Assembly (NCBI GenBank): GCA_023249305.1
Contig: JAHFCU010000012.1
Coordinates: 1-54,407 of the forward strand
Length of the DNA: 54,407 nt
From: Gemmatimonadota bacterium
GTDB taxonomy: Bacteria; Gemmatimonadota; Gemmatimonadetes; Gemmatimonadales; Gemmatimonadaceae
Direction: 5' to 3'
The first letter of the stretch is position 1. Every line of letters starts with the position of its first letter. Shown here one piece after another: positions 1 to 54,407 of this stretch. The notes under the pieces are model-generated. The model worked only from the letters and a program-made list of their open reading frames with translations. It was not told the origin of the DNA and did no database searches. The position numbers and the translations under genes were made by a program.

Positions 1-756
1 ATACTCGGGCTTCTTCTTGCGCCCCTCCACCTTGAGACAGACGATGCCCGCCTCGGCGATCTCGGCGAGGTGATCGTACGCGCCGAGGTCCTTGGCCGAG
101 ATCAGGTAGCCGCGGTCGAGCTCCTGTCGCGTGTCCATGTCGGTGAGCACGTAGTCCTTGCGGCAGCTCTGCGCACACGAGCCGCGATTGGCGCTGCGCT
201 CGGAGATCATGCCCGACATGAAGCACTGGCCGCTGTACGAAATGCAGAGCGCTCCGTGGACAAAGCTCTCGAGGCCGAGTTCGGGAACGGCCGCGTGGAT
301 GGCGCGGATGTCGTCAAGCGTGTTCTCGCGCGCGAGCACCACGCGCTCCAGCCCGAGCCGCTGGACGACACGCGCCCCGCTCACGTCGTGCACGGTCATC
401 TGTGTGGAGCCGTGGATCGCGAAGCCCGGATAGACCGCCTGAATGAGGCGCACGAGGCCGATGTCCTGCACGATGGCCGCGTCAATGCCGCGGTCAATAC
501 ACTCGCCGAGATACGTGAGACACTCCTCGAGCTCGGCGGGCTTCACCAGAGTGTTGAGCGTCATGAAGACGCGCACGCCGCGCGCGTGCGCGATCTGGCA
601 GGCGACCGCCAGGTCGTCGAGCGAGAGCTGCGCCCCTTCGTCGCGGGCATTGAACTTCGATGCACCGAGGTACACCGAGTTCGCACCGTTCGCGACGGCG
701 GCGCGGACGGAGTCAACGCTGCCGGCGGGCGCGAGGAGTTCGGGGGCGGTGGGCAT
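1..756 (-). CDS. U32 family peptidase-like protein (RlhA/TrhP/YhbU-type), 3' end cut by window
   Basis: The first 252 codons are present and the C-terminus runs off the left edge. The protein opens with PELLAPAGS and a Gly/Ala-rich segment ending SVYLG, as in U32 proteins. The U32 signature lies around residues 165-185 (ESFVHGALCISYSGQCFMS), followed by cysteines in GSCAQSCRKDY and by KVEGRKK near the cut end. Characterised relatives act in hydroxylation of tRNA (TrhP) or 23S rRNA (RlhA), or in oxygen-independent ubiquinone hydroxylation, rather than as true proteases. Which subgroup this is cannot be decided without the C-terminal half, where RlhA carries an extra domain. The ATG at 756-754 was chosen because the family N-terminus begins there. 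Confidence 0.85.
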   Translation of the reverse strand, partial: MPTAPELLAPAGSVDSVRAAVANGANSVYLGASKFNARDEGAQLSLDDLAVACQIAHARGVRVFMTLNTLVKPAELEECLTYLGECIDRGIDAAIVQDIGLVRLIQAVYPGFAIHGSTQMTVHDVSGARVVQRLGLERVVLARENTLDDIRAIHAAVPELGLESFVHGALCISYSGQCFMSGMISERSANRGSCAQSCRKDYVLTDMDTRQELDRGYLISAKDLGAYDHLAEIAEAGIVCLKVEGRKKKPEY

Positions 757-924
757 CGAGCGAAAGATAGCGATTCTGATGGCGACGGCGCCCGACAGCA
801 CGTCACGGCATGGGCGCGTCCGGGCTGCCACTCGTTCGACCGCTCGCTCCCCACCATTAGGCCGGCACGAAGCATGAAACCACATGGCCGGCGCGTGCGT
901 AGAGAGGGCAACCGGAGGGGATCC

Positions 925-1233
925 ATGTTCACACTCACGTTCCTTATCTCCACAGCCGTGCTCGTTGTCAGCGCAGCGATGGGCTATGGCACCGCGCGCC
1001 GCTTCGTCCGTGATCGCCTGCGCTACGTGGAGGGCGCCCACAAGCCGTCGGTGCCGGTGGTCGTCGGCGTCGCCGCCTTCCTGCTCGCGCTGCCAGTACT
1101 GAGCCTCGTGTCCATCCTGCCGCTCATTCATCTCGGCGGCGGCGCCGCTATTGCGCTCGGTGCAAGCGTTGGGCTTGGTGTGCGCGCCGGTTCGAAGGAC
1201 GTCCGCGACGGTCGCTATCAACTGCACGGTTAG
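925..1233 (+). CDS. Small two-TM membrane protein, function unknown
   Basis: A 102-residue protein. Residues about 1-22 form a hydrophobic N-terminal helix (FLISTAVLVVSAAMGYG), then comes a short basic loop (RRFVRDRLR), a second hydrophobic stretch at about 45-90 that may span the membrane once or twice, and a polar tail ending DGRYQLHG. The frame is open far upstream, but the ATG at 925 has a strong ribosome site (GGAGGGG at 914-920) at ideal spacing and begins the hydrophobic helix, so it is preferred. I do not recognise a family. It stands alone and is followed by a clear terminator at 1319. Confidence 0.75.
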   Translation: MFTLTFLISTAVLVVSAAMGYGTARRFVRDRLRYVEGAHKPSVPVVVGVAAFLLALPVLSLVSILPLIHLGGGAAIALGASVGLGVRAGSKDVRDGRYQLHG

Positions 1234-1318
1234 ACGACGTGTGCCGCAGGCTGATGGCGGATCATCGAATCTGATGGACCGGCCGGAAGCGCCACCACGC
1301 GACGATCAACAACACAAC

Positions 1319-1350
1319 GCCCGGCGGCCGAGTGACCCGCCGGGCTTCTT
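1319..1350 (+). terminator. Intrinsic terminator downstream of the 925-1233 gene
   Basis: A perfect 9-bp stem (GCCCGGCGG at 1319-1327, CCGCCGGGC at 1337-1345) with an 8-base loop, followed by TTCTT and preceded by an A-rich stretch (AACAACACAA). The A-rich flank could let it also terminate minus-strand transcription after the 1403-1567 gene. Confidence 0.8.
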
Positions 1351-1402
1351 CATGCCGAGGAGCGCGCTGCGCCAACGCCCGCTAGCGCGCCTCGACGAGC
1401 CC

Positions 1403-1567
1403 TCAGCTCTCCTTCGCCGGCGCTTTCCAGAATCGAAGCAGCCAGGCTACGGCCACGAGCGCGATTCCGGTCCACCGCAACGCATCGGCATTGAAGCGAA
1501 TCCCGGCGCCGAACAGCACGAGTCCGCCGAGGGCTAGAGTGAGCTTGATGACGGTGCGACTGGTCAT
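1403..1567 (-). CDS. 54-residue membrane protein, function unknown
   Basis: A short reading frame with ATG at 1567-1565 and TGA at 1405-1403. The protein begins MTSRTVIKLTLALGG, has one hydrophobic segment at about residues 8-20 and a second at about 32-45 (TGIALVAVAWLLRF), and ends with a charged tail (KAPAKES). Two transmembrane helices with a short hydrophilic turn (IRFNADALR) are typical of small bacterial membrane proteins and unlikely in non-coding GC-rich DNA. It is followed by the 1319-1345 hairpin on this strand. No family recognised. It lies 37 bases downstream of the 1605-2648 gene on the same strand and could be the last gene of that operon. Confidence 0.6.
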   Translation of the reverse strand: MTSRTVIKLTLALGGLVLFGAGIRFNADALRWTGIALVAVAWLLRFWKAPAKES

Positions 1568-1604
1568 GGGCGTCTCGTCGCGCCACGCGGAAACCGAAGC
1601 GCGT

Positions 1605-2648
1605 TCATTGATCCGTTCGCGTGCATCCAGGAACTTCGAGAATCAGGTCAGCACCGAACGCGCGTGACGGCGTCTGGAATCCGGGCACCGCACCGCCCTG
1701 CAGAACCTTCCGCGCGATGAGCACGGCAGTCTTCGCCGTGAGCGTGTAGCCGTCGGGCGTGCGAAGACGCGACACCACCAGCCTCCCCGCATCATCGCGG
1801 GCTTCGCCCCACAGCAACGCCGTAGCCCGCGCGCGCTCGTCGGCTGATGGCCCGGGCGGGCGGCGGCGAATCGCGTCCACCATGCGGCGCCGCATAAAGG
1901 CCGTGCGCAGCAGCGGCGCGATGATTCGCGAGAGGCGCATCGACCGCACCACCGACGGGGGCATGGCGACGTACACCTCGATGTCGGGAATTCCGGTGCT
2001 GTGATACGCAGTGGCGACGTCTCCCCACGGGATCGTCACCGTGAGCCGCGGCTTGTCACCGAAGTCGACGACGCGCGTACGCCACCCGGGCGGCACGGGC
2101 ACAATCGCGCCGTTGCGGCGGACGGCGCCCGGGCTGCCGGCATTCTCCGCCATTGTCGTGGCCGTTCCACGAGACAGCCCGCTTCCGCCGTGAAACGCAA
2201 GCGATAGTGCGATCGCTGAAGGCAGTCGCCGCTTCAGGTGTGCGGCCAGACAGTCGCTGGGGACGACATCAAAGCCGGCGCCCGGAAGCAGCATCACACC
2301 CGCGGCGTGCGCCTCGGCGTCGCGCGCGGCGAGCGACTCGAAGACAGCGATCTCGCCCGTGATGTCGAGGTAATGGACGCGATTCCGCAGGCAGGCGTCC
2401 GCCATCTGCCGAGACGTGCGCGCGAACGGCCCCGCACAGTGAATCACGACGATGGCACCGGCGAGCGCTCGATCGAGGGCCGCGGCGTCATCCAGTGCAG
2501 CGACGCGCCCTTCCAGCCCGTGCCGCCGCGCGATGGCGCGCACGGCATCGGCGTCACGTCCGGCAACCACGGGACGCACACCCTGCGCGAGGCACTCTTC
2601 CACAACGAGCTGGCCCGTGTAGCCGGTGGCGCCGTACACCACGATCAA
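1605..2648 (-). CDS. Saccharopine dehydrogenase-like NAD(P)-binding oxidoreductase
   Basis: A 347-residue protein opening with a Rossmann motif, VVYGATGYTGQLV (residues 3-15), followed by AGRD at the end of the second strand, as in the saccharopine dehydrogenase-like / trans-acting enoyl reductase family. The middle holds HCAGPFARTS and HYLDITGE, both typical of this family. True saccharopine dehydrogenases are involved in lysine metabolism, but this subgroup is broader and its substrates are mostly unknown. The start is TTG at 2648-2646, four bases after the stop of the upstream hydratase, whose last codons supply a GAGGGAT ribosome site. As the last large gene of an acyl-CoA operon, a reductase role on a CoA-pathway intermediate is possible but is inference. 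Confidence 0.75.
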   Translation of the reverse strand: MIVVYGATGYTGQLVVEECLAQGVRPVVAGRDADAVRAIARRHGLEGRVAALDDAAALDRALAGAIVVIHCAGPFARTSRQMADACLRNRVHYLDITGEIAVFESLAARDAEAHAAGVMLLPGAGFDVVPSDCLAAHLKRRLPSAIALSLAFHGGSGLSRGTATTMAENAGSPGAVRRNGAIVPVPPGWRTRVVDFGDKPRLTVTIPWGDVATAYHSTGIPDIEVYVAMPPSVVRSMRLSRIIAPLLRTAFMRRRMVDAIRRRPPGPSADERARATALLWGEARDDAGRLVVSRLRTPDGYTLTAKTAVLIARKVLQGGAVPGFQTPSRAFGADLILEVPGCTRTDQ

Positions 2649-2652
2649 TTGC

Positions 2653-3411
2653 TCATCCCTCGTGGTCTCGAGGAGGATGCGGCGCGGCGGCGTCGCGCGC
2701 CTCCGCGTTTGTCTTCACGCCCTCGTCAATGCTGTCGCGGAACGTCATGCCGTCGAGCGCGTAAAAGAGTCGCTTAGTGTATGCCATGCCGTGCGACGAA
2801 TGCGATGCGATGCCCAGCACGATCCGCTCGACCTCACCATCAAACGCGTCCATGCTAAGCACGCGGCTTACGAGCCCGAGGCGCTCCGCCTCGGCTGCGT
2901 TCACCATGCGGCCACTCGCCACGAGATCGAATGCGTGCTTTTCGCCGACCGAGCGGCGCAGCATAGTCATGACGAGGGCGGGCACGGCGCCCAGTCGGAC
3001 TTCAGGATAGCCGAAGACGGCATCCTCACGCGCGAGCACCATGTCGCATGCCGTCGCGAGTCCCGCGCCACCGGCGAGCGCGCGTCCCTGCACCGCCGCG
3101 ATCACGGGCTTCGTCATTTGGCGGATGCCGAGGAAGAGACGACCAAGCGTCCAGGCGTCGTCGGAAGCGCCACCTTCGGTGGTCTCGAGCAGGGCGGCCA
3201 ATTCTCCGACGTCGGTGCCGGCGCAGAAGTGGTCGCCCTCGCCCGCGATCAGCACCGCGCGCACGTCGGGATCCGCCTCGAACTCGTCGAGCGCCTGCCG
3301 CAGCTCGACAATCATCTGCACGTCGAGGGCGTTCTGCGCCGACGGCCGCGCAAGCGTCGCGCGTCCGATGCCGCCGTACATGCCGATCTTCAGCCGCGGT
3401 TCGCTGCTCAT
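2653..3411 (-). CDS. Enoyl-CoA hydratase/isomerase family protein, LiuC-like
   Basis: A 252-residue crotonase-fold protein. It has the N-terminal RATLARPSAQNALD motif, the oxyanion-hole segments HFCAGTDV (61-68) and ALAGGAGLATACD (111-123), and YPEVRLGAVPAL (135-146). Of the two glutamates of classical enoyl-CoA hydratase, the second is kept (E137) and the first is Gly (G117). This pattern resembles LiuC-type 3-methylglutaconyl-CoA hydratases and several isomerases. Its start overlaps the stop of the AtuA C-terminal-type gene by 4 bases, so it is probably translationally coupled. With the carboxylase beta subunit and AtuA genes upstream, leucine or acyclic-isoprenoid breakdown is the most likely setting (inference). 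Confidence 0.85.
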   Translation of the reverse strand: MSSEPRLKIGMYGGIGRATLARPSAQNALDVQMIVELRQALDEFEADPDVRAVLIAGEGDHFCAGTDVGELAALLETTEGGASDDAWTLGRLFLGIRQMTKPVIAAVQGRALAGGAGLATACDMVLAREDAVFGYPEVRLGAVPALVMTMLRRSVGEKHAFDLVASGRMVNAAEAERLGLVSRVLSMDAFDGEVERIVLGIASHSSHGMAYTKRLFYALDGMTFRDSIDEGVKTNAEARDAAAPHPPRDHEG

Positions 3412-3767
3412 GTGGCCGCCGGCAGGTTGGCCGCACGCGCCTCGGCGTCGGGGACGTCGAGTTCCATGCGCAGCAGCGCGGTGGAGAAAACTTTGCCTTG
3501 CGCGTCGGTCTTGAGAGACAGCGTGCCCCCACCGTCGAGCGCACCGTACAGAAGAAAGTTCAGCGCTTTCAAGTTGGGAAGTTCGTAACGCTCCACGCCG
3601 CCTTCGATGATGCCGTCGAAATGGCGAGCTACGCGCTCACGAGTGACGTGTTGCTCAAGCACTGCATACCACTCCGGCCGCAGCGCAATCACACCAACGT
3701 TGGCCGTGTCGCCCTTGTCGCCCGAACGGGCGTGGGCGATGTCGCTGAGCCGTACGCGCATCAGCAA
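3408..3767 (-). CDS. AtuA-like ferredoxin-fold domain protein (separate C-terminal part of AtuA)
   Basis: A 119-residue protein with the conserved N-terminal segment [17 protein letters not shown] (residues 13-29), which is the hallmark of the C-terminal domain of AtuA / DUF1446 proteins. The middle reads [22 protein letters not shown], again as in that domain. In many organisms the domain is fused to the AtuA catalytic-type domain. Here it is a separate gene whose start overlaps the end of the AtuA gene by 7 bases, so the two products are expected to act together. The biochemical activity of the family is unknown; genetically it belongs to acyclic terpene (citronellol/geraniol) utilisation in Pseudomonas. 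Confidence 0.85.
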
Positions 3768-5122
3768 ACCTCCACGCGGGTCTGCACCACGGACTTGTCG
3801 ATGAGCGCTGGCCAGTAGGCGACGATCTCCTCTACCTTCGGCCGTCCGCCGGCGAAACCCGTGACGCTCGGCGGACCATTGAGCACGAGCGGGATGATCT
3901 CACGCGTGAATCGCTCAACCTTTCGCCTGTCCGCATCGCGCACGCCGATGCGGTACTGCACTTCAGGCGCATGCCGTCCAGCGTCTCCGGCGAGCCGGCC
4001 GTGCGTGGCGGATGCACCGACGAACTCGCTGAGCACTTTTGCAAACTTCAGCCCGAGCCGGTCGAGACGCTCGCGCAGCACGCGGTCGGCGAGTTCCGCC
4101 TTTTCCAACGCGTCGGGCCACGCGTAGACGAGCGATCCCGCCGCCTTGTACCCCGACTTGTAGGCGATCGACACCTTGAGCTTGTCGGTAGCCTGCGCAC
4201 CCTTGATGCCGAAGACGCGTACACGGTCGGCGCCGGCGTCCTCGAGTTGAATCGTCGTGAAGTCGGCCACGACATCGGGCGTGATGTACGAGTGCGGATC
4301 ACCCATTTCGTACACGAGCTGCTCGGTGACGGTCCGCACGCTGACGCGCCCGCCCGTGCCGGCGTGCTTAGTCACGACGAACGTGCCGTCGGCCGATCCT
4401 TCAATGATCGGATAGCCGACATCGGCGAGGTTTGGGATGTCGCGCCAGTCGTGCAGGCAGTTGCCGCCGGAGCACTGCGCGCCGCACTCGATGATGTGTC
4501 CGGCGATGATGCCCGCCGCCAGCTTGTCCCAGTCGGCGGCGCCCCAGCCGAATTCGTGGCGGAGCGGTGCCATTGTGAGCGCCGTGTCGGTGGAGCGGCC
4601 CGTGATGACGACGTTGGCGCCCTTTGCCAGCGCCTCGACGATGGGCGTCGAACCAATGTACGCGTTGGCTGCGATCACTCGGTCGCGCACCGTTGCGAGC
4701 GGCTCGCCGGTGTCCATGCTCCGCAACTCATGCCCCGCGGCAAACAGCTCGTCGAGCCGCGGCAGCAAGTTGTCGCCGGTGACGACACCGATGCGTAGCG
4801 CACCCGCGCAACCGGCCGACGAAGCCATCGCCTGCACCGCCGCCGCACACGCCTCGGGATTCACACCGCCGGCATTCGCGATGACCTTCACGCCGCGTTC
4901 GGCCACCGCCGGCAGGACGCTCTCCATGGCGCCGACGAAATCGCGGGCGTATCCGGCCGACGGGTCGCGATCCTTCTGCTTCTGCAGAATGGACATCGTG
5001 ACTTCGGCCAAGTAGTCGAGCATCAGATAGTCCACTGGCCCACCTTCGACTTGACGGCGCGGTGCTTCGGGCCAGTCGCCCCAGAAGCCCTGCCCGCCGG
5101 CCACGCGCACGACGCGGCTCAC
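3761..5122 (-). CDS. AtuA family protein (DUF1446, acyclic terpene utilisation)
   Basis: A 453-residue protein starting [21 protein letters not shown], followed by [17 protein letters not shown] and [15 protein letters not shown], all diagnostic of AtuA/DUF1446. Later motifs include [23 protein letters not shown] and [16 protein letters not shown]. AtuA is required for growth of Pseudomonas on acyclic terpenes, but its reaction is not established. Start is GTG at 5122-5120, overlapping the carboxylase stop by 4 bases. The gene lacks the C-terminal ferredoxin-fold domain, which is encoded by the next gene. The pairing with a carboxylase beta subunit mirrors atu and liu clusters, but no citronellyl-CoA dehydrogenase or carboxylase alpha subunit is present in this window. 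Confidence 0.88.
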
Positions 5123-6735
5123 ACGTCACCTCCACGCCGGCTCGGCAGCACGAACGGGCCGAGGTGCGGGCCGGGGTTCTGCCACGCCGCCCGCAGCGCG
5201 ATGCCGAGCACTGTGCGCGTGTCCTCGGGATAGACGAGCGTGTCCACATAGCCGCGCGCGGCGGCAAAGCGGGCGTCGAGCTGGTGCTCGTAGTCGGCGC
5301 GCATCGCCTCGATGGCGGCCTTCAGGTCGTCCGATGGCTCGAAACCCGCCTTCTTGGCGTCCTCAAGCGAAGGACCGTGCACGGCATGCGCCGCGGATTC
5401 GCCTTCCATCACCGCCATGCGTCCCGTCGGCCACGAGAAGATGAAGTCTGGGTCGAAGCCCTGGCCCGCCATCGCATAGTAGCCCGCGCCCGAGGCGTGA
5501 TTGAGAGTGAGCACGATCTTCGGCACGCTGGTGGTAGCCATCGCCTCGACGAAGTGCGCGCCGGCGCGGATGATCCCCGAATGCTCGGCGTCCTTGCCGA
5601 CCATGAAGCCCGACACATCCTGCACAAAGAGCAGCGGAATACCGTGTCGATCGCAACGCTGGATGAAGTACGCGACCTTCTCCGCGCTTTCGGTATAGAT
5701 GATGCCGCCGAAACGGGCGCCTTCGCCGTGCGGCCCCTTCACGAGATGGCGCAGGTTGGCCACAACGCCGACCGGCGTCCCCTCGATACGCGCGTCGCCG
5801 CAGATCATCTCGCGGGCGATCTCGGGCTGGAACTCATCGAGTGCACCGCCGTCGAGGATGGTGCCCAGCACCGCGTGCATGTCGTACTGCATGCGATGGT
5901 CGCTGGGCAGCAAGGCGTACAGCGTGGCCGGATCGGCTCCGGGCGTCGCCTCGGCATCGAAGGGAGCGACGCGCTCGGGCGGCGCGAGGCGTTCGACGAG
6001 TTCACGGATCTTGGCGAGGCATGCTTCATCGTCGTCCACCGCGTAGTGCGCGACGGCCGAGATTGCCGTGTGCGTACTCGCCCCGCCCAGCGTCTCGCTG
6101 TCGATGACGGCACCGGTGGCGCCGCGCACGAGGTTCGGACCGCCGAGGCCCATGAAGGACGTGCCTTTCACCATCAGGATCACGTCGCTCAGCGCCGGGA
6201 GATACGCGCCGCCCGCGATGCACGGCCCCATTACAGCCGCGATCTGCGGGATGCGCAGGAAGCGGCGCATCAGCGAGTTGTAGTAGAAGATGCGGGCCGC
6301 ACCGTATTGTCCCGGGAAGACGCCGCCCTGATACGGCAAGTTCACGCCGGCGGAATCCACGAGGTAAATGATCGGCAGGTGGCAACGCATCGCGCATTCT
6401 TGTGCACGCAGGATCTTGCCGATGGTCTCTGGCCACCACGAACCCGCCTTGACGGTGGCGTCGTTGGCCACGACGACGCACGGACGGCAGCCGACGTGTA
6501 CGATGCCGGTGACCACGCCTGCGGCCGGCGCCTCGCCATTGTACTTGTCGTGCGCGACGAGCAGGCCGAGTTCGACGAACGGAGTGTCGGCGTCCTTCAA
6601 CCGCGCGATGCGTTCGCGCGCGGTGAGTTTTCCCTGCTTGTGCTGCCGCTCGATCTTGTCGGGCCCGCCGCCGAGGCGGAGCCGATGCTCAAGGTCACGC
6701 GCCGCGGCGCTCAGTTCCTCGAGCCGCGGGCTCAC
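5119..6735 (-). CDS. Acyl-CoA carboxylase beta subunit (carboxyltransferase), LiuB/AtuC/MccB-like
   Basis: A 538-residue carboxyltransferase. It has the N-terminal [13 protein letters not shown] motif, [20 protein letters not shown] (about 142-161), [31 protein letters not shown], and the C-terminal-half motifs [25 protein letters not shown] and [10 protein letters not shown]. These match the beta subunits of methylcrotonyl-CoA and geranyl-CoA carboxylases better than propionyl-CoA carboxylases. It transfers CO2 from carboxybiotin to an acyl-CoA and needs an alpha subunit (biotin carboxylase plus biotin carrier), which is not encoded in this window. Its ATG overlaps the stop of the upstream mutase subunit by 4 bases. 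The exact acyl-CoA substrate cannot be told from what I can see. Confidence 0.92.
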
Positions 6736-7145
6736 GCGTCCTGCGCCTGACGCTCCGCGTACCAGTTGCGGATGTACGCGATGAGCTCGGTTGTGGGAGT
6801 GCCTGGCCCGAAGAGGCGCCCTACCCCGAAGCCCGCGAGCTTGTCCATGTCTTCTTTCGGGATGATGCCGCCGCCCGTGATCAGGATGTCATCGCGGCCC
6901 TGTTCGGCGAGCAGCTCGCGCACGCGCGGGAAGAGCGTCATGTGGGCACCCGACAGAATCGAAAGACCGACGACGTCCACATCTTCCTGCACGGCGGCGC
7001 TCGCAATCATCTCCGGCGTCTGATGCAGGCCCGTATAGATGACCTCCATGCCGGCGTCGCGCAGTGCGGCGGCGACCACCTTGGCGCCACGGTCGTGACC
7101 GTCGAGGCCGGGTTTGGCGACGAGCACTCGGATGGGTCTGTCCAT
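6732..7145 (-). CDS. Cobalamin-binding (small) subunit of a methylmalonyl-CoA-mutase-family enzyme
   Basis: A 137-residue B12-binding domain. The DxHxxG motif is D15-G-H17-D-R-G20, where H17 is expected to be the lower axial cobalt ligand, and SILSGAH and [12 protein letters not shown] follow as in the MCM small subunit. The length equals the stand-alone subunit of split mutases. The large subunit is encoded at 12840-14531 in another operon. It is the first gene of the CoA-metabolism operon, with ATG at 7145-7143. No good Shine-Dalgarno sequence precedes it, and a weak promoter-like pair ends about 10 bases upstream of the ATG. Confidence 0.9.
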
Positions 7146-7154
7146 AGCGTGTGA

Positions 7155-7182
7155 AATAAACGGTCGCGGCGCGGCCGGGCAA
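7155..7182 (-). promoter_or_regulatory. Candidate promoter of the mutase small subunit / carboxylase operon
   Basis: On the minus strand TTGCCC (7182-7177) and TTTATT (7160-7155) are separated by 16 bases. The -10 match is only 4 of 6. Transcription would start about 3 bases before the ATG, giving an almost leaderless message, in line with the absence of a Shine-Dalgarno sequence. Weak evidence on its own. Confidence 0.3.
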
Positions 7183-7311
7183 TAGAAGGTGCGTTGAAGG
7201 GCAAGCTCGAGCCGCTACGTTTGGATGGTGAGGGGACGCAGCCGACACTCAACGCACACGGCCGGTTCGCTCCCGCCCTGCCTTCGACGCCCTCCGATTC
7301 CGGAGATCCCC

Positions 7312-7467
7312 GTGTGGGACGCGGCGTTCTTCGCGAAGCGCACCGACGACGACATCATCGGCGTGCTGACCACCGGAAAGGGGAGAAACATGACGTCGTA
7401 TACGACGGTCCTGAAACCAGAGGAAATGGCCGCGGTTGCGAAATACATCCGCACTCCGCGCTCATAG
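7312..7467 (+). pseudogene. Remnant of a c-type cytochrome gene (C-terminal half only)
   Basis: The encoded 51 residues run WDAAFFAKRTDDDIIGV, then GKGRNMTSY, then EEMAAVAKYIRT. This aligns closely with residues 58-103 of the intact cytochrome c encoded 322 bases downstream (DAAFFAKRTDPDLVKGI, ADEIAAVAKYIRT), including near-identical DNA over the AAFFAKRTD stretch. The signal peptide and the CxxCH heme site are missing, so it cannot bind heme covalently. The frame is open upstream to an ATG at 7225, but that part shows no cytochrome similarity. A ribosome-site-like CGGAGA precedes the GTG at 7312, so a short peptide might still be made. Best read as a decayed duplicate. Confidence 0.7.
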
Positions 7468-7495
7468 CTGCCGAGCGCCCTCGGGAATGACTCAG

Positions 7496-7526
7496 GCGCG
7501 GCGCCGAACTGGTGCCGCGTCTTTCT
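7496..7526 (+). terminator. Intrinsic terminator after the cytochrome remnant
   Basis: A 10-bp stem with two G-T pairs (GCGCGGCGCC at 7496-7505, GGTGCCGCGT at 7511-7520), a GAACT loop, then CTTTCT. Its survival suggests the remnant was once an expressed gene with its own transcript end. Confidence 0.6.
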
Positions 7527-7788
7527 GTCGTGTGCCGACGTCGCCCGGGGGGTAATACATCAGAATATTTCCACTAGAATTGTAGGGTAAATACCTGATT
7601 CATGACCCGTGTAATGCCCCACTTACAACTGCCGTTCCGTTCGTATACTCCATCCATTCGAAACTCGTAAGGGAACCGCCGAGCGTACGTGCGGAACTTC
7701 GCGCAGTTTTCGTCAGATTGACCTTACGAACTTCATCGCCGCAAACGCGACACCGGTTGGACCAGTCCCCTTCCATAAGAGGAGCACC
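7527..7788. other. Gene-free, AT-richer upstream region of the cytochrome operon
   Basis: No reading frame of interest lies here. The stretch is visibly richer in A and T than its surroundings (for instance AGAATATTTCC and GTAGGGTAAATACC at 7563-7595). It holds a candidate promoter (7622-7649) and an 8-bp inverted repeat, TCGTAAGG at 7665-7672 and CCTTACGA at 7722-7729. It ends with the ribosome site AAGAGGAG at 7777-7784, just before the ATG at 7789. It most likely carries the control region for the electron-transfer operon. Confidence 0.55.
7622..7649 (+). promoter_or_regulatory. Candidate sigma70-type promoter for the cytochrome/NrfD operon
   Basis: CTTACA (7622-7627) and TATACT (7644-7649) are separated by 16 bases. 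The -10 element matches the consensus at 5 of 6 positions. The start would lie about 130 bases before the first ATG, leaving a long leader that contains the inverted repeat at 7665-7672/7722-7729. Confidence 0.35.
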
Positions 7789-8109
7789 ATGAGGCGCTCG
7801 ATCATTGTTCTCGGTGTGATGGCCGCTGCCTTTTCGACGTCCGTCGCCGCTCAGAGCGTCGACGGCAAGGCGCTCTACGACGCCAATTGCAAGAAGTGCC
7901 ACGGCGTGGCCGGCAAGCCGTCTGACGGGATCAAGAAGATGAACCCGAAAATCGAGACGTTCGACGCCGCGTTCTTCGCGAAGCGCACCGACCCGGATCT
8001 CGTGAAGGGGATCGCCGAGGGCAAGGACAAGATGAAGCCCTTCAAGGACAAGATGAAGGCGGACGAGATCGCCGCGGTCGCCAAGTACATCCGCACGCTG
8101 AAGCCGTAA
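7789..8109 (+). CDS. Small monoheme cytochrome c
   Basis: A 106-residue exported class I cytochrome. Residues 1-21 form a signal peptide (MRRSIIVLGVMAAAFSTSVAA). The heme is attached at C34-K-K-C37-H38 within DANCKKCHGVAGKPSDG, and M82 in GKDKMKPF is the likely sixth iron ligand. The C-terminal helix ends IAAVAKYIRTLKP, as in many respiratory c-type cytochromes. It is the first gene of an operon continuing with a tetraheme cytochrome, an iron-sulfur protein and an NrfD membrane protein, so it is probably the soluble electron acceptor or donor of that complex. The ATG is supported by the ribosome site at 7777-7784. Confidence 0.9.
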   Translation: MRRSIIVLGVMAAAFSTSVAAQSVDGKALYDANCKKCHGVAGKPSDGIKKMNPKIETFDAAFFAKRTDPDLVKGIAEGKDKMKPFKDKMKADEIAAVAKYIRTLKP

Positions 8110-8128
8110 CCATCACGCAGTGCACCGA

Positions 8129-8153
8129 CGCGGGCATGCGGTGAACGCCCGCG
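8129..8153 (+). other. Hairpin between the cytochrome c and tetraheme cytochrome genes
   Basis: A perfect 7-bp stem, CGCGGGC (8129-8135) and GCCCGCG (8147-8153), with no T-run after it. It could stabilise the 3' end of the small cytochrome message or reduce read-through, giving more monoheme cytochrome than membrane complex. The role is inference. Confidence 0.35.
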
Positions 8154-8183
8154 CCGCCAACTCACCTGAAGGGGTCACGTCTC

Positions 8184-8744
8184 ATGCGGCATGCGGCGCA
8201 CTTTCTGCGCCTAGTCGCTCTCCTCGTCGTCGCGGTGGTCGGGTTCCTCTTCGTGCGCTCGAAGCTGGTTCCCCAGGACTTCGGCGTGAAAGGACATTTT
8301 CGCCTCTCGGCGATCGCCGATGAGGCCGCTCGCGAGCCCCGGCATATCGGCAGTGACGCGTGCGCCGAGTGCCACGACGAAATCGGCAACGCGTGGAAGG
8401 CCGGCAAGCACCGCACACCGCAGTGCGAGAACTGCCACGGCCCGGGCCTGATGCACACCAAGGTCGTTGCCGAAGAGTCGACAACCGCGTACCCCGACAG
8501 GATCCTCAAGATCAGGCTCGCCATCCGCCGCCCGACCGGCATCGTGGAGTGCAAGTGGTGCCACCTACGGACCTTCGAACGGCCGAGCACCCTGAAGTCC
8601 ATCGCGAACGTCGCGGATCACATCAACTCGCACACAGGGACGTTCACGAAGGACTCGAAGTGCATTGACTGCCACAATCCGCATACGACGGTCGTCACCG
8701 TCAATGCGAAGGGCGTTCCCGTCCCACCCAAGATCGGCCCGTGA
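8184..8744 (+). CDS. Membrane-anchored tetraheme cytochrome c
   Basis: A 186-residue protein with an uncleaved-looking N-terminal helix (residues about 8-24, LRLVALLVVAVVGFLFV) and four CxxCH sites at C60-H64, C81-H85, C123-H127 and C160-H164. The second is in CENCHGPGLMH, a common bis-His multiheme pattern. The one-helix anchor plus four hemes is reminiscent of NapC/NrfH quinol dehydrogenases and of the multiheme subunit of alternative complex III, though I cannot assign it to either by sequence alone. The next gene starts at its stop codon (GTGA overlap), pointing to a stoichiometric complex with the iron-sulfur and NrfD proteins. Confidence 0.85.
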   Translation: MRHAAHFLRLVALLVVAVVGFLFVRSKLVPQDFGVKGHFRLSAIADEAAREPRHIGSDACAECHDEIGNAWKAGKHRTPQCENCHGPGLMHTKVVAEESTTAYPDRILKIRLAIRRPTGIVECKWCHLRTFERPSTLKSIANVADHINSHTGTFTKDSKCIDCHNPHTTVVTVNAKGVPVPPKIGP

Positions 8745-9562
8745 CCACGCCCCGCTCCCCGGACGACGTCTCCCGTCGAGAGTTCCTAGGGACGGTCGCG
8801 AAGACCGGCGGCCAGAGCTTCCTCTTTGGCAGCCTCTTTGTGAACACGGCCCTGCTCCGCCTGCCGCAGGACGTCGCGACTGCGAAGGCGAAGCAGGAAA
8901 CAGAGATCGGCAAGGGCGTGATCTACGGCTTCGTCGTGGACACGACCAAGTGCATCGGCTGCGGCTCGTGCGCCCGCGCCTGCCGCGCGGAGAACAACGT
9001 TCCCGACGGTTACAACCGGACGTGGATCGAGCAGTACACCTTCTACCCGAATGGCGAGGTGGTGGTCAACTCGCCCGTCGGAGGTGAGGCCGGATTCGCT
9101 GAGCCACCGACGCGCAACATGCCGGCGGAACTGGAGAAGGTGCAGCCTGTGCGCGGCTTCTTCGTCCCGAAGCTCTGCAACCACTGCATCGACACGCCGT
9201 GCATCCAGGTCTGCCCCGTCGGGGCGTCGTTCAAGACCGATGAGGGCGTGGTGCTGGTGGACAAGGAGCGTTGCGTGGGCTGCGGCTACTGCGTGCAGGC
9301 CTGTCCGTTCGGGTCGCGCTACCTGAATCCGGACACGAACGTCGCCGACAAGTGCACGTGGTGCTATCACCGCGTCACCAAGGGCCTGCTCCCGGCGTGC
9401 GTGCAGTCGTGCCCCGCCGAGGCGCGCATCTTCGGCAACGTCAGCGATCCGGCGAGCAAGATCAGCCACATCCTGGCGACCAACCGCGTGCAGGTGCTCA
9501 AGTCGTATCTCGGCACGCGCCCGCGCACGCGATACATCGGGCTCGACTCAGAGGTGATCTAG
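8741..9562 (+). CDS. Tat-exported 4x[4Fe-4S] ferredoxin-like subunit (NrfC/HybA/PsrB-type)
   Basis: A 273-residue protein. The twin-arginine motif SRREFLG (residues 11-17) marks export as a folded protein. Four cysteine groups follow: CIGCGSCARAC, CNHCIDTPCIQVC, CVGCGYCVQAC and CTWCYHRVTKGLLPACVQSC, the standard four-cluster arrangement of the electron-transfer subunits that pair with NrfD/PsrC membrane proteins. It would pass electrons between the NrfD quinone site and the hemes on the outer face of the inner membrane. Start is GTG at 8741, overlapping the stop of the tetraheme gene. No molybdopterin catalytic subunit, the usual partner, is encoded nearby. Confidence 0.9.
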   Translation: MTTPRSPDDVSRREFLGTVAKTGGQSFLFGSLFVNTALLRLPQDVATAKAKQETEIGKGVIYGFVVDTTKCIGCGSCARACRAENNVPDGYNRTWIEQYTFYPNGEVVVNSPVGGEAGFAEPPTRNMPAELEKVQPVRGFFVPKLCNHCIDTPCIQVCPVGASFKTDEGVVLVDKERCVGCGYCVQACPFGSRYLNPDTNVADKCTWCYHRVTKGLLPACVQSCPAEARIFGNVSDPASKISHILATNRVQVLKSYLGTRPRTRYIGLDSEVI

Positions 9563-9563
9563 C

Positions 9564-10805
9564 ATGCATCACTACATCACCGAAGGGTACGTCCTGCCCA
9601 ATCAGGCGCATATCTACTGGACGACGATGATCGTCCTGTACCCGTACATTACGGGGATTGTGGCCGGCGCGTTCATCATCTCGTCCATGCACCACGTGTT
9701 CGACAAGGACGAGCTCAAGCCGGTCAGCCGGTTCGCGATGGTGATGGCGTTCGCGTTCCTGCTCTTCGCGACGCTCCCGCTGCTCAATCACCTCGGGCAC
9801 CCGGAGCGGGCGCTGAACATCATGTTCACGCCCAACCTGACGTCGGCGATGGCAGGGTTCGGGTTCATCTACTCCACCTACCTGTTCATTCTCGCGGTGG
9901 AGATTTGGCTGGTCTACCGGACGGACATCGTTCACCTCTACGAGCACACGAAATGGCCGGCGATGAAGGCGGTCTACTATGTGCTCGCGCTCGGCGTACT
10001 CGACATCTCGAAGGAAGCCGAGGAAGTGGACCACAAGGTGATGGTGGTGCTCGCTTCCATCGGCATCCCCGCCGCGTGCGGCCTTCACGGCTACGTCGGG
10101 TTCATCTTCGGCGCGATCAAGGCAAACCCGTGGTGGGCGAGTCCGCTGATGCCCGTGATCTTCCTGCTCAGCGCGATCGTGTCCGGCGTGGCAATGGTGA
10201 TGATCTGCTACATCGTCATCCAGTGGTTGAACGGGCGCGAGGTTGATGGCGAATGCACGCACGCGCTGATCGAGACGGCCTGGTACTTCCTGATCATTGA
10301 CGTGGCGCTGGAGTTGCTCGAGCTCATCAACCACGCCTACATGGCGAATGAAGACTGGACGATCCTGAAGACGCTGGTCACGACCAAGCTCTTCGTGAGC
10401 ATGTTCATCATCCAGATCCTGCTGGGCTCGGTGGTGCCTTTCTTCGCGATGGGCGCCGTGGTGGTGTTCAAGAAGCGCATCCCGGCCGCGGCGCGCAACC
10501 TGATCGGCGTGCTGTGCGGCGTGCTCCTGCTCGCGCAGGTCGGGGCGATGCGCTGGAACGTCGTGATGGGCGGGCAGATGTTCTCCAAGAGCCTGCGCGG
10601 CTTCCTGAATTTCGAGATTGACATCGGCGGGCGCGAAGGGCTGATCGCTGGCATTGTGATCTTCGCGCTCCCGTTCGTGGTGATCTTCGTGTTCTCGCGC
10701 CTCCTGCCGCTGTGGGGTTCGGTGGAGACGTTCCCGAAGGAGTGGATGAAGGAGAAGCCGCCGGTGCGGCAGCCGTTGAAGGGTTGGTCGAAGTTCACGT
10801 CGTAA
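9564..10805 (+). CDS. NrfD/PsrC-family quinone-binding membrane subunit
   Basis: A 413-residue integral membrane protein with roughly nine hydrophobic segments, for example around residues 16-40, 55-75, 90-117, 185-212, 228-250, 270-300, 310-330 and 355-380. Features of the family include the N-terminal helix pair and the conserved acidic and histidine residues near the start of the bundle (NHLGHPERAL at about 74-83). NrfD-type subunits oxidise menaquinol or reduce menaquinone and hand electrons to the partner iron-sulfur protein, encoded immediately upstream with one base between stop and ATG. At least one loop (about 120-150) is polar and long. Whether the module pumps protons, as proposed for alternative complex III, cannot be judged here. 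Confidence 0.9.
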   Translation: MHHYITEGYVLPNQAHIYWTTMIVLYPYITGIVAGAFIISSMHHVFDKDELKPVSRFAMVMAFAFLLFATLPLLNHLGHPERALNIMFTPNLTSAMAGFGFIYSTYLFILAVEIWLVYRTDIVHLYEHTKWPAMKAVYYVLALGVLDISKEAEEVDHKVMVVLASIGIPAACGLHGYVGFIFGAIKANPWWASPLMPVIFLLSAIVSGVAMVMICYIVIQWLNGREVDGECTHALIETAWYFLIIDVALELLELINHAYMANEDWTILKTLVTTKLFVSMFIIQILLGSVVPFFAMGAVVVFKKRIPAAARNLIGVLCGVLLLAQVGAMRWNVVMGGQMFSKSLRGFLNFEIDIGGREGLIAGIVIFALPFVVIFVFSRLLPLWGSVETFPKEWMKEKPPVRQPLKGWSKFTS

Positions 10806-10840
10806 TCGCTGGTCGTGACTAACTATCCGGAGACGTTGGC

Positions 10841-11605
10841 ATGAACGCCACCTATGTGAACTACATCATCATCGCCGTCGTCGTCAGCTTCTTGCTGAAG
10901 TATGGCGTGCGAATTATCAAGCAGTACGAGGGCGGCGTGGTGCTGCGCTTCGGCCGGTTTGCCGGAGTGCGGATGCCGGGCCTGCGCTTCATCATCCCGC
11001 TGGTCGACAAGATGTACAAGATCGACACGCGCGTAGTGACGATGACGGTCGAGCCGCAGGAGCTGATCACGCGCGACAACGTCACCATCAAGGTGGACGC
11101 CGTCGTGTACTTCCAGGTCATGGACTGCGCCAAGGCGCTTATCCAAGTGGAGCACTACGTCAAGGCAACCTCGCAGATCGCGCTGACCACCCTGCGGAGC
11201 GTGCTCGGCCAGTCGGAGCTCGACGAACTGCTGGCGCAGCGCGACAAGGTCAACACAAAACTGGCAAGCATCATTGACCACCACACAGAGCCATGGGGCG
11301 TGAAGGTCTCGGTGGTCGAGGTCAAGGACGTGCTGCTGCCGGAAGCGATGCAGCGTTCGATGGCGGCGCAGGCCGAGGCGGAGCGTGAAAAACGCGCGAA
11401 GGTCATCCGCGCGGACGGCGAGTTCCTTGCCGCCGAGACGCTGGGCAAGGCGGCGGTCATCATTCGCAATAATCCGCCCGCGTTGCAGCTGCGTTACCTG
11501 CAGACGCTGACGGAAATGACCGGCAACGGGAACGGCACCATTGTCCCGGTGACGATGGACCTGCTCGGCGGCCTCAAGTCGGCACTCGGCGGCGACGCCA
11601 AGTAG
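10841..11605 (+). CDS. SPFH/Band 7 (stomatin/slipin) family protein
   Basis: A 254-residue protein with one N-terminal hydrophobic helix (residues 5-20, YVNYIIIAVVVSFLLK), then the SPFH domain: KQYEGGVVLRFGR, PGLRFIIP, LITRDNVTIKVDAVVYFQV and RSVLGQSELDELLAQRDKVN. An Ala/Glu-rich coiled-coil follows (MAAQAEAEREKRAKVIRADGE). Slipins assemble into membrane microdomain scaffolds and often sit next to NfeD proteases, but none is present here. It lies 35 bases after the NrfD gene and before a strong terminator, so it is probably the last gene of the electron-transfer operon and may organise or stabilise that complex (inference). Confidence 0.9.
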   Translation: MNATYVNYIIIAVVVSFLLKYGVRIIKQYEGGVVLRFGRFAGVRMPGLRFIIPLVDKMYKIDTRVVTMTVEPQELITRDNVTIKVDAVVYFQVMDCAKALIQVEHYVKATSQIALTTLRSVLGQSELDELLAQRDKVNTKLASIIDHHTEPWGVKVSVVEVKDVLLPEAMQRSMAAQAEAEREKRAKVIRADGEFLAAETLGKAAVIIRNNPPALQLRYLQTLTEMTGNGNGTIVPVTMDLLGGLKSALGGDAK

Positions 11606-11627
11606 ATTCCGCTCTGACCGTGGGCCC

Positions 11628-11674
11628 GCGGCCGGGCGCGCGCCATGCCGCGTGTGCCCGGCCGCTCGTCTTTT
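11628..11674 (+). terminator. Intrinsic terminator ending the cytochrome/NrfD/SPFH operon
   Basis: A perfect 10-bp GC stem (GCGGCCGGGC at 11628-11637, GCCCGGCCGC at 11656-11665) with an 18-base loop, followed by TCGTCTTTT. It lies before the next gene and argues against starting that gene at the ATG at 11645, inside the loop. Confidence 0.75.
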
Positions 11675-11728
11675 GAGTGGCGTGCCCGTGCGTGCGGCGG
11701 AGCGCGAGGCCGTGAGGGGGAATCGCCC

Positions 11729-12169
11729 GTGAGTCAACGTGTCATCGTTCGTGTGATTGCCGTAGCGTTCGTCATTGCGTGCGGCCGTTCCGAGCCCGCC
11801 GCGCCTCCGGCGGTCGAGGTGCACGGCGCCTGGGTGCGCGCGGCCGACTCGGGGCTGGTGACCGCGGCCTACCTCACCGTCGTGAACCACACGGCAGCTC
11901 CAGTGAAATACAAGGGCGCATCATCGCCGCTCGCGACAGACGTCGCACTGCACGAGACGATGGTGATGGGTGACATGGTGCACATGACGCCGCTCGATAC
12001 GGTGCCTGCCATCGCGCCGGGAGACTCGCTCGTTCTCGCGGAGGGCGCGAAGCACCTGATGGTGAGCGAACTCCGGCGCCGACTCTCCGTCGGTGACACG
12101 CTACCGCTCACGCTGACCTTCGCCGACGGGCGCACGCTCTCAGCTCGCGCGGCGGTGCGCTCGCCATAA
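11729..12169 (+). CDS. Copper chaperone PCu(A)C lipoprotein
   Basis: A 146-residue protein. GTG at 11729 is preferred over the ATG at 11645 because GAGGGGG at 11714-11720 is a good ribosome site and because an export signal begins there, ending at a lipobox-like FVIACGRS. The PCu(A)C domain follows: GAWVRAADSG, TAAYLTVVNH, the copper motif HETMVMGDMVHM, then KHLMVSELRRRL and a last strand LPLTLTFADG. This family delivers Cu(I) to the CuA site of cytochrome oxidase in the periplasm. Its position after the cytochrome operon fits a role in respiratory-chain assembly, though it has its own transcript. Confidence 0.88.
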   Translation: MSQRVIVRVIAVAFVIACGRSEPAAPPAVEVHGAWVRAADSGLVTAAYLTVVNHTAAPVKYKGASSPLATDVALHETMVMGDMVHMTPLDTVPAIAPGDSLVLAEGAKHLMVSELRRRLSVGDTLPLTLTFADGRTLSARAAVRSP

Positions 12170-12223
12170 CGCGCCCACTCCCGCGCGCGCAGCGTTGAGC
12201 GCGCGCCGATCAGCGTGCGATGA

Positions 12224-12835
12224 TCAGCGTGCGCGCGGCTTCGACTGGTACTTCCAGTTCAGCGACTTCCCTTCGCGCACTTGCGCGATGGTCAACGCGA
12301 GGCGGCGCGCGCGCGTTTCCGCCTGCTTGGCCGCCAGCATCCACTCAAGGTATTCACGGCGCATCGCGGCTGAGAACGCGGCCCAGCGCTCACGCAGAAC
12401 GGCGTCGGCGCGCAGGGCGGCGGCTAGGTCGGGCGGCGTCTTTGGCAGCGGACGGGGCGTGCGCTTGCGCCGCGGCACTTCGAGCGTACCGTCGGCGATC
12501 GCCATCGCCTTGCGGATATAGCCCGCCAGTACCCGCTTGTTCGGCAGGTCACCGACGCTCGTCAGCCGGCCGAAGACGCCCATGGACTCGCGCTTGCCGC
12601 GCGGCCCGAGGATGGCAGTGCTTCGATAGAAGCCAAAGGCGGCGTGCTTCGTGAACCCGGCCATGTGGCACATGAGCTTCCCGCGGTAGCAGAACCAGGG
12701 CATGCCCCATTTGATCGCCTCCTCTACCGCCGGACACGTCGCATGCACCGCCGCGCGGACGTGCGAGAGGATTAGACGGGCAAATGCGGCCCGCTGGGCG
12801 ATGTACTGGTCGATGCGCTTGTCTCGCTTTCCCAT
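12224..12835 (-). CDS. YdeI/OmdA-like DUF1801 protein
   Basis: A 203-residue protein. The ATG at 12835-12833 begins MGKRDKRIDQYIAQ. The DUF1801 part includes PAVEEAIKWGMPWFCYRGKLMCHMAGFTKHAAFGFY (about 37-72), and the C-terminal part (AFSAAMRREYLEWMLAAKQAETRARR) is the YdeI/OmpD-associated helical region. YdeI homologues have been linked to antimicrobial-peptide or bacteriocin tolerance in enterics, but the molecular activity is not known. The frame stays open upstream into the mutase gene, yet nothing before the ATG resembles the family. It follows the mutase large subunit by four bases and is probably cotranscribed as the last gene of that operon. The upstream genes give no hint of a shared function. 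Confidence 0.8.
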   Translation of the reverse strand: MGKRDKRIDQYIAQRAAFARLILSHVRAAVHATCPAVEEAIKWGMPWFCYRGKLMCHMAGFTKHAAFGFYRSTAILGPRGKRESMGVFGRLTSVGDLPNKRVLAGYIRKAMAIADGTLEVPRRKRTPRPLPKTPPDLAAALRADAVLRERWAAFSAAMRREYLEWMLAAKQAETRARRLALTIAQVREGKSLNWKYQSKPRAR

Positions 12836-12839
12836 AGGA

Positions 12840-14527
<1,688 letters not shown>

Positions 14528-14531
<4 letters not shown>

Positions 14532-15619
14532 GCGCTCTCTCCGGTCATCAGGGGCCCGCTGCGGCGCAGCAGCGCGTCGGCAACGGTGTAGGGCGTCGTG
14601 CGACCATCTGCGAGGCCGGCGACCTGCGCGTCAATCCACGCATTCGTGTCCACGTCCGTCCAGAGCCTACGGGCGAGCCGCTGGAAGACGACATCCTTGA
14701 CGCGCTCACGCAACCGCGCGCGGCGCCGCACCTCGAGCTCGCCGCTCCGTTCAAGATATGCGTAGTGCGCATCGAGCGCCGTCAGCATCTCGGCCAGTCC
14801 CTCGCCGGTGGTACCGACCGCTCGGAGCACGGGCTGGCTCCAGCGCTCCGGCTCATCCGGCGCCGGCGGTGCAACCGCCGCCCGCGTGCCAAGCTTGCGC
14901 AAGTCGACGCCATGATGCGCGGGGACGTTCTTCATCGCGTGACCGCCGCGCAGTCCGAGCATCAGCTCAACGTCATTCCGCAGGCGATCCGCACCGGGAC
15001 GATCGGCCTTGTTGACGACGAAGACGTCAGCAACCTCCATGAGGCCGGCCTTCAGCGTCTGAATCGAATCGCCGGCCTCCGGCACGAGTACCAGCAGCGA
15101 CGTGTCGGCGGTGCGCGCGATGTCGAGCTCACTCTGCCCCACGCCCACAGTCTCGATGAGGATGCGGTCGAGACCGAATGCGTCGAGCGCGTCGGCCACT
15201 TCGCGCGTCGTGCCGGCGAGGCCGCCGAGCGATCCGCGTGTCGCCATCGAGCGGATAAAGACGCCGGGATCGAGCGCGACGGCCTCCATGCGTACGCGAT
15301 CGCCGAGGAGCGCACCGCCGGAAAAAGGCGACGTGGGATCAACCGCGACGATGCCCACGGTAAGCCCTTGTTCCCGCAGCATCGCGGCCAGCCGTGTGGT
15401 GATGGTGCTCTTCCCCGCCCCCGGCGGCCCCGTAAGGCCGATGCGGCGCGCGCGTCCCACGCGCGGGTGCGTCGCGGCGAGCAGCAGGTCAGCGCCGGCG
15501 CGTCCGTCTTCAATCATGGACACGACACGCGCCAGCGCGGCCTTGCGTCCCGCGGCGAACTCATCGAGGAGCTTGTGCAGCGCGCGCGGCGCGTCGGCGG
15601 GCAGAAGCATCGCGCTCAT
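14528..15619 (-). CDS. meaB: MeaB, G-protein chaperone of the cobalamin-dependent mutase
   Basis: A 363-residue MeaB/ArgK-type GTPase. The P-loop reads [12 protein letters not shown], followed by [31 protein letters not shown] (Walker B region) and [21 protein letters not shown] (base recognition). MeaB gates cofactor loading and protects the mutase from inactivation. Its gene overlaps the mutase large-subunit gene by 4 bases and the upstream CBS-protein gene by 4 bases, so coupled expression with the mutase is expected. Length and motif order are normal for the family. Confidence 0.95.
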
Positions 15620-16575
15620 GCGCCCTCCGCTCCCGTCGCTTCGTCGTGCTCGTCGTGGATGTCGCCCACCAACTCCTCCACCAGGTCTTCGAGCGTGGCG
15701 AGGCCCAGGGTGCGCCCGGCCGCATCGCGCACGATCGCCAAGTGCCGCCGCTCGCGCAACATCGTGCGCATCAGGTCAATGCATGGCTGGTCGGGGGCGG
15801 CGTAGGTGACGCGCCGGAGACGCGCCGCGGGCGCCGTGGGTCGCTCCAATACATCGAACGAGTGAATCACCCCGACCACGCGGTCGAGGTCGCCGTCAAT
15901 GACTGGTATGCGCGAGAGCGCCGTGCGGGCCACTAGACGCGCGACGTCGTCAGGGGGGAGCGAGCGGTCCACGGCGATGATGCGTTCGCGCGGCGTCATG
16001 ACGTCGCGCACCCGAGTGACGCCGAATTCTACGACGCCGCTGATGATCGCGCTTTCGTCCGCCTCCCCGACGCCTTCAAGTTCGCCCTCTCGCAACAGGT
16101 CCTCGAGCGCATCGCGCGGATCCTCGACAGGCGTCGGCGCCGGGTGCGCGACGGCGCGCGCGCCCCACTCGGCGATCGCGAGCACCGGCGATACGAGCAC
16201 GCCAAGCGCGTGCAGCCCCGGGAGGAGCACCGGAACCATCTGCATCCCCCAGCGTCGCGCGAGCGCTCGCGGCACCGACTGGCCGAGGACGAGCAGCAGC
16301 AGAGCGGCGGTCGCGAGCGTGCGCAGCATGCCGAGGCCGGACCCCGCCTGCGACGCGGCCACAACGCCGATGGCCATCGTGGTCGCCGCAACGCCCGTGC
16401 CGGCGGCGAGGAGCAGCCGTGACGGACGCGCGACGTAGATCTCCGCCGCCGCGGTGCCGGCGAGCTTGTGCTCCACCCAATGCCGCAGCGAGATCCGGCT
16501 CACCGTACGCACCGCCGTCGCCGCGGCCGTCAGCCACGCGACGACGAGCACGAGCGTGAGGACGAGCGCGCTCAT
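15616..16575 (-). CDS. CNNM/TlyC-like membrane protein with CBS pair, short form
   Basis: A 319-residue protein. The N-terminal half holds hydrophobic helices at about 1-22, 50-75, 84-100 and 115-135 (DUF21-like), and the C-terminal half a CBS domain pair: GVTRVRDVMTPRERIIAVD, RIPVIDGDLDRVVGVIHSFDVL, CIDLMRTMLRERRHLAIVRDAAGR and GLATLEDLVEELVGDIHDEHDE. It ends there, without the CorC_HlyC domain that the paralogue immediately upstream keeps. CNNM/CorC proteins are implicated in Mg2+/Co2+ homeostasis. Overlaps of 4 bases on both sides place it firmly in the operon. It probably forms a heteromer with, or is a degenerate copy of, the 16572-17813 product. Confidence 0.85.
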   Translation of the reverse strand: MSALVLTLVLVVAWLTAAATAVRTVSRISLRHWVEHKLAGTAAAEIYVARPSRLLLAAGTGVAATTMAIGVVAASQAGSGLGMLRTLATAALLLLVLGQSVPRALARRWGMQMVPVLLPGLHALGVLVSPVLAIAEWGARAVAHPAPTPVEDPRDALEDLLREGELEGVGEADESAIISGVVEFGVTRVRDVMTPRERIIAVDRSLPPDDVARLVARTALSRIPVIDGDLDRVVGVIHSFDVLERPTAPAARLRRVTYAAPDQPCIDLMRTMLRERRHLAIVRDAAGRTLGLATLEDLVEELVGDIHDEHDEATGAEGA

Positions 16576-17813
16576 TCGCTCGCTCCGCCGGGCGCGTTCG
16601 TGAGGCGCTCGAAGTAGACGCGCTCGATGCGGCGCCCGCGCATGCGCTCGACAACGATGCGGAAGCCCGCCACCTCGACGTCCTCGCCGGGCTCGGGCAC
16701 GCCGTCGAACAGCTCGTACGCGAGCCCGCCCACCGTGGTGACATCCTCACGGCGGAAGTCGTGGCCCGTGAGCGCCGACAGCGCGTCGAGCGTGAGGTGC
16801 GCCGGAAGCCAGAACTTGTCGCCGCCTTCGCGTTCGATCTGGTCGTCGTCTTCCACGTCATTCTCGTCGCGGATGTCGCCGACAATTACCTCGAGCACAT
16901 CCTCGAGCGTGACGAGGCCCGCGATGCCACCAAACTCGTCCACGACGAGCGCGATGTGCCGGTGGTTCAAGCGGAAATCGCGCAACTGCGCGTCCACTGT
17001 GTTCGTGACGGGAATGAACCAGGCGGGGCGCACCAGCGAGCGCCAGCCGCCAGCCGGCTCTTCGTCGTCGAGCACGGCGTGCAGGAGATCCTTAGCGTAC
17101 AGGATGCCTTCAACCTCGTCGAGGTCCTCGCCATACACGGGCAGACGCGAGTGCCGAGCGCTGCGCACGCGCGCGACGACGTCGGCCCAGTGGGCGTCCC
17201 GCTCGATGCCGACGATGTCCACGCGCGGCACCATGATCGCGCGCACCTGCGTGTCGCCGAGGGCAAAGACACCGGTGAGCAGGCGCTGACTCGCGTCGCC
17301 GGGCTCGGCGTCGGCCACTTCCGCCGCCACCACTTCGCGGAAACGCTCCACATCGGCGTCCCGCGCGTCGTCGTCAGCTCGTCGCGGCATCAGGAGGAGC
17401 AGCACGCGGTCGCACCATGCGCCTAACGCAACGACCGGCCGCAGCACCAGCCCGGTAGCCCGTGCCACGCCGCGAAGCCTGCGGAGCGCGCGGACCGCGA
17501 GCACGTCACCGAGTGCTCGCGCGCCACTCTCCGACACCGCCACCGCCAGCGCCACGAGCAGAATGACCAGCACCACACTCGCCCCGGGGCTGAGCGCGAC
17601 GGCGAGCGCAGCGCCGGCACCGAGCTGGGCAAGAATACGGCCGAATGCGAGCGCGCGATGCGTGGCTTCGCGATCGGCCAGCAGCACGGCGAGGGCGTCG
17701 CCGGCCGGCACTTCGTCGTCGTCGATCGTGAGCAGCGCGCCGTCGGTCGCCGCGCAGAGCGTCGCGCCGAAGATGCAGAGTCCGGCGAGCGCAGCGGCGA
17801 TCACGCGCGGCAT
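16572..17813 (-). CDS. CNNM/CorC (hemolysin C-like) transporter with CBS pair and CorC_HlyC domain
   Basis: A 413-residue protein counted from the ATG at 17813, where the hydrophobic N-terminus begins (MPRVIAAALAGLCIFGA). An upstream in-frame start would bury it 90 bases into ybeY. Membrane helices occupy the first ~150 residues, followed by the CBS pair (TQVRAIMVPRVDIVGI, HSRLPVYGEDLDEVEGI, IALVVDEFGGIAGLVTLED) and the CorC_HlyC domain (DKFWLPAHLTLDAL, VGGLAYELFDGVPEPGEDV, GFRIVVERMRGRRIERV). The phoH-ybeY-ybeX-like order is widely conserved. ybeX/CorC homologues are tied to Mg2+/Co2+ efflux and ribosome-related stress. Confidence 0.9.
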   Translation of the reverse strand: MPRVIAAALAGLCIFGATLCAATDGALLTIDDDEVPAGDALAVLLADREATHRALAFGRILAQLGAGAALAVALSPGASVVLVILLVALAVAVSESGARALGDVLAVRALRRLRGVARATGLVLRPVVALGAWCDRVLLLLMPRRADDDARDADVERFREVVAAEVADAEPGDASQRLLTGVFALGDTQVRAIMVPRVDIVGIERDAHWADVVARVRSARHSRLPVYGEDLDEVEGILYAKDLLHAVLDDEEPAGGWRSLVRPAWFIPVTNTVDAQLRDFRLNHRHIALVVDEFGGIAGLVTLEDVLEVIVGDIRDENDVEDDDQIEREGGDKFWLPAHLTLDALSALTGHDFRREDVTTVGGLAYELFDGVPEPGEDVEVAGFRIVVERMRGRRIERVYFERLTNAPGGASE

Positions 17814-18280
17814 GCCTGACGGCGGAGCACGTCGGCGAGCAGGCGCTCCTGACGCCGCCACATGGGAGACGATTCGCGCGCACCGTCCTCCGGGTGGTCC
17901 CACCCAAGGACATGCAGCGTGCCGTGGACGATCAGGCGCAGCAGTTCCTCACGAACGCCGCACGCGGCAGAGCGCGCGTTGCGCCGGGCGACGTCCGGGC
18001 AGACATAGATGTCACCGATGACGCCAACACCGGGTGCCGGCGCGAAGCCGAAAGAGATGACGTCCGTGGCGCCCTCATGCCGCAGGTGCCGTCGGTTGAG
18101 CCGCGCCATCGCGGACACGGAGACGAGCGTCACCGACACCATCGCGGCGCGCACTCCCTCGGCACGCAACACGTACCGAGAGGTGTCGGCCATGCGACGC
18201 GCAGCGACCGGCGCACGCAATCCCTCGTGCGTTACGCCGACGCGCAGCGCGTCGCGCACCGCGCTCCGGCGTGGGCTCAC
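17801..18280 (-). CDS. ybeY: YbeY endoribonuclease (rRNA maturation factor)
   Basis: A 159-residue protein with the zinc motif H119-GTL-H123-VLGWD-H129 and the preceding RHEGATDVISFGFAPAP segment (68-84), both diagnostic. YbeY is a metal-dependent RNase needed for 16S rRNA 3'-end maturation and ribosome quality control. It overlaps phoH upstream by 4 bases and the CorC-like gene downstream by 13 bases, the standard neighbourhood of this gene. The N-terminal region is slightly longer than in E. coli relative to the motif. Confidence 0.95.
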   Translation of the reverse strand: MSPRRSAVRDALRVGVTHEGLRAPVAARRMADTSRYVLRAEGVRAAMVSVTLVSVSAMARLNRRHLRHEGATDVISFGFAPAPGVGVIGDIYVCPDVARRNARSAACGVREELLRLIVHGTLHVLGWDHPEDGARESSPMWRRQERLLADVLRRQACRA

Positions 18281-19263
18281 GCCCCCTGCTCCGCGTCGGC
18301 CGCGTACGCCTTCACGATCTCGCGCACGAGGCGATGGCGAATGACGTCGGCGTCGGTGAAGTAATGAAACGCGATACCGTCAATGCCGGGGAGAATGCGC
18401 TCCACCTGCGTGAGCCCGCTGTCGGCGCGGTTCGGCAGGTCAATCTGCGTCTTGTCGCCGGTGATGACGGCGCGCGAGTTCACGCCGAGTCGCGTCAGGA
18501 ACATCTTCATCTGCAGGCTCGTCGCGTTCTGCGCCTCGTCGAGGATGACGAAGGCGTCGCCGAGCGTGCGTCCACGCATGTACGCGAGCGGGGCAATCTC
18601 GATGATCCGCGTCTCGAGCGCGCGCTGCATGCGCTCGGGGGGCATCATGTCCTCGAGCGCATCGTACAAGGGCCGCAGGTACGGATCGACCTTCGCCTGC
18701 AGGTCGCCAGGAAGGAAGCCGAGGGACTCGCCGGCCTCGACGGCGGGCCGCGCGAGCACGATGCGACGCACGCGCTTGCGCGCGAGCATGTCCACCGCGG
18801 CGGCCACCGCGAGATACGTCTTGCCAGTGCCCGCGGGCCCGATGCCGACGACGATATCGCTTTCGAAGAGCGCCCGCAGGTACTGCGCCTGCCCGACTGT
18901 CTTCGGTTGGATGATCTTGCGTACGCCCGGCAGCACGAGGCGCTCGGGGGCGCCTTCGCCGTTCGTCGGGCCTTCCATCGAGAAGCGCAGCACGTCATCG
19001 GCGTCGAATGCGGTGCGCTGGCGCGCCGCGTCCAGCATGCGCTGCGCCAGGGCCGCCGCCTTCTCCAGCGCCTCGGCCGGTCCGGTAAGCGTCATCGCGT
19101 CGCCGCGCAGCGTCACTCGCACCGGGTAGATGCGCTGCAGTTCCGAGAGGTTCACGTCGCCGACGCCGGCGAGCAGGAGAAGATCGGCACCTTCGGTGGA
19201 GAGGCGGCGCGTCTGCGCCTCGCCAGCGTCAGCTGCGACGCTCCGGATCACCGCGTCAGTCAC
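18277..19263 (-). CDS. phoH: PhoH-like ATPase (YbeZ)
   Basis: A 328-residue P-loop ATPase. An N-terminal KH-like region (about 30-85) precedes TVGQAQYLRALFESDIVVGIGPAG and Walker A GPAGTGKTYLAVA. Downstream are LARPAVEAGESLGFLPGD, the Walker B region FVILDEAQNATSLQMKMFLTR and VITGDKTQIDLP. PhoH/YbeZ works with YbeY in RNA metabolism and has helicase-like motifs. The ATG overlaps the aspS stop by 4 bases. Confidence 0.95.
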   Translation of the reverse strand: MTDAVIRSVAADAGEAQTRRLSTEGADLLLLAGVGDVNLSELQRIYPVRVTLRGDAMTLTGPAEALEKAAALAQRMLDAARQRTAFDADDVLRFSMEGPTNGEGAPERLVLPGVRKIIQPKTVGQAQYLRALFESDIVVGIGPAGTGKTYLAVAAAVDMLARKRVRRIVLARPAVEAGESLGFLPGDLQAKVDPYLRPLYDALEDMMPPERMQRALETRIIEIAPLAYMRGRTLGDAFVILDEAQNATSLQMKMFLTRLGVNSRAVITGDKTQIDLPNRADSGLTQVERILPGIDGIAFHYFTDADVIRHRLVREIVKAYAADAEQGA

Positions 19264-21053
19264 GCGCCCTCCACGGTGGAGCGAAGGTGCAGTTCCTTCA
19301 GGTCGTCGGACGGCACGGAGCTCGGCGCGTTCTCGAAGAGGGCGCGCGCCGCGGTCGTCTTCGGGAACGCGATTACATCACGCAGCGAACTCCCGCCCGA
19401 GAGCAGCATCGAGATGCGGTCGAAACCGAACGCGATGCCACCATGCGGAGGTGCGCCTGCGCGCAGGCCCTCGAGGAGGAACCCGAAACGGCGCTCCTGC
19501 TCGGCCACGTCACCGATGCCAAGCAGCGTGAACATTCTCGACTGCACCCGCGGATCAGACGTGCGGATTGACCCGCCACCCAGTTCGAGGCCGTTGAGTA
19601 CGCAGTCGTACGCAAGCGCGCGCCATTGCTCCGGCGCATCCGGATGCGCCGCCATGTCGTCGGGGTTGGCCGCCGTGAACGGATGGTGCACGGCCGAAAG
19701 CGCGCCCGTGGCGGAGTCCTGCTCGAACATGGGAAAGTCCGTGACCCAGAGGAAGCGCCGCGCGTGCTCGTCCACGATGCCGAGTCGGCGCGCACACTCC
19801 TGTCGGATACGATCGAGCGCCGGGTTGCTGATGCGATCCGGTGCGGCGACCAACAGTGCGAGATCGCCATCATCGAGCGCGAGTGCCGCCTCCGCGTCTG
19901 GCGTGAGGAACTTGGCCACGGGACCTTCGAGCTTGCCGTCGGTCTTTTTCACGCGCAGCAGGCCGCCCGCGCCCGCACTCTTCGCCAGCGCTTCGAGCTC
20001 GTCCACCTGCTTGCGGCTCCAGGCCGACGCGCCGCTCACGCGAATGCCGCGCACGCGGCCGCCGGCCGCGACGGCCGACGCCGTGACGCCGAAATCGAGC
20101 GGCGCGAACGCCGCCGTGAAGTCGTGGACTTCGAGGCCGTAGCGCAGATCAGGCCGGTCGCAGCCGTAGCGCTCCATCGCCTCCGCGTATGACATGCGCT
20201 CGAACGGCGTCGACACGTCGTGCCCTGCCTCGCGCCAGATCGCGGCGATCATTCCCTCTGACAGCGCGAGAATGTCGTCGCGGCCGATGAATGACGCCTC
20301 GATGTCGATCTGCGTGAACTCGGGCTGGCGATCCTGCCGCAGATCTTCGTCGCGGAAGCAGCGCGCAATCTGAAAGTAGCGGTCGAAGCCGCAGCACATG
20401 AATAACTGCTTGTAGATCTGCGGCGACTGCGGCAGCGCATAGAACTCGCCGGGGTGCACGCGGCTCGGCACGAGATAATCGCGCGCGCCCTCCGGCGTGG
20501 GTTTCGTTAAGATTGGCGTCTCGAGCTCGAGAAAGCCGAGGTCGCTGAGATACTGGCGCGTCACCTGCAACAGACGATGGCGCAGCACGAGATTGGCCTG
20601 CAGCTCCGGCCGCCGCAGGTCGAGATACCGATGCCGAAGGCGCAGGTCCTCGGCGGGAAGTTGGTCGTTCTTGCCGCGCGCCACGGGAATGGCGGGCGTC
20701 ATCGCCGGTCCGACGACACGAATGGACGTCGCACGCACCTCGATGTCTCCAGTGTCGAGGTTCGGATTTCGCATCTCAGCGGGGCGCGGCTCAACGATGC
20801 CCTGCACGATGACGACCGATTCGACACCGACGGCCGCGGCGTCGGCGATGGCCCTCGCGGTGGACCAGTCGGGATTGAAGCTCACCTGAACCAACCCCGC
20901 GCGATCGCGAAGATCGATGAAGACGAGACCGCCGAGGTTGCGCGAGCGATGCACCCAGCCGCCGAGGGTGACGGCAATTCCGGCATGCGCGGCGCGCAAT
21001 GCCCCGCACTGATGCGAGCGCTGCGACGTCGCGAAAACGTTCCCTTCGGTCAA
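19260..21053 (-). CDS. aspS: Aspartyl-tRNA synthetase
   Basis: A 597-residue class IIb synthetase. The N-terminal anticodon-binding OB domain begins around [20 protein letters not shown]. The catalytic core shows motif 1 ([19 protein letters not shown]), motif 2 ([23 protein letters not shown]) and motif 3 ([14 protein letters not shown]), with the bacterial GAD insertion between. Start is taken as TTG at 21053-21051: it overlaps the VanZ-like stop (TTGA), has AGGAG upstream at proper distance, and gives the normal bacterial length. The frame runs open to 21224, but the extra residues are arginine-rich and unrelated. It charges tRNA-Asp. Discrimination against tRNA-Asn was not assessed. Confidence 0.96.
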
Positions 21054-21415
21054 CGGTGAAGCTCCTGGCGCCTGCGCGCCAATGCGGCGAACAGGCCGGC
21101 GCCGATCAGGGCACCGACCGTGTCCGCGAAGAAATCGTCCAGTTCCATACTGCGGCTGGGAATGAAGTGCTGCTCGAGCTCGGTGAACGCGCCGAAGGCG
21201 ATGACGCCGACGACCGCCGGCCACCAGGGGCGCGCCCCGGCACGGAGGGCCGGCGCGACGAGCGCTGCTTGAACGCCGAAGAGCGACGCGTGCACCAGCT
21301 TGTCGAGACCGATGAAGTGGAACGGCTCCGGCACTTCAGGCGGATACGGCCACAACACCATCACCTCGATGAGCAGCGCCCAAGCGGCCGCCCACCACCA
21401 AGGCCCGCGCTTCAC
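21050..21415 (-). CDS. VanZ-like membrane protein
   Basis: A 121-residue protein from GTG at 21415-21413, chosen because it overlaps the ptsN stop (GTGA) and starts the first helix. It has four hydrophobic segments and the VanZ signature: GLDKLVHASLFG, FGAFTELEQHFIPSRSMELDDFFADTVGALIGAG. VanZ proteins confer low-level teicoplanin resistance in enterococci, but most homologues are of unknown function. It sits between ptsN and aspS in a tight operon. The much longer upstream-extended frame has no supporting similarity. Confidence 0.8.
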   Translation of the reverse strand: MKRGPWWWAAAWALLIEVMVLWPYPPEVPEPFHFIGLDKLVHASLFGVQAALVAPALRAGARPWWPAVVGVIAFGAFTELEQHFIPSRSMELDDFFADTVGALIGAGLFAALARRRQELHR

Positions 21416-21867
21416 GACGCCTCCGCGCGGGCGATCACTGCCGCGAACGCCTCCGCATCGGTTGCCGAAAACAGTGCGAGCTTCAATGCATCGTTGCGCA
21501 TGAGCCGCGCCAGCCGCGCCAAGACCTTCAGATGCGCGCTGCCGGCTTCCTCCGGTGTGACAACGCAAAAGCAGACACGCACCGGATCACCGTCGGGCGC
21601 CTGATAGTCTTCAATCCCTTCCACAATGCCCGCTGAAATCTGAATGCGGTCGAGCGCGCTCGTACGACCGTGCGGCACCGCCAGGCCATCGCCGATCGCC
21701 GTGCTCGCCTCGGCCTCGCGCAACAGCACGCTCTGAAAGGCCGCTTCCAGCGTCGCCGGATCGGCATCGGGGAGCGCGAGTTCCACGAGTTCGCGGAACA
21801 GGGCGTGTCGTGAATGGCTGCCCAACGGAACGCGGATGCGTTCCGGGGGGAGCAGTGCGGTGAGCAA
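21412..21867 (-). CDS. ptsN: PTS EIIA-type protein (PtsN/EIIA-Ntr-like)
   Basis: A 151-residue PTS_EIIA_2 domain. The phosphorylated histidine is H66 in STAIGDGLAVPHGRTSAL, and HLKVLARLARLMRN follows later as in EIIA-Ntr. Start is TTG at 21867-21865 with GCGGAGAA six bases upstream as ribosome site. Proteins of this type regulate potassium uptake and nitrogen or carbon responses via a phosphorelay from PtsP/NPr. No other PTS gene is seen here. It appears to be the first gene of the minus-strand operon that runs to the mutase. Confidence 0.88.
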   Translation of the reverse strand: MLTALLPPERIRVPLGSHSRHALFRELVELALPDADPATLEAAFQSVLLREAEASTAIGDGLAVPHGRTSALDRIQISAGIVEGIEDYQAPDGDPVRVCFCVVTPEEAGSAHLKVLARLARLMRNDALKLALFSATDAEAFAAVIARAEAS

Positions 21868-21938
21868 CCGGTTCTCCGCAAGCGTAGAAGCAGTGTAAAA
21901 CTAGCGGAGAACGGCACTTGGTGGTAGCAACCGGACGC

Positions 21939-21967
21939 TTGACCGAGCCCCGTGGCACGGGTATCCT
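21939..21967 (+). promoter_or_regulatory. Promoter of the 21974-22870 gene, positioned for a leaderless mRNA
   Basis: TTGACC (21939-21944) and TATCCT (21962-21967) are separated by exactly 17 bases. The ATG lies 7 bases after the -10 element, so the transcript would begin at or within a base or two of the start codon. There is no ribosome site, consistent with leaderless translation. Confidence 0.6.
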
Positions 21968-21973
21968 GCCCTG

Positions 21974-22870
21974 ATGCGGCGACTCGCCCTACTATTGCTA
22001 GGCAGCGCAGCCGCGCGGGGGACGATCGCGGCGCAGTTGGTACCGGGGCGAGACCTGCTCTCCTTCCCAATCGGCCTCGTGGCTGAAGCTCCGGCGCTCG
22101 GTACCAGTGCCGGGTTCGGCCTGTGGAATCCGGCCAGCGTCGCGCTGCCCGCAGAGTCTCGCGTGCGGCTCGCCGTCGGAACGATGAGCGCACCGGTGGA
22201 TGTGGCCGTCTCCGCACAGGTGGCCACAGCGGCCGGGCGCTGGCGCGGCGGCACCACGGTGGCCATCGGCATCGCGAATGCCTCTGTCGCGGACCTCCTG
22301 CGCACCGACTCCGATCCCGAGTCTATTGGGGATGAAATCCCGTACCGCACGACGCTCGTCTCCCTGATGGCGGCGCGTCTTCTCGGGCCAGTGACCGTCG
22401 GCGCCGCGCTGCGCGTGCGCGATGGCAAGCTTGACAACATCTCGCGTCAGGCCGTGTCGTTCGACATGGGCGTCATCTCGCGCGGCTTCGGATCGCGCGA
22501 CGTCCGGCTCGCGGCATCCACGTTTCTCGCCAGTCCCTTTTCGCATGAGCACGAGCGCGCGGAACTGCTCGCGGCCGTTGATGCGCGTCTCGCCGGCGCC
22601 GATTCGCTGCGCACGAGCCGCATTGGCGTCTCGTACACCGCGGCCGACGGACTGACCCGGGAGACGTTTGGCTACCTGAGCGCCCGCTGGGGACGCATCG
22701 AGGGACGGCTCGGAATGGCACGCACGGAAGCCTATGCCCGTTCTAACTGGCGCGGACGCCTCGGCATCGCTTTCCATCATCGCGGCTATGTGATCGGCGT
22801 GGCGCGCGAGGAAGGGGCCGGCAACTTATCGGCGACGTACCAGTTCACGCTGAGTTCCGTGCTCAAGTGA
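21974..22870 (+). CDS. Exported protein, probable outer-membrane beta-barrel, function unknown
   Basis: A 298-residue protein with a signal peptide (MRRLALLLLGSAAARGTIAAQ). The rest is rich in alternating hydrophobic and polar strands separated by short turns, for example VRLAVGTMSAPVDVAVSAQV, GGTTVAIGIANASV and VTVGAALRVRDGK, and ends with a strand closing in an aromatic and Leu/Lys (ATYQFTLSSVLK). GFGLWNPASVALP near residue 50 resembles the N-terminal region of FadL/PorV-type barrels (a WNPA-like motif). No family can be named with confidence. The rlmN GTG overlaps its stop codon. Confidence 0.7.
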   Translation: MRRLALLLLGSAAARGTIAAQLVPGRDLLSFPIGLVAEAPALGTSAGFGLWNPASVALPAESRVRLAVGTMSAPVDVAVSAQVATAAGRWRGGTTVAIGIANASVADLLRTDSDPESIGDEIPYRTTLVSLMAARLLGPVTVGAALRVRDGKLDNISRQAVSFDMGVISRGFGSRDVRLAASTFLASPFSHEHERAELLAAVDARLAGADSLRTSRIGVSYTAADGLTRETFGYLSARWGRIEGRLGMARTEAYARSNWRGRLGIAFHHRGYVIGVAREEGAGNLSATYQFTLSSVLK

Positions 22871-23958
22871 CGACGACTGCATCGCGCGCAAACCTGCTCG
22901 ACCTCTCGCCGGCGGACGCGGAGCGCGTGCTCCGCGATTTCGCCGAGTCAATTGGCGAGCAGGCGTATCGCGGCAGTCAGACGGTGCGCCACCTGTGGTC
23001 GGCGCCAGCCGCGAGCTTCCAGGCGATGACCGACCTGCCGCTCGCGTTCCGCACGGCTCTGGAGAGCGCGTTCACGATTCCGCGGCTCGCACTTGCGGCC
23101 GAGCAGCGTTCGGTGGACGGCACCCGCAAGTTCCTGTTTCGCCTGCATGACGGGCAGACCATCGAGACGGTCGCGATCCCCGACGGCGACCGCGTCACGC
23201 TGTGCATCTCGTCGCAAGCCGGCTGCGCGCTACAGTGCTCGTTCTGCGCCACCGGGCTCATGGGGTTCTACCGCAACCTCCTTCCGTCGGAAATAGCGGG
23301 CCAAGTGCGCGAACTCGCGCTGCTCGCCGAACCCGTGCGCCCGACCAACATCGTCTTCATGGGGATGGGCGAGCCATTGATGAACTGGAAGGCCGTGCAG
23401 GTGGTGCTGACGATCCTGAACGATCCGAAGGGCTTCGCCATCGGCGCACGACACATCACGGTTTCGACGGTCGGCGTGCTTCCCGGCATCCAAGCGCTGG
23501 CGAAGCGCCCCGAGCAGTTCCGTCTCGCCATCTCCGTACACGCGCCGAGCGACGAGCTGCGGCGTCAACTGATGCCGGTGAACATCAAGTTTCCGCTCGA
23601 GCAGGTAATTGACGCGGCCGCGTCGTTCAGCCGGCGGGTGACGTTCGAGTATGTCATGCTTGGCGGCGTCAACGATCAGCCGGCGCACGCCGTGGCGCTC
23701 TCCGCGCTGGCGAAACGCTGCGGTGCGTTCGTGAACTTGATTCCGCTGCACCCGGGCGGCGCCGGCTCCTACACGCCGACATCGCCGGAGGGGATCAAGC
23801 GCTTCGCGGGCGCCATCGCGCGCCAGGGAGTCGAAGTCGCGGTGCGCAAGAGCCGCGGCACGGACATCGCCGCCGCATGCGGCCAGCTACGGGTAGAGCG
23901 TCTGCGGCGGCGCGCGCCACGATCGCCCAACCAAGACGGTGAGGTCGAGGTAGCGTAG
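22867..23958 (+). CDS. rlmN: Dual-specificity RNA methyltransferase RlmN
   Basis: A 363-residue radical-SAM enzyme that methylates C2 of A2503 in 23S rRNA and A37 of some tRNAs. The 4Fe-4S motif is C120-ALQ-C124-SF-C127 and the SAM-binding motif is MGMGEPLMNWKAV. The two extra catalytic cysteines are C113 (TLCISS) and about C338 (AAACGQL); the C113-to-C120 spacing equals that of the E. coli enzyme. GTG start at 22867 overlaps the preceding stop. Its last 72 bases overlap the 3' end of the LytR_C gene on the opposite strand. Confidence 0.95.
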   Translation: MTTTASRANLLDLSPADAERVLRDFAESIGEQAYRGSQTVRHLWSAPAASFQAMTDLPLAFRTALESAFTIPRLALAAEQRSVDGTRKFLFRLHDGQTIETVAIPDGDRVTLCISSQAGCALQCSFCATGLMGFYRNLLPSEIAGQVRELALLAEPVRPTNIVFMGMGEPLMNWKAVQVVLTILNDPKGFAIGARHITVSTVGVLPGIQALAKRPEQFRLAISVHAPSDELRRQLMPVNIKFPLEQVIDAAASFSRRVTFEYVMLGGVNDQPAHAVALSALAKRCGAFVNLIPLHPGGAGSYTPTSPEGIKRFAGAIARQGVEVAVRKSRGTDIAAACGQLRVERLRRRAPRSPNQDGEVEVA

Positions 23959-24381
23959 CGAGTCGGGGCGCGACTCGACACGTGCGCCGCCCATCGCCGT
24001 CGCGGCGAGCGCTGCCCAGTCGGCGTGCCCCGACCGAATCAGCACCAGCGTGCTGTCGCGGCGCTCCGCTTCGGGGGCGGTGCCCGTGGCAACGACGTCG
24101 AACCCCTGGTCGCGCAGCCAGGCGGTGGCGAGGCGGCCGAGTCCACGCGTGTCCGTCGCGTTGATTACCTCGACCTTGATGCGTACGGATTCCGGCACGA
24201 CGCGCGCTGGACGCACAGCCTTCTTCGCGGACGAGTCGGCATTCGTGGACGTGACCGCGTGCCGCAGTCGACGCGGAAGGAACAGACCGGTGGTGGTCGC
24301 CGTTCCGAGCACGAGAATCAGCGCGATCCGCCGGCGGCGGCGCCGCACAACATCGGCCGCGCGCACTGGAGGCGCGGTCAC
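23887..24381 (-). CDS. LytR C-terminal-domain (LytR_C) membrane protein
   Basis: A 164-residue protein. The GTG at 24381-24379 overlaps the yqeK stop (GTGA), giving a basic N-terminus (VVRRRRRRIALILVLG) with one transmembrane helix (about 18-32) and an outside domain. That domain (IKVEVINATDTRGLGRLA, DQGFDVVATG, LDLTVLVGRSW) is a LytR_C domain, found alone or at the end of cell-wall LCP proteins and of unknown function. Longer start choices would extend into yqeK. The yqeK to LytR_C order is seen in several phyla, often followed by rsfS, but here rlmN converges instead. Confidence 0.8.
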   Translation of the reverse strand: MTAPPVRAADVVRRRRRRIALILVLGTATTTGLFLPRRLRHAVTSTNADSSAKKAVRPARVVPESVRIKVEVINATDTRGLGRLATAWLRDQGFDVVATGTAPEAERRDSTLVLIRSGHADWAALAATAMGGARVESRPDSLRYLDLTVLVGRSWRAPPQTLYP

Positions 24382-24914
24382 CGAATCGAATTCCACAGTT
24401 TGGCGGTTCCCTCGAAGATCCGGTTCCCTTCGCGTAGGGTCCATTCGAGCCGCATGCGCACCGCCTGACGGAAGATGCCGTCGAAGTTGTGAGGCAGCTG
24501 CGCGGCGAGGAACGCGCGGTCGACGTGCATGAATCCACGCCCCGGTTCGAGAAAGTCGGCCATGAAGAGCGCCCGCCCCGTGCGATCCCACTCGGGATGA
24601 CCGACCGTATGCCAGCGCACGGCCTCGAGCACGCTGCGCCGCGCCTCGCCCTCGCGCTCGAGCATCACGGCGGCCGCCGGCCCATGGAGGATGCCATCGG
24701 GCAATTCGGGCGCTTCAATGATGGTGCGAAGCTTTGCCGGCGTCGCGTCGCGGAGTGCGTCGTGCCAGCGGCCGACGTCGTGCCACGCCTGTGCCTCGGC
24801 GGCGTCGAGATGCATGCGCGCCGCCCAGTCGTCGAGCAGCGCCGTCACGCGCGCGATGTGTCCGCGGCGCTTCTCGGAGACGACAGCCCACTCGGGCAGT
24901 ACCGGCGCGGTCAT
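24378..24914 (-). CDS. yqeK: HD-domain hydrolase, YqeK-type (diadenosine tetraphosphatase)
   Basis: A 178-residue HD-fold protein with [25 protein letters not shown] (metal-binding HD), [20 protein letters not shown] and [12 protein letters not shown], in the order found in YqeK. YqeK cleaves Ap4A symmetrically to ADP. The first HD is displaced as WHD in GRWHD, so exact metal ligands should be checked by alignment. Its ATG overlaps the stop of the chemoreceptor-like gene by 4 bases and its stop overlaps the LytR_C start. Confidence 0.78.
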
Positions 24915-26992
24915 TGCACGCTCGCGAGCTTGCGCGCGAGATCACCGAGGTTGGCGGCCACGCCGCGCAGCGCGTGGGTCGCGCCTTCCAGTTCGCGCAG
25001 AGCAGCCGCCTGGTCCGCGGCGGCGGCCGCGACGTGCTCCGCGCCGGTGCGGTTGCGCTCCGCGATGTCCGACACGCGCGCCACCCGCTCACGCAGGTGC
25101 CGAAACTCGGCTTCCTGGTCCCGCGAAGTGCGCGCGATGCGCTGCGCGCGCTCGGCGCCCGCCGCCGTCGCGTGCACAATGGCTTCCAGCGCGCCGCGCG
25201 CCGAACTCGAAAGCGCCTCGACGTCGCGCACCATCTCACGCCCGGCCTCCATCTGCGTTCCGACGGCACGCATCCGGTCCTCGAATCCGTGCAGAAGATC
25301 GCCAGCCTGGTCAGACGCCGCGCGGCTCTCCTCCGCCAGCTTGCGCACTTCGTCGGCGACGACGGCGAATCCCCGCCCCTGGTCCCCGGCGCGCGCGGCC
25401 TCGATGGCCGCGTTGAGAGCCAGCAGGTTAGTCTGCTCCGCCATTTCACGGATGGCGTGAATGAACGCCGTGATCTCGCCCGTCGCGCCACGCAGGCCGT
25501 CGATCTGACCGGAACTTTCGGCCACGAACGCTTGGGCGCGCTCAAGCCGTCCGATAGTCGAGCCAATCGTGTCGCGGTGCTCACGCGCGATCTCGGTCGC
25601 CCGCCGGCTCGCTTCCTCCGCCTCACCGCCGTCGCGCACGACGTGGACAGTGGCTTGGTAGAGTGAGTCGGTGGCCTCGAGGCTGCGCGTCACCTGTTCC
25701 CCCTCTTCGGCCAGCGCGCGCGTGATGTCGCTCCCCGTGCGCGCCACCTGCTCGCCCCGCGCGCGCAGCGTGCGCGCCGACACCGTCAGCGTCTCGATTT
25801 CATGCGCGAGTCGGTCGAGCTGTTGGAGCAGCGGGAGGCGCAGGTCGTGGATCTGCAGGGTGGTGGCGACCTGCGACGCGAACCGCTTGATCAGCATCGC
25901 CGACTTGGGGCCGTACATGTTCGACTTGTGGTGCTCGAGTTCCATCACGCCGACGCTGCGCTCGCCAAATCGCAGTGGCACCGTCGCCATCGTGCGGACG
26001 CCGGGCACGTGGCGTTCCACGCGGGGATCGCGCCGCGTGTCGCGCACGATCTGCGGCTCGCCCGTGCTCAGCGCGAGGGCGCGCAGGCGGCGCCCGTCAT
26101 CTCCTTCGCGCTGGCTCGGCTCGAGGAGGCCGCGGCCGCCGCGGTAGACGACGGACAGGGCGTCGCCCTCAAGCCGGTAGATGCGCAGCTCGGTCCAGTC
26201 CACGAGGCGGTGCGCCAGCGCCTCGATGCGCCGGAAGCTCTCGCCCAGCGACACCGCCGACGACACCACCTGCTCCATGGCGAGGATGATGTTGAGCTCC
26301 TCCGCCGCGATGGACTCCTCGATGATCCGACGGACGAGCAGCCCGGCGAACGCGAGCACGAGGAGCACCAGCAGGCTTCCCGTCCCGCCCAACGCCTGAT
26401 AGGCCACGAGCGCCACCGACGCGCCCATGGAGCCGGCGCCGAAGGTGATGACCTCATAGCGCAGGATCAGCGAGCGTTCTTCCGGCAGCAACTTGTTGCG
26501 CACGAGCAGCGAGAAGTAGAGCAGGCCGCGGCTGAACACGAAGTGCGCGAGGAAGAACGAAGCCACGGCCGGGAGGTTCTCGCTGACGAGTCCCGTGCGC
26601 AGGTGCGAACCCGCCGACACCGCGGCAGCCGCGTAGACGCCGTACGCCGCGACGAGGGCCAGCACCTCGCGCCCGGCATTGATCCACCCGACGCCGATCG
26701 GCTTGCGCAGGGCAAGCCAGTCACTGAAGAAAGTCCCGGCGGCGAGCGCGGCCGCGACCGTGGCCGGACCGGCGAGCAACGCGCCGCCGACCGCGATCAT
26801 TCCGAGCAGATTGAGCGCCGAGTACTTGGTAAGTGGAAGCTGGAAGGCACGGAGGAGTGCGACCACGACGGCCAGCGCGAGCGCCGTCGGCCAGTGGAGG
26901 CTCCACGCGGGATCGCTCCACGCGACGGCGAGCAGCAAGGCGCTGCCGACCACCGGCACGAGCCGTTGCTGGAGGCGCAGCAAGGCGATCAT
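24911..26992 (-). CDS. Chemoreceptor-like protein: multi-TM N-terminus, GAF domain, MCP signalling domain
   Basis: A 693-residue protein from ATG at 26992-26990 (ATGA overlap with trpA). Residues about 1-225 contain six or seven hydrophobic helices. About 260-420 is a GAF domain ([29 protein letters not shown]). About 430-690 is a long coiled coil with the MCP hairpin tip [21 protein letters not shown] and [15 protein letters not shown]. There is no periplasmic ligand domain and I see no HAMP domain, so it is not a typical transmembrane receptor. It would signal to a CheA/CheW pair encoded elsewhere, sensing something in the membrane or cytoplasm. The gene sits directly after trpA, apparently in the same transcript. 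Confidence 0.85.
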
Positions 26993-27762
26993 GCGGTCCG
27001 TCCGTCGAGTGCTCGGCGCAGCTCGCGCGCCAACGTGACCGCGGCGTCCACCGATTTCCCCGCGGCACCGACGATCGCGCTCCCCACCACGATGCCGTCC
27101 GCATGCGCCCCGACCACCCGTGCGTGTTCCGGACGCGAGATACCAAAGCCGACGCAGATGGGAAGCGTGCACACGCGACGGAGTGCTGCGATTGTCTGCG
27201 GCAAGTCCTCTGGCAGCGTGTCGCTGACGCCGGTGACGCCCAGCCGCGAGATGAGGTACACAAACCCGCGTCCGTGCCGCGCAATTTCTGCCATGCGCGT
27301 CGGCGGCGTCGTCGGCGCGACAAGCCGAACGAAATCGAGCGGCCCCTCGCCGAGCCACGATTCGCGCGCCGCGTCGCTGCCGACGGGCAGGTCGGTGACG
27401 AGCACGCCGTGCACGCCCGCGTCGGCGGCGCGCCGCAGCACATCGGGTCCGGCAGCGATCAACGGATTGAGGTAGGTGAAGAGCACCACTGGAATGCCGA
27501 GCTTCGCCCGCGCCACGAGGGCGAGCGCGGCGTCGAGGGTCACACCGTGGGCGAGCGCCGCCTGCGAGCTCGCCTGGATCACGGGCCCGTCAGCCATTGG
27601 GTCCGAAAACGGCACGCCCACTTCCAGCACGTCGGCTCCCGCTTCCTCGAGCCCCTGCCACAACGAGATGCTGCGCTCGGGATCAGGATGCCCGGCGGTG
27701 GCATAGCAGACAAGGGCGCGGCGTCCCTGGGCGCGGAGCGCGTCAAATCGCTCGGTCAGCAC
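26989..27762 (-). CDS. trpA: Tryptophan synthase alpha chain
   Basis: A 257-residue TIM-barrel enzyme. Key motifs are [30 protein letters not shown] (with the catalytic Glu and Asp in EVGVPFSDP), [11 protein letters not shown] and [11 protein letters not shown]. It cleaves indole-3-glycerol phosphate to indole and glyceraldehyde 3-phosphate and channels indole to TrpB. trpB lies 3.3 kb upstream on the same strand, separated from trpA by two unrelated genes, which is unusual because trpB and trpA are normally adjacent. Confidence 0.96.
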
Positions 27763-27769
27763 GGCAGGC

Positions 27770-29263
27770 TCAGACGAAGTAGTCGCCGACGCGAATGCCG
27801 TAGCGGTCGGGGTCAGCAGTCTTGATGATCGTCCGCGCGAAAACGCCGGGTTCGGTACGGTCGGCGAGGTTCACCACCGTGCCCGGAAACTGGACGTTGC
27901 CCAGGTCGTCGCTGACGATCCGCACCATCGGGCGCGAGAGCAGCTCGGGATCCGGGTTCACGGCGTGCACGATGCCCAGTTCGAACGTGTCGAGCACCAC
28001 GAAGGTCCCGACCGGATAGATGCCGAGGAGGTTGATGAACGCTTTGACGACCACCGGGTCAATGCCGCGTCTCGGATTGTCGCGCATCTCCGCGAGCACG
28101 GACGACGGCGCCATGGGCACCGTCTGGTACGACCGGCGCGACGTGGCCGCATCGAAGCCGTCCGCGCACGCGACGATCTTGGAGTAGAACATCATCTCCT
28201 TGGTGCGAAGGCCGCGCGGATACCCCGTCAAGTCGCGCTTCATGTGGTGCTGGAAGGCGACGAGCATGGAGCGGTACGGGAACTCGTGCTGGTCCTTCAC
28301 CGAAAAGAGCGCGAGCACGCCGTGCCACGGGTGCGATGCGATCGCGCGCCACTCCTCGTCGGTGAGCACGTCGGCCTTGTTGATGATCTCGGCGGGCACC
28401 CGCGCCTTCCCGATGTCGTGGAAGAGCGCCGCCATGCCCAGGTCGTAGAGCTGGAGGCGCGTAAGCGCGAGCCGCCGGCCGAGCGCGATCGAGAAGATGC
28501 AAACATTCACGGAGTGCGTGAACGTGTAGTCATCGTAGTCGCGAATCGTCGTCAGCCCCACGAGCGACGTCTCGTCGGCGAGGATCTGGTCCACGATGCC
28601 CTGTACGACACGCTTGATCTTCTTGATGTTCGCGCTCTGCCCCATGCGCACGGAGTTGATCACTTCCTTCGTGGCGGAGACGGAGCGCGCATACGTGCGC
28701 TTTGCCTTCTCCTTCGCCTCGACCTGCTCGCCGCCCTGTTCCTCGTCCGATTCCACGAGTGGCGCGATCTCGAAGGCCGCCACGTTCGTCTCGTCGAGGC
28801 GCGTCCGGAGCCCGCCAAAGCGTTCGATCGCGTCGGTCCCCTGCGGATTCATCATGTAGCCGAGGAGCACCGTCCAGTCGCGCGTCGCCGGCGCGCTCAG
28901 CACCCGAAGCGTACCGACGCCGTTCTGCCTGAACTGCGTGAGCAACGCGCTGAAGCTTGAGTAGTTGTCGAGGTCGAGACGCAGGCGGGTGTTGTTGACG
29001 AAGATGAACTCGCCCGCCACGCGAAACTCGCACTCGCTCTCACGTCTCAGCAGTTCGTTGGTGATCAGCAAGAGGTCCTGCAGCGACTGCTGGACAACGG
29101 CGTTCTCGAACGGATAGAGGCGGAGATTCCGCATCGTGCCGTAGAACGCGAGGATGAACGCGCGGCTGGCCACGCGCACATACGCTTCGCCGGTGACGCC
29201 GGGCATGGCCGCGAGGGCCATGGAGCCGCGCATGGCGATGGACGGACGCCCAGGTGTCGTCAT
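27770..29263 (-). CDS. HD-GYP domain protein (putative c-di-GMP phosphodiesterase) with N-terminal helper domain
   Basis: A 497-residue protein. Residues about 33-136 form a mixed helix/strand domain (AFYGTMRNLRLYPFENAVV, EFIFVNNTRLRL, LRVLSAPATRDW) that resembles the N-terminus of the neighbouring HEAT protein. A charged linker (170-190) follows, then an HD-GYP domain: HSVNVCIFSIALG (250-262), H282-D283 in FHDIGKARVP, HPWHG, HH at 339-340 and G347-Y348-P349 in LTGYPRG. The C-terminal ~90 residues carry a beta-rich tail (GTFVVLDTFELGIVHAVN) typical of this subgroup. It probably degrades cyclic di-GMP. It overlaps the HEAT gene by 4 bases and precedes trpA by 7. Confidence 0.88.
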   Translation of the reverse strand: MTTPGRPSIAMRGSMALAAMPGVTGEAYVRVASRAFILAFYGTMRNLRLYPFENAVVQQSLQDLLLITNELLRRESECEFRVAGEFIFVNNTRLRLDLDNYSSFSALLTQFRQNGVGTLRVLSAPATRDWTVLLGYMMNPQGTDAIERFGGLRTRLDETNVAAFEIAPLVESDEEQGGEQVEAKEKAKRTYARSVSATKEVINSVRMGQSANIKKIKRVVQGIVDQILADETSLVGLTTIRDYDDYTFTHSVNVCIFSIALGRRLALTRLQLYDLGMAALFHDIGKARVPAEIINKADVLTDEEWRAIASHPWHGVLALFSVKDQHEFPYRSMLVAFQHHMKRDLTGYPRGLRTKEMMFYSKIVACADGFDAATSRRSYQTVPMAPSSVLAEMRDNPRRGIDPVVVKAFINLLGIYPVGTFVVLDTFELGIVHAVNPDPELLSRPMVRIVSDDLGNVQFPGTVVNLADRTEPGVFARTIIKTADPDRYGIRVGDYFV

Positions 29264-31026
29264 TGCGTCATCCCGCCGCGCAACGCGCGCCCCACAGCGT
29301 TGCGCACCACCACGTCTTTGTCGCCCTCGGCCCGCTGCAGCGATTCGCGAGCGGCCGGCGTGCCCACGCGGCCAAGCGCCACGGCGGCGCAGGCGCGCAG
29401 TTCGGGATCTTCCTTGCGCGCGAACAGCCCGGCCTTGGCATTGAGCAGGCTGTCGAGATACGCGATCCCACCGTCGCCGCAGAGGGCGCCGTACAGCTCA
29501 AAAAAGGCGAGGCGCTCGGTGCGGTCGGACTCGCGCGCCTTCCCCTTCACGGCCGCCTCGACCCGCTGCAGCGCCGGACGGTATTGCCGTGTCATCAGCG
29601 TGCGCGCCGCCTGCACCCGCAGGTCGCGGTCGTCATCGGAAAGCGCACGCTCCATGGCCTGCAGCGCACCCGGCGATCCGATCTCGCCAAGCGCCGACAG
29701 CGCTGCCAGGCGCAAGTCCCGGTCGCCGTGTTCCAGCACCCGCGCCATCGCCGACACGCCCGCGACAGCGCGCATCGCCCCACAGCGGCGAATGGCCTCG
29801 AGCGCAACATCGTGCGAGGGATCCGCGATCAACTTCACCAACTCCCCGGTCGCGGACTCGGCGATCCGCGTGGCCGCCGACTCGAGCAACGGACGCAAGC
29901 CCGCGTTCTGAACTCGCGGCAGCCAAGAGAAGACAGTTGAGAGCGCCGTGGGACGCAGCTGGCCGAAGAGCGCGTTCAAGTCTTCAGAAGACGGCAGCGT
30001 CGGCGCCGCATCCATCGCCTCCAGCAGCTGCGACAGCGCGGCCGGTTCGCTGAGACGCGCCGCCAGTGACGCCAGGCGCTCCTTGGTTTCTGGCTGCACG
30101 TCGCGGGCGCGTTCGAGCGTGAGTGACGCCTCGTGGAGCAGATACGCCACGGCCGTGTACTGCCCCGCCGACAGGAGGTGCAGCATGAGCGATTCGATGT
30201 GCGCCAGCACTTCGGCGCGCACGAGCTGATCCACCTGGAACTCGAAGATGTCGAGCAGCGAATCGAGCACCCCGCGCCGCAGGTCAGTCGAGTACTCGCG
30301 CAGGGTTTCGAGCCGCAGGAATTCTACTTCCTTGTCGTCAAGGAAGTAGAGCGTGGCGTCGAAGTCTTCCATCCGCACGATGCCCGAACGCTTCTGCTCC
30401 TCCGACGTGCCACCGGATGACCCGGACGTCGCCTCTTCCTTCGCCTCGCGCACTGCTTCCTTGGGATCCTCGGTCGCGCCGCCGCCCGTCTTCGGCCACT
30501 TGCCGGGATCCGGGGAAGCCTCGAGCGGCGCTGACTCGTCGCCAACCTCCACATAGCGGTACTGCAGGGCCGTAAACTCATTCTCCCAGAGCAGAGTCAG
30601 CAGGTCGTCCTCGTTCGGGAGCGCGTGTCGCACTTTCGGGATGATGTCGAGGAAATCCACGAGTTCCTTTTCCTCAAACCCCTTCTGCAGCGTCAGTTCG
30701 CGCAGGCCGTCCTTGTAGAGCGTCCACGGCAGCGAATCCGACGCCTTCGTGGGCTCATCGAACACCTTCTGCCCGTACCACTCGATGGCCGTGTCCGTCA
30801 CCGTCAGCCGCACGGCGTCCGCCTCCTCCCACATTGGTGCGAAGACGGCACGCGCCTGCTCCAGCGACCGAACATAGCTGGGGTTGTTGTGGTTGTTGAG
30901 GTAGAGCAGGTGCGCGCGGATGGTCTTGTCGAGCTGACGCAGCATCTCCGAGACAAGCTGCGGAGAAAACGGCGGCTCGACGTCCGCGGGTCCCTGTTCC
31001 GGTGTGGCGGCCGTGGTCACGGTCAT
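29260..31026 (-). CDS. HEAT-repeat protein with the same N-terminal domain type as the adjacent HD-GYP protein
   Basis: A 588-residue cytoplasmic protein. Residues about 30-130 (IRAHLLYLNNHNNPSYVRSL, AIEWYGQKVFDE, LRELTLQKGFEEKELVDFLDI) parallel the first domain of the HD-GYP neighbour. An acidic, Ser/Gly-rich linker follows (about 155-200), then a helical segment, and from about 380 onward a series of HEAT-like repeats (VALEAIRRCGAMRAVAGVSAMARVL, LRLAALSALGEIGSPGALQAM, LRVQAARTLM, LRACAAVALGRVGTPAARESL). It is likely a scaffold or regulator acting with the HD-GYP protein. Start is uncertain: ATG at 31026 has AAGG directly against it, whereas GTG at 31020 has that same AAGG at ideal distance. 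Confidence 0.82.
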   Translation of the reverse strand: MTVTTAATPEQGPADVEPPFSPQLVSEMLRQLDKTIRAHLLYLNNHNNPSYVRSLEQARAVFAPMWEEADAVRLTVTDTAIEWYGQKVFDEPTKASDSLPWTLYKDGLRELTLQKGFEEKELVDFLDIIPKVRHALPNEDDLLTLLWENEFTALQYRYVEVGDESAPLEASPDPGKWPKTGGGATEDPKEAVREAKEEATSGSSGGTSEEQKRSGIVRMEDFDATLYFLDDKEVEFLRLETLREYSTDLRRGVLDSLLDIFEFQVDQLVRAEVLAHIESLMLHLLSAGQYTAVAYLLHEASLTLERARDVQPETKERLASLAARLSEPAALSQLLEAMDAAPTLPSSEDLNALFGQLRPTALSTVFSWLPRVQNAGLRPLLESAATRIAESATGELVKLIADPSHDVALEAIRRCGAMRAVAGVSAMARVLEHGDRDLRLAALSALGEIGSPGALQAMERALSDDDRDLRVQAARTLMTRQYRPALQRVEAAVKGKARESDRTERLAFFELYGALCGDGGIAYLDSLLNAKAGLFARKEDPELRACAAVALGRVGTPAARESLQRAEGDKDVVVRNAVGRALRGGMTQ

Positions 31027-31063
31027 CCTTAGAACATACGGGGTTCGACGGCTTCCGTCACGG

Positions 31064-32254
31064 TCAGCCGGGCCCGGCACCGAGCTCGCTGACTTGCGCT
31101 ACATCCTTGTCGCCGCGACCGCTGACACAGAGGAGCACCGGCTCCTCCGCCGCCCACCGGCCGCGTTGCGACGCAATCCACCAGACGGCGTGCGCCGTTT
31201 CCAGCGCAGGAATGATCCCTTCGAGACGACCGAGAAGCGCGAAGCCCTCCAGCGCCTGCTCGTCGGTGACCGACACGTACGTCGCGCGGCCTATTTCCTT
31301 GAGATACGAATGCTCCGGGCCGACACCGGGGTAGTCGAGCCCGGCCGAGATCGAATGCGCCGGATGCACCTGGCCGTGCTCGTCCTGCAGCAGATAACTC
31401 AGTGCACCGTGAAGCACACCCGGCGTCCCGCGGCTCAGGCTCGCGGAATGCGACCCGCTGTCGAGGCCGTGTCCGGCCGCCTCGACTCCAATGAGGTCAA
31501 CGTTGGCGTCATCCACGAATGCGTGGAAGATCCCCATCGCGTTCGAGCCGCCGCCCACGCACGCCACGACCGCGCGCGGCAACCGGCCCGCGCGCTCCAG
31601 CATCTGCGCGCGCGCTTCGCGGCCGATGATCGCCTGGAAATCGCGGACCATGCGCGGATACGGCGCTGGGCCGACAACCGATCCAATGATGTAGTGGCTC
31701 GTCGGGCACGTAGTCACCCAGTCACGGATCGCCTCGGTCGTCGCATCCTTGAGCGTGCGCGTACCGGCCGTCACCGGCACGACGGTGGCTCCCATGAGGC
31801 GCATGCGATACACGTTGAGCCGCTGGCGTCGCATGTCTTCTTCGCCCATGTACACGACGCACTCGAGCCCCAGCCGCGCGCAGACCGTCGCCGTCGCGAC
31901 GCCGTGCTGGCCGGCACCCGTCTCGGCGATGATGCGCCGCTTGCCCATGCGGCGCGCGAGCAGCGCCTGTGCAAGTGCGTTGTTGATCTTGTGCGCACCC
32001 GTGTGATTGAGGTCCTCGCGCTTCAGCCAGACGGGCGCACCCACACGTTCGGAAAAACGCGGCGCGTCACTCATCGCCGACGGGCGCCCCGCATAGTGCT
32101 GAAGCATGCCATTGAGTTCGGCGTGAAAAGCGGGATCGGCGAGCGCCTGTTCGAGGGCGCGCTCCAACTCGTCCAACGCGGGCACGAGCGTCTCCGGAAC
32201 GTATCGTCCGCCGAACGCCCCGAACCGTCCGTCCGCCGTCGTCTCGATCGCCAT
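31064..32254 (-). CDS. trpB: Tryptophan synthase beta chain
   Basis: A 396-residue PLP enzyme of the TrpB1 type. [17 protein letters not shown] opens the protein. The PLP lysine is K89 in [13 protein letters not shown], and [20 protein letters not shown] and [16 protein letters not shown] follow as expected. It condenses indole with serine. It lies 3 bases downstream of trpF and 37 upstream of the HEAT-protein gene. Confidence 0.97.
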
Positions 32255-32257
32255 CGC

Positions 32258-32908
32258 TCACCGCCCTCCACGCGCCGCCGCTTCGGCGAAGGCGCGCATC
32301 ATCGCGTGGTCCTTGATGCCCGTTGCAGACTCCACCCCGGACGATACATCCACGACATCGGGCGCGACCAGCCCGACCGCCCGCTCGACGTTCTCGGCGC
32401 GTAGACCGCCGGCGAGGATGAGTCGCCGCGGCCGGCCGACGCGCTCAAGCGCCGACGCCAGCGTCTCCCAGTCCACCGTGGCACCCGTGCCGCCGAGCGC
32501 GCCGGGCACCATCGTCTCAACGAGCACGGCGTCTACGCCATCTGCGGCGACCCGAAGCGCGTCATCCATGGCGTCGTCGCGCACGCGCACCACGCGCCAG
32601 ATCTGGCCGGCGAACCTCGTGCGCAGCGCACTCACGAGCGCGGCGCTCGCATCGTCGTGCAGTTGCATGACATCGAGGCGCACCGCCTGCGCGAGCTGCA
32701 CAATCTCGTCTTCCGACTGCGTACCGAAGACGCCGACGCGCCGCGCGGTGCCCCGACCCGCGGCCCCATCGAGCACCGTGCGCGCGGTGGCTGCATCGAG
32801 CCGTCGCGGTCCACCGGCGAAGACGACGCCGACATAGGCCGCGCCGAGCGACGCCGCGACCCGCGCATCCTCGGCGCGAGTGAGACCGCAGAACTTGACG
32901 TCAGCCAC
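32258..32908 (-). CDS. trpF: Phosphoribosylanthranilate isomerase
   Basis: A 216-residue TIM barrel beginning VADVKFCGLTRAEDA (catalytic Cys in KFCGLT), with AYVGVVFAGGPRRL, DVMQLHDDAS and LAGGLRAENVERAV, then DVSSGVESATGIKDH at the phosphate site. GTG at 32908-32906 is preferred: it overlaps the trpC stop by 8 bases and places KFCG at the normal distance, while the alternative start six codons upstream is not supported by similarity. It converts phosphoribosyl anthranilate to CdRP, the substrate of TrpC. Confidence 0.92.
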   Translation of the reverse strand: MADVKFCGLTRAEDARVAASLGAAYVGVVFAGGPRRLDAATARTVLDGAAGRGTARRVGVFGTQSEDEIVQLAQAVRLDVMQLHDDASAALVSALRTRFAGQIWRVVRVRDDAMDDALRVAADGVDAVLVETMVPGALGGTGATVDWETLASALERVGRPRRLILAGGLRAENVERAVGLVAPDVVDVSSGVESATGIKDHAMMRAFAEAAARGGR

Positions 32909-33725
32909 GCGCTCTCCGCGGAACACCAGTCAGCGCTCGCACCGCCTCGGCCGGCGACTCCGCCACCGAGAGTGCCGATCCAACCAGCACGGCGTCGGCG
33001 CCGAGCGTGGCCGCGCGGCGCACATCCTCAACACATCGCACGCCGCTCTCATACACGGCTGTGCGTTCCGACGGCACGAGTCGGAGCAGCCGCTCCGAGA
33101 TGGCGTCATCAATGACTAGCGTTTCGAGGTTGCGATTATTCACGCCGATCACGCCTCCGGGGACGCCGAGCGCACGTTCCAGTTCGGGCTCGTCGCGCAC
33201 TTCGAGCAGGACGTCGAGCTCCAGCGAGCGGGCGGCTGCCGCCAGGGCGAAGAACCGGACTGTCGGGAGCGCGCGCACGATTAGCAGCACGGCGCTCGCC
33301 CCCGCGATGCGCGCCTCGAGCAACTGCACCTCATCCACGATGAAGTCCTTGCGGAGCAGCGGCACCGCTGCCGAATGTCGCGCCGCCTCGAGGTCGGCGA
33401 GCGAGCCGCCGAACTCGGAGGGTTCAGTCAGGATGGACAGCGCGGCCGCGCCACCGGCCGCGTATTCGGCGGCGCGCACCCCCGCGTCGAGCGAGTCGTC
33501 CAGCGAACCCCTGCTCGGGGACCGTCGCTTGACCTCGGCGATGATCGCCACATCGCCGCGCGAGAGCGCCGTCGCAAACGAGGCGGCCGGGGCGATCTCG
33601 GCGGCTCGTCGCTCAAGTGCGCGGCGCTCGCCTTGCAGCCCGGCGACGCGCTCCGAGGCCCGCGTCGTCAGGCGGCCAAGGGTGCCTCCGGGTACGACCC
33701 AGCTGCCCTGTTGCGCTTCGGTCAA
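32901..33725 (-). CDS. trpC: Indole-3-glycerol phosphate synthase
   Basis: A 274-residue TIM barrel with the family motifs VAIIAEVKRRSPSRG (catalytic Lys), ALSILTEPSEFGGSLADL, VPLLRKDFIVDEVQLLEAR, IGVNNRNLETL and YESGVRCVEDV. It makes indole-3-glycerol phosphate. The only in-frame start giving a full N-terminus is TTG at 33725-33723. No clear ribosome site precedes it. It is the first gene of the trpC-F-B run and is divergent from lexA with 88 bases between the two start codons, so both promoters must lie in that short space. Confidence 0.93.
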   Translation of the reverse strand: MTEAQQGSWVVPGGTLGRLTTRASERVAGLQGERRALERRAAEIAPAASFATALSRGDVAIIAEVKRRSPSRGSLDDSLDAGVRAAEYAAGGAAALSILTEPSEFGGSLADLEAARHSAAVPLLRKDFIVDEVQLLEARIAGASAVLLIVRALPTVRFFALAAAARSLELDVLLEVRDEPELERALGVPGGVIGVNNRNLETLVIDDAISERLLRLVPSERTAVYESGVRCVEDVRRAATLGADAVLVGSALSVAESPAEAVRALTGVPRRARG

Positions 33726-33813
33726 TGTTCGGCTACCGTTACTTCGGGGTTTATTCGCTCGTCAGTCGAGCGCGAGATGCAAGACCCGCAACCATATAAC
33801 GGGACGCGTCGCC

Positions 33814-34425
33814 ATGCCGCTCACCAAGCGCCAGCGCCAGATTCTCGACTACCTGCAGGAGTATCAGGGCGGCAACGGGTACGCCCCGAGCTTCGAGGAG
33901 ATCGCCGCGCACTTCAACTATAACTCGCTGGCGACGGTGCACGAACACCTCACCAACCTCGAGCGGAAGGGCTACATCAAGCGCAGTTACAACGAGAGCC
34001 GCGCGATCGAGATCCTGCCGTCGGACGCCTTCCCGCAGTCCATCGAGCTTCCCCTGCTCGGCGCGGTCGCGGCAGGCATGGCGATCGAGCACACCGCGAC
34101 AGGCGAGACGGTCGCGGTACCGGACGATTTCGTGCGGCGCGGCGGCACGCATTACGTGCTGCGCGTGCGCGGCAACTCAATGGTAGATGACCACATCACC
34201 GATGGCGACCTCGTGGTCGTCAACCAGCGGCAGACCGCCGATAACGGCGAGATGGTCATCGCGATGCTCAACGGGACGGCGGCAACGGTCAAACGGTACT
34301 ATCGGGAGCGCGACGGTCGTGTACGACTGCAGCCGGCCAACGAACAGCTAGCGCCGATGTACTTCGACCGCACGGACGACATTCGCATCGAGGGAGTCGT
34401 CGTCGGCGTGATGCGGAAGTTCTAA
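33814..34425 (+). CDS. lexA: LexA repressor
   Basis: A 203-residue SOS repressor. The winged-helix DNA-binding domain covers residues 1-65 (LTKRQRQILDYLQEY, SLATVHEHLTNLERKGYI). The self-cleavage site is A87-G88 in GAVAAGMAI, with catalytic S122 (GNSM) and K160 (TVKRYY). The ATG at 33814 was chosen by this alignment; the much longer open frame upstream is antisense to trpC. A -10-like TATAAC lies at 33795-33800. I could not identify a convincing LexA operator in the 88 bases shared with trpC. Confidence 0.95.
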   Translation: MPLTKRQRQILDYLQEYQGGNGYAPSFEEIAAHFNYNSLATVHEHLTNLERKGYIKRSYNESRAIEILPSDAFPQSIELPLLGAVAAGMAIEHTATGETVAVPDDFVRRGGTHYVLRVRGNSMVDDHITDGDLVVVNQRQTADNGEMVIAMLNGTAATVKRYYRERDGRVRLQPANEQLAPMYFDRTDDIRIEGVVVGVMRKF

Positions 34426-34463
34426 CAGACACTCGCGCCGGAGCGCCCGCCCCGCTCACGGTT

Positions 34464-34478
34464 GGCCGCTGTGCGGCC
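34464..34478. terminator. Small hairpin between convergent lexA and trpD
   Basis: A 6-bp stem GGCCGC/GCGGCC with TGT loop, lying in the 58 bases between the two stops. It has no T-run on either side, so any terminator role (possibly for both directions) is weakly supported. Confidence 0.3.
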
Positions 34479-34483
34479 GCGGC

Positions 34484-35521
34484 TTACCCTGCCACGCGGC
34501 TCGACTCTCGTCTCAGCTTCTCGAGCGCTTCACGTCCGGCGCCGGAACGCAACGCATCACGGGCGATGGCGAGCGCCGCCGCGAAGTCCTTCGTCCGGCC
34601 CGCGACGTAGATCGCGGCCGCGGCATTCAACGCCACGGCGGCCACGGCGCCCGGACGGCCACGGCCCGACAGCACGTTCTCGATAACGCGCGCGTTCTCC
34701 GGCGGCTCGGCGCCGACGAGGTCGTGAGCGGCGACCGATGCGATCCCGTGTCGGTCCGGTTCGATCGTCCACGATCGCGCCTCACCGTCCACGAGTTCAA
34801 GCACGGTCGTGGCGCCGAGTGGAGAGATCTCGTCCATGCCGGGCGCGCCGTGCACCACCAAGCTGTGTCGCGTGCCCAGCGCCTGCAGCGCGCCGCCGAT
34901 GAGGCCGAGCCGTTGCGGATCGGCGACGCCGATCACCTGCCGACCTGCCCTTGCGGGATTCGCCAGTGGACCGACCAGGTTCATCACGGTCTGGACCGCC
35001 AGTTCGCGGCGCACGGGTCCAACATGCCGCATCGCCGGGTGCATCGTGGGTGCGAACATGAATACGATGCCGGCCCGGTCGAGCACGTCGTGCATTCGTT
35101 CGACTGGTACGTCAATGCGCACACCCAATGCCTCGAGCACGTCTGCGCTGCCAGACTTCGACGTGAACGAACGGTTGCCGTGCTTGGCCACGCGGACGCC
35201 CGTACCGGCGGCCAGCAACGCTGCCGCCGTCGAGATGTTGAACGTCGTGAGCGTGCCGCCCCCCGTGCCGCAGGTGTCCACGAGGGCTTCGGGCGCGTCC
35301 GCGTGCAGGACGGTCATCGCCTCACGAAGCGCCGTCGCGACGCCGGCAAGCTCGTCGGATGTCTCGCCCTTCACGCGCAAGCCCATGAGCAGCGCGGAGA
35401 CCTGCGCCGGCGTTCCCTCGCCGCGCATGATGCAGCGGAATGCATGCGCGGCCTCGTCCCGCGAGAGCGATTCACCCGCCGCGAGACGACGGAGTGCGGG
35501 ATGCAGCGGGCCGCTACTCAT
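34484..35521 (-). CDS. trpD: Anthranilate phosphoribosyltransferase
   Basis: A 345-residue enzyme transferring phosphoribose from PRPP to anthranilate. Motifs are VDTCGTGGGTLTTFNIST (PRPP pocket), VAKHGNRSFTSKSGSADVLEALG, FAPTMHPAM, and VHGAPGMDEISPLG. The ATG at 35521-35519 overlaps the stop of the GAF protein by 8 bases. trpD is cut off from the other trp genes by lexA, and neither trpE nor trpG is in the window. Confidence 0.96.
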   Translation of the reverse strand: MSSGPLHPALRRLAAGESLSRDEAAHAFRCIMRGEGTPAQVSALLMGLRVKGETSDELAGVATALREAMTVLHADAPEALVDTCGTGGGTLTTFNISTAAALLAAGTGVRVAKHGNRSFTSKSGSADVLEALGVRIDVPVERMHDVLDRAGIVFMFAPTMHPAMRHVGPVRRELAVQTVMNLVGPLANPARAGRQVIGVADPQRLGLIGGALQALGTRHSLVVHGAPGMDEISPLGATTVLELVDGEARSWTIEPDRHGIASVAAHDLVGAEPPENARVIENVLSGRGRPGAVAAVALNAAAAIYVAGRTKDFAAALAIARDALRSGAGREALEKLRRESSRVAG

Positions 35522-36815
35522 GGAAGCGATCGAGCAGCTGCTCGGGCAGGCGTGCCTCGAGGGCGATCAGTGAGATGACTAGGCCCAGCAGGCGCACGCG
35601 CTCGACGTCCTCCTCGACGAAGAGCCCGCGCTGCGCGCGGTTCGTGAGGTTGACGACACCGAGTAGCTCATCGCGGATGATGAGCGGAAACGAAATGAAG
35701 GATCCTGTGGTCAGGTACTCGTCACGCAGCAGCGGTTCGGCGTGTGCATCGGACGCATCCACAACGAGCAGCGGCTGCCGGGTGAGCGCCACGCGACCGG
35801 CGACTCCCTGCCCCACCGTGATGCGCGAGCCCTGGCGCACGTGCGGCGCGAGGCCGCGCGCGGCGGCGAGGTACAGCGTGTCCGGTTCGGGGGCGCGCAG
35901 GAAGAGTGAGCAGCGGTGCGCCTGCATGTCGTCGCCAACGAGGGCAAGCAGCCCCTCGGCGAGCCGTCGCGGATCCACCTGCTCCGCCGCCATCGCGAGC
36001 ACGCGATCGAGCAGGTAAATGGTACGGGTGCGCTGGCGCAGCGCCTCACTACGGCGGTGCAGTTCGATGTGCGCCTGCTCAAGCTGGCCGACTGCGGCCG
36101 TCACCTGCTGCTCAAGCGCGCGGAGCCGGCTCGCATTGCGTCGCGTCTCCTCCGCGGCGCGCGCCACCTCGCGTTCGTGCTGCACGGCCTCCCCCGCGCT
36201 GGCCGTCTTCGCGGCGCCACGCGCCTTCTTGAGTTGCTGCTCGAGGTCCGCCAGGCGTGCAAGGAACTCCTCGTGCACGCGCTGGGTCACATCCTCGAGC
36301 GTGCGCGCCGCCTCAAGCCGCGCGTCGCGCTCGGCGAAGCGGTTGTGTGCCAGCGCAAACAGCGCGGCGAGCGCGCCGCACCCGACCGTCGCACGCTGGC
36401 CGAAAACGCGACGCGGCTCATGCAGCGCCAGCATCGCCGTGAGCTCGCCATCGAAGCGGATGCCCCGCAGCGCGAGTTCACCGGGTGGTTCCGCAAGCAG
36501 CGGGAGCTGGAGCATGCGCGCAAAGGTGTCGGCATCGTCCCCCACATCCGCGAAGACGCCGCCCGCCTGCACCTGCTGGACCACGGCAGTCGGGAATTGG
36601 CGAAGCGCGACTTGCAGCGGTAGTCGCTCCACGCGTCCCTCGCGCCACGCGAGGCGTTCGACGATCTGGCCGTCACGCGCGTGGACCGCGAGGTAGCTCA
36701 TGATCGCCGCGCGGTCAAACTCCGCGAGTCCCTCGGCCAACGCAACAAACGCCGCGTCCAGGTCTGGAGCGGCGGTCAGGGCGTGGGCGAGCGAGACGAG
36801 GGTTGACTCTTGCAT
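35514..36815 (-). CDS. Two-GAF-domain regulatory protein with central coiled coil
   Basis: About 433 residues from the ATG at 36815-36813. The first GAF-like domain (STLVSLAHALTAAPDLDAAF, FDRAAIMSYLA) covers about 1-160, a long charged coiled coil (ARLADLEQQLKKARGAAK, RRNASRLRALEQQVTAAV) about 170-270, and a second, better-conserved GAF domain about 275-425 (RCSLFLRAPEPDTLYLAAARG, ISFPLIIRDELLGVVNLTN). There is no output domain, so it may act through partner proteins. Start is uncertain: ATG at 36884 or TTG at 36917 would add 23 or 34 residues. It is cotranscribed with trpD by an 8-base overlap. Confidence 0.75.
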   Translation of the reverse strand: MQESTLVSLAHALTAAPDLDAAFVALAEGLAEFDRAAIMSYLAVHARDGQIVERLAWREGRVERLPLQVALRQFPTAVVQQVQAGGVFADVGDDADTFARMLQLPLLAEPPGELALRGIRFDGELTAMLALHEPRRVFGQRATVGCGALAALFALAHNRFAERDARLEAARTLEDVTQRVHEEFLARLADLEQQLKKARGAAKTASAGEAVQHEREVARAAEETRRNASRLRALEQQVTAAVGQLEQAHIELHRRSEALRQRTRTIYLLDRVLAMAAEQVDPRRLAEGLLALVGDDMQAHRCSLFLRAPEPDTLYLAAARGLAPHVRQGSRITVGQGVAGRVALTRQPLLVVDASDAHAEPLLRDEYLTTGSFISFPLIIRDELLGVVNLTNRAQRGLFVEEDVERVRLLGLVISLIALEARLPEQLLDRFHE

Positions 36816-36941
36816 CCGGCGGCGGAACGTGAGGGACGTACGGATCGTGGCGTCAGGGCGCGGAATGGCCGGCGCGGCCGCCATCGGGAACGTGAGGCCT
36901 ACGTCGTGCCGTGTCAATCGGTTGGGCGCCGTGCGTTTTGC

Positions 36942-36970
36942 TTGATCGCGCGGGTACCGCGGGCTATTTT
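36942..36970 (+). promoter_or_regulatory. Promoter of the truA-purF operon, positioned for a leaderless mRNA
   Basis: TTGATC (36942-36947) and TATTTT (36965-36970) are separated by 17 bases, and the truA ATG lies 8 bases after the -10 element. No Shine-Dalgarno sequence precedes the ATG, and the predicted start point coincides with it. Confidence 0.5.
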
Positions 36971-36977
36971 TCGGTCA

Positions 36978-37751
36978 ATGTCGGGACGCGTGCTCCAGCT
37001 CGTGTTGCATTATGATGGCACCGACTTTTCCGGATGGCAGGTGCAGCCGGAAACGCGCACCGTGCAGGGAGTCCTGGAATCAGTGCTGGCGCGCCTGTGC
37101 GGCGAGCCGGTGCGGGTGACGGGAGCCGGCCGAACGGATGCGGGCGTGCATGCCCGCGGTCAGGCGGCCGGTGTGGAAGTACCGTCGCACTGGACGCCCG
37201 ATCGCCTGAAGCATGTGCTGAACGCACAGCTTCCCGACGACGTCTTCGTGGCGACGGCGCAGGCGATGCAACCGGAGTTTCACGCGCGGTACAGCGCGAC
37301 CAGCCGGCGGTACAGCTATGCGGTGGGGCTCGACGAGACCGCCCGGTCGCCGTTTCGACGGCGCTGGGAATGGCCCGTCTCGAAGCCCATCGACAGCGAC
37401 GCGCTGGCGTGGTGCGCGACCGCGCTCCTCGGGGAGCACCGTTTCTTCGGGTTTGCGGTTCGTGGCACGGCGCCGGTGGAGGACGACCATCGCTGCGAGA
37501 TTCGTCTCGCGCGCTGGCGCACGGTGCCGGGCGGCGCGGTCTTCGACGTTGAAGCCAACCGCTTCCTGCACCATATGGTGCGTTTCCTCATCGGTACGAT
37601 GATCGAGGTGGCCACGCACCAGCGCCCACGCGAAGAATTCGCCGCGCTGCTCACCGCCGAATCTAACGACGAAGTATCGCCGCCGGCGCCGGCCTGCGGC
37701 CTTTGCCTCGAGCAAGTCACCTATCCCGCCGCCCTGTACCTTACCGACTGA
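36978..37751 (+). CDS. truA: tRNA pseudouridine synthase A
   Basis: A 257-residue enzyme that makes pseudouridine at positions 38-40 of the tRNA anticodon stem. LVLHYDGTDFSGWQVQP opens the fold, the catalytic Asp is D54 in TGAGRTDAGVHARGQ, and VEANRFLHHMVRFLIGTM closes it. The ATG at 36978 gives the exact family N-terminus. The longer frame upstream lies antisense to the GAF gene. It is the first gene of a long plus-strand operon; the next gene shares one base with its stop codon (TGATG). Confidence 0.96.
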   Translation: MSGRVLQLVLHYDGTDFSGWQVQPETRTVQGVLESVLARLCGEPVRVTGAGRTDAGVHARGQAAGVEVPSHWTPDRLKHVLNAQLPDDVFVATAQAMQPEFHARYSATSRRYSYAVGLDETARSPFRRRWEWPVSKPIDSDALAWCATALLGEHRFFGFAVRGTAPVEDDHRCEIRLARWRTVPGGAVFDVEANRFLHHMVRFLIGTMIEVATHQRPREEFAALLTAESNDEVSPPAPACGLCLEQVTYPAALYLTD

Positions 37752-38416
37752 TGCGCATCTACCTCGCTTCCGTCACACTCGATGAAGTTCGCTGGGCGTT
37801 TCATGCCGGCCTGATTGACGGCATCGTTGCCACGCCGGCAGTGATCGCTGCCCAGATGCCCAACGCCGATCCGCGCGAGCTCGTGCAGGAGTTGGCGGCT
37901 GCGGTGCCCCTGCCCGTGATCGCATCGGTGCGCGCGGTCAACCGCGACGAGCTCTACAAGGGAGCGCGCGAACTGACACGCCTCGCCGAGCAGGTCGTCG
38001 TCGCCGTGCCGTTGGTCGAGGACGCGCTGCCGGCCATCAAGCGCCTGAGCGCCGAAGGTGTGCGCGTGGCGGCGACGCTCGTGCACAATGCCGCGCAGGC
38101 TGCGTTGGCGGCGAAGGCGGGCGCGGCATTCGTCACCATCGCCGTGGACGCGGCCGCGCACGTGGGCGACGATCCCACGCGAGCCATCGCGGAGTCGCGG
38201 GCGATCTTCGACCGCTTTGGCCTCGAGTGCGACGTCATCGCCGCCGGACCCGCGAGCGCGCGCGCGTTCACGGACGCGATGACGGTCGGCGCGGACGGCG
38301 CGGTGCTTACGACCGAGGTGCTCAAGGCCCTGCTCCAGCACCCCCTTACGGATCGCGGTTTCGATCGATTCCTCGGCGAGATCAGCCGTCGCCCCAAGCC
38401 CCGCCGCCCGCGATGA
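37751..38416 (+). CDS. Transaldolase/fructose-6-phosphate aldolase-like protein lacking catalytic residues
   Basis: A 221-residue protein of the short transaldolase (FSA/TalC) type, colinear without gaps with E. coli FSA over the first 90 positions I compared (MRIYLASVTL versus MELYLDTSDV; VVVAVPL versus VVKVPV). The Schiff-base lysine K85 is Ala85 here, D6 is Ala6 and N28 is Thr28, so aldol chemistry by the known mechanism is not possible. The barrel core (AIKRLSAEGVRVAATLVHNAAQA, AGAAFVTIAVD) is preserved, so the gene is not decaying. It is tightly coupled to truA upstream and to the HtrA gene downstream (ATGA). A regulatory or different catalytic role is possible; none is established. Confidence 0.82.
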   Translation: MRIYLASVTLDEVRWAFHAGLIDGIVATPAVIAAQMPNADPRELVQELAAAVPLPVIASVRAVNRDELYKGARELTRLAEQVVVAVPLVEDALPAIKRLSAEGVRVAATLVHNAAQAALAAKAGAAFVTIAVDAAAHVGDDPTRAIAESRAIFDRFGLECDVIAAGPASARAFTDAMTVGADGAVLTTEVLKALLQHPLTDRGFDRFLGEISRRPKPRRPR

Positions 38417-39813
38417 GCATGCAGCGCCTGACCCCCCTCTGCTTCGCCCTCTTGCTCGCCTGCGAGGGCGCCTCGCCGTCACGCACCGCGGCGCAGGCCG
38501 TCGCAGCACGACGCGACGCAAACGTGCAGATCGCACAGTCGCGGCGCTCGGCGATCACCGACGCCGTCGCCCGCGTCGCCCCCGCCGTGGTCACCGTGCA
38601 GACGGAAACGGTGTTCCGCACCCCCGTGGATCCGTTCGCGTTCTTCTTCGGCCAGAATCAGGGCGGCACGCAGACCCGCTCGGGCATTGGCTCGGGCTTC
38701 ATCACGCAGCCCAGCGGCGTGATTGTCACGAACGCGCACGTGGTGGCGGGCACCTCGAACGTCAGCGTGGCGCTGCGCGATGGAACGACGTATCCAGCGA
38801 AGGTCGTCGGCATTGACGAGATGAACGACCTCGCGGTGCTCAAGATCGACGCACGCGGCCTGCCGGTCGCTCCGCTCGGCAGCTCACGCGACATGCTCAT
38901 TGGCGAGTGGGCCATTGCCATCGGCAATCCCTACGGCTTTCTCCTCGGCAACTCTGAGCCCTCAGTGACGGCCGGCGTCATCAGCGCGACCGGACGCAAC
39001 CTGATGGGCCAGAGCGACGGCCAGGGCGTGTACGTGGACATGATCCAGACCGACGCGTCCATCAATCCGGGCAACTCCGGCGGGCCGCTCGTGAACGCGG
39101 CCGGCGAAGTGATCGGCGTGAACAGCTCCATCTATACGCCCTCGGGCGGTTCGATCGGCCTCGGTTTCGCGATACCGATTGACCGCGCGAAGCGCGTCAC
39201 CGACGACCTGCTGGCGCACGGAACCGTGCGACGGCCGTGGATCGGCGTGAAACTCGCGCTTCCGGAGCAGAACAACCGCGATGCGCTGCGCGGCGGTGCC
39301 GTGATCCGTACGGTCACGCCCGGCTCGCCGGCGGCCACGGCCGGACTCGAGGTCGGCGATGTGATCGTGCAGTCGCGCGACCGCGTCGTGCGCAATGCCT
39401 ACGATTGGGAAGCCGAGCTGCTCGAGATGCGCGTTGGAGAGCAAGCCGACGTACGCGTACGCCGCGGTGGGCGCGAGCGCACGGTGCAGGTCCGTATTGC
39501 CGATCTACCAGAAGTCGCGGCGCAGAAAGTCGCAGTGCTCAAGGAGATCGAGCTGGTCACGCTGACGCCCGCGATCCGCGCCGAACGCAGCGTGCGCTCG
39601 GGACAGGGCGCGGTGGTCTACAAGGTCTCGTCGCGCGTCACCGAAGAGCTGGGCGTGCAGACTGGCGACGTGATCGTGCAGGTGAACCGGAGCGCCGTCA
39701 CGGACGCTCAGCAGGCCGGCCGCTTGCTGGAGTCGCTGACGGGACGCGGCCCGATTCGCATGATCATCGAGCGCGGCGGATTCCTCTACCCTATTGATTT
39801 CCAGATCCGATGA
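38413..39813 (+). CDS. HtrA/Deg-type serine protease, probable lipoprotein
   Basis: A 466-residue periplasmic protease. The signal ends in a lipobox, LLAC (C17), so it is probably lipid-anchored. The trypsin-like domain has H109 (VTNAHVV), D139 (DEMNDLAVLK) and S222 (NPGNSGGPL). One clear PDZ domain follows (about 275-365, TPGSPAATAGLEVGDVIV) and a second near the C-terminus (about 380-460, VTEELGVQTGDVIVQVNR). It degrades or refolds damaged envelope proteins. The ATG overlaps the previous stop by 4 bases and the purB start overlaps its own stop. Confidence 0.92.
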   Translation: MSMQRLTPLCFALLLACEGASPSRTAAQAVAARRDANVQIAQSRRSAITDAVARVAPAVVTVQTETVFRTPVDPFAFFFGQNQGGTQTRSGIGSGFITQPSGVIVTNAHVVAGTSNVSVALRDGTTYPAKVVGIDEMNDLAVLKIDARGLPVAPLGSSRDMLIGEWAIAIGNPYGFLLGNSEPSVTAGVISATGRNLMGQSDGQGVYVDMIQTDASINPGNSGGPLVNAAGEVIGVNSSIYTPSGGSIGLGFAIPIDRAKRVTDDLLAHGTVRRPWIGVKLALPEQNNRDALRGGAVIRTVTPGSPAATAGLEVGDVIVQSRDRVVRNAYDWEAELLEMRVGEQADVRVRRGGRERTVQVRIADLPEVAAQKVAVLKEIELVTLTPAIRAERSVRSGQGAVVYKVSSRVTEELGVQTGDVIVQVNRSAVTDAQQAGRLLESLTGRGPIRMIIERGGFLYPIDFQIR

Positions 39814-41246
39814 CTGACACCGCGACGTGGAGCTCCCCGCTGGCCGAGCGCTACGCCTCGGCGGCGATGCTGCGGCTGTGGTCGCCCGCGTCGCGGTACG
39901 GTCTCTGGCGCCGCTTGTGGCTCGCGCTCGCGGAAGCGGAGCGCGACCTTGGCGCCGAGATCCCCGAGGCGGCGATCGCGGAGATGCGTGCGCATCTCGA
40001 CGACATTGACTTCGCGGCGGTCGCCGCGTACGAGAAGCGCTTTCGCCACGACGTGATGGCCCACGTGCATGCCTTCGGCGACGTGGCACCGGCGGCGCGC
40101 GGTGTCATCCACCTCGGGGCGACGTCGGCTTTCGTGACCGACAACGCGGATCTCATCCTGATGCGGCGAGGCCTCGAGTTGCTCCACGCGCGCGTCATCG
40201 CGGTGCTCCGCACGCTGGCGGCCTTTGCCGCGCAGTGGAAGGACGAGCCCGCACTCGGCTACACGCACCTGCAGCCGGCGCAGCCGACCACCGTGGGCAA
40301 GCGCGCCACGCTCTGGATGCAGGACCTCATCCTCGACCTCGCCGACCTCGACCATCGCGTGGCCGCGCTTCCGCTGCGCGGCGTAAAGGGGACAACGGGA
40401 ACGCAGGCGAGCTTCCTCGCGATTTTCGCTGGCAATCATGCCAAGGTACGCGAGCTCGACCGTCGCGTGACGCACGCGATGGGATTCAACACGTCGCTGC
40501 CGGTCACCGGCCAGACGTACACGCGCAAGCTCGATGCGCACGTGCTTGACGTGTTGGCCGGCGTGGCCGCCACCGCCGCGAAGTTCGCGAGCGACCTGCG
40601 CCTCCTACAGGCTTTCGGCGAGATCGAGGAGCCGTTTGAGAAGGAGCAGATCGGGTCCTCGGCGATGGCGTACAAGCGCAACCCCATGCGCAGCGAGCGC
40701 ATCAACGCGCTGAGCCGGTTCGTGCTGTCGCTCACGCCTAACGCCAACCAGACGCACAGCGTGCAGTTCTTCGAGCGGACGCTCGATGATTCGGCGAATC
40801 GGCGGCTGGCGATTCCGGAGGCGTTTCTCGCGACTGACGCGCTGCTCATCCTGATGGAGAACGTTGCGCGCGGACTCGAGGTGCATCCGGCGCGGATCCG
40901 CCGGCGGCTCGCCGATGAGCTGCCGTTCATGGCCACCGAGGAGCTGATCGTGCGCGCCGTGCAGGCGGGCGCCGACCGTCAGGCAGTGCACGAGGTGATT
41001 CGCGTGCACAGTATCGCAGCCGCGCGTGCCATGAAGGACGAGGGAGTGCCCAACGACATGCTCGACCGGCTGGCCGCCGATCCCGCGTACCCGGTGGCAA
41101 TTACCGACCTGAAGGAGACGCTCGATCCCACGCGCTACACTGGTCGGTCCTCCCAACAGGTTATGGAGTTCCTGGCCGAGACTGTGCAGCCAGTGCTGGA
41201 CGCCGCCGGTGCGGCCGATGCCAGCCGCGAAGAGGTGCGCGTATGA
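39810..41246 (+). CDS. purB: Adenylosuccinate lyase
   Basis: A 478-residue fumarase/aspartase-superfamily enzyme that cleaves SAICAR and adenylosuccinate. Conserved parts are [48 protein letters not shown] and the family signature [15 protein letters not shown], with the flexible catalytic serine in the GSS. It overlaps htrA by 4 bases and purC by 4. Confidence 0.96.
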
Positions 41247-42175
41247 GTCCGACCATGGTGGGAACAACTGCCCTGCCCTTGCCCAGTGTGCGGCGCGGCA
41301 AGGTGCGCGACGTGTATGCGGTGGGCGATGGGCGCTTGCTGCTCGTGGCAAGTGACCGCGTGAGCGCCTTCGACGTCGTGATGCGCGAGCTCGTGCCGTA
41401 CAAGGGCGCCGTGCTCACGCAGATCACCGCGTGGTGGCTGCGCCAATTCGAGGAGGAGATCGCGCACCACATGCTCAGCGTCGATGCAGACGAAATCGTC
41501 GCTGCCACCCCTGCACTCCGCCCGCATGTCCAGCAGCTGCGCGGCCGCGCGATGCTCTGCCGCCGCACCGACGTGTTCCCGATCGAGTGCGTGGTGCGCG
41601 GCTACATCAGCGGCTCGGCGTGGAAGGAGTACAAGACGTCGGGGACACTGGCGGGCGAACAGCTGCCGCCGGGGCTACTCGAGAGTGCGCCCTTCACGCG
41701 CCCGATCTTTTCGCCTGCGACCAAGGCCGAAACCGGGCATGACGAAAACATCACGATGGAACAGATGCGTGGCGTCGTGGGCGCGGCCGACGCCGCCGCG
41801 CTCGAGACGCTCGCGCGGCGCCTGTACGAACGCGGCCGCGACGTCGCGGCCTCGCGCGGCATTATCATCGCCGACACGAAATTCGAGTTCGGGCGAGCGC
41901 CCGACGGCCGCGTCCTGCTGATTGACGAGGTCATGACGCCTGACAGCTCGCGCTTCTGGCCGGCCGATCAATACGCGCCCGGGCGCACGCAGCCGAGCTT
42001 CGACAAGCAGCCGCTGCGCGACTGGCTCGACACCGAGCGCCGCGCAGGGCGCTGGGACGGCAACGCACCGCCGCCGACGCTTTCCGACGCCGTGGTCGCG
42101 GCGACAAGCGAGCGCTACCTCGATGCGTTCCGCCGCATCACCGGCGCGCCGCTCGACACGCGGGCGCTGCAATGA
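41243..42175 (+). CDS. purC: Phosphoribosylaminoimidazole-succinocarboxamide (SAICAR) synthase
   Basis: A 310-residue ATP-dependent ligase joining CAIR and aspartate. [29 protein letters not shown] (nucleotide binding), [31 protein letters not shown] and DTKFEFG plus [15 protein letters not shown] are all present. The length matches the longer SAICAR synthase type. The order purB-purC places two adjacent pathway steps in coupled genes. Confidence 0.96.
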
Positions 42176-42819
42176 ACTTCGCCCGCGAAGGCCGCCCGTT
42201 CATCTTCGCCGCCACGTTGATGGCGCTCGCGATGGGCGCGGCAGCCGATCGCTGGCCGATGCCGCTGCTTACGGCGGCGGCGATCGTGTGCGTCCTGCTC
42301 GCGGTGTGGGTGGCCTATTTCTTTCGCGATCCTGAGCGCCAGGGCGAACGCGGACCGCGACTCGTGATCGCGCCCGCGGACGGCAAGGTCGTGCAGGTGG
42401 TGGAGGTGGACGAGCCCGCCTTCATGCACGGGCGCGCGCTGCGCATCGCCATCTTCATGAACGTCTTTAGTGTGCATGTGAACCGATACCCGGTCAGCGG
42501 ACGCGTGGCGTACACACACCACAACCCCGGCAAGTTCCTGAACGCCGCCGTGGACAAGGCGTCGCTGGAGAACGAGATGTCCTCGGTGGGCCTCGAGAGC
42601 GGCGTGCACCGCGTGCTGGTGCGCCAGATCGCCGGCCTGATCGCGCGGCGCATCGTCACCTACAGCCGGCCCGGCGACCAGGCCGAGCAGGGTGAGCGGT
42701 TCGGGCTCATCCGCTTCGGCTCGCGCGTGGATGTCTACATGCCGAGCGACAGTGCACCGCGCGTGCGCGTGGGCGACCAGACTGCCGCCGGCACCACTGT
42801 CATTGCGGAGCTTCCTTGA
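42172..42819 (+). CDS. psd: Phosphatidylserine decarboxylase proenzyme (short type)
   Basis: A 215-residue membrane-associated proenzyme. Two N-terminal hydrophobic helices (about 10-25 and 30-50) precede [18 protein letters not shown] and the conserved [17 protein letters not shown]. Self-cleavage is expected between G183 and S184 in [11 protein letters not shown], making the pyruvoyl cofactor. It yields phosphatidylethanolamine. Its gene overlaps purC by 4 bases and the phosphatidylserine synthase gene by 1, so the two lipid steps are co-expressed within a purine operon. Confidence 0.93.
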
Positions 42820-43721
42820 TGCGACGCCCCACGCTTCCCCGCCCCGCGCTCGTGATGCTGCCCAATGGATTCACGCTCGGCAGCCTATTCTTCGGCATCT
42901 TCGCCATCGTCGCCGCGTCGCGCGGCGAGCACGTGCGCGCAGGATGGTACATCGTCACCGCCGGATTCCTCGACATGTTCGACGGCCGCATCGCGCGCGC
43001 GACGAACACCGGAAGCCGCTTCGGTGAAGAACTCGATTCGCTGGTGGACGCCATCTCGTTCGGCGTGGCGCCGGCGCTCATGATGTACTTCGCCGAGCTT
43101 AATCACACGGGCTGGGACTGGATCTTCGTGTGGCTCTACGTCGCCTGCGCAGTGATGCGCCTTGCGCGTTTCAACATCGAGCAGGCCGGCAAGTCGAAAG
43201 TCTTCTTCCAGGGACTGCCGAGCCCCGCGGCAGGCGGCACGCTCGCCACGTACTACTGGTTCTCGCAAACCGAGCTGTATCAGCAGACCGCCATCGGCGA
43301 CTTGCCGTGGCAGTCCATCCTGCGGTTCCTGATGGTCGCGCTGGCCTTCCTGATGATCAGCAACGTGCCGTACCCGGCGTGGCCGCGCTTCTCGTTGCGC
43401 AATTGGTATGGCGCGTTCGGCGTGCTTTTCTTCATCGCCGTCGTGTTCGCGCTGTTCCTGTTGCCGAAGCAGTTCTTCTTCCCCGTCGGCGTCGCCTACG
43501 TGGCCCTCGGCATCGTCATCGCGATCGTGCGCGGCCTCTTTGACATGCCGTCGCCGTTCGACAACGGCGAGTCGGACGACTTAGACGAAGGTGAGGCCGT
43601 GCCCGCTCTGGCGGGCGCCGCGGTTCGACGCTCGGAGGATCACCACCGCCGCCGGCGGCGCCACCGCGGCCGAGGCGACCGCGGCCCCGACCAGGGCGCG
43701 CCCGAGGGTAACACGCCGTGA
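42819..43721 (+). CDS. pssA: CDP-diacylglycerol--serine O-phosphatidyltransferase
   Basis: A 300-residue membrane enzyme making phosphatidylserine. The CDP-alcohol phosphotransferase motif is complete: D52, D55-G56, A59-R60, G69, D73 and D77 in LDMFDGRIARATNTGSRFG and onward. About seven hydrophobic segments follow. The C-terminal ~50 residues are a charged, His/Arg-rich tail (RRSEDHHRRRRRHRGRGDRG) not needed for catalysis in relatives. ATG at 42819 (TGATG with psd) is preferred over the TTG one codon earlier. Confidence 0.94.
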   Translation: MRRPTLPRPALVMLPNGFTLGSLFFGIFAIVAASRGEHVRAGWYIVTAGFLDMFDGRIARATNTGSRFGEELDSLVDAISFGVAPALMMYFAELNHTGWDWIFVWLYVACAVMRLARFNIEQAGKSKVFFQGLPSPAAGGTLATYYWFSQTELYQQTAIGDLPWQSILRFLMVALAFLMISNVPYPAWPRFSLRNWYGAFGVLFFIAVVFALFLLPKQFFFPVGVAYVALGIVIAIVRGLFDMPSPFDNGESDDLDEGEAVPALAGAAVRRSEDHHRRRRRHRGRGDRGPDQGAPEGNTP

Positions 43722-43975
43722 AATCATTCCGCGTCAGTGTTCATATCGTCCCGCGCAAGGGACTGCTCGACCCCCAGGGCAAGGCGGTCGCCGATGCCCT
43801 GCACACGCTCGGATTCGGCGCGGTGGGTGACGTGCATGTCGGGCGTCATCTCGTGATCGAGACGGCCGCGGCCGACGCCGCCGCGGCGGAGACGTCGGTG
43901 CGCGAGATGTGCGCGCGACTGCTCGCCAATCCGGTCACCGAGGACTACGAGATCGCCGGGGTGATCGCCGTATGA
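43718..43975 (+). CDS. purS: FGAM synthase subunit PurS
   Basis: An 85-residue protein (FRVSVHIVPRKGLLDPQGKAV, LGFGAVGDVHVGRHLVIE) matching PurS, the structural subunit that bridges PurQ and PurL in the three-part formylglycinamidine synthase. GTG start at 43718 overlaps pssA by 4 bases, and the stop overlaps purQ by 4. Confidence 0.95.
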   Translation: MKSFRVSVHIVPRKGLLDPQGKAVADALHTLGFGAVGDVHVGRHLVIETAAADAAAAETSVREMCARLLANPVTEDYEIAGVIAV

Positions 43976-44664
43976 AGTTCGGTATTGTCAGCTTCCCTGG
44001 TTCCAATTGCGACGACGACGCCGTCTTCGCCGCGACGGAGACGCTCGGCCAACCCGGAGTGAAGCTCTGGCACAAGTCGCATGACCTTGAAGGCTGCGAT
44101 GTCATCGTTCTCCCCGGCGGCTTCAGCTACGGCGATTACCTGCGCGCCGGCGCGATCGCGCGATTTTCGCCGATTATGCGCGAAGTCGCGGTGCACGCCA
44201 ACCGCGGCGGGCCGGTGATCGGCATCTGCAACGGCTTTCAGATCGCCTGCGAGGCGGGGATGCTACCCGGCGCGCTGATGCGCAATGCGGGCCTGCAGTT
44301 TCTCTCGATGCCGGTCACGATTCGCGTGGAGAACACCGACACGCGCTGGACCGCGCTCTGCCATGAGGGCCAGCGCCTCACGATGCCCATCGCGCACGGC
44401 GAAGGACGCTACACCGTGGACGCCGCGACCCTTGAGCGGGTCGAGGGTGAAGGGCTCGTGGTCTTCCGCTACGTGGACGCGAAGGGCGAGCCGACCGAGG
44501 CCGCCAACGTGAATGGATCGCTCGACAACATCGCCGGCGTGCGCAACGCGTCCGGCAACGTCGTCGGGCTCATGCCCCACCCCGAGCGGGCGCTGGATCC
44601 CCTGCTCGGCTCCGCCGACGGACGCGTGTTGTTCGAGTCCGTCCTTGCCGCAGTGCACGCTTGA
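43972..44664 (+). CDS. purQ: FGAM synthase glutaminase subunit PurQ
   Basis: A 230-residue class I glutamine amidotransferase. [15 protein letters not shown] opens the protein, the nucleophile is C86 in [13 protein letters not shown], and the His/Glu pair sits in LMPHPERAL near residue 205. It supplies ammonia to PurL. The ATG at 43972 overlaps the purS stop; the upstream extension of the frame is unrelated. Confidence 0.96.
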
Positions 44665-44675
44665 CCGGAGCAGCC

Positions 44676-45056
44676 ATGCGCCGACTCGTTCTCCTGTTCT
44701 TCGCCGGATCCCTTCCGCTCTCAGCCCAGGCGGTCATTGACCCCGGCATGCCCAAGGCGCAGGTGATCGCGCATCTTGGCGCCCCGATCATCGAACGCAC
44801 CACGGGTGACGCGACGTTTCTGTTCTACAAGAATGGCTGCGAGCGCACGTGCGGCATGAATGACGTGGTGCTGCTGAGCAAGGGCGCGGTGGTGGATGCC
44901 GTCTTCCGCTCGGCGAAGCGCCGCTTCAGCGGTTCCAGCTCTTCGCCGCGCATGATACCGGCCGCCGAGGCGCGCAAGGCGCGGGCGACGATGCCCGCGA
45001 AGCAGCCAGATGGTCCCATCACGATTGAACTCAAGGGCCGCAAGCCCGCGACCTGA
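44676..45056 (+). CDS. Small exported protein of unknown function, BamE/SmpA-like region possible
   Basis: A 126-residue protein from ATG at 44676, which has CCGGAG five bases upstream and starts a signal peptide ([19 protein letters not shown]). Residues about 22-60 ([35 protein letters not shown]) resemble the start of SmpA/OmlA-type domains, in which a GM...V...LG.P pattern precedes a strand. Two cysteines (CERTC) could form a disulfide. The C-terminal half is basic and polar. It lies inside the purine operon between purQ and purL. Role unknown. Confidence 0.65.
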
Positions 45057-45115
45057 CCGTCGCGCACTGCGGCCTGATTCATCGAGGGCGCCACATCCCG
45101 ATTCCACGAACTGCC

Positions 45116-45478
45116 ATGTCCAACTTCAAGCATCCCCAGCATCCGGGCGAGTTCAAGCCGCCCCGCCCGGAAGACTTCCGGAAGCCGCGCACGGAAGACG
45201 AGTACTTCCTGAAGCTCGACGCGGAGCTCATCAAGGCGCACCGCGCGCGGCTCGACGCCGAGCGCAAGCACGCCGAGCGCCACGCGACGCACGGGAAATG
45301 CCCGAAATGCGGCGCCGATCTCAAGGAAACCAAGCATGGGCACATCATGATTGACGTCTGCCCAAGCTGCAAAGGCGTCTGGCTGGACGCCGGCGAGCTC
45401 GAGATGATCGAGCACGTGCACGAGTCGAAGGTGGGCATGTTCGTTCAGGACCTTCTCAAGGGCCTCAGTCAAAAGTGA
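45116..45478 (+). CDS. Small zinc-ribbon (zf-TFIIB-type) protein
   Basis: A 120-residue protein. A charged N-terminal part is followed by a zinc ribbon at about residues 61-87, [14 protein letters not shown] and [19 protein letters not shown], i.e. two CxxC pairs with the GVWLDxGEL extension typical of the zf-TFIIB family in bacteria. Function is unknown. It ends overlapping the purL GTG by 4 bases, and 59 bases separate it from the preceding gene. Confidence 0.8.
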
Positions 45479-47784
45479 CCGCGACCCCACGCCCTGGCGA
45501 TCCCGTCATCACCCCGGCGCTTGTTGCCGAACACGGGCTCACGGCCGACGAGTTCGAGCGCCTGCGCGCGATGCTTGGCCGCGAGCCCACCTTCACCGAG
45601 CTCGGCATCATCTCCGCGCTGTGGAGCGAGCACTGCTCGTACAAGCACTCGCGCCCTGTGCTCAAGACACTGCCGACCGAGGCGCCGTACGTGCTGCAGG
45701 GGCCGGGAGAAAACGCGGGCGTGATCAGCATCGGCGACGGCCTGGCTGTCGCGTTCAAGATCGAGTCGCATAACCATCCCTCGGCGGTTGAACCGTATCA
45801 GGGGGCGGCGACCGGTGTTGGTGGCATCCTGCGCGACGTGTTCACGATGGGCGCCAGGCCGATCGCAATGCTCAATACGCTGCGGTTCGGGTCGCTCGAC
45901 GCGCCGCGCGTGCGCTATCTCGTAGGCGGCGTCGTCAAGGGCATCGGCGACTACGGCAACTGCGTGGGCATTCCGACGGTGGCTGGCGACGTGATGTTCG
46001 ACGCCGCGTATGAAGGCAACCCGCTCGTCAACGCCATGTGTGTCGGCGTGCTTAGAGAGCACGAGCTCATTCGCGCCAAGGCACAGGGCGTCGGCAACCC
46101 GGTCATCGCGGTCGGGGCGCGCACCGGACGCGACGGCATTCACGGCGCGTCCTTCGCCTCGGAAGGCCTCAGCGAGGAGAACGAAGCCAAGCGACCGCGC
46201 GTGCAGGTGGGCGATCCGTTCACCGAGAAGCTCCTGCTCGAGGCGTCGCTCGAGCTCATCATGAGCGGACACATCGTCGCGATCCAGGACATGGGCGCCG
46301 CCGGACTCACTTCCTCCTCGGCGGAGATGGCCGAGCGCGGCGATGTCGGAGTGACAATCGACGTCAAGAAGATGCCCGTGCGCGAAACGGGCATGACCCC
46401 GTACGAGATTCTGCTCAGCGAGTCGCAGGAACGCATGCTCGTCGTCGCGCTCAAGGGACACGAGCAGGAGGTCAAGCAGATCCTCGCCAAGTGGGACCTG
46501 AACGCCGACGTCATCGGCCAGGTGATCGCGGAACCAGTGTATCGCGTGACCGAGGGTGATCACGTGGTCGCCGAGTTCCCCGGCACCCGGCTCGTCACGG
46601 ACTGTCCGCAGTATCATCCCGAGGCGCGCGAAGCCGCGGAGGCCGTCACGCGCCGCGCGCGCGACGTGAACACGGTTCCGGAGAAGCCAGAAGAGGTTGA
46701 TCCGGCGTGGACGCTCGAGCGCCTGCTCGAATCGCCGACGATCGCCAGCAAGCGCTGGGTCACGACGCAGTACGACTCGACCGTGCGCACCAACACGGTG
46801 CTCGGGCCGGGCGACGGTGACGCCGCCGTGATCCGCATTCGCGGCACGCGCAAGGCTATCGCCCTCAAGACGGACTGCAACGGCCGCTACGTCTTCCTCG
46901 ACCCGCGCGTCGGCGGACGCATCGCGGTCGCCGAGGCCGCGCGCAACGTGGCCTGCGTCGGTGCGCGCCCGATGGCGATTACCAACTGCCTGAATTTCGG
47001 CAATCCCAAGAAACCCGAGGTCTTCTTTCAGTTCCGCGAGTCGGTACTTGGCATGGGTGACGCCTGCCGCGCGCTCGGCACGCCCGTCACTGGCGGCAAC
47101 GTTTCGTTCTACAACGAGAACCCACAGGGCGCGGTGTACCCGACGCCGACGATCGGCATGGTCGGGCTCATTGACGATGTGCGCCACGCGACGCGCGCGC
47201 CGTTCGCCGCCGAGGGACACACGATCATCCTGCTCGGCGACAACACGACGGAACTCGGCGGCAGCGAGTACTTGGCGTGGATTCACGGTGTCGTTGCCGG
47301 CGCGCCGCCAGCGTGTGATCTCCAGGGCGAACGGAGGCTCATCGACGCGCTGCTCGCCGCCATTGCCGCTGGGCACGTGGCCTCGGCACATGACTGCTCC
47401 GAAGGGGGACTCGCGGTCGCCCTCGCCGAGTGCTGCGTCAGCCGTGAGTCGCGCCCGCTCGGCGCGCAGGTGGACCTCTCGGCCTGGTCGGCTCTCCCGC
47501 TGCGCGCGCTGCTGTTCGGCGAGGCGCAAGGGCGCGTCGTGGTCTCGACGGCAAAAGCTGACGCCCTACTCGCCATCGCGAAGGCGCATGAAGTGCGGGC
47601 GACGGTCATCGGCATGGTGCGCAGCGCCAGCGCCGGCCTCATCATCACCGTCGGGACGCGCACGATTCGCGCGAAGACGGCAAGTCTGTCGGAGGCGTTC
47701 CACGGCGCGCTGCCTCGCGCGATGCAACGCGCCGCCGCCGAGGTCGTCGAGCGCGATCCCGCACTGGCCGGAGGGACTCGCTGA
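45475..47784 (+). CDS. purL: FGAM synthase subunit PurL
   Basis: A 769-residue ATP-binding subunit of the small PurL type that works with PurS and PurQ. Motifs are [55 protein letters not shown] and, in the second half, [21 protein letters not shown] and [17 protein letters not shown] start at 45475, overlapping the zinc-ribbon gene. The purF ATG shares a base with its stop. Confidence 0.97.
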
Positions 47785-49160
47785 TGTGCGGCATCTTTGG
47801 CATTCGCGATAACGCCGACGCGGCACGCATCACGCATCTCGGGCTGTATTCCCTGCAGCATCGCGGGCAGGAGTCTGCGGGAATCGTCGCCGTGTCCGCG
47901 AACGGCGAAGCGCAGATGGTCCGCAAGATGGGACTCGTTTCGGACGGCTTCGAGGAAGACCGCATCGCGTCGCTGCACGGCCCGATCGCCATCGGGCATA
48001 CGCGCTACTCGACGGCCGGCACGAGCACGATTGACAACGCGCAGCCGGTTTTCGTTCGCTTCCGCGGCGGGCACATTGCGTTGGCGCATAACGGCAACCT
48101 CACGAACGCCGTCGCACTGCGCGGCGCGCTCGAGGCGGAGGGGTCGATCTTCGCCTCCACGATGGACAGCGAGGTCATCGTTCACCGCATCGCGAAGTCG
48201 CGCGCGGCCAAGCCGGAGGAACAGCTGGCGGAAGCGCTTCGCGGCGCTGAGGGTGCCTACTCCCTGCTCGTGGTGATCGGCACTACGCTGCTCGCGGCGC
48301 GCGATCCGAACGGCTTCCGGCCGCTCACGATGGGTCGCTTGGGTGACTCATGGGTCTTCGCATCGGAGACCTGCGCACTCGACATCGTCGGCGCGACGAT
48401 CGTGCGTGACGTGGCGCCGGGCGAGATCATCGCGGTGGACGCCGAGGGCATGCGCACGTTGCAGTTTCCCGCCGCACCCACCCTGCACCGCTGCGTGTTC
48501 GAGTACATCTACTTTGCGCGCCCAGACAGCCGGATCTTCGGTGCCTCGGTGGATCGGGCGCGGCGTGCGCTCGGCCGCCAGTTGGCCCTCGAGCAGCCGG
48601 CCCCCAGCGCCGACCTTGTTTTCGCGGTGCCCGACTCGTCCAACGCCGCCGCCCTTGGGTACGCCGAGGCGTCCGGCCTGCGCCTCGAGCATGCGCTGAT
48701 CCGCAATCACTATGTGGGCCGCACGTTCATTCAGCCGACGCAGGAAGGACGCGACGCGAAGGTGAAGGTGAAGTACAACGCCGTGCGCGAAGTGCTCGAG
48801 GGCAAGAGCGTGGTCATGGTGGACGATTCGATCGTGCGCGGCACGACCACGCGCGGGCTCGTGGCGCTGCTCCGCGGCGCCGGAGCGCGTGAGGTGCACA
48901 TGCGCGTCTCTTCGCCGCCGATCACCGGACCCTGCTACTACGGCATCGACACACCCGAACGCGCCGAGTTGATCGCGGCCAACATGTCGATCGACGAAGT
49001 AGGACGAGCGATCGGGGTGGACTCCCTCGGCTATCTGTCAATCGAGGGCATGCTGGCCTCGGTGCCCGGCGGCCCGAGTGGCTTCTGCCACGCCTGCTTT
49101 TCCGGGCAGTACCCCACGCAGCCCCCCGTGGACATCAAGCGATACCGGTCAGTGGTATAG
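47784..49160 (+). CDS. purF: Amidophosphoribosyltransferase
   Basis: A 458-residue enzyme, first committed step of purine synthesis. The N-terminal nucleophile is C2 ([10 protein letters not shown]) with no propeptide. HRGQESAGI and HNGNLTNAV belong to the glutaminase domain, and the PRPP site is VVMVDDSIVRGTTTRG. FVQ-type cysteines of Fe-S-containing homologues are not obvious except C-terminal ones (GFCHACF). It is the last purine gene in the chain, with osmC 32 bases downstream. Confidence 0.97.
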   Translation: MCGIFGIRDNADAARITHLGLYSLQHRGQESAGIVAVSANGEAQMVRKMGLVSDGFEEDRIASLHGPIAIGHTRYSTAGTSTIDNAQPVFVRFRGGHIALAHNGNLTNAVALRGALEAEGSIFASTMDSEVIVHRIAKSRAAKPEEQLAEALRGAEGAYSLLVVIGTTLLAARDPNGFRPLTMGRLGDSWVFASETCALDIVGATIVRDVAPGEIIAVDAEGMRTLQFPAAPTLHRCVFEYIYFARPDSRIFGASVDRARRALGRQLALEQPAPSADLVFAVPDSSNAAALGYAEASGLRLEHALIRNHYVGRTFIQPTQEGRDAKVKVKYNAVREVLEGKSVVMVDDSIVRGTTTRGLVALLRGAGAREVHMRVSSPPITGPCYYGIDTPERAELIAANMSIDEVGRAIGVDSLGYLSIEGMLASVPGGPSGFCHACFSGQYPTQPPVDIKRYRSVV

Positions 49161-49192
49161 CAAACCAAGAACACGAAAGGAGAGCATTTCAT

Positions 49193-49618
49193 ATGGATCG
49201 CAAGGCAGAGGCGCAGTGGTTTGGCGATTTGAAATCAGGGCACGGCACGATGGCCGTCGGAAGCGGCGCGTTCAGCGGCCCGTTCTCCTTCATCAGCCGG
49301 TTTGAGGGCAGCAAGGACACGAACCCCGAGGAGCTCCTCGGCGCAGCGCATGCCGGCTGCTTCTCGATGGCCCTGTCCAACTCGCTGGCGCAGGCAGGCC
49401 ATGTGGTCACAAGTGTGAAAACGACCGCGGTCGTCAGCGCCAACAAGACCGCGGCGGGCTTCACCATCACGGGGATCGCGCTGATCACGCGCGGCGTCGT
49501 GCCGGGGCTCTCGGCCGAGCAGTTCCAGAAGTTCGCCGAGGATGCGAAGACGGGCTGCATCGTCTCGCGCGCGCTGGCGGCGGTACCGAAGACGCTCGAC
49601 GCAAAGCTTGAGGGTTAG
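49193..49618 (+). CDS. osmC: OsmC-family peroxiredoxin
   Basis: A 141-residue thiol peroxidase. The two active cysteines are C56 (LLGAAHAGCFSMALS) and C122 (KTGCIVSRAL), with E47 in TNPEELLGAA as in OsmC. It reduces organic hydroperoxides. AAAGGAG at 49177-49183 is a clear ribosome site. It probably shares the purine transcript or has its own promoter inside purF, and a large palindrome follows it. Confidence 0.94.
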   Translation: MDRKAEAQWFGDLKSGHGTMAVGSGAFSGPFSFISRFEGSKDTNPEELLGAAHAGCFSMALSNSLAQAGHVVTSVKTTAVVSANKTAAGFTITGIALITRGVVPGLSAEQFQKFAEDAKTGCIVSRALAAVPKTLDAKLEG

Positions 49619-49643
49619 GCGCGCAACGAGCGGCTCTTCCGCA

Positions 49644-49740
49644 CGGCGGGGGTTCGTTCTCGCAAGCGGCCGGAGGACCCATAGATGGCGCGCGCAGCGC
49701 GCCAAAGGGTCCGAGAGCTTGCGAGGGCGAACCCCCGGCG
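49644..49740. repeat. Long nested palindrome between convergent osmC and the BNR-protein gene
   Basis: Two arms of about 35 bases (49644-49680 and 49707-49740) are imperfect reverse complements: GGGGGTTCG, CTCGCAAGC and GGACCC on the left find CGAACCCCC, GCTTGCGAG and GGGTCC on the right. Between them lies a perfect 8-bp hairpin, TGGCGCGC-GCA-GCGCGCCA (49686-49704). There is no long T-run. It may act as a two-way terminator or mRNA stabiliser, or be one copy of a dispersed palindromic (REP-like) element. Confidence 0.7.
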
Positions 49741-49747
49741 CGCGTCT

Positions 49748-52700
49748 CTAGGGCTGCACGCTGCACCCCTCCGCCTTCGCGCACTTCGGATCCACCGGCG
49801 GCAGCTTGAGCCGCGCGGCCTCCTTGTTGAATGCCGCAAGATCAGTCTTCCACACCAGCGCGAGTTTGTCGGTCTGCACCTTCAGCTGGCCCGACTGAAT
49901 GCCGAATATCTCCGGGATGTTCGACGTCGGCCGCCCGTCGCCCTGGCTCACGACTCGCAAGAGCGAGGCAAGCCGGTTGTTGATCTTGATCGGGAAGTTC
50001 AGCGGATCCTGGTTGCTCTGGTTCTGCACCTGATAGACGTCCTTCTCCACACCGCCCGCATTCGTCGTCAACTGGTCGCCACTGCTCTTCAGCGCCGCGT
50101 CGTCAGCGCGCTTGAGCCGGTCAGCCACCTGCGCCTTCACGTTGCGGATCTCAATCACGGCCTGATTCGCCTCAGTCATCTTGTCGCGGATCTTGATCGC
50201 GAGGTCGAACTGCGCTTGCAAGTCGGCGTCGCTCGCATCGGTGTTCAACGGATTCCGCTTGACCGTGACCGGCTGGATTTGCGTCTTGCCATCCACATTG
50301 ATCCGCACCTTGTACGTCCCCGGCGGAGCCGCAGGGCCGGCCGTCGTCGCACCCCAGAGGACCATTCCCGGAAAGGTCGTGGCGCCGGCGTAGTTGAGGT
50401 CCCACGTGAAGCGCTGCAACCCCGCGACCTTTGCGGGCGGCGGCGTGAAGCCACCAAAGCGACCGCCGCCTCCAGGGCCCGCCGGACGCGCGGCCGTGTC
50501 CTGCCCGAACGTGCGAATCACGCTCCCCTTCGCGTCGAGGATGTCAATGATCACCGATTTCGCCGGCGACTTGAGCCAGTAGTTGATCGTCGCCCCAGTC
50601 GCCGAGCGATACGCGACCACGGGCGAAAACAGGTAGAGATCGACCGACGTCGCGATCGCCGGCGTCACCTGCCGCAGCGGCGCCGCATTGTCGAGCACCC
50701 AGAAACCGCGCCCGTGCGTGGCGATCACGAGCTCGTTCTCCTTGACGATCAGGTCCGACACGGGAGTGTCGGGCATATTGAGCTGCAGCGACGTCCAGTG
50801 GCCGCCGTCGTCGTACGACGCATAGACGCCGTGCTGTGCCGCCGCGTAGAGCAAGCCGCGCCGCCACGGATCTTCGCGCACCGTGTGCACGTAGTCGTCC
50901 GCACGGATACCTGTCACGATCTTCGTCCACGTCTTGCCGAAATCGGCCGTCTTGAAGATGTATGGCGCCTTGTCATCCATTAGCGGGCGCCGCACCGACA
51001 CGTAGGCGCCGCCAGAATTGAACGCCGACGCGTCAATCTGGCTGACGCGTCCAAACGCGGGCATATCCTTCGGCGTCACATTCGCCCACGTCTTGCCGCC
51101 ATCGCGTGTCACGTGCACAAGGCCGTCGTCGGATCCGGTCCAGAGAATGTTGGTGTCCCTCTTGCCCGGGCCAAGTGCGAAGATCACGGCGTACACCTCG
51201 GGGCCGTTCATGTCGCCGGTGATTGGCCCTCCGGAGTGTCCCATTGTCTTCACGTCATGCCGAGTGAGGTCACCCGACAGTGCCTTCCACGTCTTGCCTC
51301 CGTCAGGCGTCATCCACACCCGCTGCGACGAGACATAGAGCAGGTTCGGATTCGCCGGCGAGAAGATGATCGGGTACGTCCACTGCCAGCGCTCGCGAAT
51401 TTCGCTCGACGGCTCGCCCGAGTACATCCACGGATACGGATTCACCTCGCGTCCCTGTCCGAGGCGCCGGTCGTACTTGTCGAGGAAGCCGCCGTTGTTC
51501 GTGCCCGCGAAGTAGAGGTCCGGGTTCTTCGGATCCGGCGCCATGTACCCCGGCTCTCCACCGCCCGCGGTGTACCACACCTGCGGGGCGCGCCCCTCGG
51601 GGAGGCCTTCGATCTGGCGACCGCGCGCCGGCCCGAGGTTCCAGTTGAATGGGATGCAGAGGGTCGAGTTGTCCTGCTGCGAACCGCAGAGGTGATACGG
51701 CAGGTGGGCCGTCGTCGCCACGCGGTAGAACTGCTCCGTCGGGAAGTCCTGTTCCGTCCACCGCTGTCCGCCGTTCGTGGACACCGCACCGCCACCGTCG
51801 TTGCCAATCACGAGATGCTGAGCGTTGTCCGGGTCTACCCACAAGTCGTGGAAGTCACCGTGTGTGCCGTTCCCGACCGAAGTCATCGTTTTGCCCTGGT
51901 CGTTCGAGCGGAACGCGCTGGTGTTGAGCATGTACACCATGTCGGCGTTCTTCGTGTCGGCGGTTACGTGTGTGTAGTAGAACGCCCGCTGGCGCACGCT
52001 GCGATTCTCGGTGGCGAGCGACCACGTGGCGCCTGCGTCATCCGACTTGAAAAGCCCGCCTTTGGTGTTCTCGACGAGCGCATACACTCGGCTCGAATTA
52101 GCGGGTGACACCGCCACACCGATGCGTCCGATGAGTCCGGCCGGCATGCCAGCGTTGCGAGTGATCTCGGTCCACGTCTCACCGCCGTCCGTGCTCTTGA
52201 ATAGCCCGCTGCCCGTCCCTCCTGACGACATCGTGAACTCCGTGCGGTACGCCTGCCAGAGTGCCGCGTACACCACGTTCGGGTTCGCGCGGTCAATGCT
52301 GATGTCAATCGCGGCGGTCGAGTCATTGCGGAACAGCACGCGCCGCCAGCTCTTGCCGCCGTCGGTGCTCTTGTACACGCCGCGCTCGGCGTTCGGCGCC
52401 GAGTGCTTGCCAAAGGCCGCGACGAAGATGATGTCGGGGTTCGTCGGATGGATGCGGATCTTCGAGATGTTCTCTGACTGCTCGAAGCCCACGTGCGTCC
52501 ACGTCTTGCCCGCGTCGACGGACTTGTACACGCCATCGCCCGCCATGATGTTGCCGCGGATGCACGTCTCGCCCATCCCTATGAACACGAGGTCGGAATT
52601 CGTCTCAGACACCGCTACGGCGCCTACCGACGCCGACTTGACTTGCCCGTCGGTCACGGGCGCCCACGTCTCGCCTCCGTCCGTGGTCTTCCACAGCCCG

Positions 52701-52939
52701 CCGCCCACCGCGCCGAAGTATGCCTCCTTCGGGCGTCCCTTCACGCCGCTGACGGCGATCGAGCGCCCGCCACGGTCGGGCCCGACGTTGCGCCACTTGT
52801 ACGTGGCGAGCAGCGCCGAGTCAGGACCCTCGACTGGGGCGACGCGCGCTTCGAGCGTGCGCTGGCCGGCGACACCGCCGAGCGCGACGACCACGGGCAA
52901 CAGAAACAGGAACGTGAGTGACCGATGGGTGCGAGGCAT
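49748..52939 (-). CDS. Large secreted BNR/sortilin (VPS10)-type beta-propeller protein
   Basis: A 1063-residue protein. ATG at 52939-52937 starts a signal peptide (HRSLTFLFLLPVVVALGGVAG). From about residue 40 onward there are repeated BNR/Asp-box units such as WKTTDGGETWAPVTDG, YKSVDAGKTWTHVG, YKSTDGGKSWRRVLF, FKSTDGGETWTEI, WMTPDGGKTWKAL, VTRDGGKTWANVT and FKTADFGKTWTKI, forming one or two propellers. The C-terminal ~300 residues include a beta-rich part and a helical stretch (LQAQFDLAIKIRDKMTEANQAV). Relatives are annotated as glycosyl hydrolases or sortilin-like, but I see no proof of enzymatic activity. The frame is open upstream to 53305 without similarity. Confidence 0.88.
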   Translation of the reverse strand: MPRTHRSLTFLFLLPVVVALGGVAGQRTLEARVAPVEGPDSALLATYKWRNVGPDRGGRSIAVSGVKGRPKEAYFGAVGGGLWKTTDGGETWAPVTDGQVKSASVGAVAVSETNSDLVFIGMGETCIRGNIMAGDGVYKSVDAGKTWTHVGFEQSENISKIRIHPTNPDIIFVAAFGKHSAPNAERGVYKSTDGGKSWRRVLFRNDSTAAIDISIDRANPNVVYAALWQAYRTEFTMSSGGTGSGLFKSTDGGETWTEITRNAGMPAGLIGRIGVAVSPANSSRVYALVENTKGGLFKSDDAGATWSLATENRSVRQRAFYYTHVTADTKNADMVYMLNTSAFRSNDQGKTMTSVGNGTHGDFHDLWVDPDNAQHLVIGNDGGGAVSTNGGQRWTEQDFPTEQFYRVATTAHLPYHLCGSQQDNSTLCIPFNWNLGPARGRQIEGLPEGRAPQVWYTAGGGEPGYMAPDPKNPDLYFAGTNNGGFLDKYDRRLGQGREVNPYPWMYSGEPSSEIRERWQWTYPIIFSPANPNLLYVSSQRVWMTPDGGKTWKALSGDLTRHDVKTMGHSGGPITGDMNGPEVYAVIFALGPGKRDTNILWTGSDDGLVHVTRDGGKTWANVTPKDMPAFGRVSQIDASAFNSGGAYVSVRRPLMDDKAPYIFKTADFGKTWTKIVTGIRADDYVHTVREDPWRRGLLYAAAQHGVYASYDDGGHWTSLQLNMPDTPVSDLIVKENELVIATHGRGFWVLDNAAPLRQVTPAIATSVDLYLFSPVVAYRSATGATINYWLKSPAKSVIIDILDAKGSVIRTFGQDTAARPAGPGGGGRFGGFTPPPAKVAGLQRFTWDLNYAGATTFPGMVLWGATTAGPAAPPGTYKVRINVDGKTQIQPVTVKRNPLNTDASDADLQAQFDLAIKIRDKMTEANQAVIEIRNVKAQVADRLKRADDAALKSSGDQLTTNAGGVEKDVYQVQNQSNQDPLNFPIKINNRLASLLRVVSQGDGRPTSNIPEIFGIQSGQLKVQTDKLALVWKTDLAAFNKEAARLKLPPVDPKCAKAEGCSVQP

Positions 52940-52999
52940 GCAAGGATCCTCAATCGGAGTGCGTGACGCGGGGCAACGCAGGCAGAACGCCGAACGATC

Positions 53000-53013
53000 C
53001 GACAACGTTGTCG
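53000..53013. promoter_or_regulatory. Perfect 14-bp palindrome, candidate operator
   Basis: CGACAACGTTGTCG is a perfect inverted repeat in the 174-base region between the divergent BNR-protein gene and DUF350 gene. Its length and central position suit a dimeric repressor, but no regulator is encoded next to it. Confidence 0.35.
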
Positions 53014-53048
53014 CACGGCGCAGCGCGTGGCAACCGATGCTGGTGATG

Positions 53049-53077
53049 TTCCGGCCAACCGCACGAGGTGGTACAAT
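53049..53077 (+). promoter_or_regulatory. Candidate promoter of the DUF350-transglycosylase pair
   Basis: TTCCGG (53049-53054) and TACAAT (53072-53077) are separated by 17 bases. The -10 matches at 5 of 6 positions and the -35 is weak. Transcription would begin near 53084, leaving a leader of about 30 bases with the ribosome site TGGGAGAG. Confidence 0.4.
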
Positions 53078-53113
53078 TGTCCCGGCAACGCCACCCTTGC
53101 TGGGAGAGTTCAC

Positions 53114-53317
53114 GTGCAGTTCGAGATAATCGCCCTCAACTTGCTGTACGCCGTGGCTGGCGTGGTGCTCATGTTCCTGAGCTACCGCGCCATTGATCGC
53201 CTGACCCCCGAAGTCAACTTTCCGGTGGAACTCAGCAAGGGCAACGTCGCCGTGGCGATCTTCGTGGCGTCCATCTTCATCTCGATCGCGCTGATCATTG
53301 GGCACGCGCTTAACTGA
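53114..53317 (+). CDS. DUF350-type small membrane protein
   Basis: A 67-residue protein from GTG at 53114, which has GGGAGAG a few bases upstream. Helix 1 is about residues 5-20 (ALNLLYAVAGVVLMFL), followed by SYRAIDRLTPEVNFPVELSKGNVAVA and helix 2, VAIFVASIFISIALIIG. The N...L.KGN-A-A pattern with flanking helices is the DUF350 (UPF0719) half-repeat. It may work with the neighbouring transglycosylase, whose start is 15 bases downstream. No function is known. Confidence 0.75.
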   Translation: MQFEIIALNLLYAVAGVVLMFLSYRAIDRLTPEVNFPVELSKGNVAVAIFVASIFISIALIIGHALN

Positions 53318-53331
53318 CGGCCGAGTCGCGC

Positions 53332-53949
53332 GTGCGCCGCTTGCTGATCGCTATCACAGTGCTCCTCTCTGCCGGCGCCCTCGCGCCGTCGCTGAGCGCG
53401 CAGGATGCGGCGCGCCCCGCCGACCGGCGCCTCGCCGAGCGCAATGCAAGCCGCTACGACGACACCTTCCGTCGCTACAGCAAGCGATTCTTCGGCGTCG
53501 GCTTCGACTGGCGCTACTTCAAGGCGCAGGGCATGGCCGAAAGCGGCCTCGATCCGACGGCGACGAGCTACGTCGGCGCGCGCGGTGTGATGCAGCTGAT
53601 GCCATCGACATACCGCGACATCACGTCGCGCCGCCCCGACTTCGGCGCCATAGACGATCCCGAGTGGAACATCGCCGCGGGCATCATGCATGATCGCTAT
53701 CTCTGGAAGCTCTGGGCGAAGTCCATCGCGGAGCCCGAGCGCCCGGCCTTCATGTTCGGCAGCTACAACGCCGGCGAAGGCACGATCATGCGCGCGCAGA
53801 ACACGGCGCGCGACGTGGTGGGGAGCGCCGAGGCATGGTCGCACATCGAGCAGGTCGCCCCGACTGTGCCGCGCTGGCGCTACCGCGAGACGCTCGGCTA
53901 CGTGCGGAAGATTGACCGGTACTACGCGGACTTTCGGGTGCGGCGCTGA
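53332..53949 (+). CDS. Exported lytic murein transglycosylase (SLT domain)
   Basis: A 205-residue protein with a signal peptide (MRRLLIAITVLLSAGALAPSLSA). The SLT domain shows FKAQGMAESGLDPTATS with the catalytic Glu, GARGVMQLMPSTY, IAAGIMHDRYLW and MFGSYNAGEGTI, like the C-terminal domain of MltF. It cleaves peptidoglycan with 1,6-anhydro products. GTG start at 53332. Confidence 0.9.
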   Translation: MRRLLIAITVLLSAGALAPSLSAQDAARPADRRLAERNASRYDDTFRRYSKRFFGVGFDWRYFKAQGMAESGLDPTATSYVGARGVMQLMPSTYRDITSRRPDFGAIDDPEWNIAAGIMHDRYLWKLWAKSIAEPERPAFMFGSYNAGEGTIMRAQNTARDVVGSAEAWSHIEQVAPTVPRWRYRETLGYVRKIDRYYADFRVRR

Positions 53950-53972
53950 GCCGCTGCTGCGGTAACCGCCTG

Positions 53973-54407
53973 CTACGCCCCGCTCGGTTCCGGGTCCGCC
54001 AACTCCAATTGCTCCCACTTCATTTCGAAGTGTCTCAAGATCGACGCCCTCTCATCGGCTTCCTGCTGCCCGATGCTGGAATACGGATGCTGAAAGACCA
54101 CCCGGCGCACGCCGCGCCGCACGAGGGAGCGGGTACAGGCTAGGCACGGTTCGTGGGTGACGTAGGCGATCGCGATGTGCCCGTCGCAGAAGCCGAGGGC
54201 GTTCTCCTCGGCGTGGCTGGTGTGCAGGCAGCGCTGCCCCGGCTTGCAGCTGTCGGGCGTGCAGTGCGGCATTCCCGGAAGCGCACCATTGAACCCTGCG
54301 GAGGCGACACCGCCGTCCGGGCGCAGGAGCACCGCGCCTACCTTGAGCCGACAGCACGTTCCAAGCCGGCTCAACTCCGTGGCCATGCGAAGAAAGACTT
54401 GGTCCTT
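53973..54407 (-). CDS. dCMP deaminase / ComEB-family zinc deaminase, 5' end cut by window
   Basis: At least 144 codons. An ATG lies at 54386, but the seven codons upstream (KDQVFLR) continue the helix found in this family (FLRMATELSRLGTCCRLKVGAVL), so the true start is probably beyond the right edge. The zinc site is H in SHAEENAL with the catalytic Glu, and PCLACTRSL provides the two cysteines. An insertion with PHCTPDSCKPGQRC resembles dCMP deaminases with an extra zinc. It makes dUMP for thymidylate synthesis. Confidence 0.88.
   Translation of the reverse strand, partial: KDQVFLRMATELSRLGTCCRLKVGAVLLRPDGGVASAGFNGALPGMPHCTPDSCKPGQRCLHTSHAEENALGFCDGHIAIAYVTHEPCLACTRSLVRRGVRRVVFQHPYSSIGQQEADERASILRHFEMKWEQLELADPEPSGA

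Follow-up and report, generated by a model that had tools for sequence, protein, structure and literature searches.

The small (subfamily IV) transaldolases of T. maritima (1vpx), B. subtilis (3r8r) and T. acidophilum (3s0c) are the closest known relatives of the protein described here. The Schiff base, the active-site aspartate and the subfamilies of transaldolases are described in PMC7092467, where the B. subtilis enzyme Ta is reported as a decamer. The gene studied in this work lies in a 54,407-nucleotide stretch of DNA from a Gemmatimonadota bacterium (contig JAHFCU010000012.1), the whole of which is called here the window. Judged from sequence comparisons, it appears to encode a transaldolase-family pseudoenzyme whose evolutionary intermediates are preserved.

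The reading frame starts with the ATG at 37751, ends with the TGA at 38414-38416 and comprises 221 codons; the features of the locus are listed in Table 1. Translational coupling to truA and htrA, proposed in the sequence-only reading, is visible as two overlaps: in TGATG, the last base of the truA stop codon (37749-37751) is the first base of the pseudo-transaldolase ATG, and in ATGA the htrA start codon at 38413 runs into the pseudo-transaldolase TGA. The htrA-type protein (38413-39813, + strand) has a hydrophobic N-terminal stretch ending in LLLAC, which, on reading the sequence, could be a lipoprotein signal. Beside truA and divergent from it, a 467-aa protein with a C-terminal GAF domain is encoded at 35514-36917 (- strand), and it is also present in many loci of the family.

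Table 1. Coordinates of the putative pseudo-transaldolase gene, its diagnostic codons and its neighbours in the window.
Feature	Position	Strand	Basis
Pseudo-transaldolase gene (putative), 221 aa, Ala6/Thr28/Ala85	37751..38416	+	ORF, profile matches, alignment
Ala6 codon (Asp in Lys-bearing relatives)	37766..37768	+	alignment
Thr28 codon (Asn in Lys-bearing relatives)	37832..37834	+	alignment
Ala85 codon (place of Schiff-base Lys)	38003..38005	+	alignment
Polybasic C-terminal tail RRPKPRRPR, residues 213-221	38387..38413	+	kept in Ala/Thr/Ala clade
truA, tRNA pseudouridine synthase	36978..37751	+	upstream neighbour
htrA-type trypsin/PDZ protease	38413..39813	+	downstream neighbour
purB, adenylosuccinate lyase	39810..41246	+	belongs to conserved locus
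purC, SAICAR synthetase	41243..42175	+	belongs to conserved locus

The window protein scored 68 bits with Pfam PF00923 (TAL_FSA), above the cut-off of 27. With NCBIfam TIGR00875 (fsa_talC_mipB) it reached 138.3 bits, which is below the cut-off of 245.95; as controls, 295.1 bits were obtained for a Lys-bearing orthologue from a different family, 244.4 for a D/N/E intermediate, and 160.2 and 137.9 for two other Lys-less copies. The best matches among solved structures were small transaldolases, T. maritima 1vpx being colinear over residues 1-210 (E 8.6e-36). The protein had been read as colinear with E. coli fructose-6-phosphate aldolase (FSA). Residues 17-207 do align with this enzyme (1l6w), but the match is weaker (E 1e-13) and the nearest relatives are the small transaldolases. 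Because the Lys-bearing rows carry E59 and F131, the ancestor is, as far as the alignment tells, a small transaldolase and not an FSA in the strict sense.

In the alignment the position of the Schiff-base Lys85 is occupied by Ala85, and Asp6, Asn28 and Glu/Gln59 correspond to Ala6, Thr28 and Ser59 of the window protein; D6, N28 and E59 showed no variation among the 63 rows of the Lys group wherever these could be aligned. Ala134 and Ala168 are aligned with the phosphate-site residues Arg134 and Arg168, and Gly166 with Ser166 (E. coli FSA numbering). Thus, the replacement of the three catalytic residues pointed out from the sequence alone (D6, N28 and K85 by Ala6, Thr28 and Ala85) is real, but the loss is larger than was stated, as it includes E59S, N107A, F131A, G133D, R134A, S166G and R168A. 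Since there is no amine side chain at the Schiff-base place, the ancestral activity has very likely been lost, and we infer that Schiff-base transaldol or aldol transfer is impossible for the window protein. Structure prediction, suggested earlier as a check, returned a whole barrel: the predicted monomer is eight-stranded with a pLDDT of 92.2, obtained with an alignment to which 41 environmental viral relatives had been added (an earlier prediction from same-genus sequences only had a pLDDT of 42.5), and its TM-score to 1vpx and 3r8r is up to 0.92.

The protein was found in 253 of the 395 genomes of the phylum. One hundred of these 253 genomes belong to the window's family (f1, probably Gemmatimonadaceae), and all were genotyped (94 first, six later). 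The lysine was absent in all 100, four of which (G087, G307, G353 and G384) have a partial or frameshifted copy that is readable at this position. Among the 100 genotyped genomes of other families (out of 153 with a match), 99 were D/N/K, 56 of them with the neighbourhood examined and 43 genotyped by residues alone; six more rows (L159, L165, L166, L169, L170 and L171) also had the lysine. The one genotyped genome of another family with a Lys-less copy (G320; L163, C117:684-1319) has it on a short contig (2.8 kb locus), where the TruA and HtrA scores (258 and 504 bits) resemble those of the window's family; a binning error is therefore likely.

The Ala/Thr/Ala state was found in three genera (the window's genus g1, g2 and g9) at 39 loci with duplicates left out, 38 of which are intact. 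It is present in all 11 species of the window's genus, and in the other Ala/Thr/Ala genera identity to the window protein is only about 55%. In the remaining family members the Lys is replaced by Gln, Glu, Arg or Met, and the residues at positions 6 and 28 vary. Sequencing error, chance or a private mutation is excluded by the conservation in the 11 species and in two further genera. The question raised by the sequence-only reading, whether the pattern is conserved across genomes, can thus be answered affirmatively for three genera: every genotyped family member is without Lys85, and the pattern extends well beyond a single genome. One Ala/Thr/Ala copy (in G087; L128/L144, C12:6965-7622) is split over two frames by a frameshift or an assembly error. 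A contig scan with close-relative patterns returned nine loci, eight titled Gemmatimonadota, Gemmatimonadetes or Gemmatimonas and one only 'bacterium', and in a plasmid collection 83 records had relatives, all below 60% identity.

An upstream truA combined with a downstream htrA or purB was found at 38 of 39 Ala/Thr/Ala loci, at 54 of 56 other Lys-less loci and at 54 of 62 Lys loci. Six of the 11 loci missing the full neighbourhood have one such neighbour, and five (L165, L166, L169, L170 and L171) have none and seem to represent another locus. Four of the latter (L165, L169, L170 and L171, all from other families) contain a second Lys-bearing small transaldolase type without truA, htrA or purB beside it, which is met with in parts of the phylum. 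The truA/htrA neighbourhood, whose presence in homologues the sequence-only reading had proposed to check, is thus general. The linkage to truA is conserved, but it is ancestral, and, being common to Lys-bearing copies, gives no hint to a new function.

A quick tree without bootstraps was built from 95 rows thinned by hand from the genotyped loci (two partial loci were among those skipped), with 15 active-site columns removed; the long rows L145, L121 and L166 were unsurely placed and one outgroup row fell on the wrong side. One branch divided Lys from Lys-less rows (SH-aLRT 99). Within the Lys-less part, the D/N/E, D/D/E and D/N/M rows were basal, and those with Ala/Thr/Ala formed one group (support 81). 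The single locus truA-X-(htrA)-purB and the single separating branch show that the Lys and Lys-less forms are the same gene with the site erased. A paralogue at a new place and horizontal import were rejected by synteny and tree. The basal Lys-less rows kept Asp6, Arg134, Ser166 and Arg168 in seven of seven cases, with Glu59 changed in six and Asn28 in three of the seven, indicating that Lys and Glu59 were lost early and the phosphate site late.

The window's genome encodes a second PF00923 protein of TalAB length (C33:7626-8666), in which the aspartate, asparagine, lysine and arginine motifs are present as read by eye. A TalAB-type match was found in 91 of 95 Lys-less genomes vs eight of 56 Lys genomes, although these genomes are related and hence not independent. 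The threshold for a match, set by us, was a best E of about 1e-70 or lower (G284 was borderline), and the table excludes the six family genomes genotyped later. There was no TalAB-type match in three Lys-less family genomes (G124, G206 and G292), possibly through incompleteness. Because both proteins are present in the seven basal Lys-less genomes and in eight of the Lys genomes, we infer that the arrival of TalAB preceded the loss of the lysine.

When the genomes without the gene (28 of the family and two others) were searched for TruA, a match was obtained in 26 of the 30, 24 of them in the family. At all 26 truA loci (24 of 24 in the family) truA was followed by htrA with no room for the gene. 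These junctions show that the gene is either kept without its site or cleanly absent, and its absence from many family members means that its role is dispensable in some lineages.

Median dN/dS in the window's genus (11 species, 55 pairs for each gene) was 0.083 for the gene, 0.144 for truA and 0.109 for htrA. The values for the other Ala/Thr/Ala genera were 0.154 (g9) and 0.293 (g2), those for other Lys-less sets 0.180 (g3, 57 of 66 pairs usable), 0.325 (g6 and g7) and 0.284 (D/N/E and D/D/E types), and that for Lys-bearing orthologues of f2 genera was 0.075. Purifying selection is acting on the intact frame in the window's genus, and the earlier description of the gene as selected rather than decaying is upheld by the low dN/dS and by the occurrence of the pattern in three genera. 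Conservation of the pocket was compared at positions selected on the basis of the family's structures. The pocket was almost invariant in Lys rows (entropy 0.04 vs 0.96 overall), less conserved than average in other Lys-less rows (2.27 vs 1.71) and more conserved in the Ala/Thr/Ala clade (0.62 vs 1.00; 0.8% of random position sets were as low). The same tendency was found within g9 alone and g2 alone (0.6% and 1.2% of random sets as low), and weakly within the window's genus alone (9%). In view of the freed pocket and the higher dN/dS in the other Lys-less clades, one function shared by all Lys-less copies is not established.

Nineteen positions are fixed (at least 95%) in the Ala/Thr/Ala clade and rare (below 15%) among Lys rows. 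Some of them (A108, A115, D133, C160 and D161) are also present in most other Lys-less rows and may thus reflect a shared constraint that followed the loss. All 38 intact Ala/Thr/Ala copies end in the pattern RRx[KR]x[RK]Rx[RK], which places six basic residues among the final nine. At least six basic residues in the last nine were found in none of 105 other rows (0/56 Lys and 0/49 other Lys-less, two of the latter, L142 and L143, being duplicates); this count omits seven basal and two partial Lys-less rows, the frameshifted G087 copy and six Lys rows (L162 and the five without truA neighbourhood). Moderately basic ends, up to +5, are also seen in some of the other Lys-less rows. High-GC DNA favours Arg codons, but the tail arginines are not tied to one codon, and Arg and Lys replace each other at positions 216, 218 and 221, so it seems from the sequences that the charge itself is kept.

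The explanation that we consider probable is that a displaced transaldolase has been kept as a binding pseudoenzyme. By place and tree the gene is the orthologue of a small transaldolase of the subfamily IV type. A separate TalAB-type transaldolase would have arrived in the ancestry of the family, the catalytic site being erased after, or together with, this arrival, and the folded protein would have been retained for another, probably non-enzymatic, job. Since the tail is basic, an acidic or polyanionic partner is suggested: the barrel, if oligomeric, may bind RNA, polyphosphate or an acidic protein through its Arg/Lys tails. For this tail-mediated binding taken by itself our confidence is tentative, and we hold it for possible rather than likely. 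A more elaborate version, in which a class I aldolase barrel became, within one bacterial family and at its ancestral locus, an oligomeric scaffold that binds polyanions (perhaps RNA or the ribosome), is doubtful as a whole; its steps would be displacement by TalAB, early loss of the lysine, decay of the rest of the site and, in one clade, refixation of the pocket with small residues together with the gain of one RRx[KR]x[RK]Rx[RK] tail per subunit. The sequence-only reading had left the choice between a pseudo-enzyme and new chemistry; that view is supported, and nothing found requires new chemistry.

A new Lys-free activity is nevertheless the main rival to retention as a binding pseudoenzyme. 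According to this alternative, which we regard as improbable, the barrel runs a lysine-independent lyase, aldolase or isomerase reaction with Ser59, Thr28, Thr109 and Asp133, small residues having taken the places of the catalytic ones. It would account for the fixation of A6, V26, A27, T28, P29, S59, A85, T109 and D133 in 38 of 38 copies and of A107 in 37 of 38, for a rebuilt pocket more conserved than average across the three genera, and for Asp133 being also the commonest residue in other Lys-less rows (71%). Many of the fixed residues (Ala, Val or Gly) are, however, better suited to packing than to catalysis; Arg134 and Arg168 have been lost, Asp133 is the only fixed charged residue of the pocket, and apart from the ancestral locus the analysis revealed no connection to a new pathway. 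If, on the other hand, the gene were a relic of a displaced enzyme awaiting deletion, its clean absence from several genera, the frameshifted copy in G087, the TalAB-type match in most Lys-less genomes and the higher dN/dS in some Lys-less sets would all be expected. This possibility is very improbable, and decay is unlikely for the window's clade: dN/dS in the window's genus is below that of truA and htrA, A6/T28/A85 are identical and the charge of the tail is conserved between genera in spite of the low identity to the window protein, and the predicted fold is whole.

A third alternative is that the protein is an alternative type of dihydroneopterin aldolase (FolB2), an idea to which we give almost no credence. 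In the dihydroneopterin aldolase reaction the pterin could act as an electron sink, and no lysine would be needed. Transaldolase-family members were predicted as the missing FolB in PMC1971073. The idea gains from the position of folB, which is on the same contig about 5-14 kb from the locus in 14 of 25 genomes with folB, and from the failure to detect folB in any of the 11 genomes of the window's genus; it loses from several genomes without the gene that are also without folB (e.g. G019 and G140) and from two Ala/Thr/Ala genomes of g9 (G169 and G308) that have folK, but folB too. FolB2 was rejected for the window's genus because folK (HPPK family), the next step of the pathway, was undetected in the same 11 genomes (vs found in 73 of 158 of the family), as was folB; the rejection would fall only with an HPPK of unrecognised type. 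PTPS, present in all but one of the 158 family genomes (157), is uninformative in this respect. With folB and folK both undetected and PTPS present, the window's genus may make no folate de novo. In G169, G308 and G316 (g9) the folB match scores higher than in the rest of the family and is not on the contig of the truA locus, which would fit a separate acquisition.

In the open-licence PubMed Central literature, judged by titles and the beginnings of abstracts, no natural Lys-less transaldolase family was found. Bacterial pseudoenzymes are usually viewed as end points, whereas here the intermediates are preserved: Lys-bearing orthologues, partial-loss intermediates, erased copies and clean absences all occur at one locus of one phylum. 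Since these forms coexist, mostly beside a second transaldolase, the passage from enzyme to pseudoenzyme can be tested directly on natural proteins. A further implication is that labelling the Lys-less copies as fructose-6-phosphate aldolase or transaldolase would be misleading for the whole family.

The adducin domain is an animal class II aldolase fold unrelated to the transaldolase family. It offers only an analogy, as an aldolase-related fold serving protein interaction (PMC12599920). Closer to the present case is the truncated transaldolase of B. methanolicus MGA3, which, according to PMC7092467, is natural, small, inactive and without the active-site aspartate; it is a point-mutated, truncated allele of one strain, whereas the window protein belongs to a conserved family. 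The Lys86Ala transaldolase of T. acidophilum (3s1w) is, by its title, a laboratory variant with a single residue changed; what was made there by design is natural here, and the window protein is changed at many positions. E. coli FSA (1l6w) is more distant than the small transaldolases, and the window protein is without its catalytic residues. Compared with the small transaldolases themselves, the window protein has Lys, Asp6, Asn28, Glu59, Arg134, Ser166 and Arg168 replaced and carries, in addition, a new polybasic tail.
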